In this document: in pieces, positions 1 through 40,857 of the stretch | Layout of the letters: each line of letters begins with the position of its first letter | Numbering within the stretch: position 1 is the first letter of the stretch | Assembly: GCF_004343705.1 (NCBI RefSeq) | Contig: NZ_SKFH01000084.1 | Coordinates: 1 to 40,857 of the forward strand | Reading direction: 5' to 3' | Origin: Flaviaesturariibacter aridisoli | Lineage (GTDB): Bacteria > Bacteroidota > Bacteroidia > Chitinophagales > Chitinophagaceae | Length of the DNA: 40,857 bases | Notes under the pieces: model-generated | Database searches by the model: none | What the model was told of the DNA's origin: nothing | What the model saw: the letters and a program-made list of their open reading frames with translations, nothing else | Translations under genes and position numbers: made by a program

Positions 1-3000
1 CCGCTGCTGTCGCGGCCTTCGGCCACCCAGATGTAGGTATCGGCACGCAGGGGCTGACCCTTGTAGCGACCGTCCCAGCCCTGGTTGATGGCCGTAGTGG
101 CAAACACCTCGCGGCCCAGCTGGTCATACACGCGGAAGTAGCGGAAGGTGGTCAGGCCCACGGTGATCGGCTTCAGCAGATCGTTCACGCCGTCGCCGTC
201 GGGCGAGAAGGCCGTGGGAACGAAGATGTCGTCGCCTTTCTGAACGCGCACCAGCAGGGTATCCACCGTGACGCAACCCGAAGCGAAGGATACCTGGATG
301 CGGTATTCCTGCTGCTGGCTGAGGGTGGCCACCGGGTACCAGATGAAGGGGTTGCTGAGGCCCGTGGCGGGCGTCCAGCTATACCGGCCATTGGGCAGGT
401 TGCGGGCATGGAGCTCCGTGGCGCGGCCGCTGACCACGTCCTGCGTGGCCAGGCGCTGACCCGGCAGCGGTGCTTCGATGCGAATGGTTTGCCGCACGGT
501 ATCGTTGAGCGATGTACAGCCATTCGGCGAGGCAATGAGCTGCACCGTATAGTTGCCCGTGCCGCCATACGTAGCCGCGGGGTGCTGCAGCGTGCTGTTC
601 TGCCCGTTGCCGAAGCTCCATTGGTAGGTTACGATGCCGGAGCCGCCCGTGCCGGAGGTGTTGGTAAACTGCACCGGCGTGTTCACGCAATAGCTGTTGA
701 ATGTAAAGCCGGCCGTGGGCTTTTGTACGAGCGTCAATACGATGCTGTTGGAAGCCGCGCGTGTGCAGCCGAAGCTGTTGCTGATGTTGACCGTATACGT
801 GCCTGCTGTGCTCGCATTGAAGGTAGCACCGGTAGCACCCGGGATCGGGTTGCCACCAAGGAACCACTGGTACGAGGTGCCGCCCGAAGCCTGCAGCTGG
901 GTGCTGCCGCCGGCGCAGATAAGCGTTCCATTGGGTGCCGTGATCGTGCCCGTGGGCAGCGGGTTGACCGTGATCGCAAAAGTGACGGCTGTGCCGGCGC
1001 AACCATTTGCCGTCGGCGTCACGGTCACATTGGCCACGATGGGAGTCGTGCCATTATTGACAGCCGTAAACGGTGCAATGTTTCCGCTGCCGGCAGCCCC
1101 GAGGCCGATCGCGGTATTGTCGTTCGCCCAGCTGAACTGCGTACCCGCCACGGGGCCGTTGAAATTGGGCACGTTGATGCCTTGCCCGGCGCAAACCGTT
1201 ACTGGCGCTACTGCGTTGACGACCGCGGTCGGGTTGACAGTGATCGTAAAGGTTTGCACGCTGCCCGCGCAGCCGGCCGCCGAAGGCGTTACTGTTATGG
1301 TTGCGGTCACCGGCAACGTCGTGCTGTTGGTGGCGGTGAACGAAGCGATGTCGCCCGTTCCCGCGGCAGCCAGCCCGATGGAAGGCGTGCTGTTGGTCCA
1401 GCTGTAGGTCGTGCCACTGACCGCACCGCTGAAGTTCACCGCGGTGGTAGCCGCGCGGTTGCAGACCGCCTGGCCCGCGAGGGCAGTAACCGACGGTGTC
1501 GGGTTTACCGTAATGGTAAAGGTCGCCGGGTTGCCGGCACAGGTCTGCCCGCTGTTGCTGAATGAAGGTGTTACGGTAATAGTAGCCGTCACCGCTGCAT
1601 TCGTGTTATTCAGGGCCGCAAATGAAGCGATGTTGCCGGTGCCTGCAGCAGCGAGGCCAATGGAAGCGGTGTTGTTGGTCCAGTTATACACTGCGCCCGC
1701 AACACTGCCGCCGAAGCTAATGGCCGTTGTGTTCGCACCGTTGCAAAGCGACTGGTTCGTCACCACATTCACAGACGGTGTCGGGTTGACGGTAATCGTG
1801 AAGGTTTGCGCAGCGCCCGGGCAGCCGGCCGCAGAAGGGATAACGGTGATCGTCGCAACCTGCACCGTAGAACTACTGTTCACGGCGGTGAAGGAAGCGA
1901 TGTTGCCGGTGCCGCTTCCAGCCAGCCCGATCGACGTGTTGCTGTTCGTCCAGCTGTACGTTGTGCCGCTCACCGGTCCGCTGAAGCTGACCGCCGCGGT
2001 GGCCGACCCGTTGCACAACACCTGACTGCTCACCGCTGTTGCGGCAGGCGTGGGATTGACGGTAATGGTAAACGTCACCGGTGTGCCCGTGCAGGTTTGT
2101 CCACCGCTGGCGAACGACGGCGTTACGGTTATCGTTGCCGTCTGTACCGTAGCAGTGGCGTTCACCGCGGTAAAAGCGGCGATATTGCCCGTGCCGCTGG
2201 CTGCAAGCCCGATGGAGGGATTGTTGTTGGTCCAGTTGAACACGGTGCCCGGCACCGCGCCGCTGAAGCTGACGGCCGTCGTGGCCGCCCCGGCGCAGAG
2301 CGTCTGACCGGTTACTGCGTTCACCACGGGTGTCGGGTTGACGGTAATGGTAAATGTCTTCGGCGTTCCCGCGCATTGCAGCGAAGCGGTCGTAAACTGG
2401 CCGAGCGCGATGGGCGCCGCGCCAACCGCTACGCTGGTCACCGCGTTCGTGGCCGCATTGATAATCGATACGCTGTTGGAGTTGCGGTTGGCCACGTATA
2501 CCGTGCTGCCATCCGGACTCACGGCCACACCGTAGGGGTAGTTGCCCACGGCGATGGAAGCTGTCAGCGCGTTCGTGGCCGTATTGATCACCGACACGTT
2601 GTTGTTGCCGCTGTTGGTCACATACACTTTCGAGCCGTCGGGGCTTACGGCCACACCGAGCGGGTCGGCGCCCACAGGGATGGTCGCCGTCACACTGTTC
2701 GACGCCGTGCTGATCACCGACACGGAGGCCGAGCCGTTATTCACCACGTACACTTTGCTGCCGTCGGCGCTGAGCGCCACACCCTGCGGGAAGGCCCCGA
2801 CGCCGATGCTGGCCAGCACTGCATTGCTGGCAGTGTTGAGCACCACCAGCTTGCCGGCGCTTACCGACGAAGCCACATAGAGCCGCGCACCGTCGGCCGA
2901 TACGGCCATGCCTTCGGGTTGCGTCACGTTGGTCATGAAGGTCGACACGTTGCTGGCCACGTCGATCCACGATACGGCGTTGTCGGTCCAGCCGTTCACA

Positions 3001-6000
3001 TACACACGCGTACCGTCGGGCGAAGCCGCGAGGCCGTGCGGTGCGTTGTAAGGCGAGCTGCCCGTAACACTATTGGTTGTTGTGTTGATGACCGATACGG
3101 AATTACCACCGGTGTTCGACACATAGATCTTGCTGCGGTCGGGGAGCACGGCAACGCCGAAGGGATTGGCGCCTACCGTGATGGGGCTACCGATGGCGGC
3201 ACCGGTGCTGAGGTCGATCATGCTCACCGTACCCGACGTGTTGTTGGGCACATAGGCGCGGCCGCTCAGGGTTGCCTGCGGCGTCACCGTGATGGTGGCC
3301 GTAACGGGCGCCGTGCCGTTGTTGACCGCCGTAAAGGAAGCGATATTGCCGCTGCCCGACGGCGCGAGTCCGATCGAAGGATTGTTGTTCGTCCAGGTAT
3401 AAGCCGTACTGGCCACCGTGCCGCTGAAAACCACGGCGGTGCTGCCCGTGTTGTTGCACATGATCTGGCTGGCTACGGTATTGACGGTCGGTGTCGGGTT
3501 GACCGTAATGCTGAACGAAGCGGCCGTTCCCGGGCAGGTGGTTCCGCCGGCGGTATAGGAAGGCGTGACGGTTACGAGTGCCGTCACCGCTGCCGTACCA
3601 TTGTTCACCGCCGCGAAGGAGGCGATGTTGCCCGAGCCCGAAGCGGCCAGGCCGATGGAGGTCGTGTTATTGGCCCAGTTGTATACCGTGCCGGGCACAC
3701 TTCCGCTGAAGGTGACGGCGGTCGTGTTCGCGCCGTTGCACAGGTTCTGGCTTACAATGGCGTTCACCGTCGGGGCGGGGTTCACCGTAATGGTGAAGGG
3801 TTGGGGCGCACCGGGACAACCGGCCGCGGAAGGCAGCACGGTGATCGTTGCCGTTTGTGCCGTAGCAGTTGCATTCGCCGCGGTAAAGGAAGCGATGTTG
3901 CCCGAGCCCGTGGCCCCAAGCCCGATCGACGGGTTGCTGTTCGTCCAGGTATAGGTGCTGCCACTGACGGCGCCGCTGAAGGTCACCGCGGTCGTGGCCG
4001 CGCCGGCGCAAACCGTCTGGCTGGCCACTGCGGCCACGGTGGGCGTCGGGTTGACGGTAATGGTAAAGGTGGCTGCGCTGCCTGTGCAGGTAACGCCGCC
4101 AGCCGTGTACGAAGGCGTTACGGTAATCGTTGCGGTCTGTGCCGTAGCAGTACTGTTCACCGCGGTGAACGAAGCGATGTTGCCGGTGCCCGTGGCAGCG
4201 AGCCCGATCGCGGAATTGCTGTTGGCCCAGGTATACACGGTTCCGGGCACGGTGCCCGAGAAGCTAACGGCCGTGGTAGCCCCGCCGGCGCAAAGTGTTT
4301 GAGCGGTGATCGCATTGACCGTTGGTACCGGGTTCACGCTTACGGTCACGGGGCCGCCGTTGGCCACGCAGCCGTTTGCGGTGACCGTTACCGAATAGTT
4401 GCCGGCGGCGCTGGCGCTGATGCTCGACGTAGTGGCTCCGTTGGACCACAGGTACGTAGCGCCGGGCGTTGTGGGTGCCGAGAGCGTCACGCTGCCGCCG
4501 CTGCAGATCGTTAGCGGGCCGGAGGCGCTGATGGTGGCCGTTACCGGCGGGTTGATAGTGATGTTTGCCGTTGCCGTCACCTGCGGGCAAGGGCCGGAAG
4601 CGGCGATCGTGTAGGTAACGGTATAAGTACCGGGTGTGGACGCCGCGATGTCAACGGCACCGGTGCTGCTGTTGAGGGAAAGGCCCGTGGTGGACGAATA
4701 CGTACCGCCCGCCGTACCGGCGAAGGTGGGCGATGCCGTTCCGGTGCCGCTGCAATAGGGCGAGCTGGTGTAGGAGAAGCTGGCGGTGCGTTGCGGCGAT
4801 ACCGTGATCGTAAAGGTCTTCGGCGCCGCGGCACAGAAGCCCGCGTTGGCAGTCATGCTTACCGTGATGGTCGCCGTCACGGGCGCGCCACTATTGTTAA
4901 CAGCAGTGAAGGCAGGAAGGTTGCCCGTACCACTGGCCGCCAGCCCGATGCCGGGCGTGTTGTTGGTCCAGGTAAAACCCGATCCGTTCGTGCCGCTGAA
5001 CGTGACCGCCGACGTGGCACTGCCGCCGCACACCGTTTGGTTGCCGGGTTGCGTGATCACGGCGGCCGCCTGGATCGTTACGCTCGTGCTGCTGGTCAGC
5101 TCGCTGCAGCCGTTGGCAGCGGCGATCGTATACGTCACCGTATAGGTGCCCGGCGTGCTGGCCGCCAGGTCGATAACGCCCGTCGTGGCGTCGATGCTCA
5201 GGCCGGTGGTAGACGAATAGCTGCCGCCCGTGGTGCCGCTGAAGGTCAGCGTAGCGGTACCGGTAGCGCAGAAGGGCGTGCCGCTGTAGCTGATGCTCGC
5301 GGTCGGTGCCGGGTTGACGGTGATGGTGAAAGATTGGGGCGTGCCGTTGCAGGACACATATGTTTCGCAGGCGTCGAGCAGCTGCACTTCGGCGGCGCTG
5401 AGGGCGCGGCTGTAGAGGCGGAAGTTGTCGAGCGTGCTGCCCGCCGGCAGGCTGGCCGACGAACTGTAGCCGCCGACTTTGAAGGGGCCTGCGCCGGTAA
5501 ACGAAACGCCCCCCTGGGGCACCGACTGCACAAGGGTGCCGTTCACGTAGGCGTGGATCACGTTGGCCGCGGCGTCGTACACAAAGGTCGTGGTGCTGGC
5601 GCCGGTGCTGGCGCCGCCAGGCGCCAGTACGTCCGCTAAGGGGCCGCGCAGGATCCAGTTGCCCGCGCCGGCCACACCGCCGGTGAACACGCGGAAGCCG
5701 CCGGCGTTCACGTCACCCAATATATAATAGGTACTGGTGGTGCTGGGCACGTTGCTCGTTTTGAAGGAAAGCGTCCAGCTGCTGTTGCCCAGGTTGGGCG
5801 CCCAGTTCGTATTGACATAGTCGCCCGTTGATGCCTGACCCGTGCCGATCAGCGAATTGCCGCAGGTGCCGGCGCCCTTCGTTTGACCGCCCCCGATCGT
5901 AGCCGTGGTCGTTCCGGCCGGGGGCGCGGATGCCAGGTTGGGCACGGAGGTGCCGGTGCCTTCAAACGTGTAATAGAACAGGTCGGGCAAGGGAGCGGCA

Positions 6001-9000
6001 GACACCGGAGAGCTGCTGCCCACCGGGGTGACGGTAACCGTAGCCGTTGCCGGCGCATTGGTACCATTGACGGCCGTAAACGAAGCGATGTTCCCGCTGC
6101 CGCTGGCCGCCAGCCCGATCGACGGGTTGCTGTTCGTCCAGGTGTAGCTGCCGGCTGTGCCGCTGAAGGTCACCGCCGTGCTGGCGGCGCCCGCGCACAG
6201 CGCCTGGTTGCCCGGCGCATTCACGGTAACGCTGGCGTTGATCGTCACGCTCGCCGTGGCCGTCACCGCGCTGCAGCCGTTGGCAGCCGGAACGGTATAG
6301 GTTATCGTGTAGGTACCCGCCGTGCTGGCTGCCAGGTCGATGACGCCGGTAGTAGTGTTGATGCTGAGGCCGGAAGCCGATGTATACGTGCCGCCGCCCG
6401 TGCCGGTGCGGGTAGGGGTAGCCGTACCCGTTGCGCAAAAGGGCGAGCCGCTATAGGAGATCGTCGCCGCCGGCTGCGGGTTCACCGTAATGGTGAAGCT
6501 GCGCGACTGGCCCTGGCAACCATTGGCCGTGGGCGTTACGAAGATCGTGGCCGTTTGCGGCGTGCTGCCGGCGTTCACGGCCGTAAAGGATGGAATGTCG
6601 CCCGAGCCGCTGGCCGCCAGGCCGATGGAAGGATTGGCGTTCACCCAGCTATAGGTCGTTCCGGCTATGCCGCCCGAGAAGGTCACGGCCGCCGTCGCGC
6701 CGCCAGCGCAAACCGACTGGCTGCCGGGCACGTTGACCGAGGTCGACGGCTTCACTGTAATGGTGAACGTGTTGGCGTTGCCGGCGCAGGTCACGCCATT
6801 ATTGGTGTAAGACGGTGTTACGGTAAACAGGCCCGAAATGTTCGTCGTGCCCGGGTTGGTGCCGGTAAACGAGAGCCCGTTGCCCGAGCCCGTCGCATCG
6901 GCGCCGATGGCCGGGTTGTCGAGGGTCCAACTGTAGTCGGCGCCGGGCACGTTGCCGCCGTTCGAGATCGACAGGCCGATGCCCTGGTTGTTACAAATGG
7001 AAGTGGAGAAGCCCGCGTTGTTCCAGGAAGGCTTCGGGTTCACCGTCAGCGTAAAGGTCTTCGGCGTGCCGTTGCACTGGTAAGTAGCCGCCAGCATGTT
7101 GCCGATGCCGATGGGGCCGTTGGCGCCGGCAAAGGCTACCGTGCTGCCGGTGTTCAAAGACGCATCGATGATCGACAAGTTGTTCGAAAGGCGGTTGGCT
7201 ACGTACACCTTGCCACCGTCGGGCGACACCGAGATGCCGTACGGGTAGGTGCCCACCGGGATGTTTCCCAAAACCGTGTTGGTCGCCGTATTGATCACCG
7301 ACACCGCGTTGGAGGCGGCGTTGCTGACGTATACGCGGCTGCCGTCGGGCGAAATAGCGATGCCGAGCGGCGCCGTGCCCACGGGAATGTTCTGCACGGA
7401 ATAGGTGCTGGCGTCGATCACCGACACCGAGGCGTTGTTGGCGTTGGTCACATAGATAAAGCGTCCGTTGGGCGCTACGGCCACGCCCTGGGGATAGTCG
7501 CCTACCGCCACCGTCACGACCGTGTAGGGCGCCGTGGTATTGACCACGTACAGGTAACCGGGCGCCGTGGCCGAAGCGACGTATACCTTCTGGCCGTCGG
7601 GCGAAACCGCCATGCCTTCGGGGTTGGGCACGATCGCCATGAAGTTCGACACGTAGGTCGGGCTGCTCATGTCGATCCAGCTGAGCGCGCCGCTGTTGCC
7701 GGGGGTGTACCCGTTCACATACACGCGGCTGCCGTCGGGCGAAGGCACCAGGCCGTGCGGGTTGTTGTAGGGTGATGTGCCCACAACGGTATTGCTGGCG
7801 GTATTGATCACCGACACCACGTTACTGGCCGAAGAAGCCACCAGCACCTTGCTGCGGTCGGGCAGCACCGTCACGCCGAAGGGTCCGTTGGCCACGGGAA
7901 TAGTGGCTACCACGACATTGTTGGCCAGGTTCAGCACCGAAACCGTATTGCCGTTCAGGTTGGGAATGTAGGCGAAGCCCTGGAGGCCACTGCCCACTGG
8001 CGTTACCGTGATCGTGGACGTGAGGGGCGTGTTGCCGCCGTTGCTGGCGGTAAACGCCGCTATGTTGCCGCTGCCGCTGGCGGCGAGGCCGGTAGCCGTA
8101 TTGTTGTTGGTCCAGGTATAAGACCCGGCGGTGCCGGCGAAGGCGGTCAGCGTCGTGGTCGACCCGGCGCACGCCGTAGCGTTGGCAGGCTGCGTCACAT
8201 CGGCCTGCGTGTTGATGCCGATGCGCACCGACGACTGGGCCTGGCTGCAGCCGCCGGCGGCGGCCACCGTGTAGGTAACCGTGTAGAGGCCGGGCGTGGA
8301 AGCGGCCAGGTCGATGGCGCCGGTGCCGGCGTTGAGGGACAACCCCGCCGTGGAGGTCCAGGTGCCGCCGGCCGTGCCCGTAAGCGTGGGCATAGCCGTG
8401 CCCGAAGGGCAGAAAGGCGTGCCCGGGTAGGAGAAGGTGGCCGTCGGCTGTGCGTTCACGGTAACCGTAATGGGAGACGAGGCTTCGTTGCCGCAGATCC
8501 GCACGCGGTAAAAGCCGCTGGCAGTAGCCGTATACTGCTGGCTGGTTGCCCCGGGAATGGTCACCCAGGTGGTTCCGTTTGCCGAAGACTGCCATTCGTT
8601 GCCGTCCACCATGCTCGAGTTCATCGACACGAAACCGCCGGAGCAAACCGTGGTGGCACCGTCGGCGGTGGCGGTGGGGAACTTGTAGGCCTGGCTGTAC
8701 TTGTCGGAGAGGTAGCGGTTCACCGTCTGGATCTCGCAGCCCGTGAGCTTGCGCTCGTACACGATCATTTCGGCGATCTCGCCCTGGAAGAAATTATCGT
8801 CGCCGTCGTAGCCGATGCGCAGGGCGGTCTGGGCATTGCTGGCATGCGTAAAATCGGAGGTGGTGGCTACCAGCTGGCCATTGAAGTAAACGGCGCTCCC
8901 GTTGTCGACGCCGTTGTTGACGCCGCCGCTCACGTTGCCGTCGTACAGCGTGGTCACGAGCCGCACCAAACCGGGCGCACCCGCATTCGGGAGGTCGATG

Positions 9001-9500
9001 GTAAACGGCGCTACGGTCTGCCCGCGCGACACCGCGCCGTCGTTGCCGTTGAGGCGCGTGAAGAGAAAACGGTCCCAGCCGCCGTTGTCGTTGCCCCACA
9101 CCGCCTGCTGGCCGAGGTTGGCCGTGGCGCCCTGGCGGTACACGGTGAAGATGGTGACGTCGGGACGCACGGCCGCGCGGATGTCGAGCCCCGGCACGGT
9201 ATAGCCGGCTACGACGCTTGCCGTGCGGTTGAAGGAAATGGTACCCGCTGTGCCGATGGCCCCGCTGTTATAAACAGGCGCCGTGGTGCCGCCGCCGCCG
9301 AGCGCTACGGCGTTGAGGCCGTTGCCCGACTTATCGGTCCAGGTAACCACCGCCGAGCCGTTGCCCGGGGCCGTTCCGTTGCCGTTGGGATCCGAGCCGT
9401 CGAGCCAGAGTTTCAGCCCGGAGATCGTGTTGGGCGCCTGTGCGAAGGCGCATACGGAACCGATAGTGGCCACCAGGGCCAGCAGGAATCTTTTTTTCAT
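1..9500 (-). CDS. Giant T9SS type B cargo protein with PKD-like, LamG and YVTN-propeller domains (3' end off window)
   Basis: One minus-strand frame stays open from the ATG at 9498-9500 to the left edge: 3166 codons with no stop, C-terminus missing. Seen: signal peptide 1-20 (MKKRFLLALVATIGSVCAFA); LamG-like fold about 21-268; Ig-like about 270-350; 7-bladed YVTN propeller about 505-805; second LamG-like domain about 1171-1385; second 7-bladed propeller about 2079-2377; PKD domain about 2925-3010; gliding-motility-type C-terminal domain from about 3090 (FVPTAFSPDGDGVND). Between them are about 14 PKD-like units (motif SIGLAASGSGNIASFTAVN) and four units with the motif TGVIDLAAST. Family knowledge: this C-terminal domain marks T9SS export and surface attachment. 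Role inferred: surface adhesin or matrix protein. Only a few residues are probably missing, since the domain is usually about 85-90 residues long. Long open frames on the opposite strand are GC-rich shadows. Confidence 0.93.
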   Translation of the reverse strand, partial: MKKRFLLALVATIGSVCAFAQAPNTISGLKLWLDGSDPNGNGTAPGNGSAVVTWTDKSGNGLNAVALGGGGTTAPVYNSGAIGTAGTISFNRTASVVAGYTVPGLDIRAAVRPDVTIFTVYRQGATANLGQQAVWGNDNGGWDRFLFTRLNGNDGAVSRGQTVAPFTIDLPNAGAPGLVRLVTTLYDGNVSGGVNNGVDNGSAVYFNGQLVATTSDFTHASNAQTALRIGYDGDDNFFQGEIAEMIVYERKLTGCEIQTVNRYLSDKYSQAYKFPTATADGATTVCSGGFVSMNSSMVDGNEWQSSANGTTWVTIPGATSQQYTATASGFYRVRICGNEASSPITVTVNAQPTATFSYPGTPFCPSGTAMPTLTGTAGGTWTSTAGLSLNAGTGAIDLAASTPGLYTVTYTVAAAGGCSQAQSSVRIGINTQADVTQPANATACAGSTTTLTAFAGTAGSYTWTNNNTATGLAASGSGNIAAFTASNGGNTPLTSTITVTPVGSGLQGFAYIPNLNGNTVSVLNLANNVVVATIPVANGPFGVTVLPDRSKVLVASSASNVVSVINTASNTVVGTSPYNNPHGLVPSPDGSRVYVNGYTPGNSGALSWIDMSSPTYVSNFMAIVPNPEGMAVSPDGQKVYVASATAPGYLYVVNTTAPYTVVTVAVGDYPQGVAVAPNGRFIYVTNANNASVSVIDASTYSVQNIPVGTAPLGIAISPDGSRVYVSNAASNAVSVINTATNTVLGNIPVGTYPYGISVSPDGGKVYVANRLSNNLSIIDASLNTGSTVAFAGANGPIGIGNMLAATYQCNGTPKTFTLTVNPKPSWNNAGFSTSICNNQGIGLSISNGGNVPGADYSWTLDNPAIGADATGSGNGLSFTGTNPGTTNISGLFTVTPSYTNNGVTCAGNANTFTITVKPSTSVNVPGSQSVCAGGATAAVTFSGGIAGTTYSWVNANPSIGLAASGSGDIPSFTAVNAGSTPQTATIFVTPTANGCQGQSRSFTITVNPQPAATISYSGSPFCATGTATPTRTGTGGGTYTSASGLSINTTTGVIDLAASTAGTYTITYTVPAANGCSAVTATASVTINASVTVNAPGNQALCAGAASTAVTFSGTAGSYTWTNSNPSIGLAASGSGNIASFTAVNGTNAPATATVTVTPVGSSSPVSAAPLPDLFYYTFEGTGTSVPNLASAPPAGTTTATIGGGQTKGAGTCGNSLIGTGQASTGDYVNTNWAPNLGNSSWTLSFKTSNVPSTTSTYYILGDVNAGGFRVFTGGVAGAGNWILRGPLADVLAPGGASTGASTTTFVYDAAANVIHAYVNGTLVQSVPQGGVSFTGAGPFKVGGYSSSASLPAGSTLDNFRLYSRALSAAEVQLLDACETYVSCNGTPQSFTITVNPAPTASISYSGTPFCATGTATLTFSGTTGGSYSSTTGLSIDATTGVIDLAASTPGTYTVTYTIAAANGCSELTSSTSVTIQAAAVITQPGNQTVCGGSATSAVTFSGTNGSGFTWTNNTPGIGLAASGTGNLPAFTAVNNSGAPVTATITVSMTANAGFCAAAPKTFTITVSPQRTASFSYTSSPYCSGTGTASPTFAGTAGGTYSSTTGLSLNSSTGAVDIAASTPGTYTVTYTIAASGPCPQVTATANITINPPVTATISASGPLTICSGGSVTLSAPTTPGATYLWSNGATTSSISASAAGNYSVTVTANGCVANGGPVTVSVNPVPTVNAITAQTLCAGGATTAVSFSGTVPGTVYTWANSNSAIGLAATGTGNIASFTAVNSTATAQTATITVTPSYTAGGVTCTGSAATFTITVNPTPTVAAVASQTVCAGAATTAVTFSGAVSGSTYTWTNSNPSIGLGATGSGNIASFTAANATATAQTATITVLPSAAGCPGAPQPFTITVNPAPTVNAIVSQNLCNGANTTAVTFSGSVPGTVYNWANNTTSIGLAASGSGNIASFAAVNNGTAAVTALVTVTPSYTAGGTTCPGTAASFSITVNPTPTVNTVASQIMCNNTGSTAVVFSGTVASTAYTWTNNNPSIGLAPSGSGNIASFTAVNNGTAPVTATITVTPQATLSGRAYVPNNTSGTVSMIDLSTGAAIGSPITVGANPFGVAVLPDRSKIYVSNTGGNSVSVINTTTNSVTGSSPYNAPHGLAASPDGTRVYVNGWTDNAVSWIDVASNVSTFMTNVTQPEGMAVSADGARLYVASSVSAGKLVVLNTASNAVLASIGVGAFPQGVALSADGSKVYVVNNGSASVSVISTASNSVTATIPVGADPLGVAVSPDGSKVYVTNSGNNNVSVINTATNALTASIAVGNYPYGVAVSPDGSTVYVANRNSNSVSIINAATNAVTSVAVGAAPIALGQFTTASLQCAGTPKTFTITVNPTPVVNAVTGQTLCAGAATTAVSFSGAVPGTVFNWTNNNPSIGLAASGTGNIAAFTAVNATATVQTATITVTPSFASGGQTCTGTPVTFTITVNPTPAATAVSSQVLCNGSATAAVSFSGPVSGTTYSWTNSNTSIGLAGSGTGNIASFTAVNSSSTVQVATITVIPSAAGCPGAAQTFTITVNPTPSVNVVTNQSLCNGANTTAISFGGSVAGAVYNWTNNTASIGLAAAGTGNIASFAALNNTNAAVTATITVTPSFSNSGQTCAGNPATFTITVNPTPSVTALAGQAVCNRAATTAVNFSGAVSGTTYSWTNSTPSIGLAAAGTGDIASFTATNSTTLPVTATITVTPSAAGCAGSVQTFTITVNPTAVVNAVAPVTVCAGQGINVPNFNGPVAGTQFSWANDNTAIGLGAAGSGNIAPFTAVNNGTTPIVANVTVTPTANGCAGTAVTFAITVNPLPTGTITAPNGTLICAGGSTQLQASGGTSYQWFLGGNPIPGATGATFNASTAGTYTVNISNSFGCTRAASNSIVLTLVQKPTAGFTFNSYCVNTPVQFTNTSGTGGSGIVTYQWSFGNGQNSTLQHPAATYGGTGNYTVQLIASPNGCTSLNDTVRQTIRIEAPLPGQRLATQDVVSGRATELHARNLPNGRYSWTPATGLSNPFIWYPVATLSQQQEYRIQVSFASGCVTVDTLLVRVQKGDDIFVPTAFSPDGDGVNDLLKPITVGLTTFRYFRVYDQLGREVFATTAINQGWDGRYKGQPLRADTYIWVAEGRDSS

Positions 9501-9574
9501 AAAGCAGTAGTTGGTGGTGTTTCGGCAGGGGTACAGCAGCGGCGTGATCGGGCCGGCGCAGCGGTTCAGCACTG

Positions 9575-9605
9575 CAAATAAAACCCGTTTTTCCCAGTAA
9601 ACAAA
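9575..9605 (-). promoter_or_regulatory. Candidate Bacteroidota-type promoter of the giant T9SS gene
   Basis: On the minus strand TTTG (9602-9605) is followed after 19 bp by TTTATTTG (9575-9582). This matches the Bacteroidota primary-sigma pattern TTTG-N17-23-TAnnTTTG except at one -7 position. It would give a 5' leader of roughly 70 nt before the ATG at 9500. The rest of the 9501-9746 intergenic stretch shows nothing else recognisable. Inference from pattern only. Confidence 0.5.
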
Positions 9606-9746
9606 CCGCCGGAGCACCCGGCCCGACGACTCCAGCGCAAAAGTAGCCTGGCCCGCGGCCCCCGCCAATACCAGTTTCCGGGTATTCGCTGCACGGCACA
9701 GTAGGGCATGATTGTTTTGGCACAGCTTGTAAAACCCACTTCGTTT

Positions 9747-10640
9747 ATGAATCGCTTAGCAGGCAAAGTAGTCATCGTCACCGGCGGCGCCACCGGCATC
9801 GGCGAGGCCATCTCCCGCAAATTTGCCCGCGAGGGCGCCTCCGTTGTCGTCAATGGCTACCCCGAAGATCCGGTCAACGACGTCGTGCGCGACATCCTCC
9901 AGGAATCCGGCATCGCCTCCGCCTTCGCCGGCGACGTGTCGCAGGAATCCGTAGCGATGGCCTGCGTACAGCACGCCGTGACCACGTACGGAAAGCTCGA
10001 CGTGCTGATCAACAACGCCGGCGTCTTCCCGGTCATGGCCACCGTGGAGAACTACCCCATCGACGTGTTCGAATACCTGCTCAAGAACAATATCCGCTCG
10101 GCCTTCCTGATGACGCGCTACGCCGTGCCGGAGCTGCGCAAGACGAAGGGCTGTATCGTGTCGGCCGGCTCCGAGTCGGGCTTCCTGGGTCTCGGCGAAA
10201 ACGCGGTGTATGGCGGCACGAAAGGTTTCATGCACGCCTTTACCCGCGGCGTCGCGGTAGAGGGCGCGCCCTATGGCGTCCGCGCCAACTGCGTATGCCC
10301 CGGCGGCATCGACACGGCCTGGACCCACAAGGAAACCGGCCCCATGACCGCCAAGCACGAGCAGATGATCATCCAGGGCACGCCCATGGGCCGCCGCGGC
10401 ACGCCCGAGGAGATCGCCAACGCCTACCTCTTTCTTGCCTCCGATGAAGCTTCCTACGTCACGGGGGCCCTCTTTTCCGTCGACGGCGGCATCACTATCG
10501 GCAAGGGCGCCGTGGGCGACGAGGTGAAGAAAGAAGCCAGCGAAGCGCCCGCCGGCGACCTCCAGCTGCACCACTCCATGGACGGCGCCACCAACATGCT
10601 CCGCGGCCGCGAGCCGCAGCTGGGACAAAAGGCCCCGTAG
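9747..10640 (+). CDS. SDR family NAD(P)-dependent oxidoreductase
   Basis: A 297-residue short-chain dehydrogenase/reductase. Seen: Rossmann cofactor motif TGGATGIG at 12-19, NNAG at 89-92, and catalytic Ser142, Tyr155 and Lys159 (YGGTK), with the usual 13-residue Ser-Tyr spacing; CPGGIDT follows the active site and SVDGG closes the fold near 244-248. Such enzymes oxidise or reduce an alcohol/carbonyl with NAD(P); the substrate cannot be read from sequence. The last 45 residues form a polar tail longer than the classical 250-residue family. The ATG at 9747 is preferred to an in-frame ATG 39 nt upstream because it places the first beta strand directly after the N-terminus. The gene stands alone, divergent from the giant T9SS gene; an octamer repeat array starts immediately after its TAG stop. 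Confidence 0.93.
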   Translation: MNRLAGKVVIVTGGATGIGEAISRKFAREGASVVVNGYPEDPVNDVVRDILQESGIASAFAGDVSQESVAMACVQHAVTTYGKLDVLINNAGVFPVMATVENYPIDVFEYLLKNNIRSAFLMTRYAVPELRKTKGCIVSAGSESGFLGLGENAVYGGTKGFMHAFTRGVAVEGAPYGVRANCVCPGGIDTAWTHKETGPMTAKHEQMIIQGTPMGRRGTPEEIANAYLFLASDEASYVTGALFSVDGGITIGKGAVGDEVKKEASEAPAGDLQLHHSMDGATNMLRGREPQLGQKAP

Positions 10641-10749
10641 GAATACTGGATTACTTGAGTACATGAATAATAGAGTACTTGAGGGAAGGGGTGCGGGTTA
10701 TTTACCTCACCATTCAGGTAATCATGTACTCTATTATTCAAGTAATCCC
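10641..10749. repeat. Octamer-period inverted array directly after the SDR stop codon
   Basis: Starting at the base after the TAG stop, 8-bp words run in phase: GAATACTG (10641), GATTACTT (10649), GAGTACAT (10657), GAATAATA (10665), GAGTACTT (10673). After a spacer of about 30 bp, the complementary words AGGTAATC, ATGTACTC, TATTATTC and AAGTAATC follow at 10716-10747. The arms can fold into a long imperfect hairpin: 11 bp plus 12 bp paired, with an 8-nt bulge equal to one word. The same words recur at 17317-17404. A role in mRNA 3'-end structure is inferred only. Confidence 0.8.
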
Positions 10750-10784
10750 CCCTCGACCCTTTAACCTAATCAATCTTTCCTCCC

Positions 10785-11036
10785 ATGTCGAAGCCCGTAT
10801 TTACCACCAAGTCCTCGACGATCCACAAGATGGATTACAACGAGGCCGAGAAAACGCTGGAGATCGAATTCCGCAGCGGGAACGTATACCGCTACTACAA
10901 CGTGCCGCCCCGGATGTTCAAGGTCTTTCAGCTTTACATCGAATGCGAGGGCTCCGCGGGCTCCTTCTTCAACGAATACATCAAGAACCAGTTTACCTCC
11001 GAGCGGATCAAAGCGGGCTCGGGAGAAGAAGAATAA
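10785..11036 (+). CDS. KTSC domain-containing protein
   Basis: An 83-residue protein that is essentially one KTSC domain. Seen: SSTIHKMDYNEAEKTLEIEF near the N-terminus, then GNVYRYYNVPP and GSFFNEYIKNQF, matching the family pattern of a repeated beta hairpin followed by a Phe-Asn helix. KTSC domains are small and occur alone or fused to nucleases and lysyl-tRNA synthetase-like proteins; their biochemical role is not established. It lies 62 bp upstream of the Fpg/Nei-like gene on the same strand, separated by an 8-bp perfect hairpin, so co-transcription is possible but not certain. Confidence 0.85.
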   Translation: MSKPVFTTKSSTIHKMDYNEAEKTLEIEFRSGNVYRYYNVPPRMFKVFQLYIECEGSAGSFFNEYIKNQFTSERIKAGSGEEE

Positions 11037-11039
11037 GTT

Positions 11040-11061
11040 ACCGGTTATTCGATTAACCGGT
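11040..11061 (+). terminator. Perfect hairpin between the KTSC and Fpg/Nei-like genes
   Basis: ACCGGTTA (11040-11047) and TAACCGGT (11054-11061) pair perfectly around a 6-nt loop, starting four bases after the KTSC stop codon. There is no clear T-tract on either side, so it may be a weak terminator, a processing site or a palindromic binding site. Confidence 0.45.
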
Positions 11062-11098
11062 TCATGGGCATTTCATCTAAATGCCGAACAAATCAACC

Positions 11099-11839
11099 AT
11101 GGAAGGACCGAGTCTTGTTATTTTGAAAGAGCAGGCCGTGAAATTCGTGGGCAAGCCCGTCATCGCCGCCACGGGCGCGGCGCGGATCGACTTCGACCGC
11201 ATTACCGGCCAGACCCTGCGCCGCCTCGACACCTGGGGCAAGCACTTCCTGATGCTGTTCGACGACTGCTACATCCGCATCCACTACCTGATGTTCGGAA
11301 ATTATTACATCGACAGCCGGCATGACAACCCCGAAAAGGTTGCCAAGCTCACCCTGCAGTTTCGCAACGGCGAATGGAACCACTATAACTGCGCCGTCAA
11401 GATCAACGAGGGCACCGATATCGACGCCGTCTACGATTTCCGTATCGACCTGATGAACGACCAATGGGATCCCGCACGGGCGCGCAAAACGCTGGAGGCG
11501 CACCCCGGCCGGCTCGTGAGCGACGCCCTGCTGGACCAGCAGGTGTTCTCCGGCCTCGGCAACATCATGAAGAACGAAATCCTCTTCCGCACGCGCATCC
11601 ACCCCGAAAGCCGCGTGGGCGCCCTGCCCGACAAAAAGCTGAAGGAGCTCGTCGCCGAAGCGCGCACCTATGCTTTCGACTTTCTCCACTGGAAAAAAGA
11701 GGGCACCCTCAAGCGCCACTGGCAGGCACACACGAAAAAGATCTGTCCGCGCTGCGACATTCCGCTCATCAAGCGCCACACCGGCGTCACGCCCCGCCGC
11801 AGCTTCTTTTGTGAGCAGTGCCAGGAGTTGTACGTGTAG
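11099..11839 (+). CDS. Fpg/Nei family DNA glycosylase homologue lacking the N-terminal proline
   Basis: A 246-residue member of the formamidopyrimidine-DNA glycosylase / endonuclease VIII family, which removes oxidised bases and nicks the abasic site. Seen: N-terminus MEGPSLVILKE, conserved Lys48 in WGKHF, helix-two-turn-helix segment DALLDQQVFSGLGNIMKNE, and a C-terminal zinc finger with Cys216, Cys219, Cys238 and Cys241 and a basic turn at Arg233-Arg234. In classical family members Met1 is removed to expose catalytic Pro2 (MPEGP or MPELP); here Glu directly follows Met. An upstream ATG at 11081 would add six residues beginning Met-Pro, but the family's EGP motif would then not be N-terminal, so 11099 is favoured. 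Homology is secure. Glycosylase/lyase chemistry is uncertain. Confidence 0.85.
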   Translation: MEGPSLVILKEQAVKFVGKPVIAATGAARIDFDRITGQTLRRLDTWGKHFLMLFDDCYIRIHYLMFGNYYIDSRHDNPEKVAKLTLQFRNGEWNHYNCAVKINEGTDIDAVYDFRIDLMNDQWDPARARKTLEAHPGRLVSDALLDQQVFSGLGNIMKNEILFRTRIHPESRVGALPDKKLKELVAEARTYAFDFLHWKKEGTLKRHWQAHTKKICPRCDIPLIKRHTGVTPRRSFFCEQCQELYV

Positions 11840-11862
11840 GCGCAGAGGCGCTCCAATTGTAC

Positions 11863-11913
11863 GTCAGTGCGAGCGAAACGAAGGGGCTCAGGGACGGTCC
11901 GCCCCGCAATTAG
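11863..11913. repeat. Possible short copy of a GTCATTGC-type palindromic element
   Basis: GTCAGTGCGAGCGAAACGAA begins at 11863, and the complementary-looking end GCCCCGCAATTAG closes the element near 11913, with GGGGC/GCCCC able to pair inside. The termini resemble those of the larger element at 36293-36448. Otherwise the 11840-11971 gap between convergent genes holds nothing recognisable. Confidence 0.4.
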
Positions 11914-11971
11914 AGATGGGCGGTACTCCTGGCTTTCCTTGCAATACCGATGTGCTGCGACGTACAGGCGG

Positions 11972-12745
11972 TCAGGGAACGACGACGATCTTCTCCGTTT
12001 GTTGCCGGCCCCTGGCGAATTGCAGGCGCAGCAGGTACGAGCCGGGCGGGATACCGGAAAGTGAGATCGTTCCCGGGTCGCCGGCAGGCCGGCCCCACTG
12101 GCGCAACAGCCTTCCGCCCATATCAAACAGAAAGAGGCTTTGCAGGTCTGCGGTACCCGGCACATGCACGACGTCGCGGGCAGGATTGGGGTAAACGCGC
12201 GTTTCTACGGCCGCAACGGCCGGCGGCCGGCGTACATAGGCGCGCCGGGTGCGCAGGATACAGCCCCCGCAGCGGATGCGGCGGATTACCGGCGCCGTAA
12301 CGACTACTTCTTTCAATTCAGCCAACGGTTCCATCCGGATCGCCGGCAGCGTGTCGGCCGTCGTCACCTCCACCGTGCGGAAGCCGGCATAACTCACCCG
12401 CAGTACGGCCGGTCGTGACAGCCGCGGCACCCGGAACAAGCCGTTCGAGTCGGCCAGCACCGCGGTGCCGTTGGCCAGCGTGATACTGGCAAACGGCAAG
12501 CCCTTGCCCTGCAGGTCTGTTACGGTGCCCCGGAGCTCCCGCAGGCGATCCTGCCCGTCGATAACAAAACAGCTATGATACCGGCCCCTGAGGGCCGATC
12601 GCAAGTCCACATACCCGGCACCCGGGGCGTGCTGCTGCGCGGTATCCACCTTTCGGCGAGCGGCCGACCCCGGTTGAGCATTGGCGTTACCTGCGAGCAG
12701 TGCGCTCACCAGTACCAGAACGGGCGATCTCCATGACAGGAACAT
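11972..12745 (-). CDS. Secreted protein with carboxypeptidase-regulatory-like domain and T9SS type A sorting domain
   Basis: A 257-residue protein starting at the ATG at 12743-12745, chosen because it gives a clean signal peptide (MFLSWRSPVLVLVSALLAGN, cleavage near NANA). The middle segment (LRGTVTDLQGKGLPFASITL through VLRVSYAGFRTVEV) is a CarboxypepD_reg-like beta-sandwich, as found at the N-terminus of TonB receptors. A basic, Cys-containing linker (RCGGCILRTRRA) follows. The C-terminus, from VYPNPARDVVHV to the end, is a Por-type T9SS sorting domain. Inferred to be exported through T9SS and surface-attached; its ligand is unknown. A 21-bp tandem array lies upstream. Frames open far upstream of this ATG pass through that array and are not believed coding. 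Confidence 0.82.
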   Translation of the reverse strand: MFLSWRSPVLVLVSALLAGNANAQPGSAARRKVDTAQQHAPGAGYVDLRSALRGRYHSCFVIDGQDRLRELRGTVTDLQGKGLPFASITLANGTAVLADSNGLFRVPRLSRPAVLRVSYAGFRTVEVTTADTLPAIRMEPLAELKEVVVTAPVIRRIRCGGCILRTRRAYVRRPPAVAAVETRVYPNPARDVVHVPGTADLQSLFLFDMGGRLLRQWGRPAGDPGTISLSGIPPGSYLLRLQFARGRQQTEKIVVVP

Positions 12746-12846
12746 ACGGATTGGTTTACAGTGACGACAGGATGTATTCGAAAGACCGTCGGACAAAGGC
12801 CAATGCTGCATCAGCAACAAGCTTCCCGCTGATAATGGCCGGAGAA

Positions 12847-13110
12847 CACTGGTGAACACCCGGAGAACGCTTATGCCTGCCCGAAAATGCCATAGGAGCG
12901 GCGGGAGATCGCTTGGAACGAGCCAAAGATGACAGGTAGGCAGCCAGAACTGACAGGTGGGCAGCGGAAGATGGCTCGTACAACGTTGGAGATCGTTTGT
13001 ATGGGTACCGACATGACAGGTATGCATACGAACATGACAGGTATACAGGTGGAGGCGACAGGTAGAAAACCGGGGCCGACAGGTATGCAGCCCGGGATGA
13101 CAGGTATGCA
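12847..13110. repeat. Strict 21-bp tandem array, about 13 degenerate units
   Basis: Units recur with exact 21-bp phase and no indels. GACAGG cores begin at 12931, 12952, 13015, 13036, 13057, 13078 and 13099. A second unit type (GAGATCGCTTGG-like) occupies the in-phase positions 12868, 12910 and 12994, and weaker units fill 12847, 12889 and 12973. The core is GACAGGTATGCA followed by about 9 variable bases. Out-of-phase look-alikes occur at 12735 and 12766, the former overlapping the start of the downstream T9SS gene. The period equals two DNA helical turns. Several frames stay open through the array on both strands simply because the unit lacks stops. Confidence 0.85.
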
Positions 13111-13133
13111 GCCGCCCCGCCAGCAAATCGCCC

Positions 13134-13168
13134 AACCGGAAACAAGCAACCGGCAACCGGCAACAAAA
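13134..13168. repeat. Heptamer array of AACCGGC-type words
   Basis: Five in-phase 7-bp words: AACCGGA (13134), AACAAGC (13141), AACCGGC (13148), AACCGGC (13155), AACAAAA (13162). The last merges into the T-tract side of the terminator of the T9SS gene at 13222. Confidence 0.6.
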
Positions 13169-13196
13169 AAAGGCCGCCCCTTGCGGGACGGCCTTG
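13163..13196 (-). terminator. Intrinsic terminator of the PKD-repeat T9SS gene
   Basis: On the minus strand AAGGCCG pairs with CGGCCTT, with three further G-C pairs and one mismatch around a short loop, and the stem is followed by a run of seven T. It lies 26 bp after the stop codon at 13222. Confidence 0.8.
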
Positions 13197-13221
13197 CCAG
13201 AACAAAGGAGCAGGCTCCTGT

Positions 13222-14877
13222 TTAGAGTTTCACGATCGTGCGAACGATCGAAGTACCCGTGCGGGGGTCAGCGAACTGGATCGAGTAGGAACCGGGGCGC
13301 AGGGCGCTCAGGTCTACTTGGATGTTGGTGGAGGCCACGCGGCGTACCGGCATCAGGATCGTTCCGTAGGCGTCGCGCACCAGCACGTCGAGCTGCTGGG
13401 CGGTACCGCTGTACTGTACGCGAACCACACCCGTGCTGGGGTTCGGGCCAGCGATCACCGAACGGTCGAAGGCGATACGTGCGTCGGCGTCACCGGTGCC
13501 CGTGCTGCCGGCTGTGCAGTTTTGCGTCTGCACCTGGAAGGTCATCGGCGTACCCACGCAATGGTTGGCGATCGGCGTTACGGCGATGGTGGAGGTCACA
13601 CCCACCGTGTTGGAAGCGGTGAACGCGGGGATCGTGTTGGTGCCCTTGCGCTGCGACAGGCCGATGGCGGCGTTGGAGGAGGTCCAGGCAAAGTAGGTAC
13701 CCGGCGTTGCGCTGCTGAAAGACATCGGCGCCACAGCGGTGCCGGTGCAATAGAACTGGTCGGCAACGGGGTTGGCCTCCGGTACCGGGTTAACGGCAAT
13801 ACGGAAGGCCATGTTGCGGAAGGTGCAACCCGTGCCGCCCGAGGGCTTCACGTTGAACTGCGCATACTCGATGGCAGGGCCCGCATTGCCGGCCACGAAC
13901 GAAGGCAGGTCGCCGGAGCCCGAAGCCACGAAACCGATGTTGGGGTTGCTGTTCGTCCAGTTGTAGGTCAGGCCCTGGATGGGGCTGCTGAACGTAACAG
14001 GATTGGTGGGGGAACCGGAGCAGAGCGATTGGTTGGGAACATTGTTCATACCGGTAGGCATCGCGATCTGCGGGCGAACGGCGATCTGCGTGTTGAGGGT
14101 GCCACCCGAATACGTATACGATGCGGTGTGCAGGCCGGCAGTAGATGCGGCCAGGTCCACGTCACCGGTCACAGGATCGATCGAGAGCCCGGCGTCGCCG
14201 CTGTACACGCCGCCGGCCGGGTACGAATTGGTGATCGTGGCGCTACCGCTGGTGCCGCAGTAAGGGCTGCCGCTATACGTGAAAGCAGGCACCGTGTAAT
14301 CCAGCACTGCGTATGCCGGCATAGCTACAATAAAAGGCCGCTCGCCCGCCATGCGGAACAGGTACTGACTCGTGTGCGCATGGATGGTGGGCTGAAGAAC
14401 CCACTCCATTTCATAGGTAGTGGTCATCGCCTGGTCAACGTGGAAACTGATCACGGCAGGGCCGCTTCCGTCTCCGACGTAGCCGCCCATGTGCGGAACC
14501 GTACCAGAAAGCTGGTCGGTGGTGGGCGTACCGCCCGTCACGTTCGGACTCGTGGCAATCACGAAATCGTTGCTGGTGTTGTTGGTGACCGAGATCCAGA
14601 CGCCGCTGCCATCCGCCATGTACTGCAGTCCGGCAGCAACCACCGTGTCCTTCGTTTCCGGACCAGAAACATCGTAGCTCATACGCAGGCGCAGGGTTTG
14701 ACCAGCCGCATTGGAGAGGGAAAGGGGCGTGCCTTCAGGAGCGCGCCAGGTGGCGGTGGCTTCATTGCCGTCGTCGTTGCGCCAGCGATACTGCGTTGGC
14801 GAGATAAAGCTGCCTCCGAATGCGAAGGCCGATGCGCTGCTCACGAGCAACGCCAGGAAGAGTACCATTTTTCTCAT
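13222..14877 (-). CDS. T9SS type A sorting domain protein with PKD-like repeats
   Basis: A 551-residue secreted protein. Seen: signal peptide about 1-19 (MRKMVLFLALLVSSASAFAF); an N-terminal domain of about 180 residues of unrecognised family; a TYSGSPYCGTSG unit with the companion motif GDVDLAASTAG; two PKD-like units of the same family as in the giant protein at 1-9500 (NWTNSNPNIGFVASGSGDLP and AWTSSNAAIGLSQ); and a C-terminal Por-type sorting domain from about 476 (AGPNPSTGVVRV to TIVKL). It is inferred to be exported by T9SS and displayed on the surface. It starts 17 bp after the lnt stop on the same strand, so it may be read from the lnt transcript. A strong terminator follows. Confidence 0.88.
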   Translation of the reverse strand: MRKMVLFLALLVSSASAFAFGGSFISPTQYRWRNDDGNEATATWRAPEGTPLSLSNAAGQTLRLRMSYDVSGPETKDTVVAAGLQYMADGSGVWISVTNNTSNDFVIATSPNVTGGTPTTDQLSGTVPHMGGYVGDGSGPAVISFHVDQAMTTTYEMEWVLQPTIHAHTSQYLFRMAGERPFIVAMPAYAVLDYTVPAFTYSGSPYCGTSGSATITNSYPAGGVYSGDAGLSIDPVTGDVDLAASTAGLHTASYTYSGGTLNTQIAVRPQIAMPTGMNNVPNQSLCSGSPTNPVTFSSPIQGLTYNWTNSNPNIGFVASGSGDLPSFVAGNAGPAIEYAQFNVKPSGGTGCTFRNMAFRIAVNPVPEANPVADQFYCTGTAVAPMSFSSATPGTYFAWTSSNAAIGLSQRKGTNTIPAFTASNTVGVTSTIAVTPIANHCVGTPMTFQVQTQNCTAGSTGTGDADARIAFDRSVIAGPNPSTGVVRVQYSGTAQQLDVLVRDAYGTILMPVRRVASTNIQVDLSALRPGSYSIQFADPRTGTSIVRTIVKL

Positions 14878-14894
14878 GATCGTGTGTTTGGGGA

Positions 14895-16466
14895 TTATTG
14901 TTTAGGTTTCGAAAAAAAGCGGTTACAGGTCGCCAATACGACCAGGATGAACAGGTTGAAGAAGAGATGCGAAGGGGGCAGCCCCTCGTGCAGTTGCAGG
15001 CTGGCGGGGCGCGCCGCGGGCTCGTGGCCGTCGAAGCGGGCGGCGATATCGCCGGCGGCCCGGATGACGCCGGCCACGCCCATGTTGATGTTCACGACAA
15101 GGTCCTTACGGTTCTCCACGGCGCGGATGCGGCACTGGTTGAAGTGCCCTGCCGCCACATAGGTGTCGGCAAACCAGTTGTCGTTGCCCAGCACAGCCAG
15201 CCAGGTAGCGCCGGCGGCGGCGCGGGCGCGGGCTTGCGCGGGAATCGTGGCCTCGTTGCACAGCAGCAGTCCGGCCGGGCCCCAGGCCGACGGCACGGGG
15301 GCGCCGCCCGACCCGGCGCGGAAGCGCGTGCCGTTGCCACTCTGGAAAGGCAGTACCAGTCCGCCCACAAAGGGGCGTTCGGCGCCTGCGAGCAATTCCT
15401 GTTTGTCGTAACGCCCTTGCAACGCGCCTGCCCCGTCAAAGAGGTACAGCGAGTTGCTCCGCAGCGGGTCGGCCGCGGTGCCGTCCGACGACATGCCGAG
15501 CAGCATTGCCGAGCCGGCGGCCGTGCTCGTGGTTCGCAGCGCGCCCACAAAGTCGTCGTCGGGTCGGTAGGTCCAGGGCACGGTGGTTTCGGTCCACACG
15601 GTAAGCGCCGGGCGCAATGCCGCCGCCTGGCGGTTGAGGGCGAGGAGGTGTTGAACGAGCTGGTTGCCGTTTTCGGGATCCCACAAAAGGTCGGTAGACA
15701 GGGCGGGTTGCACGAGGGCCACGTCTATGGAAGGCAGGCTGGCCGCTTTCGTTTCGGCAGCGCGGTGGAGCGCCCATCCGCCCGTAAGTTGCAACAGCAG
15801 CAGGGCCCCTGCGGGCAGGGCGGCGCGCCAGCGGCGCGTATGCCAGGAAACGGCGAAGAGGTAGGCGGGAACCACCAGCAGGAAGGTCAGCGCAAACACG
15901 CCTCCAAACACCGCGGGCTGCAGCAGCAACGTGCTTTGTCCCGCGGCGGAGCCCCAGGCATAGCTCATAAAGGGCACGGCGCTGAACAGCCAGGCGCGCC
16001 CCCATTCGAACAACACCCACACGGCGCCAAAGAACAGGGCGTTGCCCCAGTGGGCGGCGGCGCTGCTGCCCCGGCGGCGCAGGAACGCGAAAAGGGCGAA
16101 CTGCAGCCCGAAAAAGGGTGCCATCAGGGTCCAGGAAGCCACGTAGCAGCCGATAGCCATGAGCCAGTTGCCACCGGTGTATTTCAGCAGCACCGGCACC
16201 ATCCAGTAATTGAGCAGGATGGCCGTTCCGCACATAAAGGCCACACCCGTTACGGCGGCCTCGCGCAGGCTCCGGGCCTGCAGCAACAGGATGGCGGCGC
16301 AGGCCACAGCCAGAAGACCCGGCACATACTGCACGCGGGCCACCGCCAGCGTATTGCACACGCAGGCGAGCAGCAGGGGCAGCCAATGGCGGCGCAGGAA
16401 GCCGCGCGGGGGAGGCGGGGCTTGCACGACGGTTTCCTTGTGAAGGGGACGCGTTGCAGTGGTCAT
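14895..16466 (-). CDS. lnt: Apolipoprotein N-acyltransferase
   Basis: A 523-residue inner-membrane enzyme that transfers an acyl chain to the N-terminal diacylglyceryl-cysteine of lipoproteins, the last maturation step. Seen: multiple hydrophobic segments over the first 230 residues, then a nitrilase-like domain with the expected catalytic triad Glu293 (WTETTVPW), Lys355 (YDKQELL) and Cys403 (LLLCNEATIP), followed by a final hydrophobic helix near the C-terminus (NLFILVVLATCN). The spacing of Glu, Lys and Cys resembles E. coli Lnt (267, 335, 387). The start at 16464-16466 is preferred to longer readings because upstream codons run through the palindromic intergenic region. Downstream, 17 bp away, is a T9SS cargo gene. 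Confidence 0.92.
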   Translation of the reverse strand: MTTATRPLHKETVVQAPPPPRGFLRRHWLPLLLACVCNTLAVARVQYVPGLLAVACAAILLLQARSLREAAVTGVAFMCGTAILLNYWMVPVLLKYTGGNWLMAIGCYVASWTLMAPFFGLQFALFAFLRRRGSSAAAHWGNALFFGAVWVLFEWGRAWLFSAVPFMSYAWGSAAGQSTLLLQPAVFGGVFALTFLLVVPAYLFAVSWHTRRWRAALPAGALLLLQLTGGWALHRAAETKAASLPSIDVALVQPALSTDLLWDPENGNQLVQHLLALNRQAAALRPALTVWTETTVPWTYRPDDDFVGALRTTSTAAGSAMLLGMSSDGTAADPLRSNSLYLFDGAGALQGRYDKQELLAGAERPFVGGLVLPFQSGNGTRFRAGSGGAPVPSAWGPAGLLLCNEATIPAQARARAAAGATWLAVLGNDNWFADTYVAAGHFNQCRIRAVENRKDLVVNINMGVAGVIRAAGDIAARFDGHEPAARPASLQLHEGLPPSHLFFNLFILVVLATCNRFFSKPKQ

Positions 16467-16570
16467 AAGCAGGAGCGCCCGGGGCGCAACTTGGTAGTGT
16501 GTTGTTTGGTGATACGGCGCAATCGGTAAAGGACGGTCAGGGGAAATCCTTATTGACAGCAAATATAGAC

Positions 16571-16619
16571 GACGCCGCGAGATAATTTCCGCGGCGTCAA
16601 AAATTCCGTATAAATACGG
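16571..16619 (-). terminator. Two hairpins after the PAP2-like gene, upstream of lnt
   Basis: CCGTAT/ATACGG (16606-16619) forms a small stem followed on the minus strand by AATTTTTG, a plausible weak terminator eight bases after the PAP2-like stop. A second perfect 9-bp stem, GACGCCGCG/CGCGGCGTC (16571-16598), follows with a 10-nt loop. The rest of the gap to lnt shows no clear signal. Confidence 0.5.
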
Positions 16620-16626
16620 CAAATGG

Positions 16627-17277
16627 TCAGGAAAGCCAGGCGGCGATCATCATGGAGAGTGCGCCCACAAAGAGGCCGCTGTATACTTCGGCGCTGTTGT
16701 GGTCGCCCGAAAGCAGGCGGGCCGTGCAGATAAGCCCGGTCAGCAGCAGGCCTACCGAAAGGTAGAAGCCCCAGGCAAAGGGCGAGGCGAGGGCCAGCAC
16801 AAACAGGAAGGTGACGCCGGTGCCGGCGGCGAGGGCGTGCATTGAGATCTTAAGCCAGGCGTTGAGCACGAGGCCCGCGCTGGAGGCGAGGAACACGCCC
16901 AGGGCGAAGGCCGCCAGCGGCAGCGGGAAGGATCCCTGCTTGTGCAGCACGTACCACATCCAGAAGTAATAAATGCCGCAGCCCACGTAGGGAATGATGC
17001 GGTCTTTCTGCGAGCGCAGGCGGATGGAGTCCACGAAGCCGAGGCCTTTGGCCAGCAGCACCGTTACGAGCGGAAACAGGATGTACATCAGCCCGAAGGA
17101 AAGCGAGATCCGCGTTTTCACCAGCGGGTCGAGCGCGATGGTGAGCGGGCTCACCCACAGGGTGAACAGCAGGATATATACCGGGATGAACAGCGGGTGC
17201 AGCACCACGGAAATGAATTCGGCGCCCCAGCGGAGGGCGGGATGGAAAGCAGGTGCTGCAGGCGTGTCGGGGGTCAT
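16627..17277 (-). CDS. PAP2-like integral membrane protein
   Basis: A 216-residue, strongly hydrophobic protein with about six predicted membrane segments. Three short conserved stretches resemble the PAP2 phosphatase motifs: RSQKDRIIPY (compare KX6RP), KISMHALAAGTG (compare PSGH) and ARLLSGDHNSAEVYSG (compare SRX5HX3D). The histidines are present, but the canonical Pro-Ser-Gly of motif 2 and the final Asp (here Glu) are altered. PAP2 enzymes dephosphorylate lipid phosphates such as undecaprenyl or phosphatidyl phosphates; activity here is uncertain. A TACCTTTG box sits 7 nt before the ATG, suggesting its own promoter even though rpoN lies upstream on the same strand. Confidence 0.75.
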   Translation of the reverse strand: MTPDTPAAPAFHPALRWGAEFISVVLHPLFIPVYILLFTLWVSPLTIALDPLVKTRISLSFGLMYILFPLVTVLLAKGLGFVDSIRLRSQKDRIIPYVGCGIYYFWMWYVLHKQGSFPLPLAAFALGVFLASSAGLVLNAWLKISMHALAAGTGVTFLFVLALASPFAWGFYLSVGLLLTGLICTARLLSGDHNSAEVYSGLFVGALSMMIAAWLS

Positions 17278-17284
17278 GAGGGAG

Positions 17285-17292
17285 CAAAGGTA
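17285..17292 (-). promoter_or_regulatory. TACCTTTG -7 box just before the PAP2-like start
   Basis: On the minus strand TACCTTTG ends 7 nt before the ATG at 17277. This matches the Bacteroidota -7 consensus TAnnTTTG and predicts a leaderless or near-leaderless mRNA. No clear -33 TTG is seen. Confidence 0.6.
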
Positions 17293-17316
17293 GCGAAGGA
17301 GGGAGAACGATTAATT

Positions 17317-17404
17317 GATTACTTGAGTACATGATTACATGATTTTAGAGGTGTAGGTTCCCTCATGTATTCAAGTAATCATGTACTCAAGTAATCTAGT
17401 ACTC
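17317..17404. repeat. Octamer-period inverted array directly after the rpoN stop codon
   Basis: 8-bp words in phase: GATTACTT, GAGTACAT, GATTACAT, GATTTTAG at 17317-17348, and the complementary words ATGTATTC, AAGTAATC, ATGTACTC, AAGTAATC, TAGTACTC at 17365-17404. The two arms contain a perfect 22-bp inverted match (GATTACTTGAGTACATGATT plus two bases). The array ends two bases from the rpoN stop (17406-17408). The same words occur at 10641-10749. Confidence 0.85.
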
Positions 17405-17405
17405 C

Positions 17406-18896
17406 TCAGAGCTCTTTCCGGAGGCGGGCCACCGGGATGTTGAGCTGCTCGCGGTATTTGGCTACGGTGCGGCGGGCGATATTGTATCCTTTTTCCTGCA
17501 GCAGCTCGGTGAGGCGCTCGTCGGAAAGAGGTTTTTTCTTGCTTTCCCCTTCAATGAGGTCGCTCAGGATCTTTTTCACCTCGCGGGTGGACACTTCCTC
17601 GCCCGAGTCGGTGGTGAGCGATTCGGAGAAGAAGAACTTGAGGCGGTAGGTGCCGAACTCGGTCTGCACGAACTTGGAATTGGCCACACGGCTCACCGTG
17701 GAGATGTCGAGGCCGGTGCGCTCGGCGATGTCTTTGAGGATCATCGGGCGGAGCGAGGTCTCATCGCCGGTCATGAAGAATTCCTGCTGGTGGTTCATGA
17801 TGGCGGTCATCGTGCTGAGCAGGGTATGCTGGCGCTGCTTGATGGCGTCGATGAACCATTTGGCGGAGTCGATCTTTTGCTTGATAAACAGGACGGCTTC
17901 CTTCTGGCGGCGGTCTTTTTTCTGGCCGCGGTCGTATTCCTTCAGCATGTCGCGGTAGCCTTCGGAGATGCGCAGCTCGGGGGCGTTCTTTGAGTTGAGC
18001 GTCAGTTCGAGCTTGCCGCCGTTGTTGTAGATAAAGAAGTCGGGCACCACGTAGCTCTCGGCTTTGTTGATCTCGCCCACGTTGCCCCCCGGCTTCGGGT
18101 TGAGCTTCGTGATCTGGGTCATCACGTCCTTGAGGCCTTCGTCGCTGAGGTTGAGGCCACGCTGGATCTTTTCGTAGTGCTTCTTGGTGAATTCGTCGAA
18201 GTAGCGGGTGAGGGCGGCGATGGCGATGTCCACTTCCTTGCCGTCGATCTTCTGGCGGTTCAGCTGGAGGATGAGGCATTCCTGGAGGGTGCGGGCGGCG
18301 ACGCCGGGCGGGTCGAAATTCTGGATCCGCTTGATGAGGCCTTCCACTTCTTCGTCGCTCGTCATCACGTTCTGCCGGAAGGCGAGGTCGTCCACGATGG
18401 CCGACGTCTCGCGGCGCAGGTAACCGTCTTCGTCGATGGAGCCGATGATCTGCTCGGCGATCTTATAAAGGCGTTCGTCGAGGTTGAGCATTCCGAGCTG
18501 GGCTTCGAGCTGTTCGTAGAAGGAGGTTTCCACGCGGTAGGGCAGGGTGGTCTTTTCCTCCTGGTCGCCGTAGTTCTCGTCGCGCATCTTATAGTCGGCG
18601 ATGTCGTCGTCGCCTTCCGATACGTAGTCGGAGATATCGATATTCTCGTAGGGGTCGTCGTTGCTGTCGCTGTCTTCGGTATAGTCGTCGTCGGAGTCGT
18701 TGGAGGCGAACTCGTCGGGGGTTTCATCGCCCTCGAAGCCTTCGTCGGCGAGCTCGAGCGCGGGGTTTTCTTCCAGTTCCTCCTTGATGCGATCATCCAG
18801 GATGGCCGTAGGCACCTGCAGCAGTTTCATCAATTGAATCTGCTGGGGCGACAGCTTTTGTAACAGCTTTTGTTGTAAACTCTGATTCAGGCTCAT
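17406..18896 (-). CDS. rpoN: RNA polymerase sigma-54 factor
   Basis: A 496-residue sigma-54, which directs RNA polymerase to -24/-12 promoters and needs AAA+ activators. Seen: the Gln/Leu-rich activator-interacting region I (MSLNQSLQQKLLQKLSPQQI), a strongly acidic region II (about 55-115, rich in Asp, Glu and Ser), the core-binding region, a helix-turn-helix near 385-405 (ERTGLDISTVSRVANSKFVQ), and the RpoN box ARRTVAKYRE at 474-483. The ATG at 18894-18896 is chosen because MSLNQ begins the family's conserved N-terminus; the longer frame adds an unrelated leader. The gene is single, with an octamer repeat array at its stop. No sigma-54 activator gene lies in the window. Confidence 0.96.
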   Translation of the reverse strand: MSLNQSLQQKLLQKLSPQQIQLMKLLQVPTAILDDRIKEELEENPALELADEGFEGDETPDEFASNDSDDDYTEDSDSNDDPYENIDISDYVSEGDDDIADYKMRDENYGDQEEKTTLPYRVETSFYEQLEAQLGMLNLDERLYKIAEQIIGSIDEDGYLRRETSAIVDDLAFRQNVMTSDEEVEGLIKRIQNFDPPGVAARTLQECLILQLNRQKIDGKEVDIAIAALTRYFDEFTKKHYEKIQRGLNLSDEGLKDVMTQITKLNPKPGGNVGEINKAESYVVPDFFIYNNGGKLELTLNSKNAPELRISEGYRDMLKEYDRGQKKDRRQKEAVLFIKQKIDSAKWFIDAIKQRQHTLLSTMTAIMNHQQEFFMTGDETSLRPMILKDIAERTGLDISTVSRVANSKFVQTEFGTYRLKFFFSESLTTDSGEEVSTREVKKILSDLIEGESKKKPLSDERLTELLQEKGYNIARRTVAKYREQLNIPVARLRKEL

Positions 18897-18964
18897 AATC
18901 CTCGGTTTCTGCGGGGTCTCCGCGTCAAGCATTCACGCCGTAAATTTACACCAAATCATCCGGG

Positions 18965-19228
18965 ATGACGAAGCGGTGGACCGGCTTAGGTTGTTTGTTG
19001 TTTTTTTGTCTGGACTGCGACGCGCAGCTGGGAAAGCCGCGCCCCGATTCGATTGCCCCTATATCTATAAAAACGGTGCCACCGGATTTCTATACCCGCC
19101 GGCTTTCGTTTTTCTGCCGCACCGAATGGTCGCTCCAAAAGGCGACGGGACGCCCGGTTTTCCTGCGCCTGGGCAGCAAGGAATATGTGGATTATTTGGA
19201 ACAGAAACCGGGCGCGAAGCGCCCGTGA
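18965..19228 (+). CDS. Small secreted conserved hypothetical protein
   Basis: An 87-residue protein with an N-terminal signal-like stretch (MTKRWTGLGCLLFFCLDCDA), then a region with FYTRRLSFFCRTEWSLQKAT and FLRLGSKEYVDYLEQKPG. I recall similar small proteins of unknown function, with the pattern FY-x-LSFFC-x-E followed by RLGS-x-EYV-x-LE, from other Bacteroidota; this is memory, not a search. It is divergent from rpoN. Its TGA stop is supplied by the first word of a heptamer repeat (CGTGAGG). Confidence 0.7.
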   Translation: MTKRWTGLGCLLFFCLDCDAQLGKPRPDSIAPISIKTVPPDFYTRRLSFFCRTEWSLQKATGRPVFLRLGSKEYVDYLEQKPGAKRP

Positions 19229-19342
19229 GGCTTGAGGCGCAAAGCGCGGCAAAAAGAACGGATGCCCAAGGCATCCATTCCTGATTACCGGCGTTAGCAC
19301 TCACGGCTCACGGCTCACGCCTCACGAACTTCCCACTTCCTT
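19224..19342. repeat. Composite repeat: heptamer arrays flanking a hairpin, copy A
   Basis: CGTGAGG (19224) and CTTGAGG (19231) start at the stop codon of the upstream gene. A hairpin follows at 19260-19276. Then, read on the minus strand, come GGAAGTG, GGAAGTT, CGTGAGG, CGTGAGC, CGTGAGC, CGTGAGT in 7-bp phase (about 19299-19340). The whole segment resembles copy B at 24342-24474, sharing the order GCGCGGCAAAAAGAACGGAT, hairpin, then TCACGGC heptamers. Confidence 0.8.
19250..19276 (-). terminator. Terminator hairpin at a convergent junction
   Basis: GGATGCC (19260-19266) and GGCATCC (19270-19276) form a stem with a 3-nt loop; on the minus strand the stem is followed by GTTCTTTTTG, giving a T-tract. 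It terminates the GHL10 gene transcribed from the right and may serve the small gene from the left. Confidence 0.7.
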
Positions 19343-19356
19343 TGCCGAAGGCCCAC

Positions 19357-20628
19357 TTAATTACTTGCTAGAGAGGGTCGCCCGGCCAGCCAGGGCATCG
19401 GCGGCACCTGCGCGGGTACGCGGTAATAATTCAGGCGGAGCGTATCGTTCCAGCCGTTCGGGTTGCGCTCGAAGCTTTTGGAGCTGAAGTAGAGCGAGCC
19501 CTGGATCTGCGGGTACTTCCGCAGCAACTCGATCTGCCGTGGGATCTGGTCCTGCCGCTTCCAGGCGGGATTGCTTTCGTAGTAGCGGTAGATGCCGTGG
19601 CCGATGTATACGTGGCGGCCATAGCTGTGCTTCGCCCACCAGTCTACCAATGTGGTATAGTCTGCCTTGGAGAAGCCGATCTCCCAATAGAGCTGCGGCG
19701 TCACGTAGTCGATCCAGCCTTTGCGGAGCCAGAGCAGGATGTCGGCATAGAGGTCGTCGTAATTCGTTTGACCCGCCTGCGTGGCCGAACCTTCGGGGTC
19801 GGTGCTCTTGTTGCGCCACACGCCGAAGGGCGAGATGCCGAACTTCACCCAGGGCTTTGCTTCCTTGATGGCGCGGCCGATCTTGTTGATGATGGAGTCG
19901 GTATTGCTGCGGCGCCAGGCACCTTTTTCGAGGCCGTTGCCATATTTGCGGAAGGAGGCGCTGTCCGGGAATTCCTTACCGGCGATGCGGTAGGGATAAA
20001 AGTAGTCGTCCATGTGAATGGCGTCCACGTCGTAACGGCTCACGATGTCGGTCACCACGTCCACCACCCACTGTTGCGCTTCGGGGTTGCCGGGGTCGAA
20101 GTAGCGGGTGCCGCCATAGTCGAGAAACCATTCAGGGTGTTGCTTCGTGATATGGCCGGGGGCGATGGAGGATTTGGCGATGCTGAAGGTGGCGCGGTAC
20201 GGGTTGAGCCAGGCGTGGTATTCCATGCCGCGCTTGTGGGCTTCTTCGACGCCGAAGGCCACGGGGTCCCAGAGGGGCAGCGGCGCGCGGCCTTGCTGGC
20301 CGGTAAGCCACTGGCTCCAGGGCTCGTAGGGCGAGGGGTAAAAGGCGTCGGCGGCGGGGCGCACCTGCACCACCATGGCGTTCATGCCGTTGGCCTTGTG
20401 CAGGTCCAGCTGGCGGCGGAAGTCGATCTGCTGTGAGTCGACGTTGTATTGCCCGCGTGCGGGCCAGTCGATATTGTCTACGGAAGCCATCCATACGCCG
20501 CGGAATTCATAGCGGGGCGCGCCGGAGGGCAGGCTGTCGCGGGAGGCCATCTTGCTGCTGTCCGCCACCTGGGCGAACGAGCAAACGGAAGCGAGTAAAA
20601 GCGACAGGAAGAAGGTGGCTTTTTTCAT
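19357..20628 (-). CDS. GHL10 (DUF187) family glycoside hydrolase, DigH-like
   Basis: A 423-residue exported protein with signal peptide MKKATFFLSLLLASVCSFAQ. Family knowledge: GHL10 proteins have a TIM-barrel fold; E. coli DigH (YddW) cleaves peptidoglycan strands stripped of stem peptides. Seen: EFRGVWMASVDNIDWP at about 41-56, VQVRPAADAFYPSPYEPWS at about 88-105, HAWLNPYRA at about 138-146, MDDYFYPY with Asp207 and Asp208, KFGISPFGVWRN, and DYVTPQLYWEIGF. Length is typical of the family. It is single, with MarR 88 bp upstream on the same strand, and is inferred to act on the periplasmic cell wall. Confidence 0.88.
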   Translation of the reverse strand: MKKATFFLSLLLASVCSFAQVADSSKMASRDSLPSGAPRYEFRGVWMASVDNIDWPARGQYNVDSQQIDFRRQLDLHKANGMNAMVVQVRPAADAFYPSPYEPWSQWLTGQQGRAPLPLWDPVAFGVEEAHKRGMEYHAWLNPYRATFSIAKSSIAPGHITKQHPEWFLDYGGTRYFDPGNPEAQQWVVDVVTDIVSRYDVDAIHMDDYFYPYRIAGKEFPDSASFRKYGNGLEKGAWRRSNTDSIINKIGRAIKEAKPWVKFGISPFGVWRNKSTDPEGSATQAGQTNYDDLYADILLWLRKGWIDYVTPQLYWEIGFSKADYTTLVDWWAKHSYGRHVYIGHGIYRYYESNPAWKRQDQIPRQIELLRKYPQIQGSLYFSSKSFERNPNGWNDTLRLNYYRVPAQVPPMPWLAGRPSLASN

Positions 20629-20716
20629 ACGATAACGGGTGGGGGTTCTTAAGACTGGCGGAATCCGCTCAAGATTACTAATAAACGAATTAAGGGGTGC
20701 ATCATTTAACGCGGCT

Positions 20717-21163
20717 TTAGCCGCGGATCTTATCCAGCAGGGTGCTGAGCTGGGCGGCTTCGTTCTCGCTAAGGCTTTTCATGATCGCCTGGATATGGTC
20801 ATCGCCCTTGTCGAGGCGCGCGAGCAGGGCGAGGCCCTTGTCGGATATGGTCACGTCCACGAGGCGCTTGTCTTTGGCGCAGGTCACCTTTTGCACCAGC
20901 TCCTTGGCCACGAGGCGGTCCACGATGCGCGAGGTGTCGCTCATTTTATCGAGCATCCGGGCGCGGATCTGCAGCGTCGACAGCGGCGCCGCCGCGCCGC
21001 GCAGGATGCGGAGGATGTTGTATTGCTGGTGTGTGATGTCTTCGCAGGCGAGAAAGGTTTTGATTTGCTCCATCACCCAGCCGTAGGTATACAGCAGGTT
21101 GATCATCGCTTTCTGCTTGGCGCTGACAAACTTTGTCTGGCGGATATCTTGTTCTAGACCCAT
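20717..21163 (-). CDS. MarR family transcriptional regulator
   Basis: A 148-residue winged-helix regulator. Seen: an N-terminal dimerisation helix, ITHQQYNILRILRGA at about 43-57, recognition region about 62-90 (STLQIRARMLDKMSDTSRIV), the wing DKRLVDVTISDKG at 98-110, and a C-terminal helix returning to the dimer interface. MarR proteins are dimeric repressors released by small ligands or oxidation; one Cys (Cys95) lies just before the wing. Its target is unknown. The GHL10 gene 88 bp downstream could be co-transcribed. A near-consensus -7 box precedes the start. Confidence 0.92.
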   Translation of the reverse strand: MGLEQDIRQTKFVSAKQKAMINLLYTYGWVMEQIKTFLACEDITHQQYNILRILRGAAAPLSTLQIRARMLDKMSDTSRIVDRLVAKELVQKVTCAKDKRLVDVTISDKGLALLARLDKGDDHIQAIMKSLSENEAAQLSTLLDKIRG

Positions 21164-21173
21164 ATAGCGGAAA

Positions 21174-21181
21174 TAAAGGTA
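21174..21181 (-). promoter_or_regulatory. Near-consensus -7 box before marR
   Basis: TACCTTTA on the minus strand, 10 nt before the ATG at 21163. It differs from TAnnTTTG only at the last base. Confidence 0.45.
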
Positions 21182-21198
21182 GGGAGCGGCCAGACAGC

Positions 21199-21261
21199 GA
21201 AGTCTTAAAGTGGGAGGTCGGAAGTTGGAAATTCGTGAGCCGCCGGGCGTGAAGCCTGAGC
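21199..21261. repeat. Heptamer array switching word type
   Basis: Nine in-phase 7-bp words from 21199: GAAGTCT, TAAAGTG, GGAGGTC, GGAAGTT, GGAAATT, CGTGAGC, CGCCGGG, CGTGAAG, CCTGAGC. The array passes from a GGAAGT-type to a CGTGAG-type word without losing phase, as on the minus strand at 19299-19340. Confidence 0.65.
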
Positions 21262-21321
21262 GCTGGCGCCGGTATCGAAAGGCTTAAGGCGTGGAGCACC
21301 CGTTTTCTGCCGCGCTTGCGG

Positions 21322-21363
21322 TTCACGGCTCACGCTTCACGCCTCACGTTTCACGTTTCCCAC
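21322..21363. repeat. Heptamer array containing the radical SAM stop codon
   Basis: Six in-phase words on the plus strand: TTCACGG, CTCACGC, TTCACGC, CTCACGT, TTCACGT, TTCCCAC. Read on the minus strand, the TGA stop of the radical SAM gene (21351-21353) lies inside one word, so the repeat and the coding end overlap. Confidence 0.75.
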
Positions 21364-22379
21364 ACCTTGACGCCCTCGGAGCAGTTGGCGCAGATATCGA
21401 TATTCTTACGGCTCTGCAGTACTTCGGTGCGGAAGCGCTGGTACTCGCCGCTGCGCCAGATGTCGGCAAAGGGGCGCTGGCGCAGGTGACCGAGGCGGTG
21501 CTGCGCATCCTTGTCGAAGCAGCAAGGCACCACGGCGCCGTCCCAGGTGATGACGGGATCGTGCCAGAGGCGCCAGCAGTGGTTGGCGTTGTTGCCCTTG
21601 AATTCCATCCGGCCCTCCGTATTTCTACGGTAGCGGCTGTATTTGCCATTTTGCGGAATGAGCCCGTTGGGATCGTTTTCGTAGTCGTATACCTGCGCGG
21701 TCTTGAACCACACATCATCCACCCCGATCTCTTTCGCCAGCTGCCGGACGTCTTCCACCTGGTGCTCGTTGTGGCGCACTACCAGGAACTGGAACACCAC
21801 GAAGGGCGTTTTGCTTTTGAGCTCCCGCTTCCACTTCACGACGTTGCGCGCGCCCTCGAGCACTTTGTCGAGGCGGCCGCCCACGCGGTATTGCTCGTAG
21901 GTTTCCTGCGTGGTGCCGTCGATGGAGATGATGAGGCGGTCGAGGCCGCTCTCCACGGTGCGGCGGGCTACGTCGTCTTTGAGGTAATGCGCATTCGTGG
22001 AGGTGGCGGTGTAGATCTTTTTTTGCGTGGCGTAGCGCACCATCTCCAGGAAACCGGGGTTGAGAAAGGGTTCGCCCTGGAAATAAAACACGAGGTAGCT
22101 CAGGTCGGGGGCGAGGCTGTCGATGGTGTCGCGGAAGAAGTCTTTCTGCAGCATCCCCGTGGGCCGTGTAAAGGCGCGGAGGCCCGAGGGGCATTCGGGG
22201 CAGCGCAGGTTACAGCTGGTGGTGGGCTCGAAAGAAATGGAGATGGGCATGCCCCAATGAACGGCCTTGCCGGTCCAGCGGCTCAGGTAGTACGAGCTCC
22301 ACACCTTCGTCATGTTCCACACACGGCGCGGCGTCAGCTTCGACAGGAAGTTCAGGCTATCGGTCCAGTTGAAGGGCAT
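21351..22379 (-). CDS. Radical SAM protein with SPASM domain
   Basis: A 342-residue radical SAM enzyme. Seen: the 4Fe-4S motif CNLRCPEC with Cys56, Cys60 and Cys63; a glycine-rich YFQGEPFLN segment; and a C-terminal SPASM region with Cys in HCWRLWHDP, VVPCCFD and CANC that should bind auxiliary clusters. SPASM enzymes modify peptides, proteins or cofactors; no precursor peptide or partner is adjacent, so the substrate is unknown. A TACCTTTG box lies 5 nt before the ATG, which supports this start. The stop codon is inside a heptamer array. Confidence 0.9.
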   Translation of the reverse strand: MPFNWTDSLNFLSKLTPRRVWNMTKVWSSYYLSRWTGKAVHWGMPISISFEPTTSCNLRCPECPSGLRAFTRPTGMLQKDFFRDTIDSLAPDLSYLVFYFQGEPFLNPGFLEMVRYATQKKIYTATSTNAHYLKDDVARRTVESGLDRLIISIDGTTQETYEQYRVGGRLDKVLEGARNVVKWKRELKSKTPFVVFQFLVVRHNEHQVEDVRQLAKEIGVDDVWFKTAQVYDYENDPNGLIPQNGKYSRYRRNTEGRMEFKGNNANHCWRLWHDPVITWDGAVVPCCFDKDAQHRLGHLRQRPFADIWRSGEYQRFRTEVLQSRKNIDICANCSEGVKVWET

Positions 22380-22384
22380 TCGCG

Positions 22385-22392
22385 CAAAGGTA
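22385..22392 (-). promoter_or_regulatory. TACCTTTG -7 box before the radical SAM gene
   Basis: A perfect TAnnTTTG match on the minus strand, 5 nt before the ATG at 22379, predicting a leaderless transcript. The rest of the 22380-22571 gap has no other recognisable signal. Confidence 0.6.
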
Positions 22393-22571
22393 GGCGGCGC
22401 GCCGCAAGCGGCGGAGAGAGAAACGACGCAGATCTTTTATGATTTTTAGGATGAACGCAGGTTTTCGTTCGTGTGCGTCGGTAACATCCCGACAACGGAT
22501 ATCCGGCTGCGCCTGCCGCCTGCCGTACCAGCATTGTTTCTCTGGGTTCCGCGCCTTGCCGGTTGCCGCCT

Positions 22572-23243
22572 TCAGTTGGACGGCCGCTCCACGCGGGTCT
22601 TGCGCAGGAACGTGCCGCCATAGACCATCTGGTAGCTGTTTTTGTACTTTTCATAACGCTCATTTGCCTGCTCGTGGTTGCGCACGGTTTGCAACAGCAC
22701 CCGCTGGGTGAAATAGGCGCTGCCGGCGCGGCGCCCCAAGCTTGGATCCACGGAGTACCAGGCAAAATCGGAGGTTTTATACGCATCGAGGTTGCTGTTG
22801 GCCATGGGCCGGAAATCGACCAGTAAGGTAAAGTGCGTGGAGTCTTTGAAGGCGTTGAAGTCGGCTTCCGAAAGTGTCACCGCGGGTTTCGGAGGCTCGG
22901 GACGCACAAACTGGAGTCGCTGGGACAGTTGCTGCGTACGATTCATGCGGCGAAACAGGGACAGCAGTTCGTCCTGCTCGGCCGCGGTGATGAGGCCGGC
23001 ATACGAATAAAAGGGCGCATCCGGTGCTAACCGGTGCTTCACCGCCAGCTCCTCGTATCGGGCCATTTCCGCAGCCGAAAGGCCTTCGGCCGTGGCGGGC
23101 GGGAAGTTGCGGGCGCGCACGGAATCGATTTGGGCCTGAACCTGGGTGCGCGTCATACCGGGCCCGGTGGACAGTGTAGCCTGTTGCGCGCCGGCAGTAA
23201 GGGAGAACAGGAGGGGAATCGAGGCGATGAGGAGCCTTTTCAT
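22572..23243 (-). CDS. Exported protein of unknown function
   Basis: A 223-residue protein with a clear signal peptide (MKRLLIASIPLLFSLTAGAQ). The mature part is mostly charged and helical, without Cys, membrane segments or a motif I recognise; AEMARYEELAVKHRLAPDAP and LLVDFRPMANSNLDAYKTSD are typical stretches. It is divergent from the GH25 gene, sharing a 77-bp intergenic region. Codon use matches the neighbours, so it looks native. No function assigned. Confidence 0.75.
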   Translation of the reverse strand: MKRLLIASIPLLFSLTAGAQQATLSTGPGMTRTQVQAQIDSVRARNFPPATAEGLSAAEMARYEELAVKHRLAPDAPFYSYAGLITAAEQDELLSLFRRMNRTQQLSQRLQFVRPEPPKPAVTLSEADFNAFKDSTHFTLLVDFRPMANSNLDAYKTSDFAWYSVDPSLGRRAGSAYFTQRVLLQTVRNHEQANERYEKYKNSYQMVYGGTFLRKTRVERPSN

Positions 23244-23287
23244 GACGGTGATTTAGGAACCGTAAGGTACTTCAATTCCCCTGTTCC

Positions 23288-23315
23288 TTGTTCTGCGGTT
23301 CCTTCCCTAGTTTCG
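23288..23315 (+). promoter_or_regulatory. Candidate promoter of the GH25 gene
   Basis: TTG (23288-23290), 17 bp, then TAGTTTCG (23308-23315), one mismatch from TAnnTTTG, ending 5 nt before the ATG at 23321. Confidence 0.45.
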
Positions 23316-23320
23316 CAGCC

Positions 23321-24106
23321 ATGGCCCGCTCCCGCCGCACGAAGCAAACCCGCAAATACGTCCAGCGCTTTATCGTGCTGGCGCTGCTGCTTGTGCTGGC
23401 CTGCCTCGGCTGGCTGACCTGGCTGTGGTGGCAGGAGCGCGACGAAACCGGCATGGTGCGCTACCCCGAGTTCGGCATTTCGATGCCCACGCAGTACGCC
23501 ATCCACGGTATCGATGTCAGCCGCTACCAGGAAGGCATCGGCTGGAGTTCGGTCAGCGCGATGGACATCGACGGCATCCGCATCGGATTTGCCTTCATCA
23601 AGGCCACCGAGGGCGTGTCGAGTGCCGACCCGCAGTTTCGCCGAAACTGGAAGGGGAGCAAAAAGGCGGGGATCGTGCGGGGTGCCTACCATTTTTTCAG
23701 TCCGGGCAAGAGCGGGCGCCTGCAGGCCGAGCACTTCATCCGCACCGTTCCCCTCGAGCAGGGCGACCTGCCGCCGGTGGTGGACATCGAAGGGGCGGCC
23801 AATGTAAAGCCCGACTTGCTGCGCCGCGAGCTGAAGGCCTGGCTCGACATCACCGAACGGTACTACGGCGTACGCCCTATTTTGTATACGTACCTCAATT
23901 TTTACGAGCGCTACCTGCAGGGGCATTTCGACGACTACCCGCTGTGGGTGGCGCACTACCTGCAGCCCGAGGGGCCGCGGATCACGCGCACCTGGGCCTT
24001 CTGGCAACACTCCGAGCAGGGCCACGTGAACGGCATCCGCGCACGCGTGGATTTCAACGTTTTCAGCGGCGACTCCACTGCTTTTCGCGCGCTCTTAGTA
24101 CCTTGA
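23321..24106 (+). CDS. Membrane-anchored GH25 lysozyme
   Basis: A 261-residue muramidase of glycoside hydrolase family 25, which cleaves the MurNAc-GlcNAc bond of peptidoglycan. Seen: basic N-terminus, one membrane anchor at about 16-37, then the family motifs HGIDVSRYQ (Asp65), FAFIKATEG (Glu97), GAYHFF, PPVVDIEG (Asp155 and catalytic Glu157), ILYTYLNFYERYL and WVAHYLQPEG. The start at 23321 is chosen because the longer frame adds only low-complexity residues and a -7-like box precedes it. The next gene begins 3 nt after the stop, so the two form an operon. The enzyme is inferred to face the periplasm. Confidence 0.92.
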   Translation: MARSRRTKQTRKYVQRFIVLALLLVLACLGWLTWLWWQERDETGMVRYPEFGISMPTQYAIHGIDVSRYQEGIGWSSVSAMDIDGIRIGFAFIKATEGVSSADPQFRRNWKGSKKAGIVRGAYHFFSPGKSGRLQAEHFIRTVPLEQGDLPPVVDIEGAANVKPDLLRRELKAWLDITERYYGVRPILYTYLNFYERYLQGHFDDYPLWVAHYLQPEGPRITRTWAFWQHSEQGHVNGIRARVDFNVFSGDSTAFRALLVP

Positions 24107-24109
24107 CGC

Positions 24110-24346
24110 ATGGATGAATACGACCGGAGCTTTGACCCCGAGATGCGGCGCTACCTGAAAAAAGTGCTCCGGACCCTGTTCCTGGGTCTTTTCTGGATGC
24201 TGTTCATGGCGCTCTTTGGCCTCTACCTCGGCTGGGGCATCGTGTACCGAGGCCGCGTCGACGGCTTCAATATTTTCTTCTACTGCTTTTTCGCCCTTTC
24301 CCTGACGGGGTTGATCTGGTATTACCGGCGCCTCTGGAAATCGTGA
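24110..24346 (+). CDS. Small membrane protein co-transcribed with the lysozyme
   Basis: A 78-residue protein: a charged N-terminus with many Arg/Lys, then two hydrophobic segments (about 23-46 and 55-70) ending in basic YYRRLWKS. No family recognised. It begins 3 nt after the GH25 stop, so it is probably translated from the same mRNA and may be involved with the envelope enzyme; that is inference from position only. Its TGA stop forms part of the first CGTGAGC heptamer of the following repeat. Confidence 0.75.
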   Translation: MDEYDRSFDPEMRRYLKKVLRTLFLGLFWMLFMALFGLYLGWGIVYRGRVDGFNIFFYCFFALSLTGLIWYYRRLWKS

Positions 24347-24474
24347 GCCGTCAGCCGTGAGCCGTGAGCAACGCGATGCGCGGCAAAAAGAACGGATGCC
24401 GTTGGCATCCGTTCTTCGTTATAGGCGTCAGCGCTCACGGCTCACGGCTGACGCCTCACGCTTCACGCTTCACG
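24342..24474. repeat. Composite repeat: heptamer arrays flanking a hairpin, copy B
   Basis: CGTGAGC, CGTCAGC, CGTGAGC, CGTGAGC run from 24342 in 7-bp phase, the first word carrying the stop codon of the upstream gene. The segment GCGCGGCAAAAAGAACGGAT and a perfect 11-bp hairpin follow. Then GCTCACG, GCTCACG, GCTGACG, CCTCACG, CTTCACG, CTTCACG run to 24474, the last containing the stop codon (24470-24472) of the convergent gene. Both neighbouring stops thus come from the repeat. Confidence 0.85.
24384..24420. terminator. Bidirectional terminator between convergent genes
   Basis: GAACGGATGCC (24390-24400), loop GTT, GGCATCCGTTC (24404-24414): a perfect 11-bp stem. On the minus strand it is followed by TTTTTG, on the plus strand by TTCGTT. 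It terminates the NTF2-like gene and probably the lysozyme operon. Confidence 0.85.
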
Positions 24475-24892
24475 ACGTGTGGTCCGACACGATCACCCAG
24501 CGGCCTTTCACCTTGCGGAACAGCAGGTCGTAGTGGCCGCCCACATCGCCTTTGCTGCGGGCGAGGTGCCACTTGCCCACCACGAAATAATAGTCCTTGG
24601 CGAGCCGCTTCAGCAGCAGCAGCTCGAACGAGAGCTTTCCCATGGTGGCGGTGTCGGGATAGCCCTTAAGGTAGTTGGCCAGCGTCTTGTCCCAGCCGTA
24701 GGTGAGGCCTTTGGAGCCGATGAACAGGAGGGAGTCGCTTTTCCAGTAGCCTTCCATGAAGGCGGGGATGTCGCCCCGGTTCCAGGCGGCCACCTGCCGG
24801 TCGAGCACGGCGCGCACGGCGGCTTCGTCGCGGCTTTGGGCGGCGGCAGACAACGTCAGGAACAGGCAGAGGGCGAGCAGGATCCGTTTCAT
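24470..24892 (-). CDS. Exported NTF2-like / DUF4440 family protein
   Basis: A 140-residue protein with signal peptide (MKRILLALCLFLTLSAAAQS) followed by a single NTF2-like cone fold: VRAVLDRQVAAWNRGDIPAF near the start and HYDLLFRKVKGRWVIVSDHT at the end are typical of the SnoaL/DUF4440 group. These domains bind or act on small molecules, or only stabilise partners; no catalytic residue set can be assigned. It is convergent with the lysozyme operon. Its TGA stop falls inside the CTTCACG heptamer array. Confidence 0.85.
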   Translation of the reverse strand: MKRILLALCLFLTLSAAAQSRDEAAVRAVLDRQVAAWNRGDIPAFMEGYWKSDSLLFIGSKGLTYGWDKTLANYLKGYPDTATMGKLSFELLLLKRLAKDYYFVVGKWHLARSKGDVGGHYDLLFRKVKGRWVIVSDHTS

Positions 24893-24905
24893 GGGCGGAA
24901 GATAC

Positions 24906-24937
24906 CGAAAAGGCCCCGACGGTTATCGTCGGGGCCT
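24906..24937 (-). terminator. Intrinsic terminator
   Basis: AGGCCCCGACG (24911-24921) and CGTCGGGGCCT (24927-24937) form a perfect 11-bp stem with loop GTTAT. On the minus strand it ends in TTTT, directly downstream of the small membrane protein stop at 24944. Confidence 0.85.
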
Positions 24938-24943
24938 GAGGCT

Positions 24944-25195
24944 TCATTGTATCCGCTTCGCTTTCGGCTTCCGCAGCTCCCAGAGCTCACCGAGGATCAC
25001 ACTAACGGCGACAGCGGTAAGAAACCAGGAGTTTTGCCGGCTGCCATTGGATGCTACCAGCCAGGCCATGGCGATAAGTACCAGGCTGCATCCGATCCGC
25101 ATGTAGGTCCGGGCAGGCCTTGTAATCCGCGACGTATAGTAGGCACCGCCGACCATTACGACAGCGAAAGCTACGACAAGGAGGATTTCATTCAT
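24944..25195 (-). CDS. Small integral membrane protein
   Basis: An 83-residue protein, almost wholly hydrophobic, with about three membrane segments (MNEILLVVAFAVVMVGGAYY; IGCSLVLIAMAWLVAS; WFLTAVAVSVILGELW) and a basic tail. No family recognised. It has its own terminator, and its start is 43 bp from the end of the next minus-strand gene, so it may be read from the same transcript as the secreted protein at 25239-25601. Function unknown. Confidence 0.7.
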   Translation of the reverse strand: MNEILLVVAFAVVMVGGAYYTSRITRPARTYMRIGCSLVLIAMAWLVASNGSRQNSWFLTAVAVSVILGELWELRKPKAKRIQ

Positions 25196-25238
25196 ATGGA
25201 GGTGGTTTTAATCCGGTAACAGAGAAGACGAACCGATC

Positions 25239-25601
25239 TCAAAGATTGCCCACTACAAAAGGCGCTTTTTTATTTCGGCAATTGCGCACGAATCCAAATT
25301 TCTGACCACTGAGCGAAGCACCGGCGTTTCCGGAAAACCCATCCGGTGTGTCCACAGAAAACTTCAGGTAGCTTAGGTGCCCTGATGCGTCGAATTTGCG
25401 CTGCAGGTAGCTGATCTTGAAATGCAGACTCGCCATGTTTTCCGCGATTCGATCCAGGTCCTTTTGACTCATCCGGTTGTGGAACAGAACCTTCACCTTT
25501 TTAGAGTCCTTGCAATTACTTTTGCTTTGGGCAAGAGCCGAAAGGGACAGGGTGCAAAAGGCCAGCACCAGAATGCGGCCTCTTGTTGCAAACTTTTTCA
25601 T
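25239..25601 (-). CDS. Small exported protein in a lower-GC patch
   Basis: A 120-residue protein with signal sequence (MKKFATRGRILVLAFCTLSL) and a mature part containing two Cys (CKDSKKVKV and FVRNCRNKKAP) and HFKISYLQRKFDASGHLSYL. No family recognised. Base composition is visibly lower in GC than the surroundings, as in the next gene, which suggests the two arrived together. Function unknown. Confidence 0.65.
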   Translation of the reverse strand: MKKFATRGRILVLAFCTLSLSALAQSKSNCKDSKKVKVLFHNRMSQKDLDRIAENMASLHFKISYLQRKFDASGHLSYLKFSVDTPDGFSGNAGASLSGQKFGFVRNCRNKKAPFVVGNL

Positions 25602-25678
25602 ACAGCTTTGGTTTTGATAAATTTAGAAATAAGCTCCGACAACTGAACAAATTAACGTCGAACTGGTCGTCGCGATCC

Positions 25679-26431
25679 TTAGTCCTTGCAGCAATAACAG
25701 CGAGTAGATTTAGCGGAGCAGCAAGAATAATAGCCATCCTTACAATGCACTTTACAGGTTTGATTGATACCCATATACTCTTCTTTAATTTCACAATCCG
25801 ATGAACCTGCCCCACCTGAAGTACACGATCCTTTCGAACAGATATTTTCAGCAAGGGGCGCGTTTTTCGCGAAATCCTCGGCCTCTTTACTAATCCCATT
25901 GCGGCCGGTAACATCTGCTGCAGCCAGGTAATTGAATGGATCCTGATAAGTGCTTTTTGCCAACGCATCCCCTTTCCAACCACCAGTCAGGTAGGATAGT
26001 CCGTAAGCAAGGAAAACGTCGCTGGCCAGGTTTTTTCCGATGATCTCGTTGTTTCTCAACCTTTCGATTTCTTTTTGCGTTTCCGCTTCATCTAGGCCGA
26101 ATACAAACACTTTTTCGAGTTGGTTGTCGATCAGGAAGACTACTCTTTGATCCTTATGAATAAAAATCGAGGCTTGCTTGCTGCTCAGTTCCGGAAAGGG
26201 TTGTGCCTTATCGGATGTCAACACAAATGCACGATCATAAAGGTTCGATGATGTCGTACTGAGCGTCAGGACAGCGGTATTGACCTTTGTTTGGTGCACT
26301 TGAACAGAGCCAGATAAAGACTCGTAAAACTGGTTGGAATAGAGAGCGCGAACTGCGTCAGTAATCTTGGTTTGGGCATGGGCATTTAGGAACACTACCA
26401 GTGCCAGAATAAAAAATAGGAAGCTTTTCAT
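25679..26431 (-). CDS. Exported protein with a cysteine-rich C-terminal tail
   Basis: A 250-residue protein starting at the ATG at 26429-26431, which gives a clean signal peptide (MKSFLFFILALVVFLNAHAQ); a longer open frame runs upstream but enters promoter-like DNA. The body (about 21-190) has no recognised domain. The last 55 residues carry ten Cys, ending in a compact motif with CKVHC, GYYSCCS and RCYCC that looks like a disulfide knot. Similar short Cys tails occur on small secreted Bacteroidota proteins of unknown role (memory, not search). A sample line (26041-26100) is 43 percent GC against 65 percent in neighbouring coding DNA, suggesting recent transfer. A secreted toxin, bacteriocin-like or adhesive role would be speculation. 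Confidence 0.75.
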   Translation of the reverse strand: MKSFLFFILALVVFLNAHAQTKITDAVRALYSNQFYESLSGSVQVHQTKVNTAVLTLSTTSSNLYDRAFVLTSDKAQPFPELSSKQASIFIHKDQRVVFLIDNQLEKVFVFGLDEAETQKEIERLRNNEIIGKNLASDVFLAYGLSYLTGGWKGDALAKSTYQDPFNYLAAADVTGRNGISKEAEDFAKNAPLAENICSKGSCTSGGAGSSDCEIKEEYMGINQTCKVHCKDGYYSCCSAKSTRCYCCKD

Positions 26432-26623
26432 GTTAAAAGTGTTTATTAGGTCCCTACTCTTTGAACCGGATTTTCGGGATGCTCCGTCCATGGCCATTGG
26501 AGCAACCAAGGTACTTTCCCCGGAAGGGCGTTTCCATGTGAAAAAACACAGAAAAAAATGTTTTTTTTCCCATCGCGGGGTGCCGGCCCCATCAGCGTCA
26601 GGCCCCGGAGGCCGCGCCGGCCG

Positions 26624-26631
26624 TACCTTTG
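26624..26631 (+). promoter_or_regulatory. TACCTTTG -7 box before the SCO gene
   Basis: A perfect TAnnTTTG match ending 4 nt before the ATG at 26636, implying a leaderless transcript. The 26432-26623 gap also holds A- and T-rich runs near 26540-26572 but no other clear signal. Confidence 0.6.
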
Positions 26632-26635
26632 CCGC

Positions 26636-27244
26636 ATGTCGCGCAAACGCCTTTTTTACGTGGGGTTCTTCTCCATACTGTTCCTCGGCTTCGTAGCCGC
26701 GCTGGCCATCGCCGTGCCCGATTTCTTCAAGAACCGCCTGCCACCGGTATCGGAAGTGCAACCCTTCTCCTTTATCAACCAGGACGGCCGGACGGTCACC
26801 GAAAAGGACATCGCCGGCAAAGTGACCGCGGTGAACTTCTTTTTCACCACCTGCAAGAGCGTTTGCCCCAAGATGAACAACAACCTGAAGCCGATCTACG
26901 AGGCGTTCAAAGGGGAAAAGGACTTCCTCCTGCTGTCGCATACCTCCGACCCCGGCCGCGACTCCGCCGCCACCCTGAAACGTTATGCCGATTCGATGGG
27001 CGTGAACACGCAGCAATGGATGTTTCTTACGGGCCGCAAAGACAGCCTGTACAAGGCCGCCCGCCTCAGCTACAAGATCGACGACCCCAACAACAGCGTG
27101 GCCAACATCGACGACGACTTCCTGCACACCCAGTTCGTGGCGCTGGTAGACCGCGACGGCAAAGTGCTGCACATCTACGACGGGCTGAAAACAAGTGAAT
27201 TGAAGGAAATGGAGGCAGAGATCCGTAAATTGCTGAAGAAATAA
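26636..27244 (+). CDS. SCO family copper-binding protein
   Basis: A 202-residue thioredoxin-fold protein of the SCO1/SenC group, which delivers copper to the CuA site of cytochrome c oxidase or acts as a thiol redox protein. Seen: N-terminal membrane anchor about 7-27, then VNFFFTTCKSVCPKMNNNL with the copper ligands Cys73 and Cys77, and the third ligand His164 in DDFLHTQFVALVDRDG. The start is supported by the adjacent -7 box and by the anchor. The Fur family gene begins 8 nt downstream on the same strand, so they form an operon; linked metal control is a reasonable inference. Confidence 0.92.
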   Translation: MSRKRLFYVGFFSILFLGFVAALAIAVPDFFKNRLPPVSEVQPFSFINQDGRTVTEKDIAGKVTAVNFFFTTCKSVCPKMNNNLKPIYEAFKGEKDFLLLSHTSDPGRDSAATLKRYADSMGVNTQQWMFLTGRKDSLYKAARLSYKIDDPNNSVANIDDDFLHTQFVALVDRDGKVLHIYDGLKTSELKEMEAEIRKLLKK

Positions 27245-27252
27245 AGCTGCCC

Positions 27253-27696
27253 ATGGGCGCCTCCACACACAAAGCAACAGAAGCCCGCATCGCCGAGATC
27301 CTGCGGCGCAAAACCCTCAGCATCACCGACAGCCGGAAGAAGATCCTGTCCATCTTCCTGGCGCACCCCGACGCGCTCGCACATGGCGACATTGAAAAAA
27401 AGGCCGGCGAGAAATTCGACCGCGTAACCGTATACCGCACGCTCCAGACTTTCGTGGATAAAGGCATCCTCCATACCATTCCCACCGCAGACAACTCAGT
27501 GCTCTATGCCCTGTGCAAGGACTGCGACGAAGGCCACCACCACGACGACCACGTGCATTTCATCTGCAACAACTGCCACAAAACCTACTGCCTCGACGGC
27601 GTGGTCACGCCGCGCATCAACCTGCACGAAGGCTACCGCGCCAGCTCGGTGCAGGTGCTTATGCACGGCATCTGCCGGGAGTGCAACCCGGGATGA
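27253..27696 (+). CDS. Fur family metal-responsive repressor
   Basis: A 147-residue Fur/Zur/PerR-type regulator. Seen: winged helix about 15-85 with DIEKKAGEKFDRVTVYRTLQ, a His-rich hinge EGHHHDDHVHF (His95-97, 100, 102), and two structural zinc pairs, Cys105/Cys108 (CNNC) and Cys141/Cys144 (CREC). Whether it senses iron, zinc or peroxide cannot be decided. It lies in an operon with the SCO copper protein, so it may control metal supply to respiration (inference). Its TGA stop is part of the first word of a GGGAAGT-type heptamer array. Confidence 0.9.
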   Translation: MGASTHKATEARIAEILRRKTLSITDSRKKILSIFLAHPDALAHGDIEKKAGEKFDRVTVYRTLQTFVDKGILHTIPTADNSVLYALCKDCDEGHHHDDHVHFICNNCHKTYCLDGVVTPRINLHEGYRASSVQVLMHGICRECNPG

Positions 27697-27728
27697 AGTG
27701 GGAAGTGGGAAGTGCGAAGTCGGAAGTA
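27692..27728. repeat. Heptamer array starting at the Fur gene stop codon
   Basis: In-phase words GATGAAG (27692, containing the TGA stop), TGGGAAG, TGGGAAG, TGCGAAG, TCGGAAG. The GGAAGT word type also occurs on the minus strand at 19328-19340 and at 21213-21240. The remaining gap to 27784 holds a small AAAGTACTTT palindrome. Confidence 0.75.
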
Positions 27729-27784
27729 GCTCGCCTTGCGGCACGCTTGCTCCGTGTACAAAGTACTTTCTTTGCTTCTCCGCG

Positions 27785-28465
27785 TTACAAACCGCGCTCC
27801 CGCGTAACGGGCCGCAGCGTCGTGTCGCCCGTTACCCGGAACACTTTCGTTTCGCTGTCGGGCGTGGCCACGAGCAGCTCGCGGCGATGGCGGTTGCGGG
27901 CCAGCAGCTCTCCCCCGGCGCGGGCCGCCAGGTCCCAGAAGTAGTAGGCGCGGCGCGCGGCGTTGTAGAGCCACACGTGGTAACTGCGCTGGCTCAGGCT
28001 GCTCTCCTGTGCGTTGAGCAGCACCAGGTCGGGGTGGCCGTCGAAGTTGACGTCTTCGGTGATAATGCGGCCGCCTTCCTCGAAGTCGCGGCTCACCCAG
28101 CGCTCCGTCAGGTCGAGCGTCGTATCGGTCTCCTGGAACAGGGGCACCGCAAAGCAGTTGCGGCTTTCGCCGGCGAGGATTGCTCCCAGCTGCTCGTTGC
28201 TGCAATGCAGCGTGCGGAGCGAGTCGAACTCAGCGCCGCGGTATACCAGCGATCCTTCCCACACGTCGCCGTTGACCGCCAGGCGCAGGTGCGCCTGCCG
28301 CGTCGGGCCGTCGCCGGTATAAGAAGCGGGCTGCACGCCGGCGGGCGGCTTTACCGGCCACTGTCCGAAAGGACGCTTCGGCTCACTGCTGCAGGAGCTG
28401 AAAAAGGTAAGGGCGATACCGGGCAATAAAACGGGATGAAAAAGAAGACGGCGCAAGGGTTTCAT
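27785..28465 (-). CDS. Lipoprotein with XAC2610-like / FG-GAP-like region
   Basis: A 226-residue predicted lipoprotein: N-terminal hydrophobic stretch and lipobox-like TFFSSC, then a region with DFEEGGRIITEDVNFDGHPD, LVLLNAQ and HVWLYNAARRAYYF. The NFDGHPDL segment resembles calcium-binding loops of FG-GAP repeats and of XAC2610-related proteins. Its Cys would be acylated by the lipoprotein pathway ending in Lnt. Function unknown. A terminator of the upstream S9 peptidase lies before it, so it is probably its own transcription unit. Confidence 0.72.
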   Translation of the reverse strand: MKPLRRLLFHPVLLPGIALTFFSSCSSEPKRPFGQWPVKPPAGVQPASYTGDGPTRQAHLRLAVNGDVWEGSLVYRGAEFDSLRTLHCSNEQLGAILAGESRNCFAVPLFQETDTTLDLTERWVSRDFEEGGRIITEDVNFDGHPDLVLLNAQESSLSQRSYHVWLYNAARRAYYFWDLAARAGGELLARNRHRRELLVATPDSETKVFRVTGDTTLRPVTRERGL

Positions 28466-28492
28466 GGAATGGAGTTGGAAGACAACAAAGTT

Positions 28493-28519
28493 CGAAAAAA
28501 GCCCCGACGGTCGGAGGCC
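28493..28519 (-). terminator. Possible terminator before the lipoprotein gene
   Basis: On the minus strand a GC-rich stem (GCCTCCGA/TCGGGGC, imperfect) is followed by TTTTTT. It would stop readthrough from the S9 peptidase gene. Confidence 0.5.
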
Positions 28520-28542
28520 AATTGTGTGTTAAAGGAGCCGCC

Positions 28543-28610
28543 CATCCCCTTACCCCTTCCCGAGAGGAAGGGGGATGAAACGACCCGATCGCAAGGGATC
28601 GGGTCGTTTC
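28543..28610. repeat. GC-rich palindromic repeat next to a 14-bp perfect hairpin
   Basis: CATCCCC and CCCCTTCC pair with GGAAGGGGGATG around CGAGA (28543-28577), a REP-like hairpin of the same style as those at 40245-40402. Immediately after, GAAACGACCCGATC (28577-28590) pairs perfectly with GATCGGGTCGTTTC (28597-28610). Together they lie 24 bp downstream of the S9 peptidase stop and probably act in termination or mRNA end protection. Confidence 0.7.
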
Positions 28611-28633
28611 ACAACAAAGGTCGGGTCCGGAAT

Positions 28634-31072
28634 TTAGAAGGTTTCTTTGGCCTTAGTGCCCCCTTCGGGGGTCAGGGGGCTTTTCACGTATTTCTCCAGC
28701 CAGGCATTCTGCTCCCACAGCAGGTGCAGCAGGTTTTCGCGGCCGCGGTAGCTGTGGGCCTCGTAGGGCAGCGACACGTAGCGCACGGTGCCGCCATGGC
28801 CCTTGATGGCGTTGTACAGCCGCTCGGAGTTGATGGGAAAGGTGCCGGGGTTGTCGTCGGAGTCGCCGTGAATGAGCAGCAGCGGCGTCTTGATGGCATC
28901 GGCATACGTAAACGGACTCATCTCGGTATAGAACTCGGGGGCCTGCCAGTAGGTGCGCTCTTCGTTCTGGAAACCGAAAGGCGTCAGCGTGCGGTTGTAG
29001 GCGCCGCTGCGGGCGATCCCGGCCTTGAACAGCTTTGTATGGGCCAGCAGGTTGGCGGTCATGAAAGCGCCGTAGCTGTGGCCGCCCACTGCCACGCGGG
29101 CCCGGTCGCCCACACCCATGTCGGCGAGCTTGTTGATGGCCGCCTCGGCATTCCACACGAGCTGCTGGCGGAAGTTGTCGTTGGGGCGCGCGCCGGTCCT
29201 GGCCACGATAGGCATCTCGGCGTTGTCGAGCACAGCGTAGCCCTGCGTCACCCAAAATACCGGCGAAGCCCAGGAAACGGTCGTAAAGCGGTACTGCGAG
29301 CCGCGCACCTGCGCGGCGTCGGCGGCCGACTGGTACTCGCGCGGGTAGGCCCATACGATCACGGGCAGCGGACCGTCTTTTTCCTTGTTGTACCCGGCGG
29401 GCAGGTACAGGTCGCCGGTGAGGTCCACGGAGTCGGCGCGCTGGTATTTGATCTTTTGCTTCGTCACGCCCTGCAGCCCGGGATACGGGTTGGCGAAGGC
29501 CGTGAGGGCTTTTTCGGAACCGGCCTTCAGGTCGCGGAGGTAGTAGTTGGGTGCCTGCTGCTGGCTTTCGCGGCGGGTGAGCAGGAGGCCTTTTTCGGCG
29601 TCGATAACATCGGCCACGTATTCGTACTGGCCTTCGGGGCAGCGCCACAGTACTTCCCGCTTGCCGGTCTGTAGCTCCAGGGTGGCCAGGAAGGGGCGAT
29701 CGCCCTGGGGCGAGGAACCAACGGGGTTGTTGTACAGCAGCTTCGTGCCGTTGGCGGTAAACAGCAGCACATTACGGCCCCAGGTGTTGCGGTGCAGCAC
29801 CGGCGACCCGGGATTGTTGTAGGCGTCGGTCTGGCTGAGGTCGTACAGCTTCGCCAGCGCGCCGCTGCCGGCATGGTACACGTCGATGCGGCTCAGCTGC
29901 TTCGAGCGCAGGCCTTCTTCCACCAGCGCCACGCTGCTGTTGCCCCAGGTGGCGCCGCGGTAGCGCATCTCTGTTTTAAACAATTCTTTCGGTGTGCCGC
30001 TGAAGGGCGCCGCCAGCGCATACACGGCGTCGTGGTGGGGCACTGCTTTGCGGATGAGGCCACTGTCGAGGGGCTGCGCCCAGGTGATGGTGGCGGGCTC
30101 GTCGTCGCGCCAGTCGAAGGCGCGGGGCACGTTCTGCGTGTTGTCGTAGCCGCTCGGCGTGCCTTCCGAGGAAGGCAGTTCAGCCAGCACCTTCACGGTC
30201 TTGCCCGCGCGGTCGGTGAGGGTAACGGCCGAGGGAAAGCCGCCGGCCGTTACGAGGTACGAAAAAGGCTTGCGGATCGTACGCATCATCAGGTAGTTTT
30301 TGTCGGGCGAGAGGCTGAACGACAGGTAACGCGCCGGGGCGCCCACTTTCGTTTCAACGCCGCCTTTCCACTGCGTCAGCTGCGCGGTGGCGTAGAAGTC
30401 GAACAGTTCCTCGTCGTACGGCGTTTTGATCAGGTCCTGGAAAGTGGCGCTGGGCGCCGCCTTGCCGAGGTTTTGCTGCACCGCCGGCCCGCGGGGCGTA
30501 ATCTTCTTTTTGGGTGCGGCCGTTGCGGGCTGCACCACGGCCTTGTACAGGATCGTGTTGTCGTCGGCCCAGGCGAAGGCGCTGCCCAGCGTGTTGTTGA
30601 CCGCCTGCTTGTTGATCTTCACCGCTTTTTGCGTTGCCACGTCCACCACGTAGAGGTCTACCCGGTTGGCGCTGATGGACAGGAAAGCCACCTTGGTCTG
30701 CGACGGGTTCCACTGGGCGGGGCCGGCGCTGAGGTCGGCGGGCAGCCCGCTCACGGCGTGCTCCTTGCCGCTGGCGAGGTGCTTGAGGCGAAAGCCGTTG
30801 CTGTAGGTCTGGCGCGTGGGCGAAAAATTATTGGGGTTGAGGCGGAGGCCCGCGATGCGCAGCTCCGGCTGACCGAGTTCTTCCACCGACGGGTAGGAAT
30901 TGCGCTCGGCGAGCAGCATCCATTGGGCTTTGTCGTCTACGGATACGCTGGGGGTCGGCTTTGCCAGCAGCAGGTCGGCGATGGCCTTGGGCGGAAGCTG
31001 GTAGGTAAGGCCGTCCTGGGCCTGCGCCAGCAGGGAGCCGCCCAGGAACAGGGTAAGGAGGATTTTCTTCAT
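28634..31072 (-). CDS. Exported S9 family prolyl oligopeptidase-type peptidase
   Basis: An 812-residue secreted serine peptidase. Seen: signal peptide about 1-18 (MKKILLTLFLGGSLLAQA), an N-terminal beta-propeller of about 520 residues, then an alpha/beta-hydrolase domain with the nucleophile in GGHSYGAF (Ser666), Asp739 in HGDSDDNPG and His773 in YEAHSYRG. This arrangement fits S9 peptidases related to glutamyl or dipeptidyl peptidases that digest short peptides in the periplasm. The ATG at 31070-31072 begins the signal peptide; the longer frame is not supported. The last residues (KSPLTPEGGTKAKETF) are encoded by a GC-rich intergenic-type repeat, so the C-terminal tail looks acquired. Confidence 0.92.
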   Translation of the reverse strand: MKKILLTLFLGGSLLAQAQDGLTYQLPPKAIADLLLAKPTPSVSVDDKAQWMLLAERNSYPSVEELGQPELRIAGLRLNPNNFSPTRQTYSNGFRLKHLASGKEHAVSGLPADLSAGPAQWNPSQTKVAFLSISANRVDLYVVDVATQKAVKINKQAVNNTLGSAFAWADDNTILYKAVVQPATAAPKKKITPRGPAVQQNLGKAAPSATFQDLIKTPYDEELFDFYATAQLTQWKGGVETKVGAPARYLSFSLSPDKNYLMMRTIRKPFSYLVTAGGFPSAVTLTDRAGKTVKVLAELPSSEGTPSGYDNTQNVPRAFDWRDDEPATITWAQPLDSGLIRKAVPHHDAVYALAAPFSGTPKELFKTEMRYRGATWGNSSVALVEEGLRSKQLSRIDVYHAGSGALAKLYDLSQTDAYNNPGSPVLHRNTWGRNVLLFTANGTKLLYNNPVGSSPQGDRPFLATLELQTGKREVLWRCPEGQYEYVADVIDAEKGLLLTRRESQQQAPNYYLRDLKAGSEKALTAFANPYPGLQGVTKQKIKYQRADSVDLTGDLYLPAGYNKEKDGPLPVIVWAYPREYQSAADAAQVRGSQYRFTTVSWASPVFWVTQGYAVLDNAEMPIVARTGARPNDNFRQQLVWNAEAAINKLADMGVGDRARVAVGGHSYGAFMTANLLAHTKLFKAGIARSGAYNRTLTPFGFQNEERTYWQAPEFYTEMSPFTYADAIKTPLLLIHGDSDDNPGTFPINSERLYNAIKGHGGTVRYVSLPYEAHSYRGRENLLHLLWEQNAWLEKYVKSPLTPEGGTKAKETF
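28658..28680. repeat. GC-rich palindrome inside the 3' end of the S9 peptidase gene
   Basis: GCCCCCTTCGGGGGTCAGGG (continuing GGC) contains nested complementary C and G runs. On the coding strand it encodes SPLTPEGG within the peptidase tail. This is the kind of element normally seen between genes. Confidence 0.6.
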
Positions 31073-31203
31073 GTGCAGGGATTGATGGGTAGCAAAATAC
31101 GAAATGTGCCGCTGTACCGGCAGCGGTTGCTTACAGCGAAAGCGCATACGCCTGCCGCAGTCCGCAGCAAGGAAAAAATGCGTTCCCGGCTGTCCCATCA
31201 ATA

Positions 31204-31276
31204 CGAACGCCGCTCCTCCGGAGCGGCGTTCGCTTATTAGCAGACCAGCAGATTGGCTCATTAGCAGATTTCATTA
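31204..31276. repeat. 13-bp hairpin plus octamer array at a T9SS gene stop codon
   Basis: CGAACGCCGCTCC (31204-31216) pairs perfectly with GGAGCGGCGTTCG (31220-31232) around a 3-nt loop: terminator-like, without a T-tract. Next come the in-phase octamers TTAGCAGA (31237), CCAGCAGA (31245), TTGGCTCA (31253), TTAGCAGA (31261) and the weaker TTTCATTA (31269), which includes the TAA stop of the minus-strand T9SS gene (31274-31276). Confidence 0.7.
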
Positions 31277-33004
31277 CTGCCGCACAAGCGACCGCTGCAC
31301 CGTCTCCCCGGTGAAGGGGTCGGAGAGCTGCACGATGTAGTAGCCGGCTGACAAGCCGCCCATATCGAGCGTGGCGGTATTGTTCCGCACGTACAGCAGC
31401 CCTTTTTTCACGAAACCCGCCGAGGTGACCAGCGTGGCATTCAACGGGCCGCTGTAGCCTTCCACCCGCACGGTAACCAGCCCGCGCGTGGGGTTGGGAA
31501 ACAGGGTAATGGCGGCGGTACGCAGCGCACCGGGTGGCACGACCACGCTGTCTTCGGGGGCGACGGAGCAATCCGCCACCCGGATGCGGAACACCATGGC
31601 CTTGCCGGTGCAGGTGCCGGCGCCGCCTTCAGGCACTACGCGGAGGGTAGCGGTCCCTGTGCCGGTGGGCACGAACGACGGCAGGCTGCCCGTGCCGCCC
31701 GTCGCCAGCCCGATGGAGGGGTTGTCGTTGGTCCAGCGGTAGCTGCTGGCATTGCCGCTGAACGTAACCGGCGTGCTCGCCTGCCCGTTGCAGAAAACCG
31801 CGTTGGGCGCCGGGTTGACGGTGGCGCGGGGCAGCACGGTGAGCGACGTCGTGGCCGTTGCGTTGCAGCCGCTACCGGCTGCTACCGAGTAGGTGATGGT
31901 AAAGGAGCCGGCCGCAGAGGCCGCCAGGTTCACGGTGCCGCTCTGCGCATCCAGGTTGAGACCCGAAGGTGCTGCGCTGAACTGTCCGCCACCCGAGCCG
32001 GTGCGCTGCACGAAGGCCCGGCCGCCGGGGCAATACGACGCTTGCAAGTAGCTGATGCTGCCTGCCGCCGGCGACACACTGAGGTTGAAAGCAATGGGTG
32101 TGCCGTTGCAGGCATTGGCGCGGGGCGTTACCTTGATGGTAGCCGTTTGCGGAAGGCCGTTCGGGCTCAGGGGCAGGAATGCGGGAATGGTGCCCGTGCC
32201 GGCGGCCACCAGTCCGATGGCGCTGTTGTCGTTGGTCCAGCTGAATATGGTCCCGGGAACAGCCCCGGTGAAAATCACCGGCGTCGTGGACTGGCCCGCG
32301 CAAACCGTTTGGTTGCTTACGGCGTTCACGGTGGGTGTGGGATTGATGGTGATGCGGAACACAAAAGCCTGGATGCTGCAGCCGCTGCCGCCGCTGGGCT
32401 GCACGCGGATGCTGGCCAGGAGGGGCGCTGTGCCGCTGTTCTGCGCCGTAAAGGCGGGCAGGTCGCCGGTGCCGGCGGCCGGCAGGCCGATGGCCGGGGC
32501 GGCGTTCGTCCAGCTGTAGGCAAGACCAGGCAGCCCGTCGAAGACCGTGGCCGGAGCCGCGGTTCCCGCACACAGCACCTGGTTGGGCTGGCCGGCCACG
32601 AAGCTATCAGGCCGGATGGCCACCGAGGTAGTAACGCTGCTGCTGCCAGCACGGTAGGTAACGGTGTAGGTGCCTGCTTGCGCCGTAGACAGGTTGATGA
32701 TCCCGGTAGCGGCATCGATGGGCAAGCCCGACGGCGTAGCCGAGAAAGAGCCGCCCGGTGTTCCGGTGACCAGCGGCTGCGCGCTGCCCGTGTCGCGGCA
32801 ATACGGCGTGCCGGGGTAGGCGATGCTGTCGGGCGCCGGCTCGTCCTGCGTAAGACGGGACAGGAGTGGCCGCGGCAAGCCGTTGGCGGAAGAAAGCTGA
32901 AATGTCGGGGGCGCCGCCACGGGAGCGGGCGCCCGTCTTCCGCGCTGTGCGTATAGGCACACGGAAAGGATGAGCAGCAGGATGCTGAACAGGTGTTTTT
33001 TCAT
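31274..33004 (-). CDS. T9SS type A sorting domain protein with PKD-like repeats
   Basis: A 576-residue secreted protein. Seen: signal peptide about 1-19 (MKKHLFSILLLILSVCLYAQ); a proline-rich segment; a companion unit with DAATGIINLSTAQAGTYTVTY; PKD-like units with SWTNAAPAIGLPAAGTGDLP, SWTNDNSAIGLVAAGTGTIP and RWTNDNPSIGLATGGTGSLP; a second companion unit; and a C-terminal Por-type domain from about 501 (FPNPTRGLVTVRV). The units are close relatives of those in the proteins at 1-9500 and 13222-14877, so the three share a module pool. It is inferred to be exported and surface-bound via T9SS. Followed by a hairpin and an octamer array. Confidence 0.88.
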   Translation of the reverse strand: MKKHLFSILLLILSVCLYAQRGRRAPAPVAAPPTFQLSSANGLPRPLLSRLTQDEPAPDSIAYPGTPYCRDTGSAQPLVTGTPGGSFSATPSGLPIDAATGIINLSTAQAGTYTVTYRAGSSSVTTSVAIRPDSFVAGQPNQVLCAGTAAPATVFDGLPGLAYSWTNAAPAIGLPAAGTGDLPAFTAQNSGTAPLLASIRVQPSGGSGCSIQAFVFRITINPTPTVNAVSNQTVCAGQSTTPVIFTGAVPGTIFSWTNDNSAIGLVAAGTGTIPAFLPLSPNGLPQTATIKVTPRANACNGTPIAFNLSVSPAAGSISYLQASYCPGGRAFVQRTGSGGGQFSAAPSGLNLDAQSGTVNLAASAAGSFTITYSVAAGSGCNATATTSLTVLPRATVNPAPNAVFCNGQASTPVTFSGNASSYRWTNDNPSIGLATGGTGSLPSFVPTGTGTATLRVVPEGGAGTCTGKAMVFRIRVADCSVAPEDSVVVPPGALRTAAITLFPNPTRGLVTVRVEGYSGPLNATLVTSAGFVKKGLLYVRNNTATLDMGGLSAGYYIVQLSDPFTGETVQRSLVRQ

Positions 33005-33323
33005 GGTTAGACGGTTTGGTTTCAGGTAAAAACAGCGGTGCCTGCAGGATAGGGCCGGCAGGGCATGGCTGAGTCATTCAATAAGTTTGGGGGGGATGTG
33101 TAGGTACCTGCAAAAAAAGCACCCGGCCTTTTTGTGGAAGCACAGCGCTAGCGCAGCGGTGGCTGGCGGAGCCAATTAATTGTGAAGGCCGAAAACAAAA
33201 AGGGCTGCCGCCGCAAACTAGCCTACCTTCAATGTTCATTGAGCATCAGGCATCAGCGCCGGATTTCTTTTCTCCCCCTCTCGCTCCTCCACTCCTGCAT
33301 CCTGTTCAATTCAACCGCACATT
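33005..33323. other. Divergent intergenic region
   Basis: A 319-bp gap between the divergent T9SS and RRM genes. TACCTTCA (33224-33231) is a two-mismatch -7 candidate that would give the RRM gene a leader of about 90 nt. A small CAATG/CATTG palindrome follows at 33230-33241. No gene or strong hairpin is seen. Confidence 0.35.
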
Positions 33324-33620
33324 ATGAAGATCTACATTGCCAATTTCAATGGTGCAGTTACCTGTGCTGACCTGAGAGCGTTTGTGGCCCCCTTTGGCAT
33401 CGCTACCCATTCTGAGATCGCCCTCGATGCATGTACCGGGAACTCGCGCGGTTTCGGCTTTGTGACGATGGATGACACCGAAGCGAAGGCCGCCATCGAC
33501 ACGCTTCACAACAGCCTTTGGAACGGTCACCGCATTACCCTGCAGGAAGTAACGGTGCAGCGGAGAACCTTCCGCGCCCCTTCTTCGGCCGCCGGCACGA
33601 TACCGCCCGGCATCTATTAA
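33324..33620 (+). CDS. RRM-type RNA-binding protein
   Basis: A 98-residue single RNA recognition motif protein. Seen: RNP2 as KIYIANF at 2-8 and RNP1 as RGFGFVTM near 42-49, with aromatic residues in the usual RNA-stacking positions, and a short tail with Arg, Pro and Ser. Small single-RRM proteins occur in Bacteroidota and cyanobacteria and bind mRNA or act in cold response; the target here is unknown. The next gene starts 11 bp downstream, so they are probably co-transcribed. The long leader before this gene could host post-transcriptional control, which is inference. Confidence 0.9.
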   Translation: MKIYIANFNGAVTCADLRAFVAPFGIATHSEIALDACTGNSRGFGFVTMDDTEAKAAIDTLHNSLWNGHRITLQEVTVQRRTFRAPSSAAGTIPPGIY

Positions 33621-33631
33621 AAAACGAAGCG

Positions 33632-33925
33632 ATGAACGACGCCGACCAGATTCTTGCCCGCTTCCACCCTGTGGCCAGCCGCGCCTTTTTCGGGCAGCTG
33701 AACGCTTTTGAAGAAGCCGTGCAAGGCATCGACCGCGCCCATAACGAGCGGATCTACGGCGCCCTCCGCGAGCAGCACCTCCGCTCGCTGCGCGGCATAC
33801 TCGAAGACGAAGCCCGGTATTTTCTGCAACAGCACCAGGGCGTGCCGCAGCTGGGCGCCATCGACCTGCACCTGCGGCAACTCATTCAGGGATACCTGTA
33901 CCGCTTTGTGCAGCACTGCGCCTGA
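33632..33925 (+). CDS. Small conserved-looking protein of unknown function
   Basis: A 97-residue, mostly alpha-helical protein without signal peptide or membrane segment (MNDADQILARFHPVASRAFF; ALREQHLRSLRGILEDEARY). No family recognised. It starts 11 bp after the RRM gene and is followed 52 bp later by another small gene on the same strand, so it is probably part of a three-gene unit. Codon use matches the neighbours. Cytoplasmic location inferred. Confidence 0.65.
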   Translation: MNDADQILARFHPVASRAFFGQLNAFEEAVQGIDRAHNERIYGALREQHLRSLRGILEDEARYFLQQHQGVPQLGAIDLHLRQLIQGYLYRFVQHCA

Positions 33926-33977
33926 GCCCGCTTTGTGAACGCCTTACCCCGGAGCGATCCGGACTAAATACTTGCCC

Positions 33978-34409
33978 ATGATCCCGATCAAAGAATTGCG
34001 TCTCGGCAACCACGTGTGGGTCGATCAAACGATCTGCACGGTCACCCTGCTGCACGAAGACCCCATGTTCGCCGACGGCCCCTGCGTGGGCTACGAAGGC
34101 CCCGACGGCCACGGCTTCCGTTGTGTGGACGACCCCGCCCTCGAAGGCATTGCGCTCAGCGACGAGCTGCTCGGCCGGCTGGCCTACGTGTTTCACCCGC
34201 ACTTCAAACTTTGGCAGCATCCGAAAAAGCCCGGCACCTTCAGCATGGAGCTGGACCGCGATCATACCGCGCTCGACTTCGGGCACCGTACCATCCTGAA
34301 AGAGATCGCCAGCCTGCACACCCTGCAGAATCTTTATTTCCTGCTTTCCGGCGAAGAGCTCGTGCTGGCCGGCGCGCCGCGCCCAGTGCCCAACCGCCTA
34401 CCCTGTTAA
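33978..34409 (+). CDS. Small Bacteroidota protein of the LGN / LQNLYF type
   Basis: A 143-residue cytoplasmic protein. It starts MIPIKELRLGNHVWVDQTIC and ends with the helix IASLHTLQNLYFLLSGEELV. Small Bacteroidota proteins, many near prophages, share an RLGN start and a VHQLQNLYFALTGEEL-like end; this resemblance is from memory. No catalytic motif is visible and no function is known. ATG at 33978 is used; an in-frame TTG two codons upstream is less likely. A strong bidirectional terminator follows. Confidence 0.7.
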   Translation: MIPIKELRLGNHVWVDQTICTVTLLHEDPMFADGPCVGYEGPDGHGFRCVDDPALEGIALSDELLGRLAYVFHPHFKLWQHPKKPGTFSMELDRDHTALDFGHRTILKEIASLHTLQNLYFLLSGEELVLAGAPRPVPNRLPC

Positions 34410-34413
34410 ACAC

Positions 34414-34441
34414 GCGAAACCCCGCTCAGGCGGGGTTTCGC
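34414..34441. terminator. Bidirectional terminator between convergent genes
   Basis: GCGAAACCCCGC (34414-34425), loop TCAG, GCGGGGTTTCGC (34430-34441): a perfect 12-bp stem placed 4 bp after one stop and 20 bp from the converging oligopeptidase stop. The T-tracts lie within the stem ends. Confidence 0.85.
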
Positions 34442-34461
34442 TTCCGTAACCGGACGATTGT

Positions 34462-36198
34462 TTAATGTACCTGCGGGTGCGTCACGTTCTTCAGCTCTTC
34501 GTTCACAAACAGCATCAGGTCGGCAATGTGGTCGGGGGAAAGCGAGAATTTGAGGCCCGCCGCTTCGTAAAGCTCCGGTAGCGTTTTAGTGCCGCCGAGC
34601 GACAGGGCGTTGGTATAATTGCGCACCGCCCCTTCGCGGTTTTCCTTGAACTGCTTCCACAACCCGATGGCGCCGAGCTGGGCGATGCCGTACTCGATAT
34701 AATAGAACGGCACTTCGTAGAGGTGCAGCTGGCGCTGCCAGGAATACTTGCGAAATTCTTCGAGCCCCGTTACGTCGATGGAGAGCGAGGTATAATCGTT
34801 GACGATGCGGCGCCAGTTTTCGGCGCGTTCGTCCAGCGTGTGGGTCGGGTTTTCGTATACCCAGTGCTGGAATTTGTCGATCGTGGCGATCCAGGGGAAG
34901 ATGCTGATGACGCGCTCCAGCTGGTGCTCGCGGGCGCGACGCAGGTCTTCCTCGTTGTCGAAATAAACGTCCCAGTAGTCCATGCTCATCAGCTCCATGG
35001 CCATTGACGCCACTTCGGCGATCTCCATGGGGTATTGCTTGAAGGCCGTCAGCGGCAGCTTGTGGGCCAGGAAGGAATGGATGGCGTGGCCGCCTTCGTG
35101 CACCATCGTGGTCACGTCGCTCATCTGGCCGGCGGCATTCATAAAGATGAAGGGCGCGCCTGTTTCCTCGAGCGGGCAGTTGTAGCCGCCGGGGGCCTTG
35201 CCCTTGCGCGAGTCGAGGTCGAAGCGGTTCATCTCTTTCATCTTCACGAGGCAGTCGGCAAAGAAGGGATCGAGCTTGCGGAAGCAGTCGACGGTCTTGT
35301 TCACCAGCTCGTCGCCGGTCTGGAAGGGTGTGAGCGGCTTGATGCCTTCGGGCTCGGCCTCGGTATCCCAGGGGCGCAGGTTGGGCAGGGCGAGCTTCTG
35401 GCGCTTGCGGTCGTAAATGAAATCCACCAGCGGCAGCACGTGCGTCTTCACCGCTTCGTGAAACTGGAAGCAGTCTTCCTTGGTATAATCGAAGCGGCCC
35501 ATCTCCACGAACTTATAGTCGCGGTAATTGTCGAAGCCGGCGTTTTTGGCGATCTGCGTGCGCAGGTCCACGAGCTTCGTATACATATCGTTGAGGGTGT
35601 CCTTGTCCTGCATCCGGCGCTCCTGGATCTTGAAATACACGCGCTCGCGGAGGCTGCGGTCGGGGCTTTCGAGAAACTTGGCGGCCTGCTGCAGCGTGTA
35701 TTCCTGGCCGTCGAGCTCGATGCTCATCTTGCCGGTAACGACGCCGTATTGCTGCGCGAGCACGGAGGTCTCGGATTGCAGCGGGATGTTGGCCTCGCGA
35801 AACAGCTCGATGCTTTTGCGCACGGAGCGGAGGTAGGTGCCGTATTGCGCCGGGTCGAGCTCGGCGGCCAGCGGCGACTCCACCAGCTTGCGGTTGAGGC
35901 GGTCGGCGTAGGGCTGCATCGGCGGCTGGATTTGCGTTACGAAGAAGGTAAAGGCGTCTTCTAGGGCTTTATTCTCCGTGTCGCAGGTCATACGGATCTG
36001 GCGCCAGGCGGCGTCTTCGCCCACCACGGCTTCGAGTTCGGAGAGGTCGCGGAGCCACTGCTCGAGGGCATCGCGCTGGTCGATGTTGCGGTTGACAAGG
36101 TCTTCGAAGTAAGGCTGCAGGCCGGCCCAGTCGGTCACTTTAAAATCTTCGGGGAGAAAATGACGGGGCAGCTTCTGAATATCCGCGCTGTAGTTCAT
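34462..36198 (-). CDS. pepF: M3 family oligoendopeptidase
   Basis: A 578-residue zinc metallopeptidase of the PepF/oligoendopeptidase group that degrades short peptides in the cytoplasm. Seen: zinc motif HEGGH at His367-His371 (MVHEGGHAIHSF), third ligand Glu395 in MEIAEVASMAMELM, and the helical family signatures throughout; length is typical and there is no signal peptide. The ATG at 36196-36198 begins MNYSADIQKLPRHFLPEDFK; upstream codons (HHSLLT) are translated repeat. Heptamer repeats abut the start codon on its 5' side, leaving little room for a usual ribosome-binding site. Confidence 0.93.
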   Translation of the reverse strand: MNYSADIQKLPRHFLPEDFKVTDWAGLQPYFEDLVNRNIDQRDALEQWLRDLSELEAVVGEDAAWRQIRMTCDTENKALEDAFTFFVTQIQPPMQPYADRLNRKLVESPLAAELDPAQYGTYLRSVRKSIELFREANIPLQSETSVLAQQYGVVTGKMSIELDGQEYTLQQAAKFLESPDRSLRERVYFKIQERRMQDKDTLNDMYTKLVDLRTQIAKNAGFDNYRDYKFVEMGRFDYTKEDCFQFHEAVKTHVLPLVDFIYDRKRQKLALPNLRPWDTEAEPEGIKPLTPFQTGDELVNKTVDCFRKLDPFFADCLVKMKEMNRFDLDSRKGKAPGGYNCPLEETGAPFIFMNAAGQMSDVTTMVHEGGHAIHSFLAHKLPLTAFKQYPMEIAEVASMAMELMSMDYWDVYFDNEEDLRRAREHQLERVISIFPWIATIDKFQHWVYENPTHTLDERAENWRRIVNDYTSLSIDVTGLEEFRKYSWQRQLHLYEVPFYYIEYGIAQLGAIGLWKQFKENREGAVRNYTNALSLGGTKTLPELYEAAGLKFSLSPDHIADLMLFVNEELKNVTHPQVH

Positions 36199-36226
36199 GG
36201 TCAATAGTGAATGGTGATTGGTGAAA
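36199..36226. repeat. Heptamer array abutting the pepF start codon
   Basis: Plus-strand words GGTCAAT (36199), AGTGAAT, GGTGATT, GGTGAAA in exact 7-bp phase, beginning at the base next to the CAT of the minus-strand start codon. Transcribed, they would form the last 28 nt of the pepF leader. Confidence 0.65.
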
Positions 36227-36292
36227 GTAAAGCAGGGCCAATGAAAAAACCAGGCCCGGCGGGGGGGGCTGTGTGCGACGACGGCCTTCGGC

Positions 36293-36448
36293 GTCATTGC
36301 GCGCGCAGCGAAGCAAACTCCGCGACTTTAAGACCGTACCCAACTTTAAGCGACTTCCATTAAAAGCGCTTTCAAAGCGAGCGGAGTTTTCGTGACGGAG
36401 GAGGCCGCTGCGCGGAGTTTATCCCGCCTCAGCGGGGCCCGCAATGAC
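36293..36448. repeat. GTCATTGC-type palindromic mobile repeat (MITE-like)
   Basis: A 156-bp element bounded by GTCATTGC (36293-36300) and its complement GCAATGAC (36441-36448), with an inner perfect 10-bp pair AAACTCCGCG (36315-36324) and CGCGGAGTTT (36411-36420). It resembles the widespread GTCATTGCGAGCG-AGCGAAGCAA palindromic repeats of many bacteria. There is no coding capacity. It fills most of the pepF-DUF5606 gap. Confidence 0.75.
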
Positions 36449-36480
36449 AAAAAGCCTCCCGTGTCCCGGGAGGCTTTTTT
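36449..36480 (-). terminator. Intrinsic terminator of the DUF5606 gene
   Basis: AAAAAGCCTCCCG (36449-36461) and CGGGAGGCTTTTT (36467-36479) form a perfect stem with loop TGTCC and T/A tracts on both sides, 16 bp downstream of the stop at 36496. Confidence 0.9.
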
Positions 36481-36495
36481 ATCGTGCCACACAGC

Positions 36496-37107
36496 TTATT
36501 CGGCCGCGTCGTCTTTCTTCTTCTTCGGAGCGGCCTTTTTCTTGGGCTTTTCCTCGGTGGCGGCGTCGTCGCCGTCGGTGGAAGCTTCCGCTTTCGGAGC
36601 CGCTTTTTTCTTCGGGGCCGCCTTCTTGGGCTTGGCTTCCCCGGCCGTTTCTGCAGCTGCGTCGGCTACCGGGGCTTCGGTTTCGCTGCCAGCCTGGGCG
36701 TCGGTGCCGTCCTCGGCGGGGGCCGTGGGCACCTTGAACGCGATGCCGTTGGCGTTGAGCGACTCATACCACTTCACCATCTTCTTCATGTCGCTGGTAT
36801 ACACACGCTCGAAGTCGAGGGCGGGGAACGCTTTTTCAAAGTAGCCTTTGAGGGCTTTGCTGTCCTTCACGTCGGGCAGGGCCACGCCGCTTGCTTTCAT
36901 AGCTTCGAACACTTCGGCCAGGTTCACGTTTTCGCCGCTGGTATAGATCTCGATGCTTTCCAGGTGCGAGAGGTTGTGTATGCGCGACGAAACGAATTTG
37001 GTGGTCTTGTCTTCTACCGAACGCACCAGCGCCCCGTCGTTCTTGCTGCTCACAATCTCATACAGCCCGGGTAAGCCGGTCACGGCTACAATTCTGTTGT
37101 ACTCCAT
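36496..37107 (-). CDS. DUF5606 domain protein with histone-like Lys/Ala/Pro tail
   Basis: A 203-residue protein. Residues about 1-130 match the Bacteroidota DUF5606 domain: MEYNRIVAVTGLPGLYEIVS, TTKFVSSRIHNLSHLESIEI, VNLAEVFEAM and YFEKAFPALDFERVY. Residues about 131-203 form an acidic Ala-rich linker and then repeated Lys-Lys-Ala-Ala-Pro blocks, like the tail of histone H1. The domain's function is not known; the tail could bind nucleic acid. The ATG at 37105-37107 begins the domain; the longer frame runs into the nonamer repeat. It is divergent from the TonB receptor and has its own terminator. Confidence 0.88.
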   Translation of the reverse strand: MEYNRIVAVTGLPGLYEIVSSKNDGALVRSVEDKTTKFVSSRIHNLSHLESIEIYTSGENVNLAEVFEAMKASGVALPDVKDSKALKGYFEKAFPALDFERVYTSDMKKMVKWYESLNANGIAFKVPTAPAEDGTDAQAGSETEAPVADAAAETAGEAKPKKAAPKKKAAPKAEASTDGDDAATEEKPKKKAAPKKKKDDAAE

Positions 37108-37140
37108 GGGTTGGGTTTTAAAGGGGCTGCAATATAACCA

Positions 37141-37234
37141 AAGGTTCGTAAGGTCCTGAGGGTTTTTAGGGTTCTGCCGGTTTACCTGGCAAACCCTAAG
37201 AACCTTCAGAACTATCAAAACCTTAAAAACCCTA
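37141..37234. repeat. Nonamer-period inverted array between divergent genes
   Basis: 9-bp words in phase: AAGGTTCGT, AAGGTCCTG, AGGGTTTTT, AGGGTTCTG (37141-37176). A GC-rich centre, CCGGTTTACCTGG, follows. Then the complementary-type words CAAACCCTA, AGAACCTTC, AGAACTATC, AAAACCTTA, AAAACCCTA run to 37234. The two halves can pair imperfectly. Confidence 0.75.
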
Positions 37235-37290
37235 TTCACGTCTTTCACCTTAATTAACCTCGCCGCCTCCCGTCCGGAATGGTTTTAGCT

Positions 37291-37308
37291 GAATTTTGGC
37301 CAAAATTC
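37291..37308. promoter_or_regulatory. Perfect 18-bp palindrome before the TonB receptor start
   Basis: GAATTTTGG (37291-37299) is followed directly by CCAAAATTC (37300-37308), a perfect two-fold symmetric site ending 8 bp before the ATG at 37317. It could be an operator for a dimeric repressor, or a small hairpin at the start of the mRNA. The binding protein is unknown. Confidence 0.55.
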
Positions 37309-37316
37309 CCCCGGAT

Positions 37317-40238
37317 ATGTTCCTGCGAAGAGCCGTATTGTTTTCCCTGGCATTGCTGTGTTTTGTGGCCACCAACGCCCAGACGGGTTCTGTCAGCGGC
37401 CGCGTGCGCGACCCCGAAACGCTCGTCAACCTGCGCGGCGCCACCGTGGGCCTGCGCTCCATCCGCGACTCTTCGTTTTTCGTCACTACCAACACCGACT
37501 CCCTCGGTCGCTTCCGCTTCGACGGCCTCCGCCCCGACTCGTTCCGCGTGCGCTTTTCCTACGTGGGCTATGCGCAATACGAGCAGACCTTCCGCCTCGA
37601 CAGCAACAGCAGCGCCGACCTCGACGACATCCTGCTGCCCCGCTCCAGCAAGGAGCTCCAGGGCGTGGTGATCGTGGGCACCACCCCGCCCGCCATGCAG
37701 AAGAACGACACCGTGCAGTTCAACGCCTCCTCTTATAAGGTAAATCCCGACGCCTCCTCCGAAGACCTCGTGCGCAAGCTCCCCGGCATCACCATCGAAA
37801 ACGGCCAGGTGAAATCCAACGGCGAGGCCGTGCAGAAGGTGACCATCGACGGGCGCGAGCTTTTCGGCGACGACGCCACCGCCGCCCTCCGCAACCTGCC
37901 CGCCGAGGTGATCGACAAGATCCAGGTGTTCGACCGCCTCTCCGACCAGGCGCAGCTCACGGGCTTCGACGACGGCAATTCCCAGCGCGGCATCAACATC
38001 GTTACGAAAGCCAATATGCGCAACGGGCAGTTCGGCCGCATCTACGCCGGCGCCGGCACCGACGAGAAGGCCTCCGCCCTGCGCTACAGCGCCGGCGGCA
38101 ACACCACCATCCTCAAAGAAAACCGCCGCATCTCCATCGTGGGCAACTTCAACAACATCAACCAGCAAAACTTTGCGCAGCAAGACCTGCTGGGCGTTAC
38201 CTCCACCGGCAGCAACCGCGGTGGCGGCCGCCAGGGCGGCGGAGGACGCAGCGGCGGCGGTGGCCGCCCGCAGACCGGCGGCGCCAACGGCAACTTCGGG
38301 TCCTCGGCCAACTTCCTCGTGGGCCAGCAGCAGGGCATCAACCGCACCACCGCCCTCGGCGTCAACTTCAGCGACCTCTGGGGGAAAAAGAAAAACCTGA
38401 CCGTCACCGGCTCCTACTTCTTCAACAACGGACGCAACAATACCTACGAAGAATCCGTCACCGACTACTTCGCCGCCAGCAAGAACGCCTTCAGCCGCAC
38501 CACCGACACCACGCGCTCCTTCAGCAACAATACCAACCACCGCATCAACGGCCGCCTCGAATGGCGCATCGACTCGTTCAACCAGCTCATATTCACCCCC
38601 AGCCTGTCGTTCCAGCTCAACGAAACCGAGCGGCAGACCGCCCGCTTCTTCGGCTACAACACCAACAACGCGGGCCTCACCGAGCGCCTCACGGCCAACA
38701 ACAGCAACAGCAGCCGCAAGGGCAACAACGTCAACGGGTCGCTGCTGTACCGCCACTCCTTCGCCAAACGTGGCCGCACCTTCTCCATCAACGTCAACCG
38801 CACCTCCAACCAGCGCACCGGCGAAACCTATGTCAGCACCCGCGACCGCCGCTTCTTCGGCACGACGCCGGGCAACGACTCGGCCAGCCAGCGCTTCACC
38901 GACCAGGACAATGACGGCTGGCAGCTCAATACGAACTTCATTTACATCGAACCCATCGGAAAGAAGGCGCAGCTGCAGCTCAATTATAACCCCGTGGTAT
39001 CGCGCAGCAACGCCGACCAGCAGACCTACGCCTTCGACTCCGCGCAGGGTAAATACAGCCGCTTCGTAGACTCGCTGTCGAACCGGTTCAACAACCGCAC
39101 GGACGCACAGAACGCCGGCCTCTCCTACCGCTTCGGCGACCGCGACCGCATGGTTTCATTCGGCGCCAACTACCAGCACACGCGCCTCCGCAGCGACCAG
39201 ACCTTCCCGCGCCCGCTCAACGTAGACAACGCCTTCGACAACATCCTGCCCAACGCGATGCTGCGCTGGAAGCTGAGCACCCGCAGCTCGGTACGCTTCA
39301 ACTACCGCGCGCAGGTGGCTACACCGTCGGTGACGCAGCTGCAGGGTGTGGTGGACTTCACCAACGCCCCCATTTACACCGTGGGCAACCCCGACCTCGA
39401 CCCGCAATACACGCACACGCTGAGCGGCCAGTATACGTTCACGAACACAGCCAAGGGCCAGCTGCTGGTGCTCAACCTGTTCGGGCAGGCCGCCAACAAC
39501 TACATCTCCACCGCCACCTTCCAGCCTACCCAGGCCGATTCGGTGGTAGCCGGTTACAAGATCCCACAACTGGCGCAGCTCAATAAGCCCGTCAACCTCG
39601 ATGGCTACCGCAGCCTGCGCGGCCTCGTCAACTACGCTTTTCCCATCAAGCCGATCAAGACGAACCTGAACTTCAACACCGGCGTGCAGTGGAACCGCCT
39701 GCCCGGCATCGTCAACAACGTGCGCACGCAGACCGACAACACGGTGTTCAGCCTCGGCACCGTGGCGGCGAGCAACATCAGCCAGCACGTGGACTTCACC
39801 GTATCGTACACGGCCAACTTCAACGACGTCAACAGCCGCACCACGTCGAAAGATTCGGTCTCGCGCTTCAGCTACTTCCAGCACGTTGCCTCGGTGCAGC
39901 TCAACCTGCTGTCGAAGAACGGCTGGCTGCTGCAGACCGACGCGAGCAACCAGTATTATTCGGGTTATTCGGGCACCCCTTCCCAGATCTATACGTTGTG
40001 GAACCTGGCCGTGGGCAAGAAGCTGGGTAAGAGCCGCAATGCCGACATCCGCCTGTCGGTGTTCGACCTGCTGGGCCAGAACCAAAGCATCCTCCGCGAG
40101 GTGCAGCCCACCTACATCGAAACGCAAACCACGCAGGTGCTGCAACGCTACTTCCTGCTCACCTTCACCTACAACCTGCGCAACTTCGGCACGGCCGCCG
40201 CCCGGGCGGCCAACCGCGCCGCGGCGGGTACGCGGTAA
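37317..40238 (+). CDS. TonB-dependent receptor, outer membrane beta-barrel family
   Basis: A 973-residue outer-membrane protein. Seen: signal peptide about 1-21 (MFLRRAVLFSLALLCFVATN); a CarboxypepD_reg-like domain about 24-95 (GSVSGRVRDPETLVNLRGAT, VRFSYVGYAQYEQTF); a plug domain about 115-240 (LVRKLPGITIENGQVKSNGE, KVTIDGRELF, IDKIQVFDRLSDQAQLTGF); then a long beta-barrel. A Gly/Arg/Ser-rich loop lies near 298-325. The last predicted strand (FLLTFTYNLRNF) is followed by an unusual Ala/Arg tail of about 15 residues, so the C-terminus is not the usual aromatic residue. Substrate unknown; no SusD partner is adjacent, so polysaccharide uptake of the SusCD type is not suggested. The 37317 start is chosen for its signal peptide. 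Confidence 0.92.
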   Translation: MFLRRAVLFSLALLCFVATNAQTGSVSGRVRDPETLVNLRGATVGLRSIRDSSFFVTTNTDSLGRFRFDGLRPDSFRVRFSYVGYAQYEQTFRLDSNSSADLDDILLPRSSKELQGVVIVGTTPPAMQKNDTVQFNASSYKVNPDASSEDLVRKLPGITIENGQVKSNGEAVQKVTIDGRELFGDDATAALRNLPAEVIDKIQVFDRLSDQAQLTGFDDGNSQRGINIVTKANMRNGQFGRIYAGAGTDEKASALRYSAGGNTTILKENRRISIVGNFNNINQQNFAQQDLLGVTSTGSNRGGGRQGGGGRSGGGGRPQTGGANGNFGSSANFLVGQQQGINRTTALGVNFSDLWGKKKNLTVTGSYFFNNGRNNTYEESVTDYFAASKNAFSRTTDTTRSFSNNTNHRINGRLEWRIDSFNQLIFTPSLSFQLNETERQTARFFGYNTNNAGLTERLTANNSNSSRKGNNVNGSLLYRHSFAKRGRTFSINVNRTSNQRTGETYVSTRDRRFFGTTPGNDSASQRFTDQDNDGWQLNTNFIYIEPIGKKAQLQLNYNPVVSRSNADQQTYAFDSAQGKYSRFVDSLSNRFNNRTDAQNAGLSYRFGDRDRMVSFGANYQHTRLRSDQTFPRPLNVDNAFDNILPNAMLRWKLSTRSSVRFNYRAQVATPSVTQLQGVVDFTNAPIYTVGNPDLDPQYTHTLSGQYTFTNTAKGQLLVLNLFGQAANNYISTATFQPTQADSVVAGYKIPQLAQLNKPVNLDGYRSLRGLVNYAFPIKPIKTNLNFNTGVQWNRLPGIVNNVRTQTDNTVFSLGTVAASNISQHVDFTVSYTANFNDVNSRTTSKDSVSRFSYFQHVASVQLNLLSKNGWLLQTDASNQYYSGYSGTPSQIYTLWNLAVGKKLGKSRNADIRLSVFDLLGQNQSILREVQPTYIETQTTQVLQRYFLLTFTYNLRNFGTAAARAANRAAAGTR

Positions 40239-40244
40239 CCACCC

Positions 40245-40402
40245 CACCCCCTCCCCGGGCGGGAGGGGAGCGCCAACGGGCGCCGGGGAATCCTAATAAA
40301 AGGACAGGGCGGCCTCTGCGAAACGCACTCCGCTCCCCATGACAAAGGCCCCGCACCGCGGGGCCTTTGTGCTCCCCGCTCCCCTGGAGAGGGGTTGGGG
40401 GT
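40245..40402. repeat. Paired GC-rich palindromes flanking a terminator
   Basis: CCCCTCCC/GGGAGGGG (40248-40268) on one side and CCCCT/AGGGG with GGTTGGGGGTG (40381-40402) on the other are inverted relatives of each other and of the 28543-28577 hairpin. They bracket the terminator between convergent genes, a REP/BIME-like arrangement. Confidence 0.6.
40342..40370. terminator. Bidirectional terminator between convergent genes
   Basis: ACAAAGGCCCCGC (40342-40354), loop ACC, GCGGGGCCTTTGT (40358-40370): a perfect 13-bp stem between the TonB receptor and the T9SS gene. Confidence 0.88.
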
Positions 40403-40413
40403 GAGGTCGGTGC

Positions 40414-40857
40414 TTATTGCTTCACCACCGTCACCGCTTCGCTTGCCTCGCCATTGCCGGCGATCGCCTTCAGGTGGTAGGGACCCGCGGCCAGCCCGGC
40501 CAGGTCCATATTCACCGTGGTGGAAGCACCGGCTTCCGTCAGCACGCTTTGCTGACGCACCACGCGGCCCTGCATATCCGTGATCTGGAGCACCACGTCG
40601 CCCCCCTGGGCCGAGGCCTGCAGGCGAACCGAGGCAGCGCCCTTCACGGGGTTGGGGTAAATGCCATCCACGGTGATGATACCGCTCTTGTCGCTTTTCA
40701 GCATGACCACCGCGCTGTACTTCGAGCGGCCGTCGAGGTCTTCCTGCTTCAAACGATAATACCACTTGCTGCCTGCCGTGATGTTCTCAGCAAATGTGTA
40801 ATTGATATCCGAGGTGCTGTTGCCACCGGCCGCACGGCTGGTCACAAAAGACACCTG
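40414..40857 (-). CDS. T9SS type A sorting domain protein, C-terminal part
   Basis: The last 147 codons of a larger minus-strand gene whose start lies beyond the right edge. Seen: a fibronectin-like segment (KWYYRLKQEDLDGRSKYSAV), then IYPNPVKGAASVRL opening a Por-type T9SS sorting domain that ends GPYHLKAIAGNGEASEAVTV plus VKQ. The KWYYRLKQ-DLDG-KYS pattern is usual just before this sorting domain in Bacteroidota secreted proteins. The N-terminal functional domain is outside the window, so no function can be given. It converges with the TonB receptor. Confidence 0.88.
   Translation of the reverse strand, partial: QVSFVTSRAAGGNSTSDINYTFAENITAGSKWYYRLKQEDLDGRSKYSAVVMLKSDKSGIITVDGIYPNPVKGAASVRLQASAQGGDVVLQITDMQGRVVRQQSVLTEAGASTTVNMDLAGLAAGPYHLKAIAGNGEASEAVTVVKQ

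Follow-up and report, generated by a model that had tools for sequence, protein, structure and literature searches.

Tandem repeats of a 7-nt unit have been found in several bacterial lineages, and in cyanobacteria such as Calothrix several families of STRR heptanucleotides reportedly coexist within one genome. In Xanthomonas and Nostoc, G-rich heptameric repeats (GGGAATC and GGGGA(C/T)T, respectively) are intergenic, rare between divergent genes, and lie on the sense strand after stop codons and on the anti-sense strand near start codons; inverted pairs occur in Xanthomonas (70 in Xcc and 75 in Xac) and few in Nostoc (PMC4692102). The passages of that report considered here treat one G-rich family per organism, link the repeats to G-quadruplexes, resolve distances in 50-bp bins, and state that no detailed literature on the origin of heptameric repeats was found. 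TAACTGA direct repeats, described from Beggiatoaceae, Cyanobacteria and some Bacteroidetes, are also mostly intergenic; 13 sets overlap the stop codon of the upstream gene, and the forward units provide stops in all three frames (PMC4679880). On a larger scale, the BrickBuilt MITE of Porphyromonas gingivalis holds a 23-nt minisatellite and is present in 19 copies, 49–591 nt from coding sequences (PMC4596501), while intrinsic terminators and inverted repeats past stop codons peak at +50 to +80 (PMC13155455).

The arrays described here, found in a 40,857-nt stretch of the Flaviaesturariibacter aridisoli genome (the window) and beyond it, share with the Xanthomonas and Nostoc heptamers a tandem 7-nt unit, an intergenic and multicopy distribution, the same polarity and, with Xanthomonas, inverted pairs (PMC4692102). 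A preliminary description of this DNA had known of no named element with such behaviour, and in this it was partly wrong, since heptamers of like polarity and stop proximity, and the stop-overlapping TAACTGA, are already published, at least as far as the passages covered go (PMC4692102, PMC4679880). What is new is the occurrence in Bacteroidota of many families, several of them without G-runs (judged from sequence only), with anchoring at the level of nucleotides and replacement of one family by another at some of the same stops in a congener. The TAACTGA repeats differ in having one fixed unit, a proposed role in translational regulation at start codons, one indirect repeat in a draft genome and, in the passages covered, no general anchoring at stops (PMC4679880); their unit is absent from the period-7 families listed for our genome sample. 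BrickBuilt, likewise from the Bacteroidota, is comparable as a small inverted-repeat element containing tandem repeats, with its longer unit (PMC4596501), and in contrast to the palindromes peaking beyond +50 (PMC13155455), the arms seen here are tandem heptamers that start at the stop itself.

Materials and Methods

The genome under study (G000) was sampled over 840,857 of its 4,374,430 bases (19%), on contigs drawn from those listed with CGTGARN matches; array density may thus be inflated, and distance from stops should be unaffected. Gene ends are those of our own gene caller, not of the annotation, and arrays were detected with TRF and a CGTGARN profile. The congeners compared were G016 and G010, for which most stretches were picked by synteny to two G000 stretches and the window.

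Results

The preliminary description held that at five stop codons of unrelated genes the TGA lies within the first word of an array. The genes are indeed unrelated, encoding a radical SAM/SPASM protein, a DUF4440 protein, a FUR protein and two products without a Pfam match. Reading the sequence with TRF and the CGTGARN profile upheld the siting of the TGA at 21351–21353 (-), 24344–24346 (+) and 24470–24472 (-), where it falls in the first CGTGA word of arrays of about 4 to 7 words, upheld it in part at 27694–27696 (+), and yielded no called array at 19226–19228 (+). The array at 21319–21359 (-) follows the radical SAM/SPASM gene (assigned by Pfam), and at the end of this gene in L071 CGTGA words continue from a stop-holding CGTGA, initially with irregular spacing. 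The other two confirmed sites face each other across a convergent spacer (24342–24474) that folds throughout as one long palindrome (RNA fold, -87.3 kcal/mol versus -47.7 ± 3.8 in 200 shuffles; z -10.4). Its left arm (24339–24368, +) contains the TGA of a 78-aa ORF and its right arm (24428–24476, -) that of the DUF4440 gene; between them, at 24388–24416, is a terminator-like hairpin with a 13-bp stem and a 3-nt loop (AAGAACGGATGCC-GTT-GGCATCCGTTCTT). A similar core was seen by eye in several further array-bearing spacers. In L071 the 78-aa ORF has no array and ends in TAG one codon earlier, and in L072 it matches through the last residue and ends in TAA; the DUF4440 gene has its TGA at the same codon in L071, L073, L076 and L077, and the 60 nt that follow hold no such array.

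At 19223–19339 lies a degraded palindromic module, 81% matched to 24355–24471, in which no array was called at the small-ORF stop (19226–19228, +) by TRF or the profile: one CGTGAGG word holds the TGA and one degraded CTTGAGG word accompanies it. This is likely a true gene end, because the last 46 codons are 80% identical in L071, with the same TGA. The module also has a terminator-like hairpin and an inverted right arm, a CGTGARN array at 19300–19326 (-) detected by both methods, which begins 30 nt past the TAA (19357–19359) of a GHL10 gene, with GGAAGTGGGAAGT words between. The GGAAGTN array called by TRF at 27695–27727 (+) begins inside the TGA of the FUR gene; its first word is TGAAGTG, of which only the GA of the TGA fits the unit. 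FUR gene tails vary among relatives, and L071 has no array here.

These arrays are not a product of chance. Three consecutive CGTGARN words with at most one mismatch gave 259 + 297 matches in the genome versus 1 with the reversed pattern, and the profile called 71 arrays in the genome sample versus 4 in shuffled sequence. Among intergenic TRF rows with at least 3 copies, period 7 accounted for 105, period 8 for 23, period 9 for 12 and period 6 for 1; only 7 period-7 rows fell in genes. That arrays sit at gene ends, as proposed from the window, is borne out to within a few nucleotides by the scan of the 19% sample. Array-bearing spacers there have 105 stop borders, and at 48 of these the edge of a period-7 array lay at -10 to +5 nt of the stop, compared with 18.4 expected from random placement within spacers. 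No enrichment was found in that interval at G000 start borders (9/83, null 13.7). The two congeners showed an effect in the same sense and weaker (16/53 versus 8.4 in G016; 17/50 versus 7.3 in G010), the G016 figure having been 14/29 in the first stretches, so that the added ones gave little. Self-match at lag 7 rises at the stop codon itself, from 0.253 at -30 to -12 to 0.354 at nt 0–14, with other lags at 0.266 (517 G000 ends), and a lag-7 self-match of at least 12/21 directly past the stop marked 82 of 506 G000 gene ends (about 1 in 6), against 2 to 15 at other lags. Most arrays are about 20–50 bp long, occupying the stop edge and leaving the spacer unfilled; they were present in 17 of 90 convergent, 69 of 340 tandem and 6 of 107 divergent spacers of G000.

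An assembly artefact is made less likely by the single-contig genomes G003 and G015, which also carry heptamers at some stops (at least 7 rows), though significance is reached neither by the border enrichment in these two (2/6, p 0.34; 3/16, p 0.07) nor by the excess at lag 7 (p 0.43 and 0.18). The same caller gave no signal in two small samples, one of 105 ends from order-level relatives (p 0.25) and one of 22 E. coli ends. When named relatives were binned by GC content, no stop borders were reported in the lowest bin and 1/11 in the next.

Many heptamer families occur in G000, and nearly all run from the gene into the spacer. Within a family polarity is almost uniform (AGTTTGT, 16/16), with four small families mixed. 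The inward strand has more G than C in 54 of the 60 stop-border arrays of G000, and families without runs of three G (GAATATC, AGTTTGT and AAAAGTC) show the same siting at stops. Where one spacer holds two arrays, these are inverted and of the same family in 41/50 cases and direct in none (0.116 and 0.125 in random pairs), and some pairs flank a terminator-like hairpin; two array-bearing borders may also carry two families (C1 183933, C5 102761). Compared unit by unit, the two arms were no closer than same-family arms elsewhere (mean rank 0.476, expected 0.5; p 0.18–0.30), which lends no support to palindromic copying between arms or to selection for exact pairing. The median z of convergent spacer folds was -5.2 without arrays (n=19), -3.0 with one (n=10) and -7.3 with two or more (n=4), from 15 shuffles per spacer over all array-bearing spacers of 40–250 bp and 120 without arrays. 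The match obtained from Rfam was unrelated to the arrays.

The suggestion that the arrays generally provide the stop codon is not supported by the 26 CGTGARN arrays whose first CGTGA starts between -2 and +14 nt relative to the initial base of a stop: only 9 contain it, and the other 17 come after a separate, intact TAA, TAG or TGA. A stricter version, in which the first word invariably holds the stop, is true of those 9 in G000 and is weakened by two G016 genes (orthologues of C1:131262 and C5:27006), whose reading frames continue through a few codons of array sequence before they end. Gene ends were compared with and without arrays, as the preliminary description had proposed, and where G000 alone had an array the orthologue ended at the same codon in 20/22 pairs, against the same end position in 123/170 pairs with no array in either, 'no array' here meaning none called by TRF, with degraded heptamers visible by eye in several such relatives. 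Neither of the outcomes that it had named as refuting was observed, be it a lack of enrichment at stops or arrays retained solely as coding sequence. Since orthologues without an array mostly share the end codon, the arrays were placed at pre-existing stops. At some stops shared with a congener a different heptamer family (assigned by eye) is found there, such that position and period persist although the sequence differs. Net insertion is disfavoured on few cases: where only G000 has an array (convergent, 2 and 4 cases; tandem, 13 and 15) no clear gain in spacer length was seen, and array change thus looks like rewriting more than net insertion.

Discussion

Our tentative proposal, at a probability of about 0.46, is that gene 3' ends carry intergenic palindromes with heptamer arms, and that replication advancing in 7-nt steps writes and rewrites these arms on site until the coding edge halts them. 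The element would consist of a spacer, often with a central terminator-like hairpin, bearing on one or both sides an inward-reading imperfect 7-mer array, two such arrays forming an inverted repeat. Arrays may arise and be rewritten through slippage in hairpin-prone DNA, expanding across dispensable spacer until purifying selection stops them at the coding sequence; families with a stop word in the unit (CGTGA, GTAGTTT, TCTGATG) could overrun the native stop harmlessly, which would yield the stop-containing arrays. Any benefit would likely be a longer 3' hairpin surrounding the terminator. Several observations count against this proposal: short arrays at the stop edge are not what the mere occupation of free DNA would by itself lead one to expect, start borders are not enriched, the added G016 stretches contributed little, the arms are alike in family only, and convergent spacers fold strongly even without arrays.

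A mobile, MITE- or REP-like palindrome whose ends are heptamer arrays, inserting at gene ends and later losing the spacer between itself and the stop by deletion, seems to us unlikely on balance, yet is the foremost competitor. It would account for the inverted terminal repeats seen in 41 of the 50 spacers that hold two or more arrays, and for the CGTGA-armed module with a AACGGATGCC hairpin that is multicopy in G000, G016 and G010, its full-length copies being about 74–88% identical among the matches listed; the genus also has a second palindromic repeat family, without heptamer arms, that is often near stops (edge at -12 to +15 in 3/6 copies in G000, 1/4 in G016 and 3/9 in G010). However, no full-length copy exceeds 88% among the matches listed (16 of 275 candidates scored in G000), the borders of one spacer may bear two families, the presence of arrays does not clearly go with greater spacer length in the few cases available, and no target-site duplication was found in the few spacers inspected. 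Because TAA, TAG and TGA all adjoin arrays, there is also no common target sequence at the stop. Selection of the arrays as a 3' signal, with multi-frame stop words kept to catch read-through or frameshifts, is more doubtful. The number of frames, out of three, with a stop in stop-border arrays is higher on the gene strand than on its complement in G000 (1.78 versus 0.65), G016 (1.91 versus 1.13) and named relatives (1.94 versus 0.67), and start borders lack this contrast, as such selection predicts, in G016 (1.31 versus 1.23) and named relatives (1.80 versus 2.00). The start borders of G000, which is the largest set, nevertheless have the same polarity as its stop borders and an equal contrast (1.86 versus 0.67) though no translation ends there; the contrast at G010 stops is small (1.31 versus 1.00), GGAAGTN is usually without a stop, and only 15 of 60 G000 stop-border arrays close all three frames.

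A G-quadruplex element of the kind proposed for Xanthomonas and Nostoc is very improbable. Polarity, stop proximity and inverted pairs agree with the portions of that report covered here (PMC4692102), and the inward strand has a G excess in 54 of 60 stop-border arrays of G000, but period and position hold in the three families that lack GGG runs. Least probable of all is a combination of ordinary terminators with chance or a gene-calling artefact, for which speak the strong folding of convergent spacers irrespective of arrays and the short ORFs to which some gene ends belong; it is contradicted by the placement and lag controls, by the conserved end positions of orthologues and by the absence of signal from the same caller in the small E. 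coli and order-level samples.

It is conceivable, if improbable at present, that in some bacteria heptamer arrays arise preferentially at gene 3' ends, where a process with a 7-nt step writes changing sequence in a fixed polarity at stop codons, and that the heptamers of Xanthomonas, Nostoc and Beggiatoaceae are further cases of one sequence-independent process rather than G-quadruplex or single-motif systems. The turnover of sequence at a constant period and position separates two things that were joined in earlier work, and argues against a sequence-specific or G-quadruplex explanation as the general cause. The origin of heptameric repeats thereby becomes testable through closely related strains at orthologous stops. 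For annotation, the last codons of some genes, whether CG-TGA ends or short array-coded tails, may derive from repeats.

Results

The source draft genome comprises 4.37 Mb in 84 contigs, the window being contig 84. Its best-matching locus among the 80 retained was L071 of the Chitinophagaceae MAG PMG_218, whose radical SAM protein is 89% identical, followed by loci of Flaviaesturariibacter and Flavisolibacter. Three tandem copies of CGTGARN, with at most one mismatch, matched 556 times on both strands of this genome, versus once for a reversed control pattern; the exact triple was present in 11 of 38 genomes, the source genome counted. In a genome sample of 840,857 bp, a CGTGARN profile found 71 arrays, versus 4 in Markov-shuffled sequence; 64 of the 71 were intergenic, and the 7 that fell within called genes were all antisense to them. 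Among intergenic TRF rows of at least 3 copies from all families, period 7 was the most frequent (105), with 23 rows of period 8, 12 of period 9 and one of period 6.

Genes were called with a hexamer model (708 genes), and the same arrays were put at random positions within their own spacers in 2,000 trials. An array edge fell at -10 to +5 nt in 48 of 105 stop borders (spacer edges at a stop codon) of array-bearing spacers in the source genome, versus 18.4 under random placement (maximum 30), and start borders showed no excess (9/83 versus 13.7). The congeners G016 (16/53, null 8.4; 14/29 in a smaller first set) and G010 (17/50, null 7.3), less strongly, and the pooled named relatives (11 versus 4.5) also exceeded random placement. 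Free of array calling, the match of each base with that 7 nt on rose from 0.253 upstream to 0.354 at nucleotides 0-14 past the stop, with 0.266 for other lags (517 ends). With a threshold of 12 matches out of 21 after each stop for a given lag, 82 of 506 source gene ends passed at lag 7 (other lags, 2-15), as did 37/214 in G016, 44/258 in G010 and 0/22 in E. coli. The named relatives (loci L072-L150) had 47 of 764 ends passing at lag 7 and 35 at lag 8, period-8 self-match past stops thus being almost as frequent there. Some stops in the complete genomes G003 and G015 carry heptamers, and the excess at their stops was not significant.

The preliminary description held that arrays begin inside, and supply, the stop codons of five unrelated genes at 19224-27728. 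By sequence reading, TRF and the CGTGARN profile, three sites are as described, one has a mismatched first word and one is a degraded remnant. Across 36 CGTGARN arrays with a same-strand upstream gene, the first CGTGA lay at -2 from the first base of the stop in 9, placing the stop inside the array, at +4 in 7, at +6 in 5, at +8 to +14 in 5 and farther in 10. Supply of the stop codon therefore holds for 9 of the 26 near cases (17 TGA, 6 TAA, 3 TAG); in the other 17 the first word starts past the stop. CG uncommonly precedes a TGA stop (13/257 genes), and array genes make up 9 of those 13. Separately, an Rfam DUF805b cis-regulatory RNA (39.9 bits, cut-off 35.6) was found at 26451-26487 (-), with the called gene 25679-26431 immediately downstream.

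Sequence comparison shows that most stops predate their arrays. In 216 reciprocal-best pairs between the source genome and G016 or G010, both genes ended at the same position in 20/22 with an array in the source genome only, 10/14 with arrays in both, 5/10 with an array only in the relative and 123/170 with none. The DUF4440 gene of the window has the same TGA end in four relatives lacking the array, and since L071 already reads TCGTGAGG at this stop without an array, a seed word may be older than the array. Where both species carry arrays, pairs read by eye share the family in all 9 cases with G016 and differ in all 5 with G010; the convergent spacer at C5:28229, for example, has CGTGAGC at both ends versus GAATANN in G010. 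Frequent post-stop words are AGTTTGT, CGTGAGC and GATGTCG in the source genome, AAAAGTC and CGTGAAT in G016, and GAATATC in G010. Where just one of two orthologous spacers carried an array, there was no clear gain in length.

Most families run with a single polarity from gene into spacer, whether the border is a stop or a start (AGTTTGT 16/16, AGGCGTG 10/10); four small families are mixed. In 50 spacers with at least two arrays (source genome, G016, G010 and named relatives), the paired arrays belonged to one family in inverted orientation in 41 and in direct orientation in 0, and fitted neither pattern in 9, the values for random array pairs being 0.116 and 0.125. The arms of one spacer are alike by family, not unit for unit, and a hairpin, AAGAACGGATGCC/GGCATCCGTTCTT, recurs by eye between CGTGA arms in several spacers. 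The predicted fold of 24342-24474 has -87.3 kcal/mol (z -10.4). Arrays occur in 17/90 convergent, 69/340 tandem and 6/107 divergent spacers of the source genome.

Discussion

PMC4692102 describes heptamers of Xanthomonas and Nostoc that are scarce between divergent genes and share with our arrays their polarity and stop proximity, including overlap, and in Xanthomonas also inverted pairs. PMC4679880 gives 13 sets of TAACTGA repeats overlapping stops and remarks that forward repeats necessarily terminate ORFs. Listings from open-licence PMC, judged by title and abstract opening, contained no account of Bacteroidota heptamers that are anchored at stops and come from many families, nor of one family replacing another at a given stop. 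Given these known relatives and no such report, we place the arrays as a variant of known heptameric repeats: heptamer arrays near or overlapping stops are already known, and within open-licence PMC the occurrence in Bacteroidota, the many families, the stop anchoring to within a few nucleotides and the family replacement appear to be new.

The analysis establishes where the arrays lie, their period and polarity, the inversion of paired arms, a switch of family at some stops, and that the stops are mostly the older feature. The most likely origin is a replication error process with a 7-nt step, which would write and rewrite arrays in hairpin-prone spacer DNA. Purifying selection would halt them at the coding edge, which units containing a stop word may cross. 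The arrays may also reinforce the terminator hairpin. A weakness of this account is that arrays keep to the stop edge and leave much of the spacer unoccupied, and that starts show no equal enrichment; filling of free space alone does not explain this placement. The main rival to replication error is that the arrays are part of a mobile module. Less probably, arrays could serve as stop words: in G016 and the named relatives, an excess of stop words over the opposite strand is confined to stop borders.

Other repeats were seen at gene ends. Words of the CCATCCCC type, not heptameric, recur directly past stops in the source genome (10 early, 0 late). A second interspersed palindromic repeat, at L037:7585-7712 (C1:127585-127712 of the source genome), starts AAAGAACGCTGATTC, ends near AATCTGCGTTC and lacks heptamer arms; it has many matches in G016 and G010, and some copies likewise start a few nucleotides from a stop. 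On the start side, four CGTGA arrays of the source genome end 27-29 bp before ATG (C1:262823-262853, C1:315604-315641, C1:234513-234546 and C6:76550-76589, the last being 6550-6589 of sample C6b). All four adjoin a TAnnTTTG-like sequence, resembling the Bacteroidota promoter motif, as though a promoter bounded the array.
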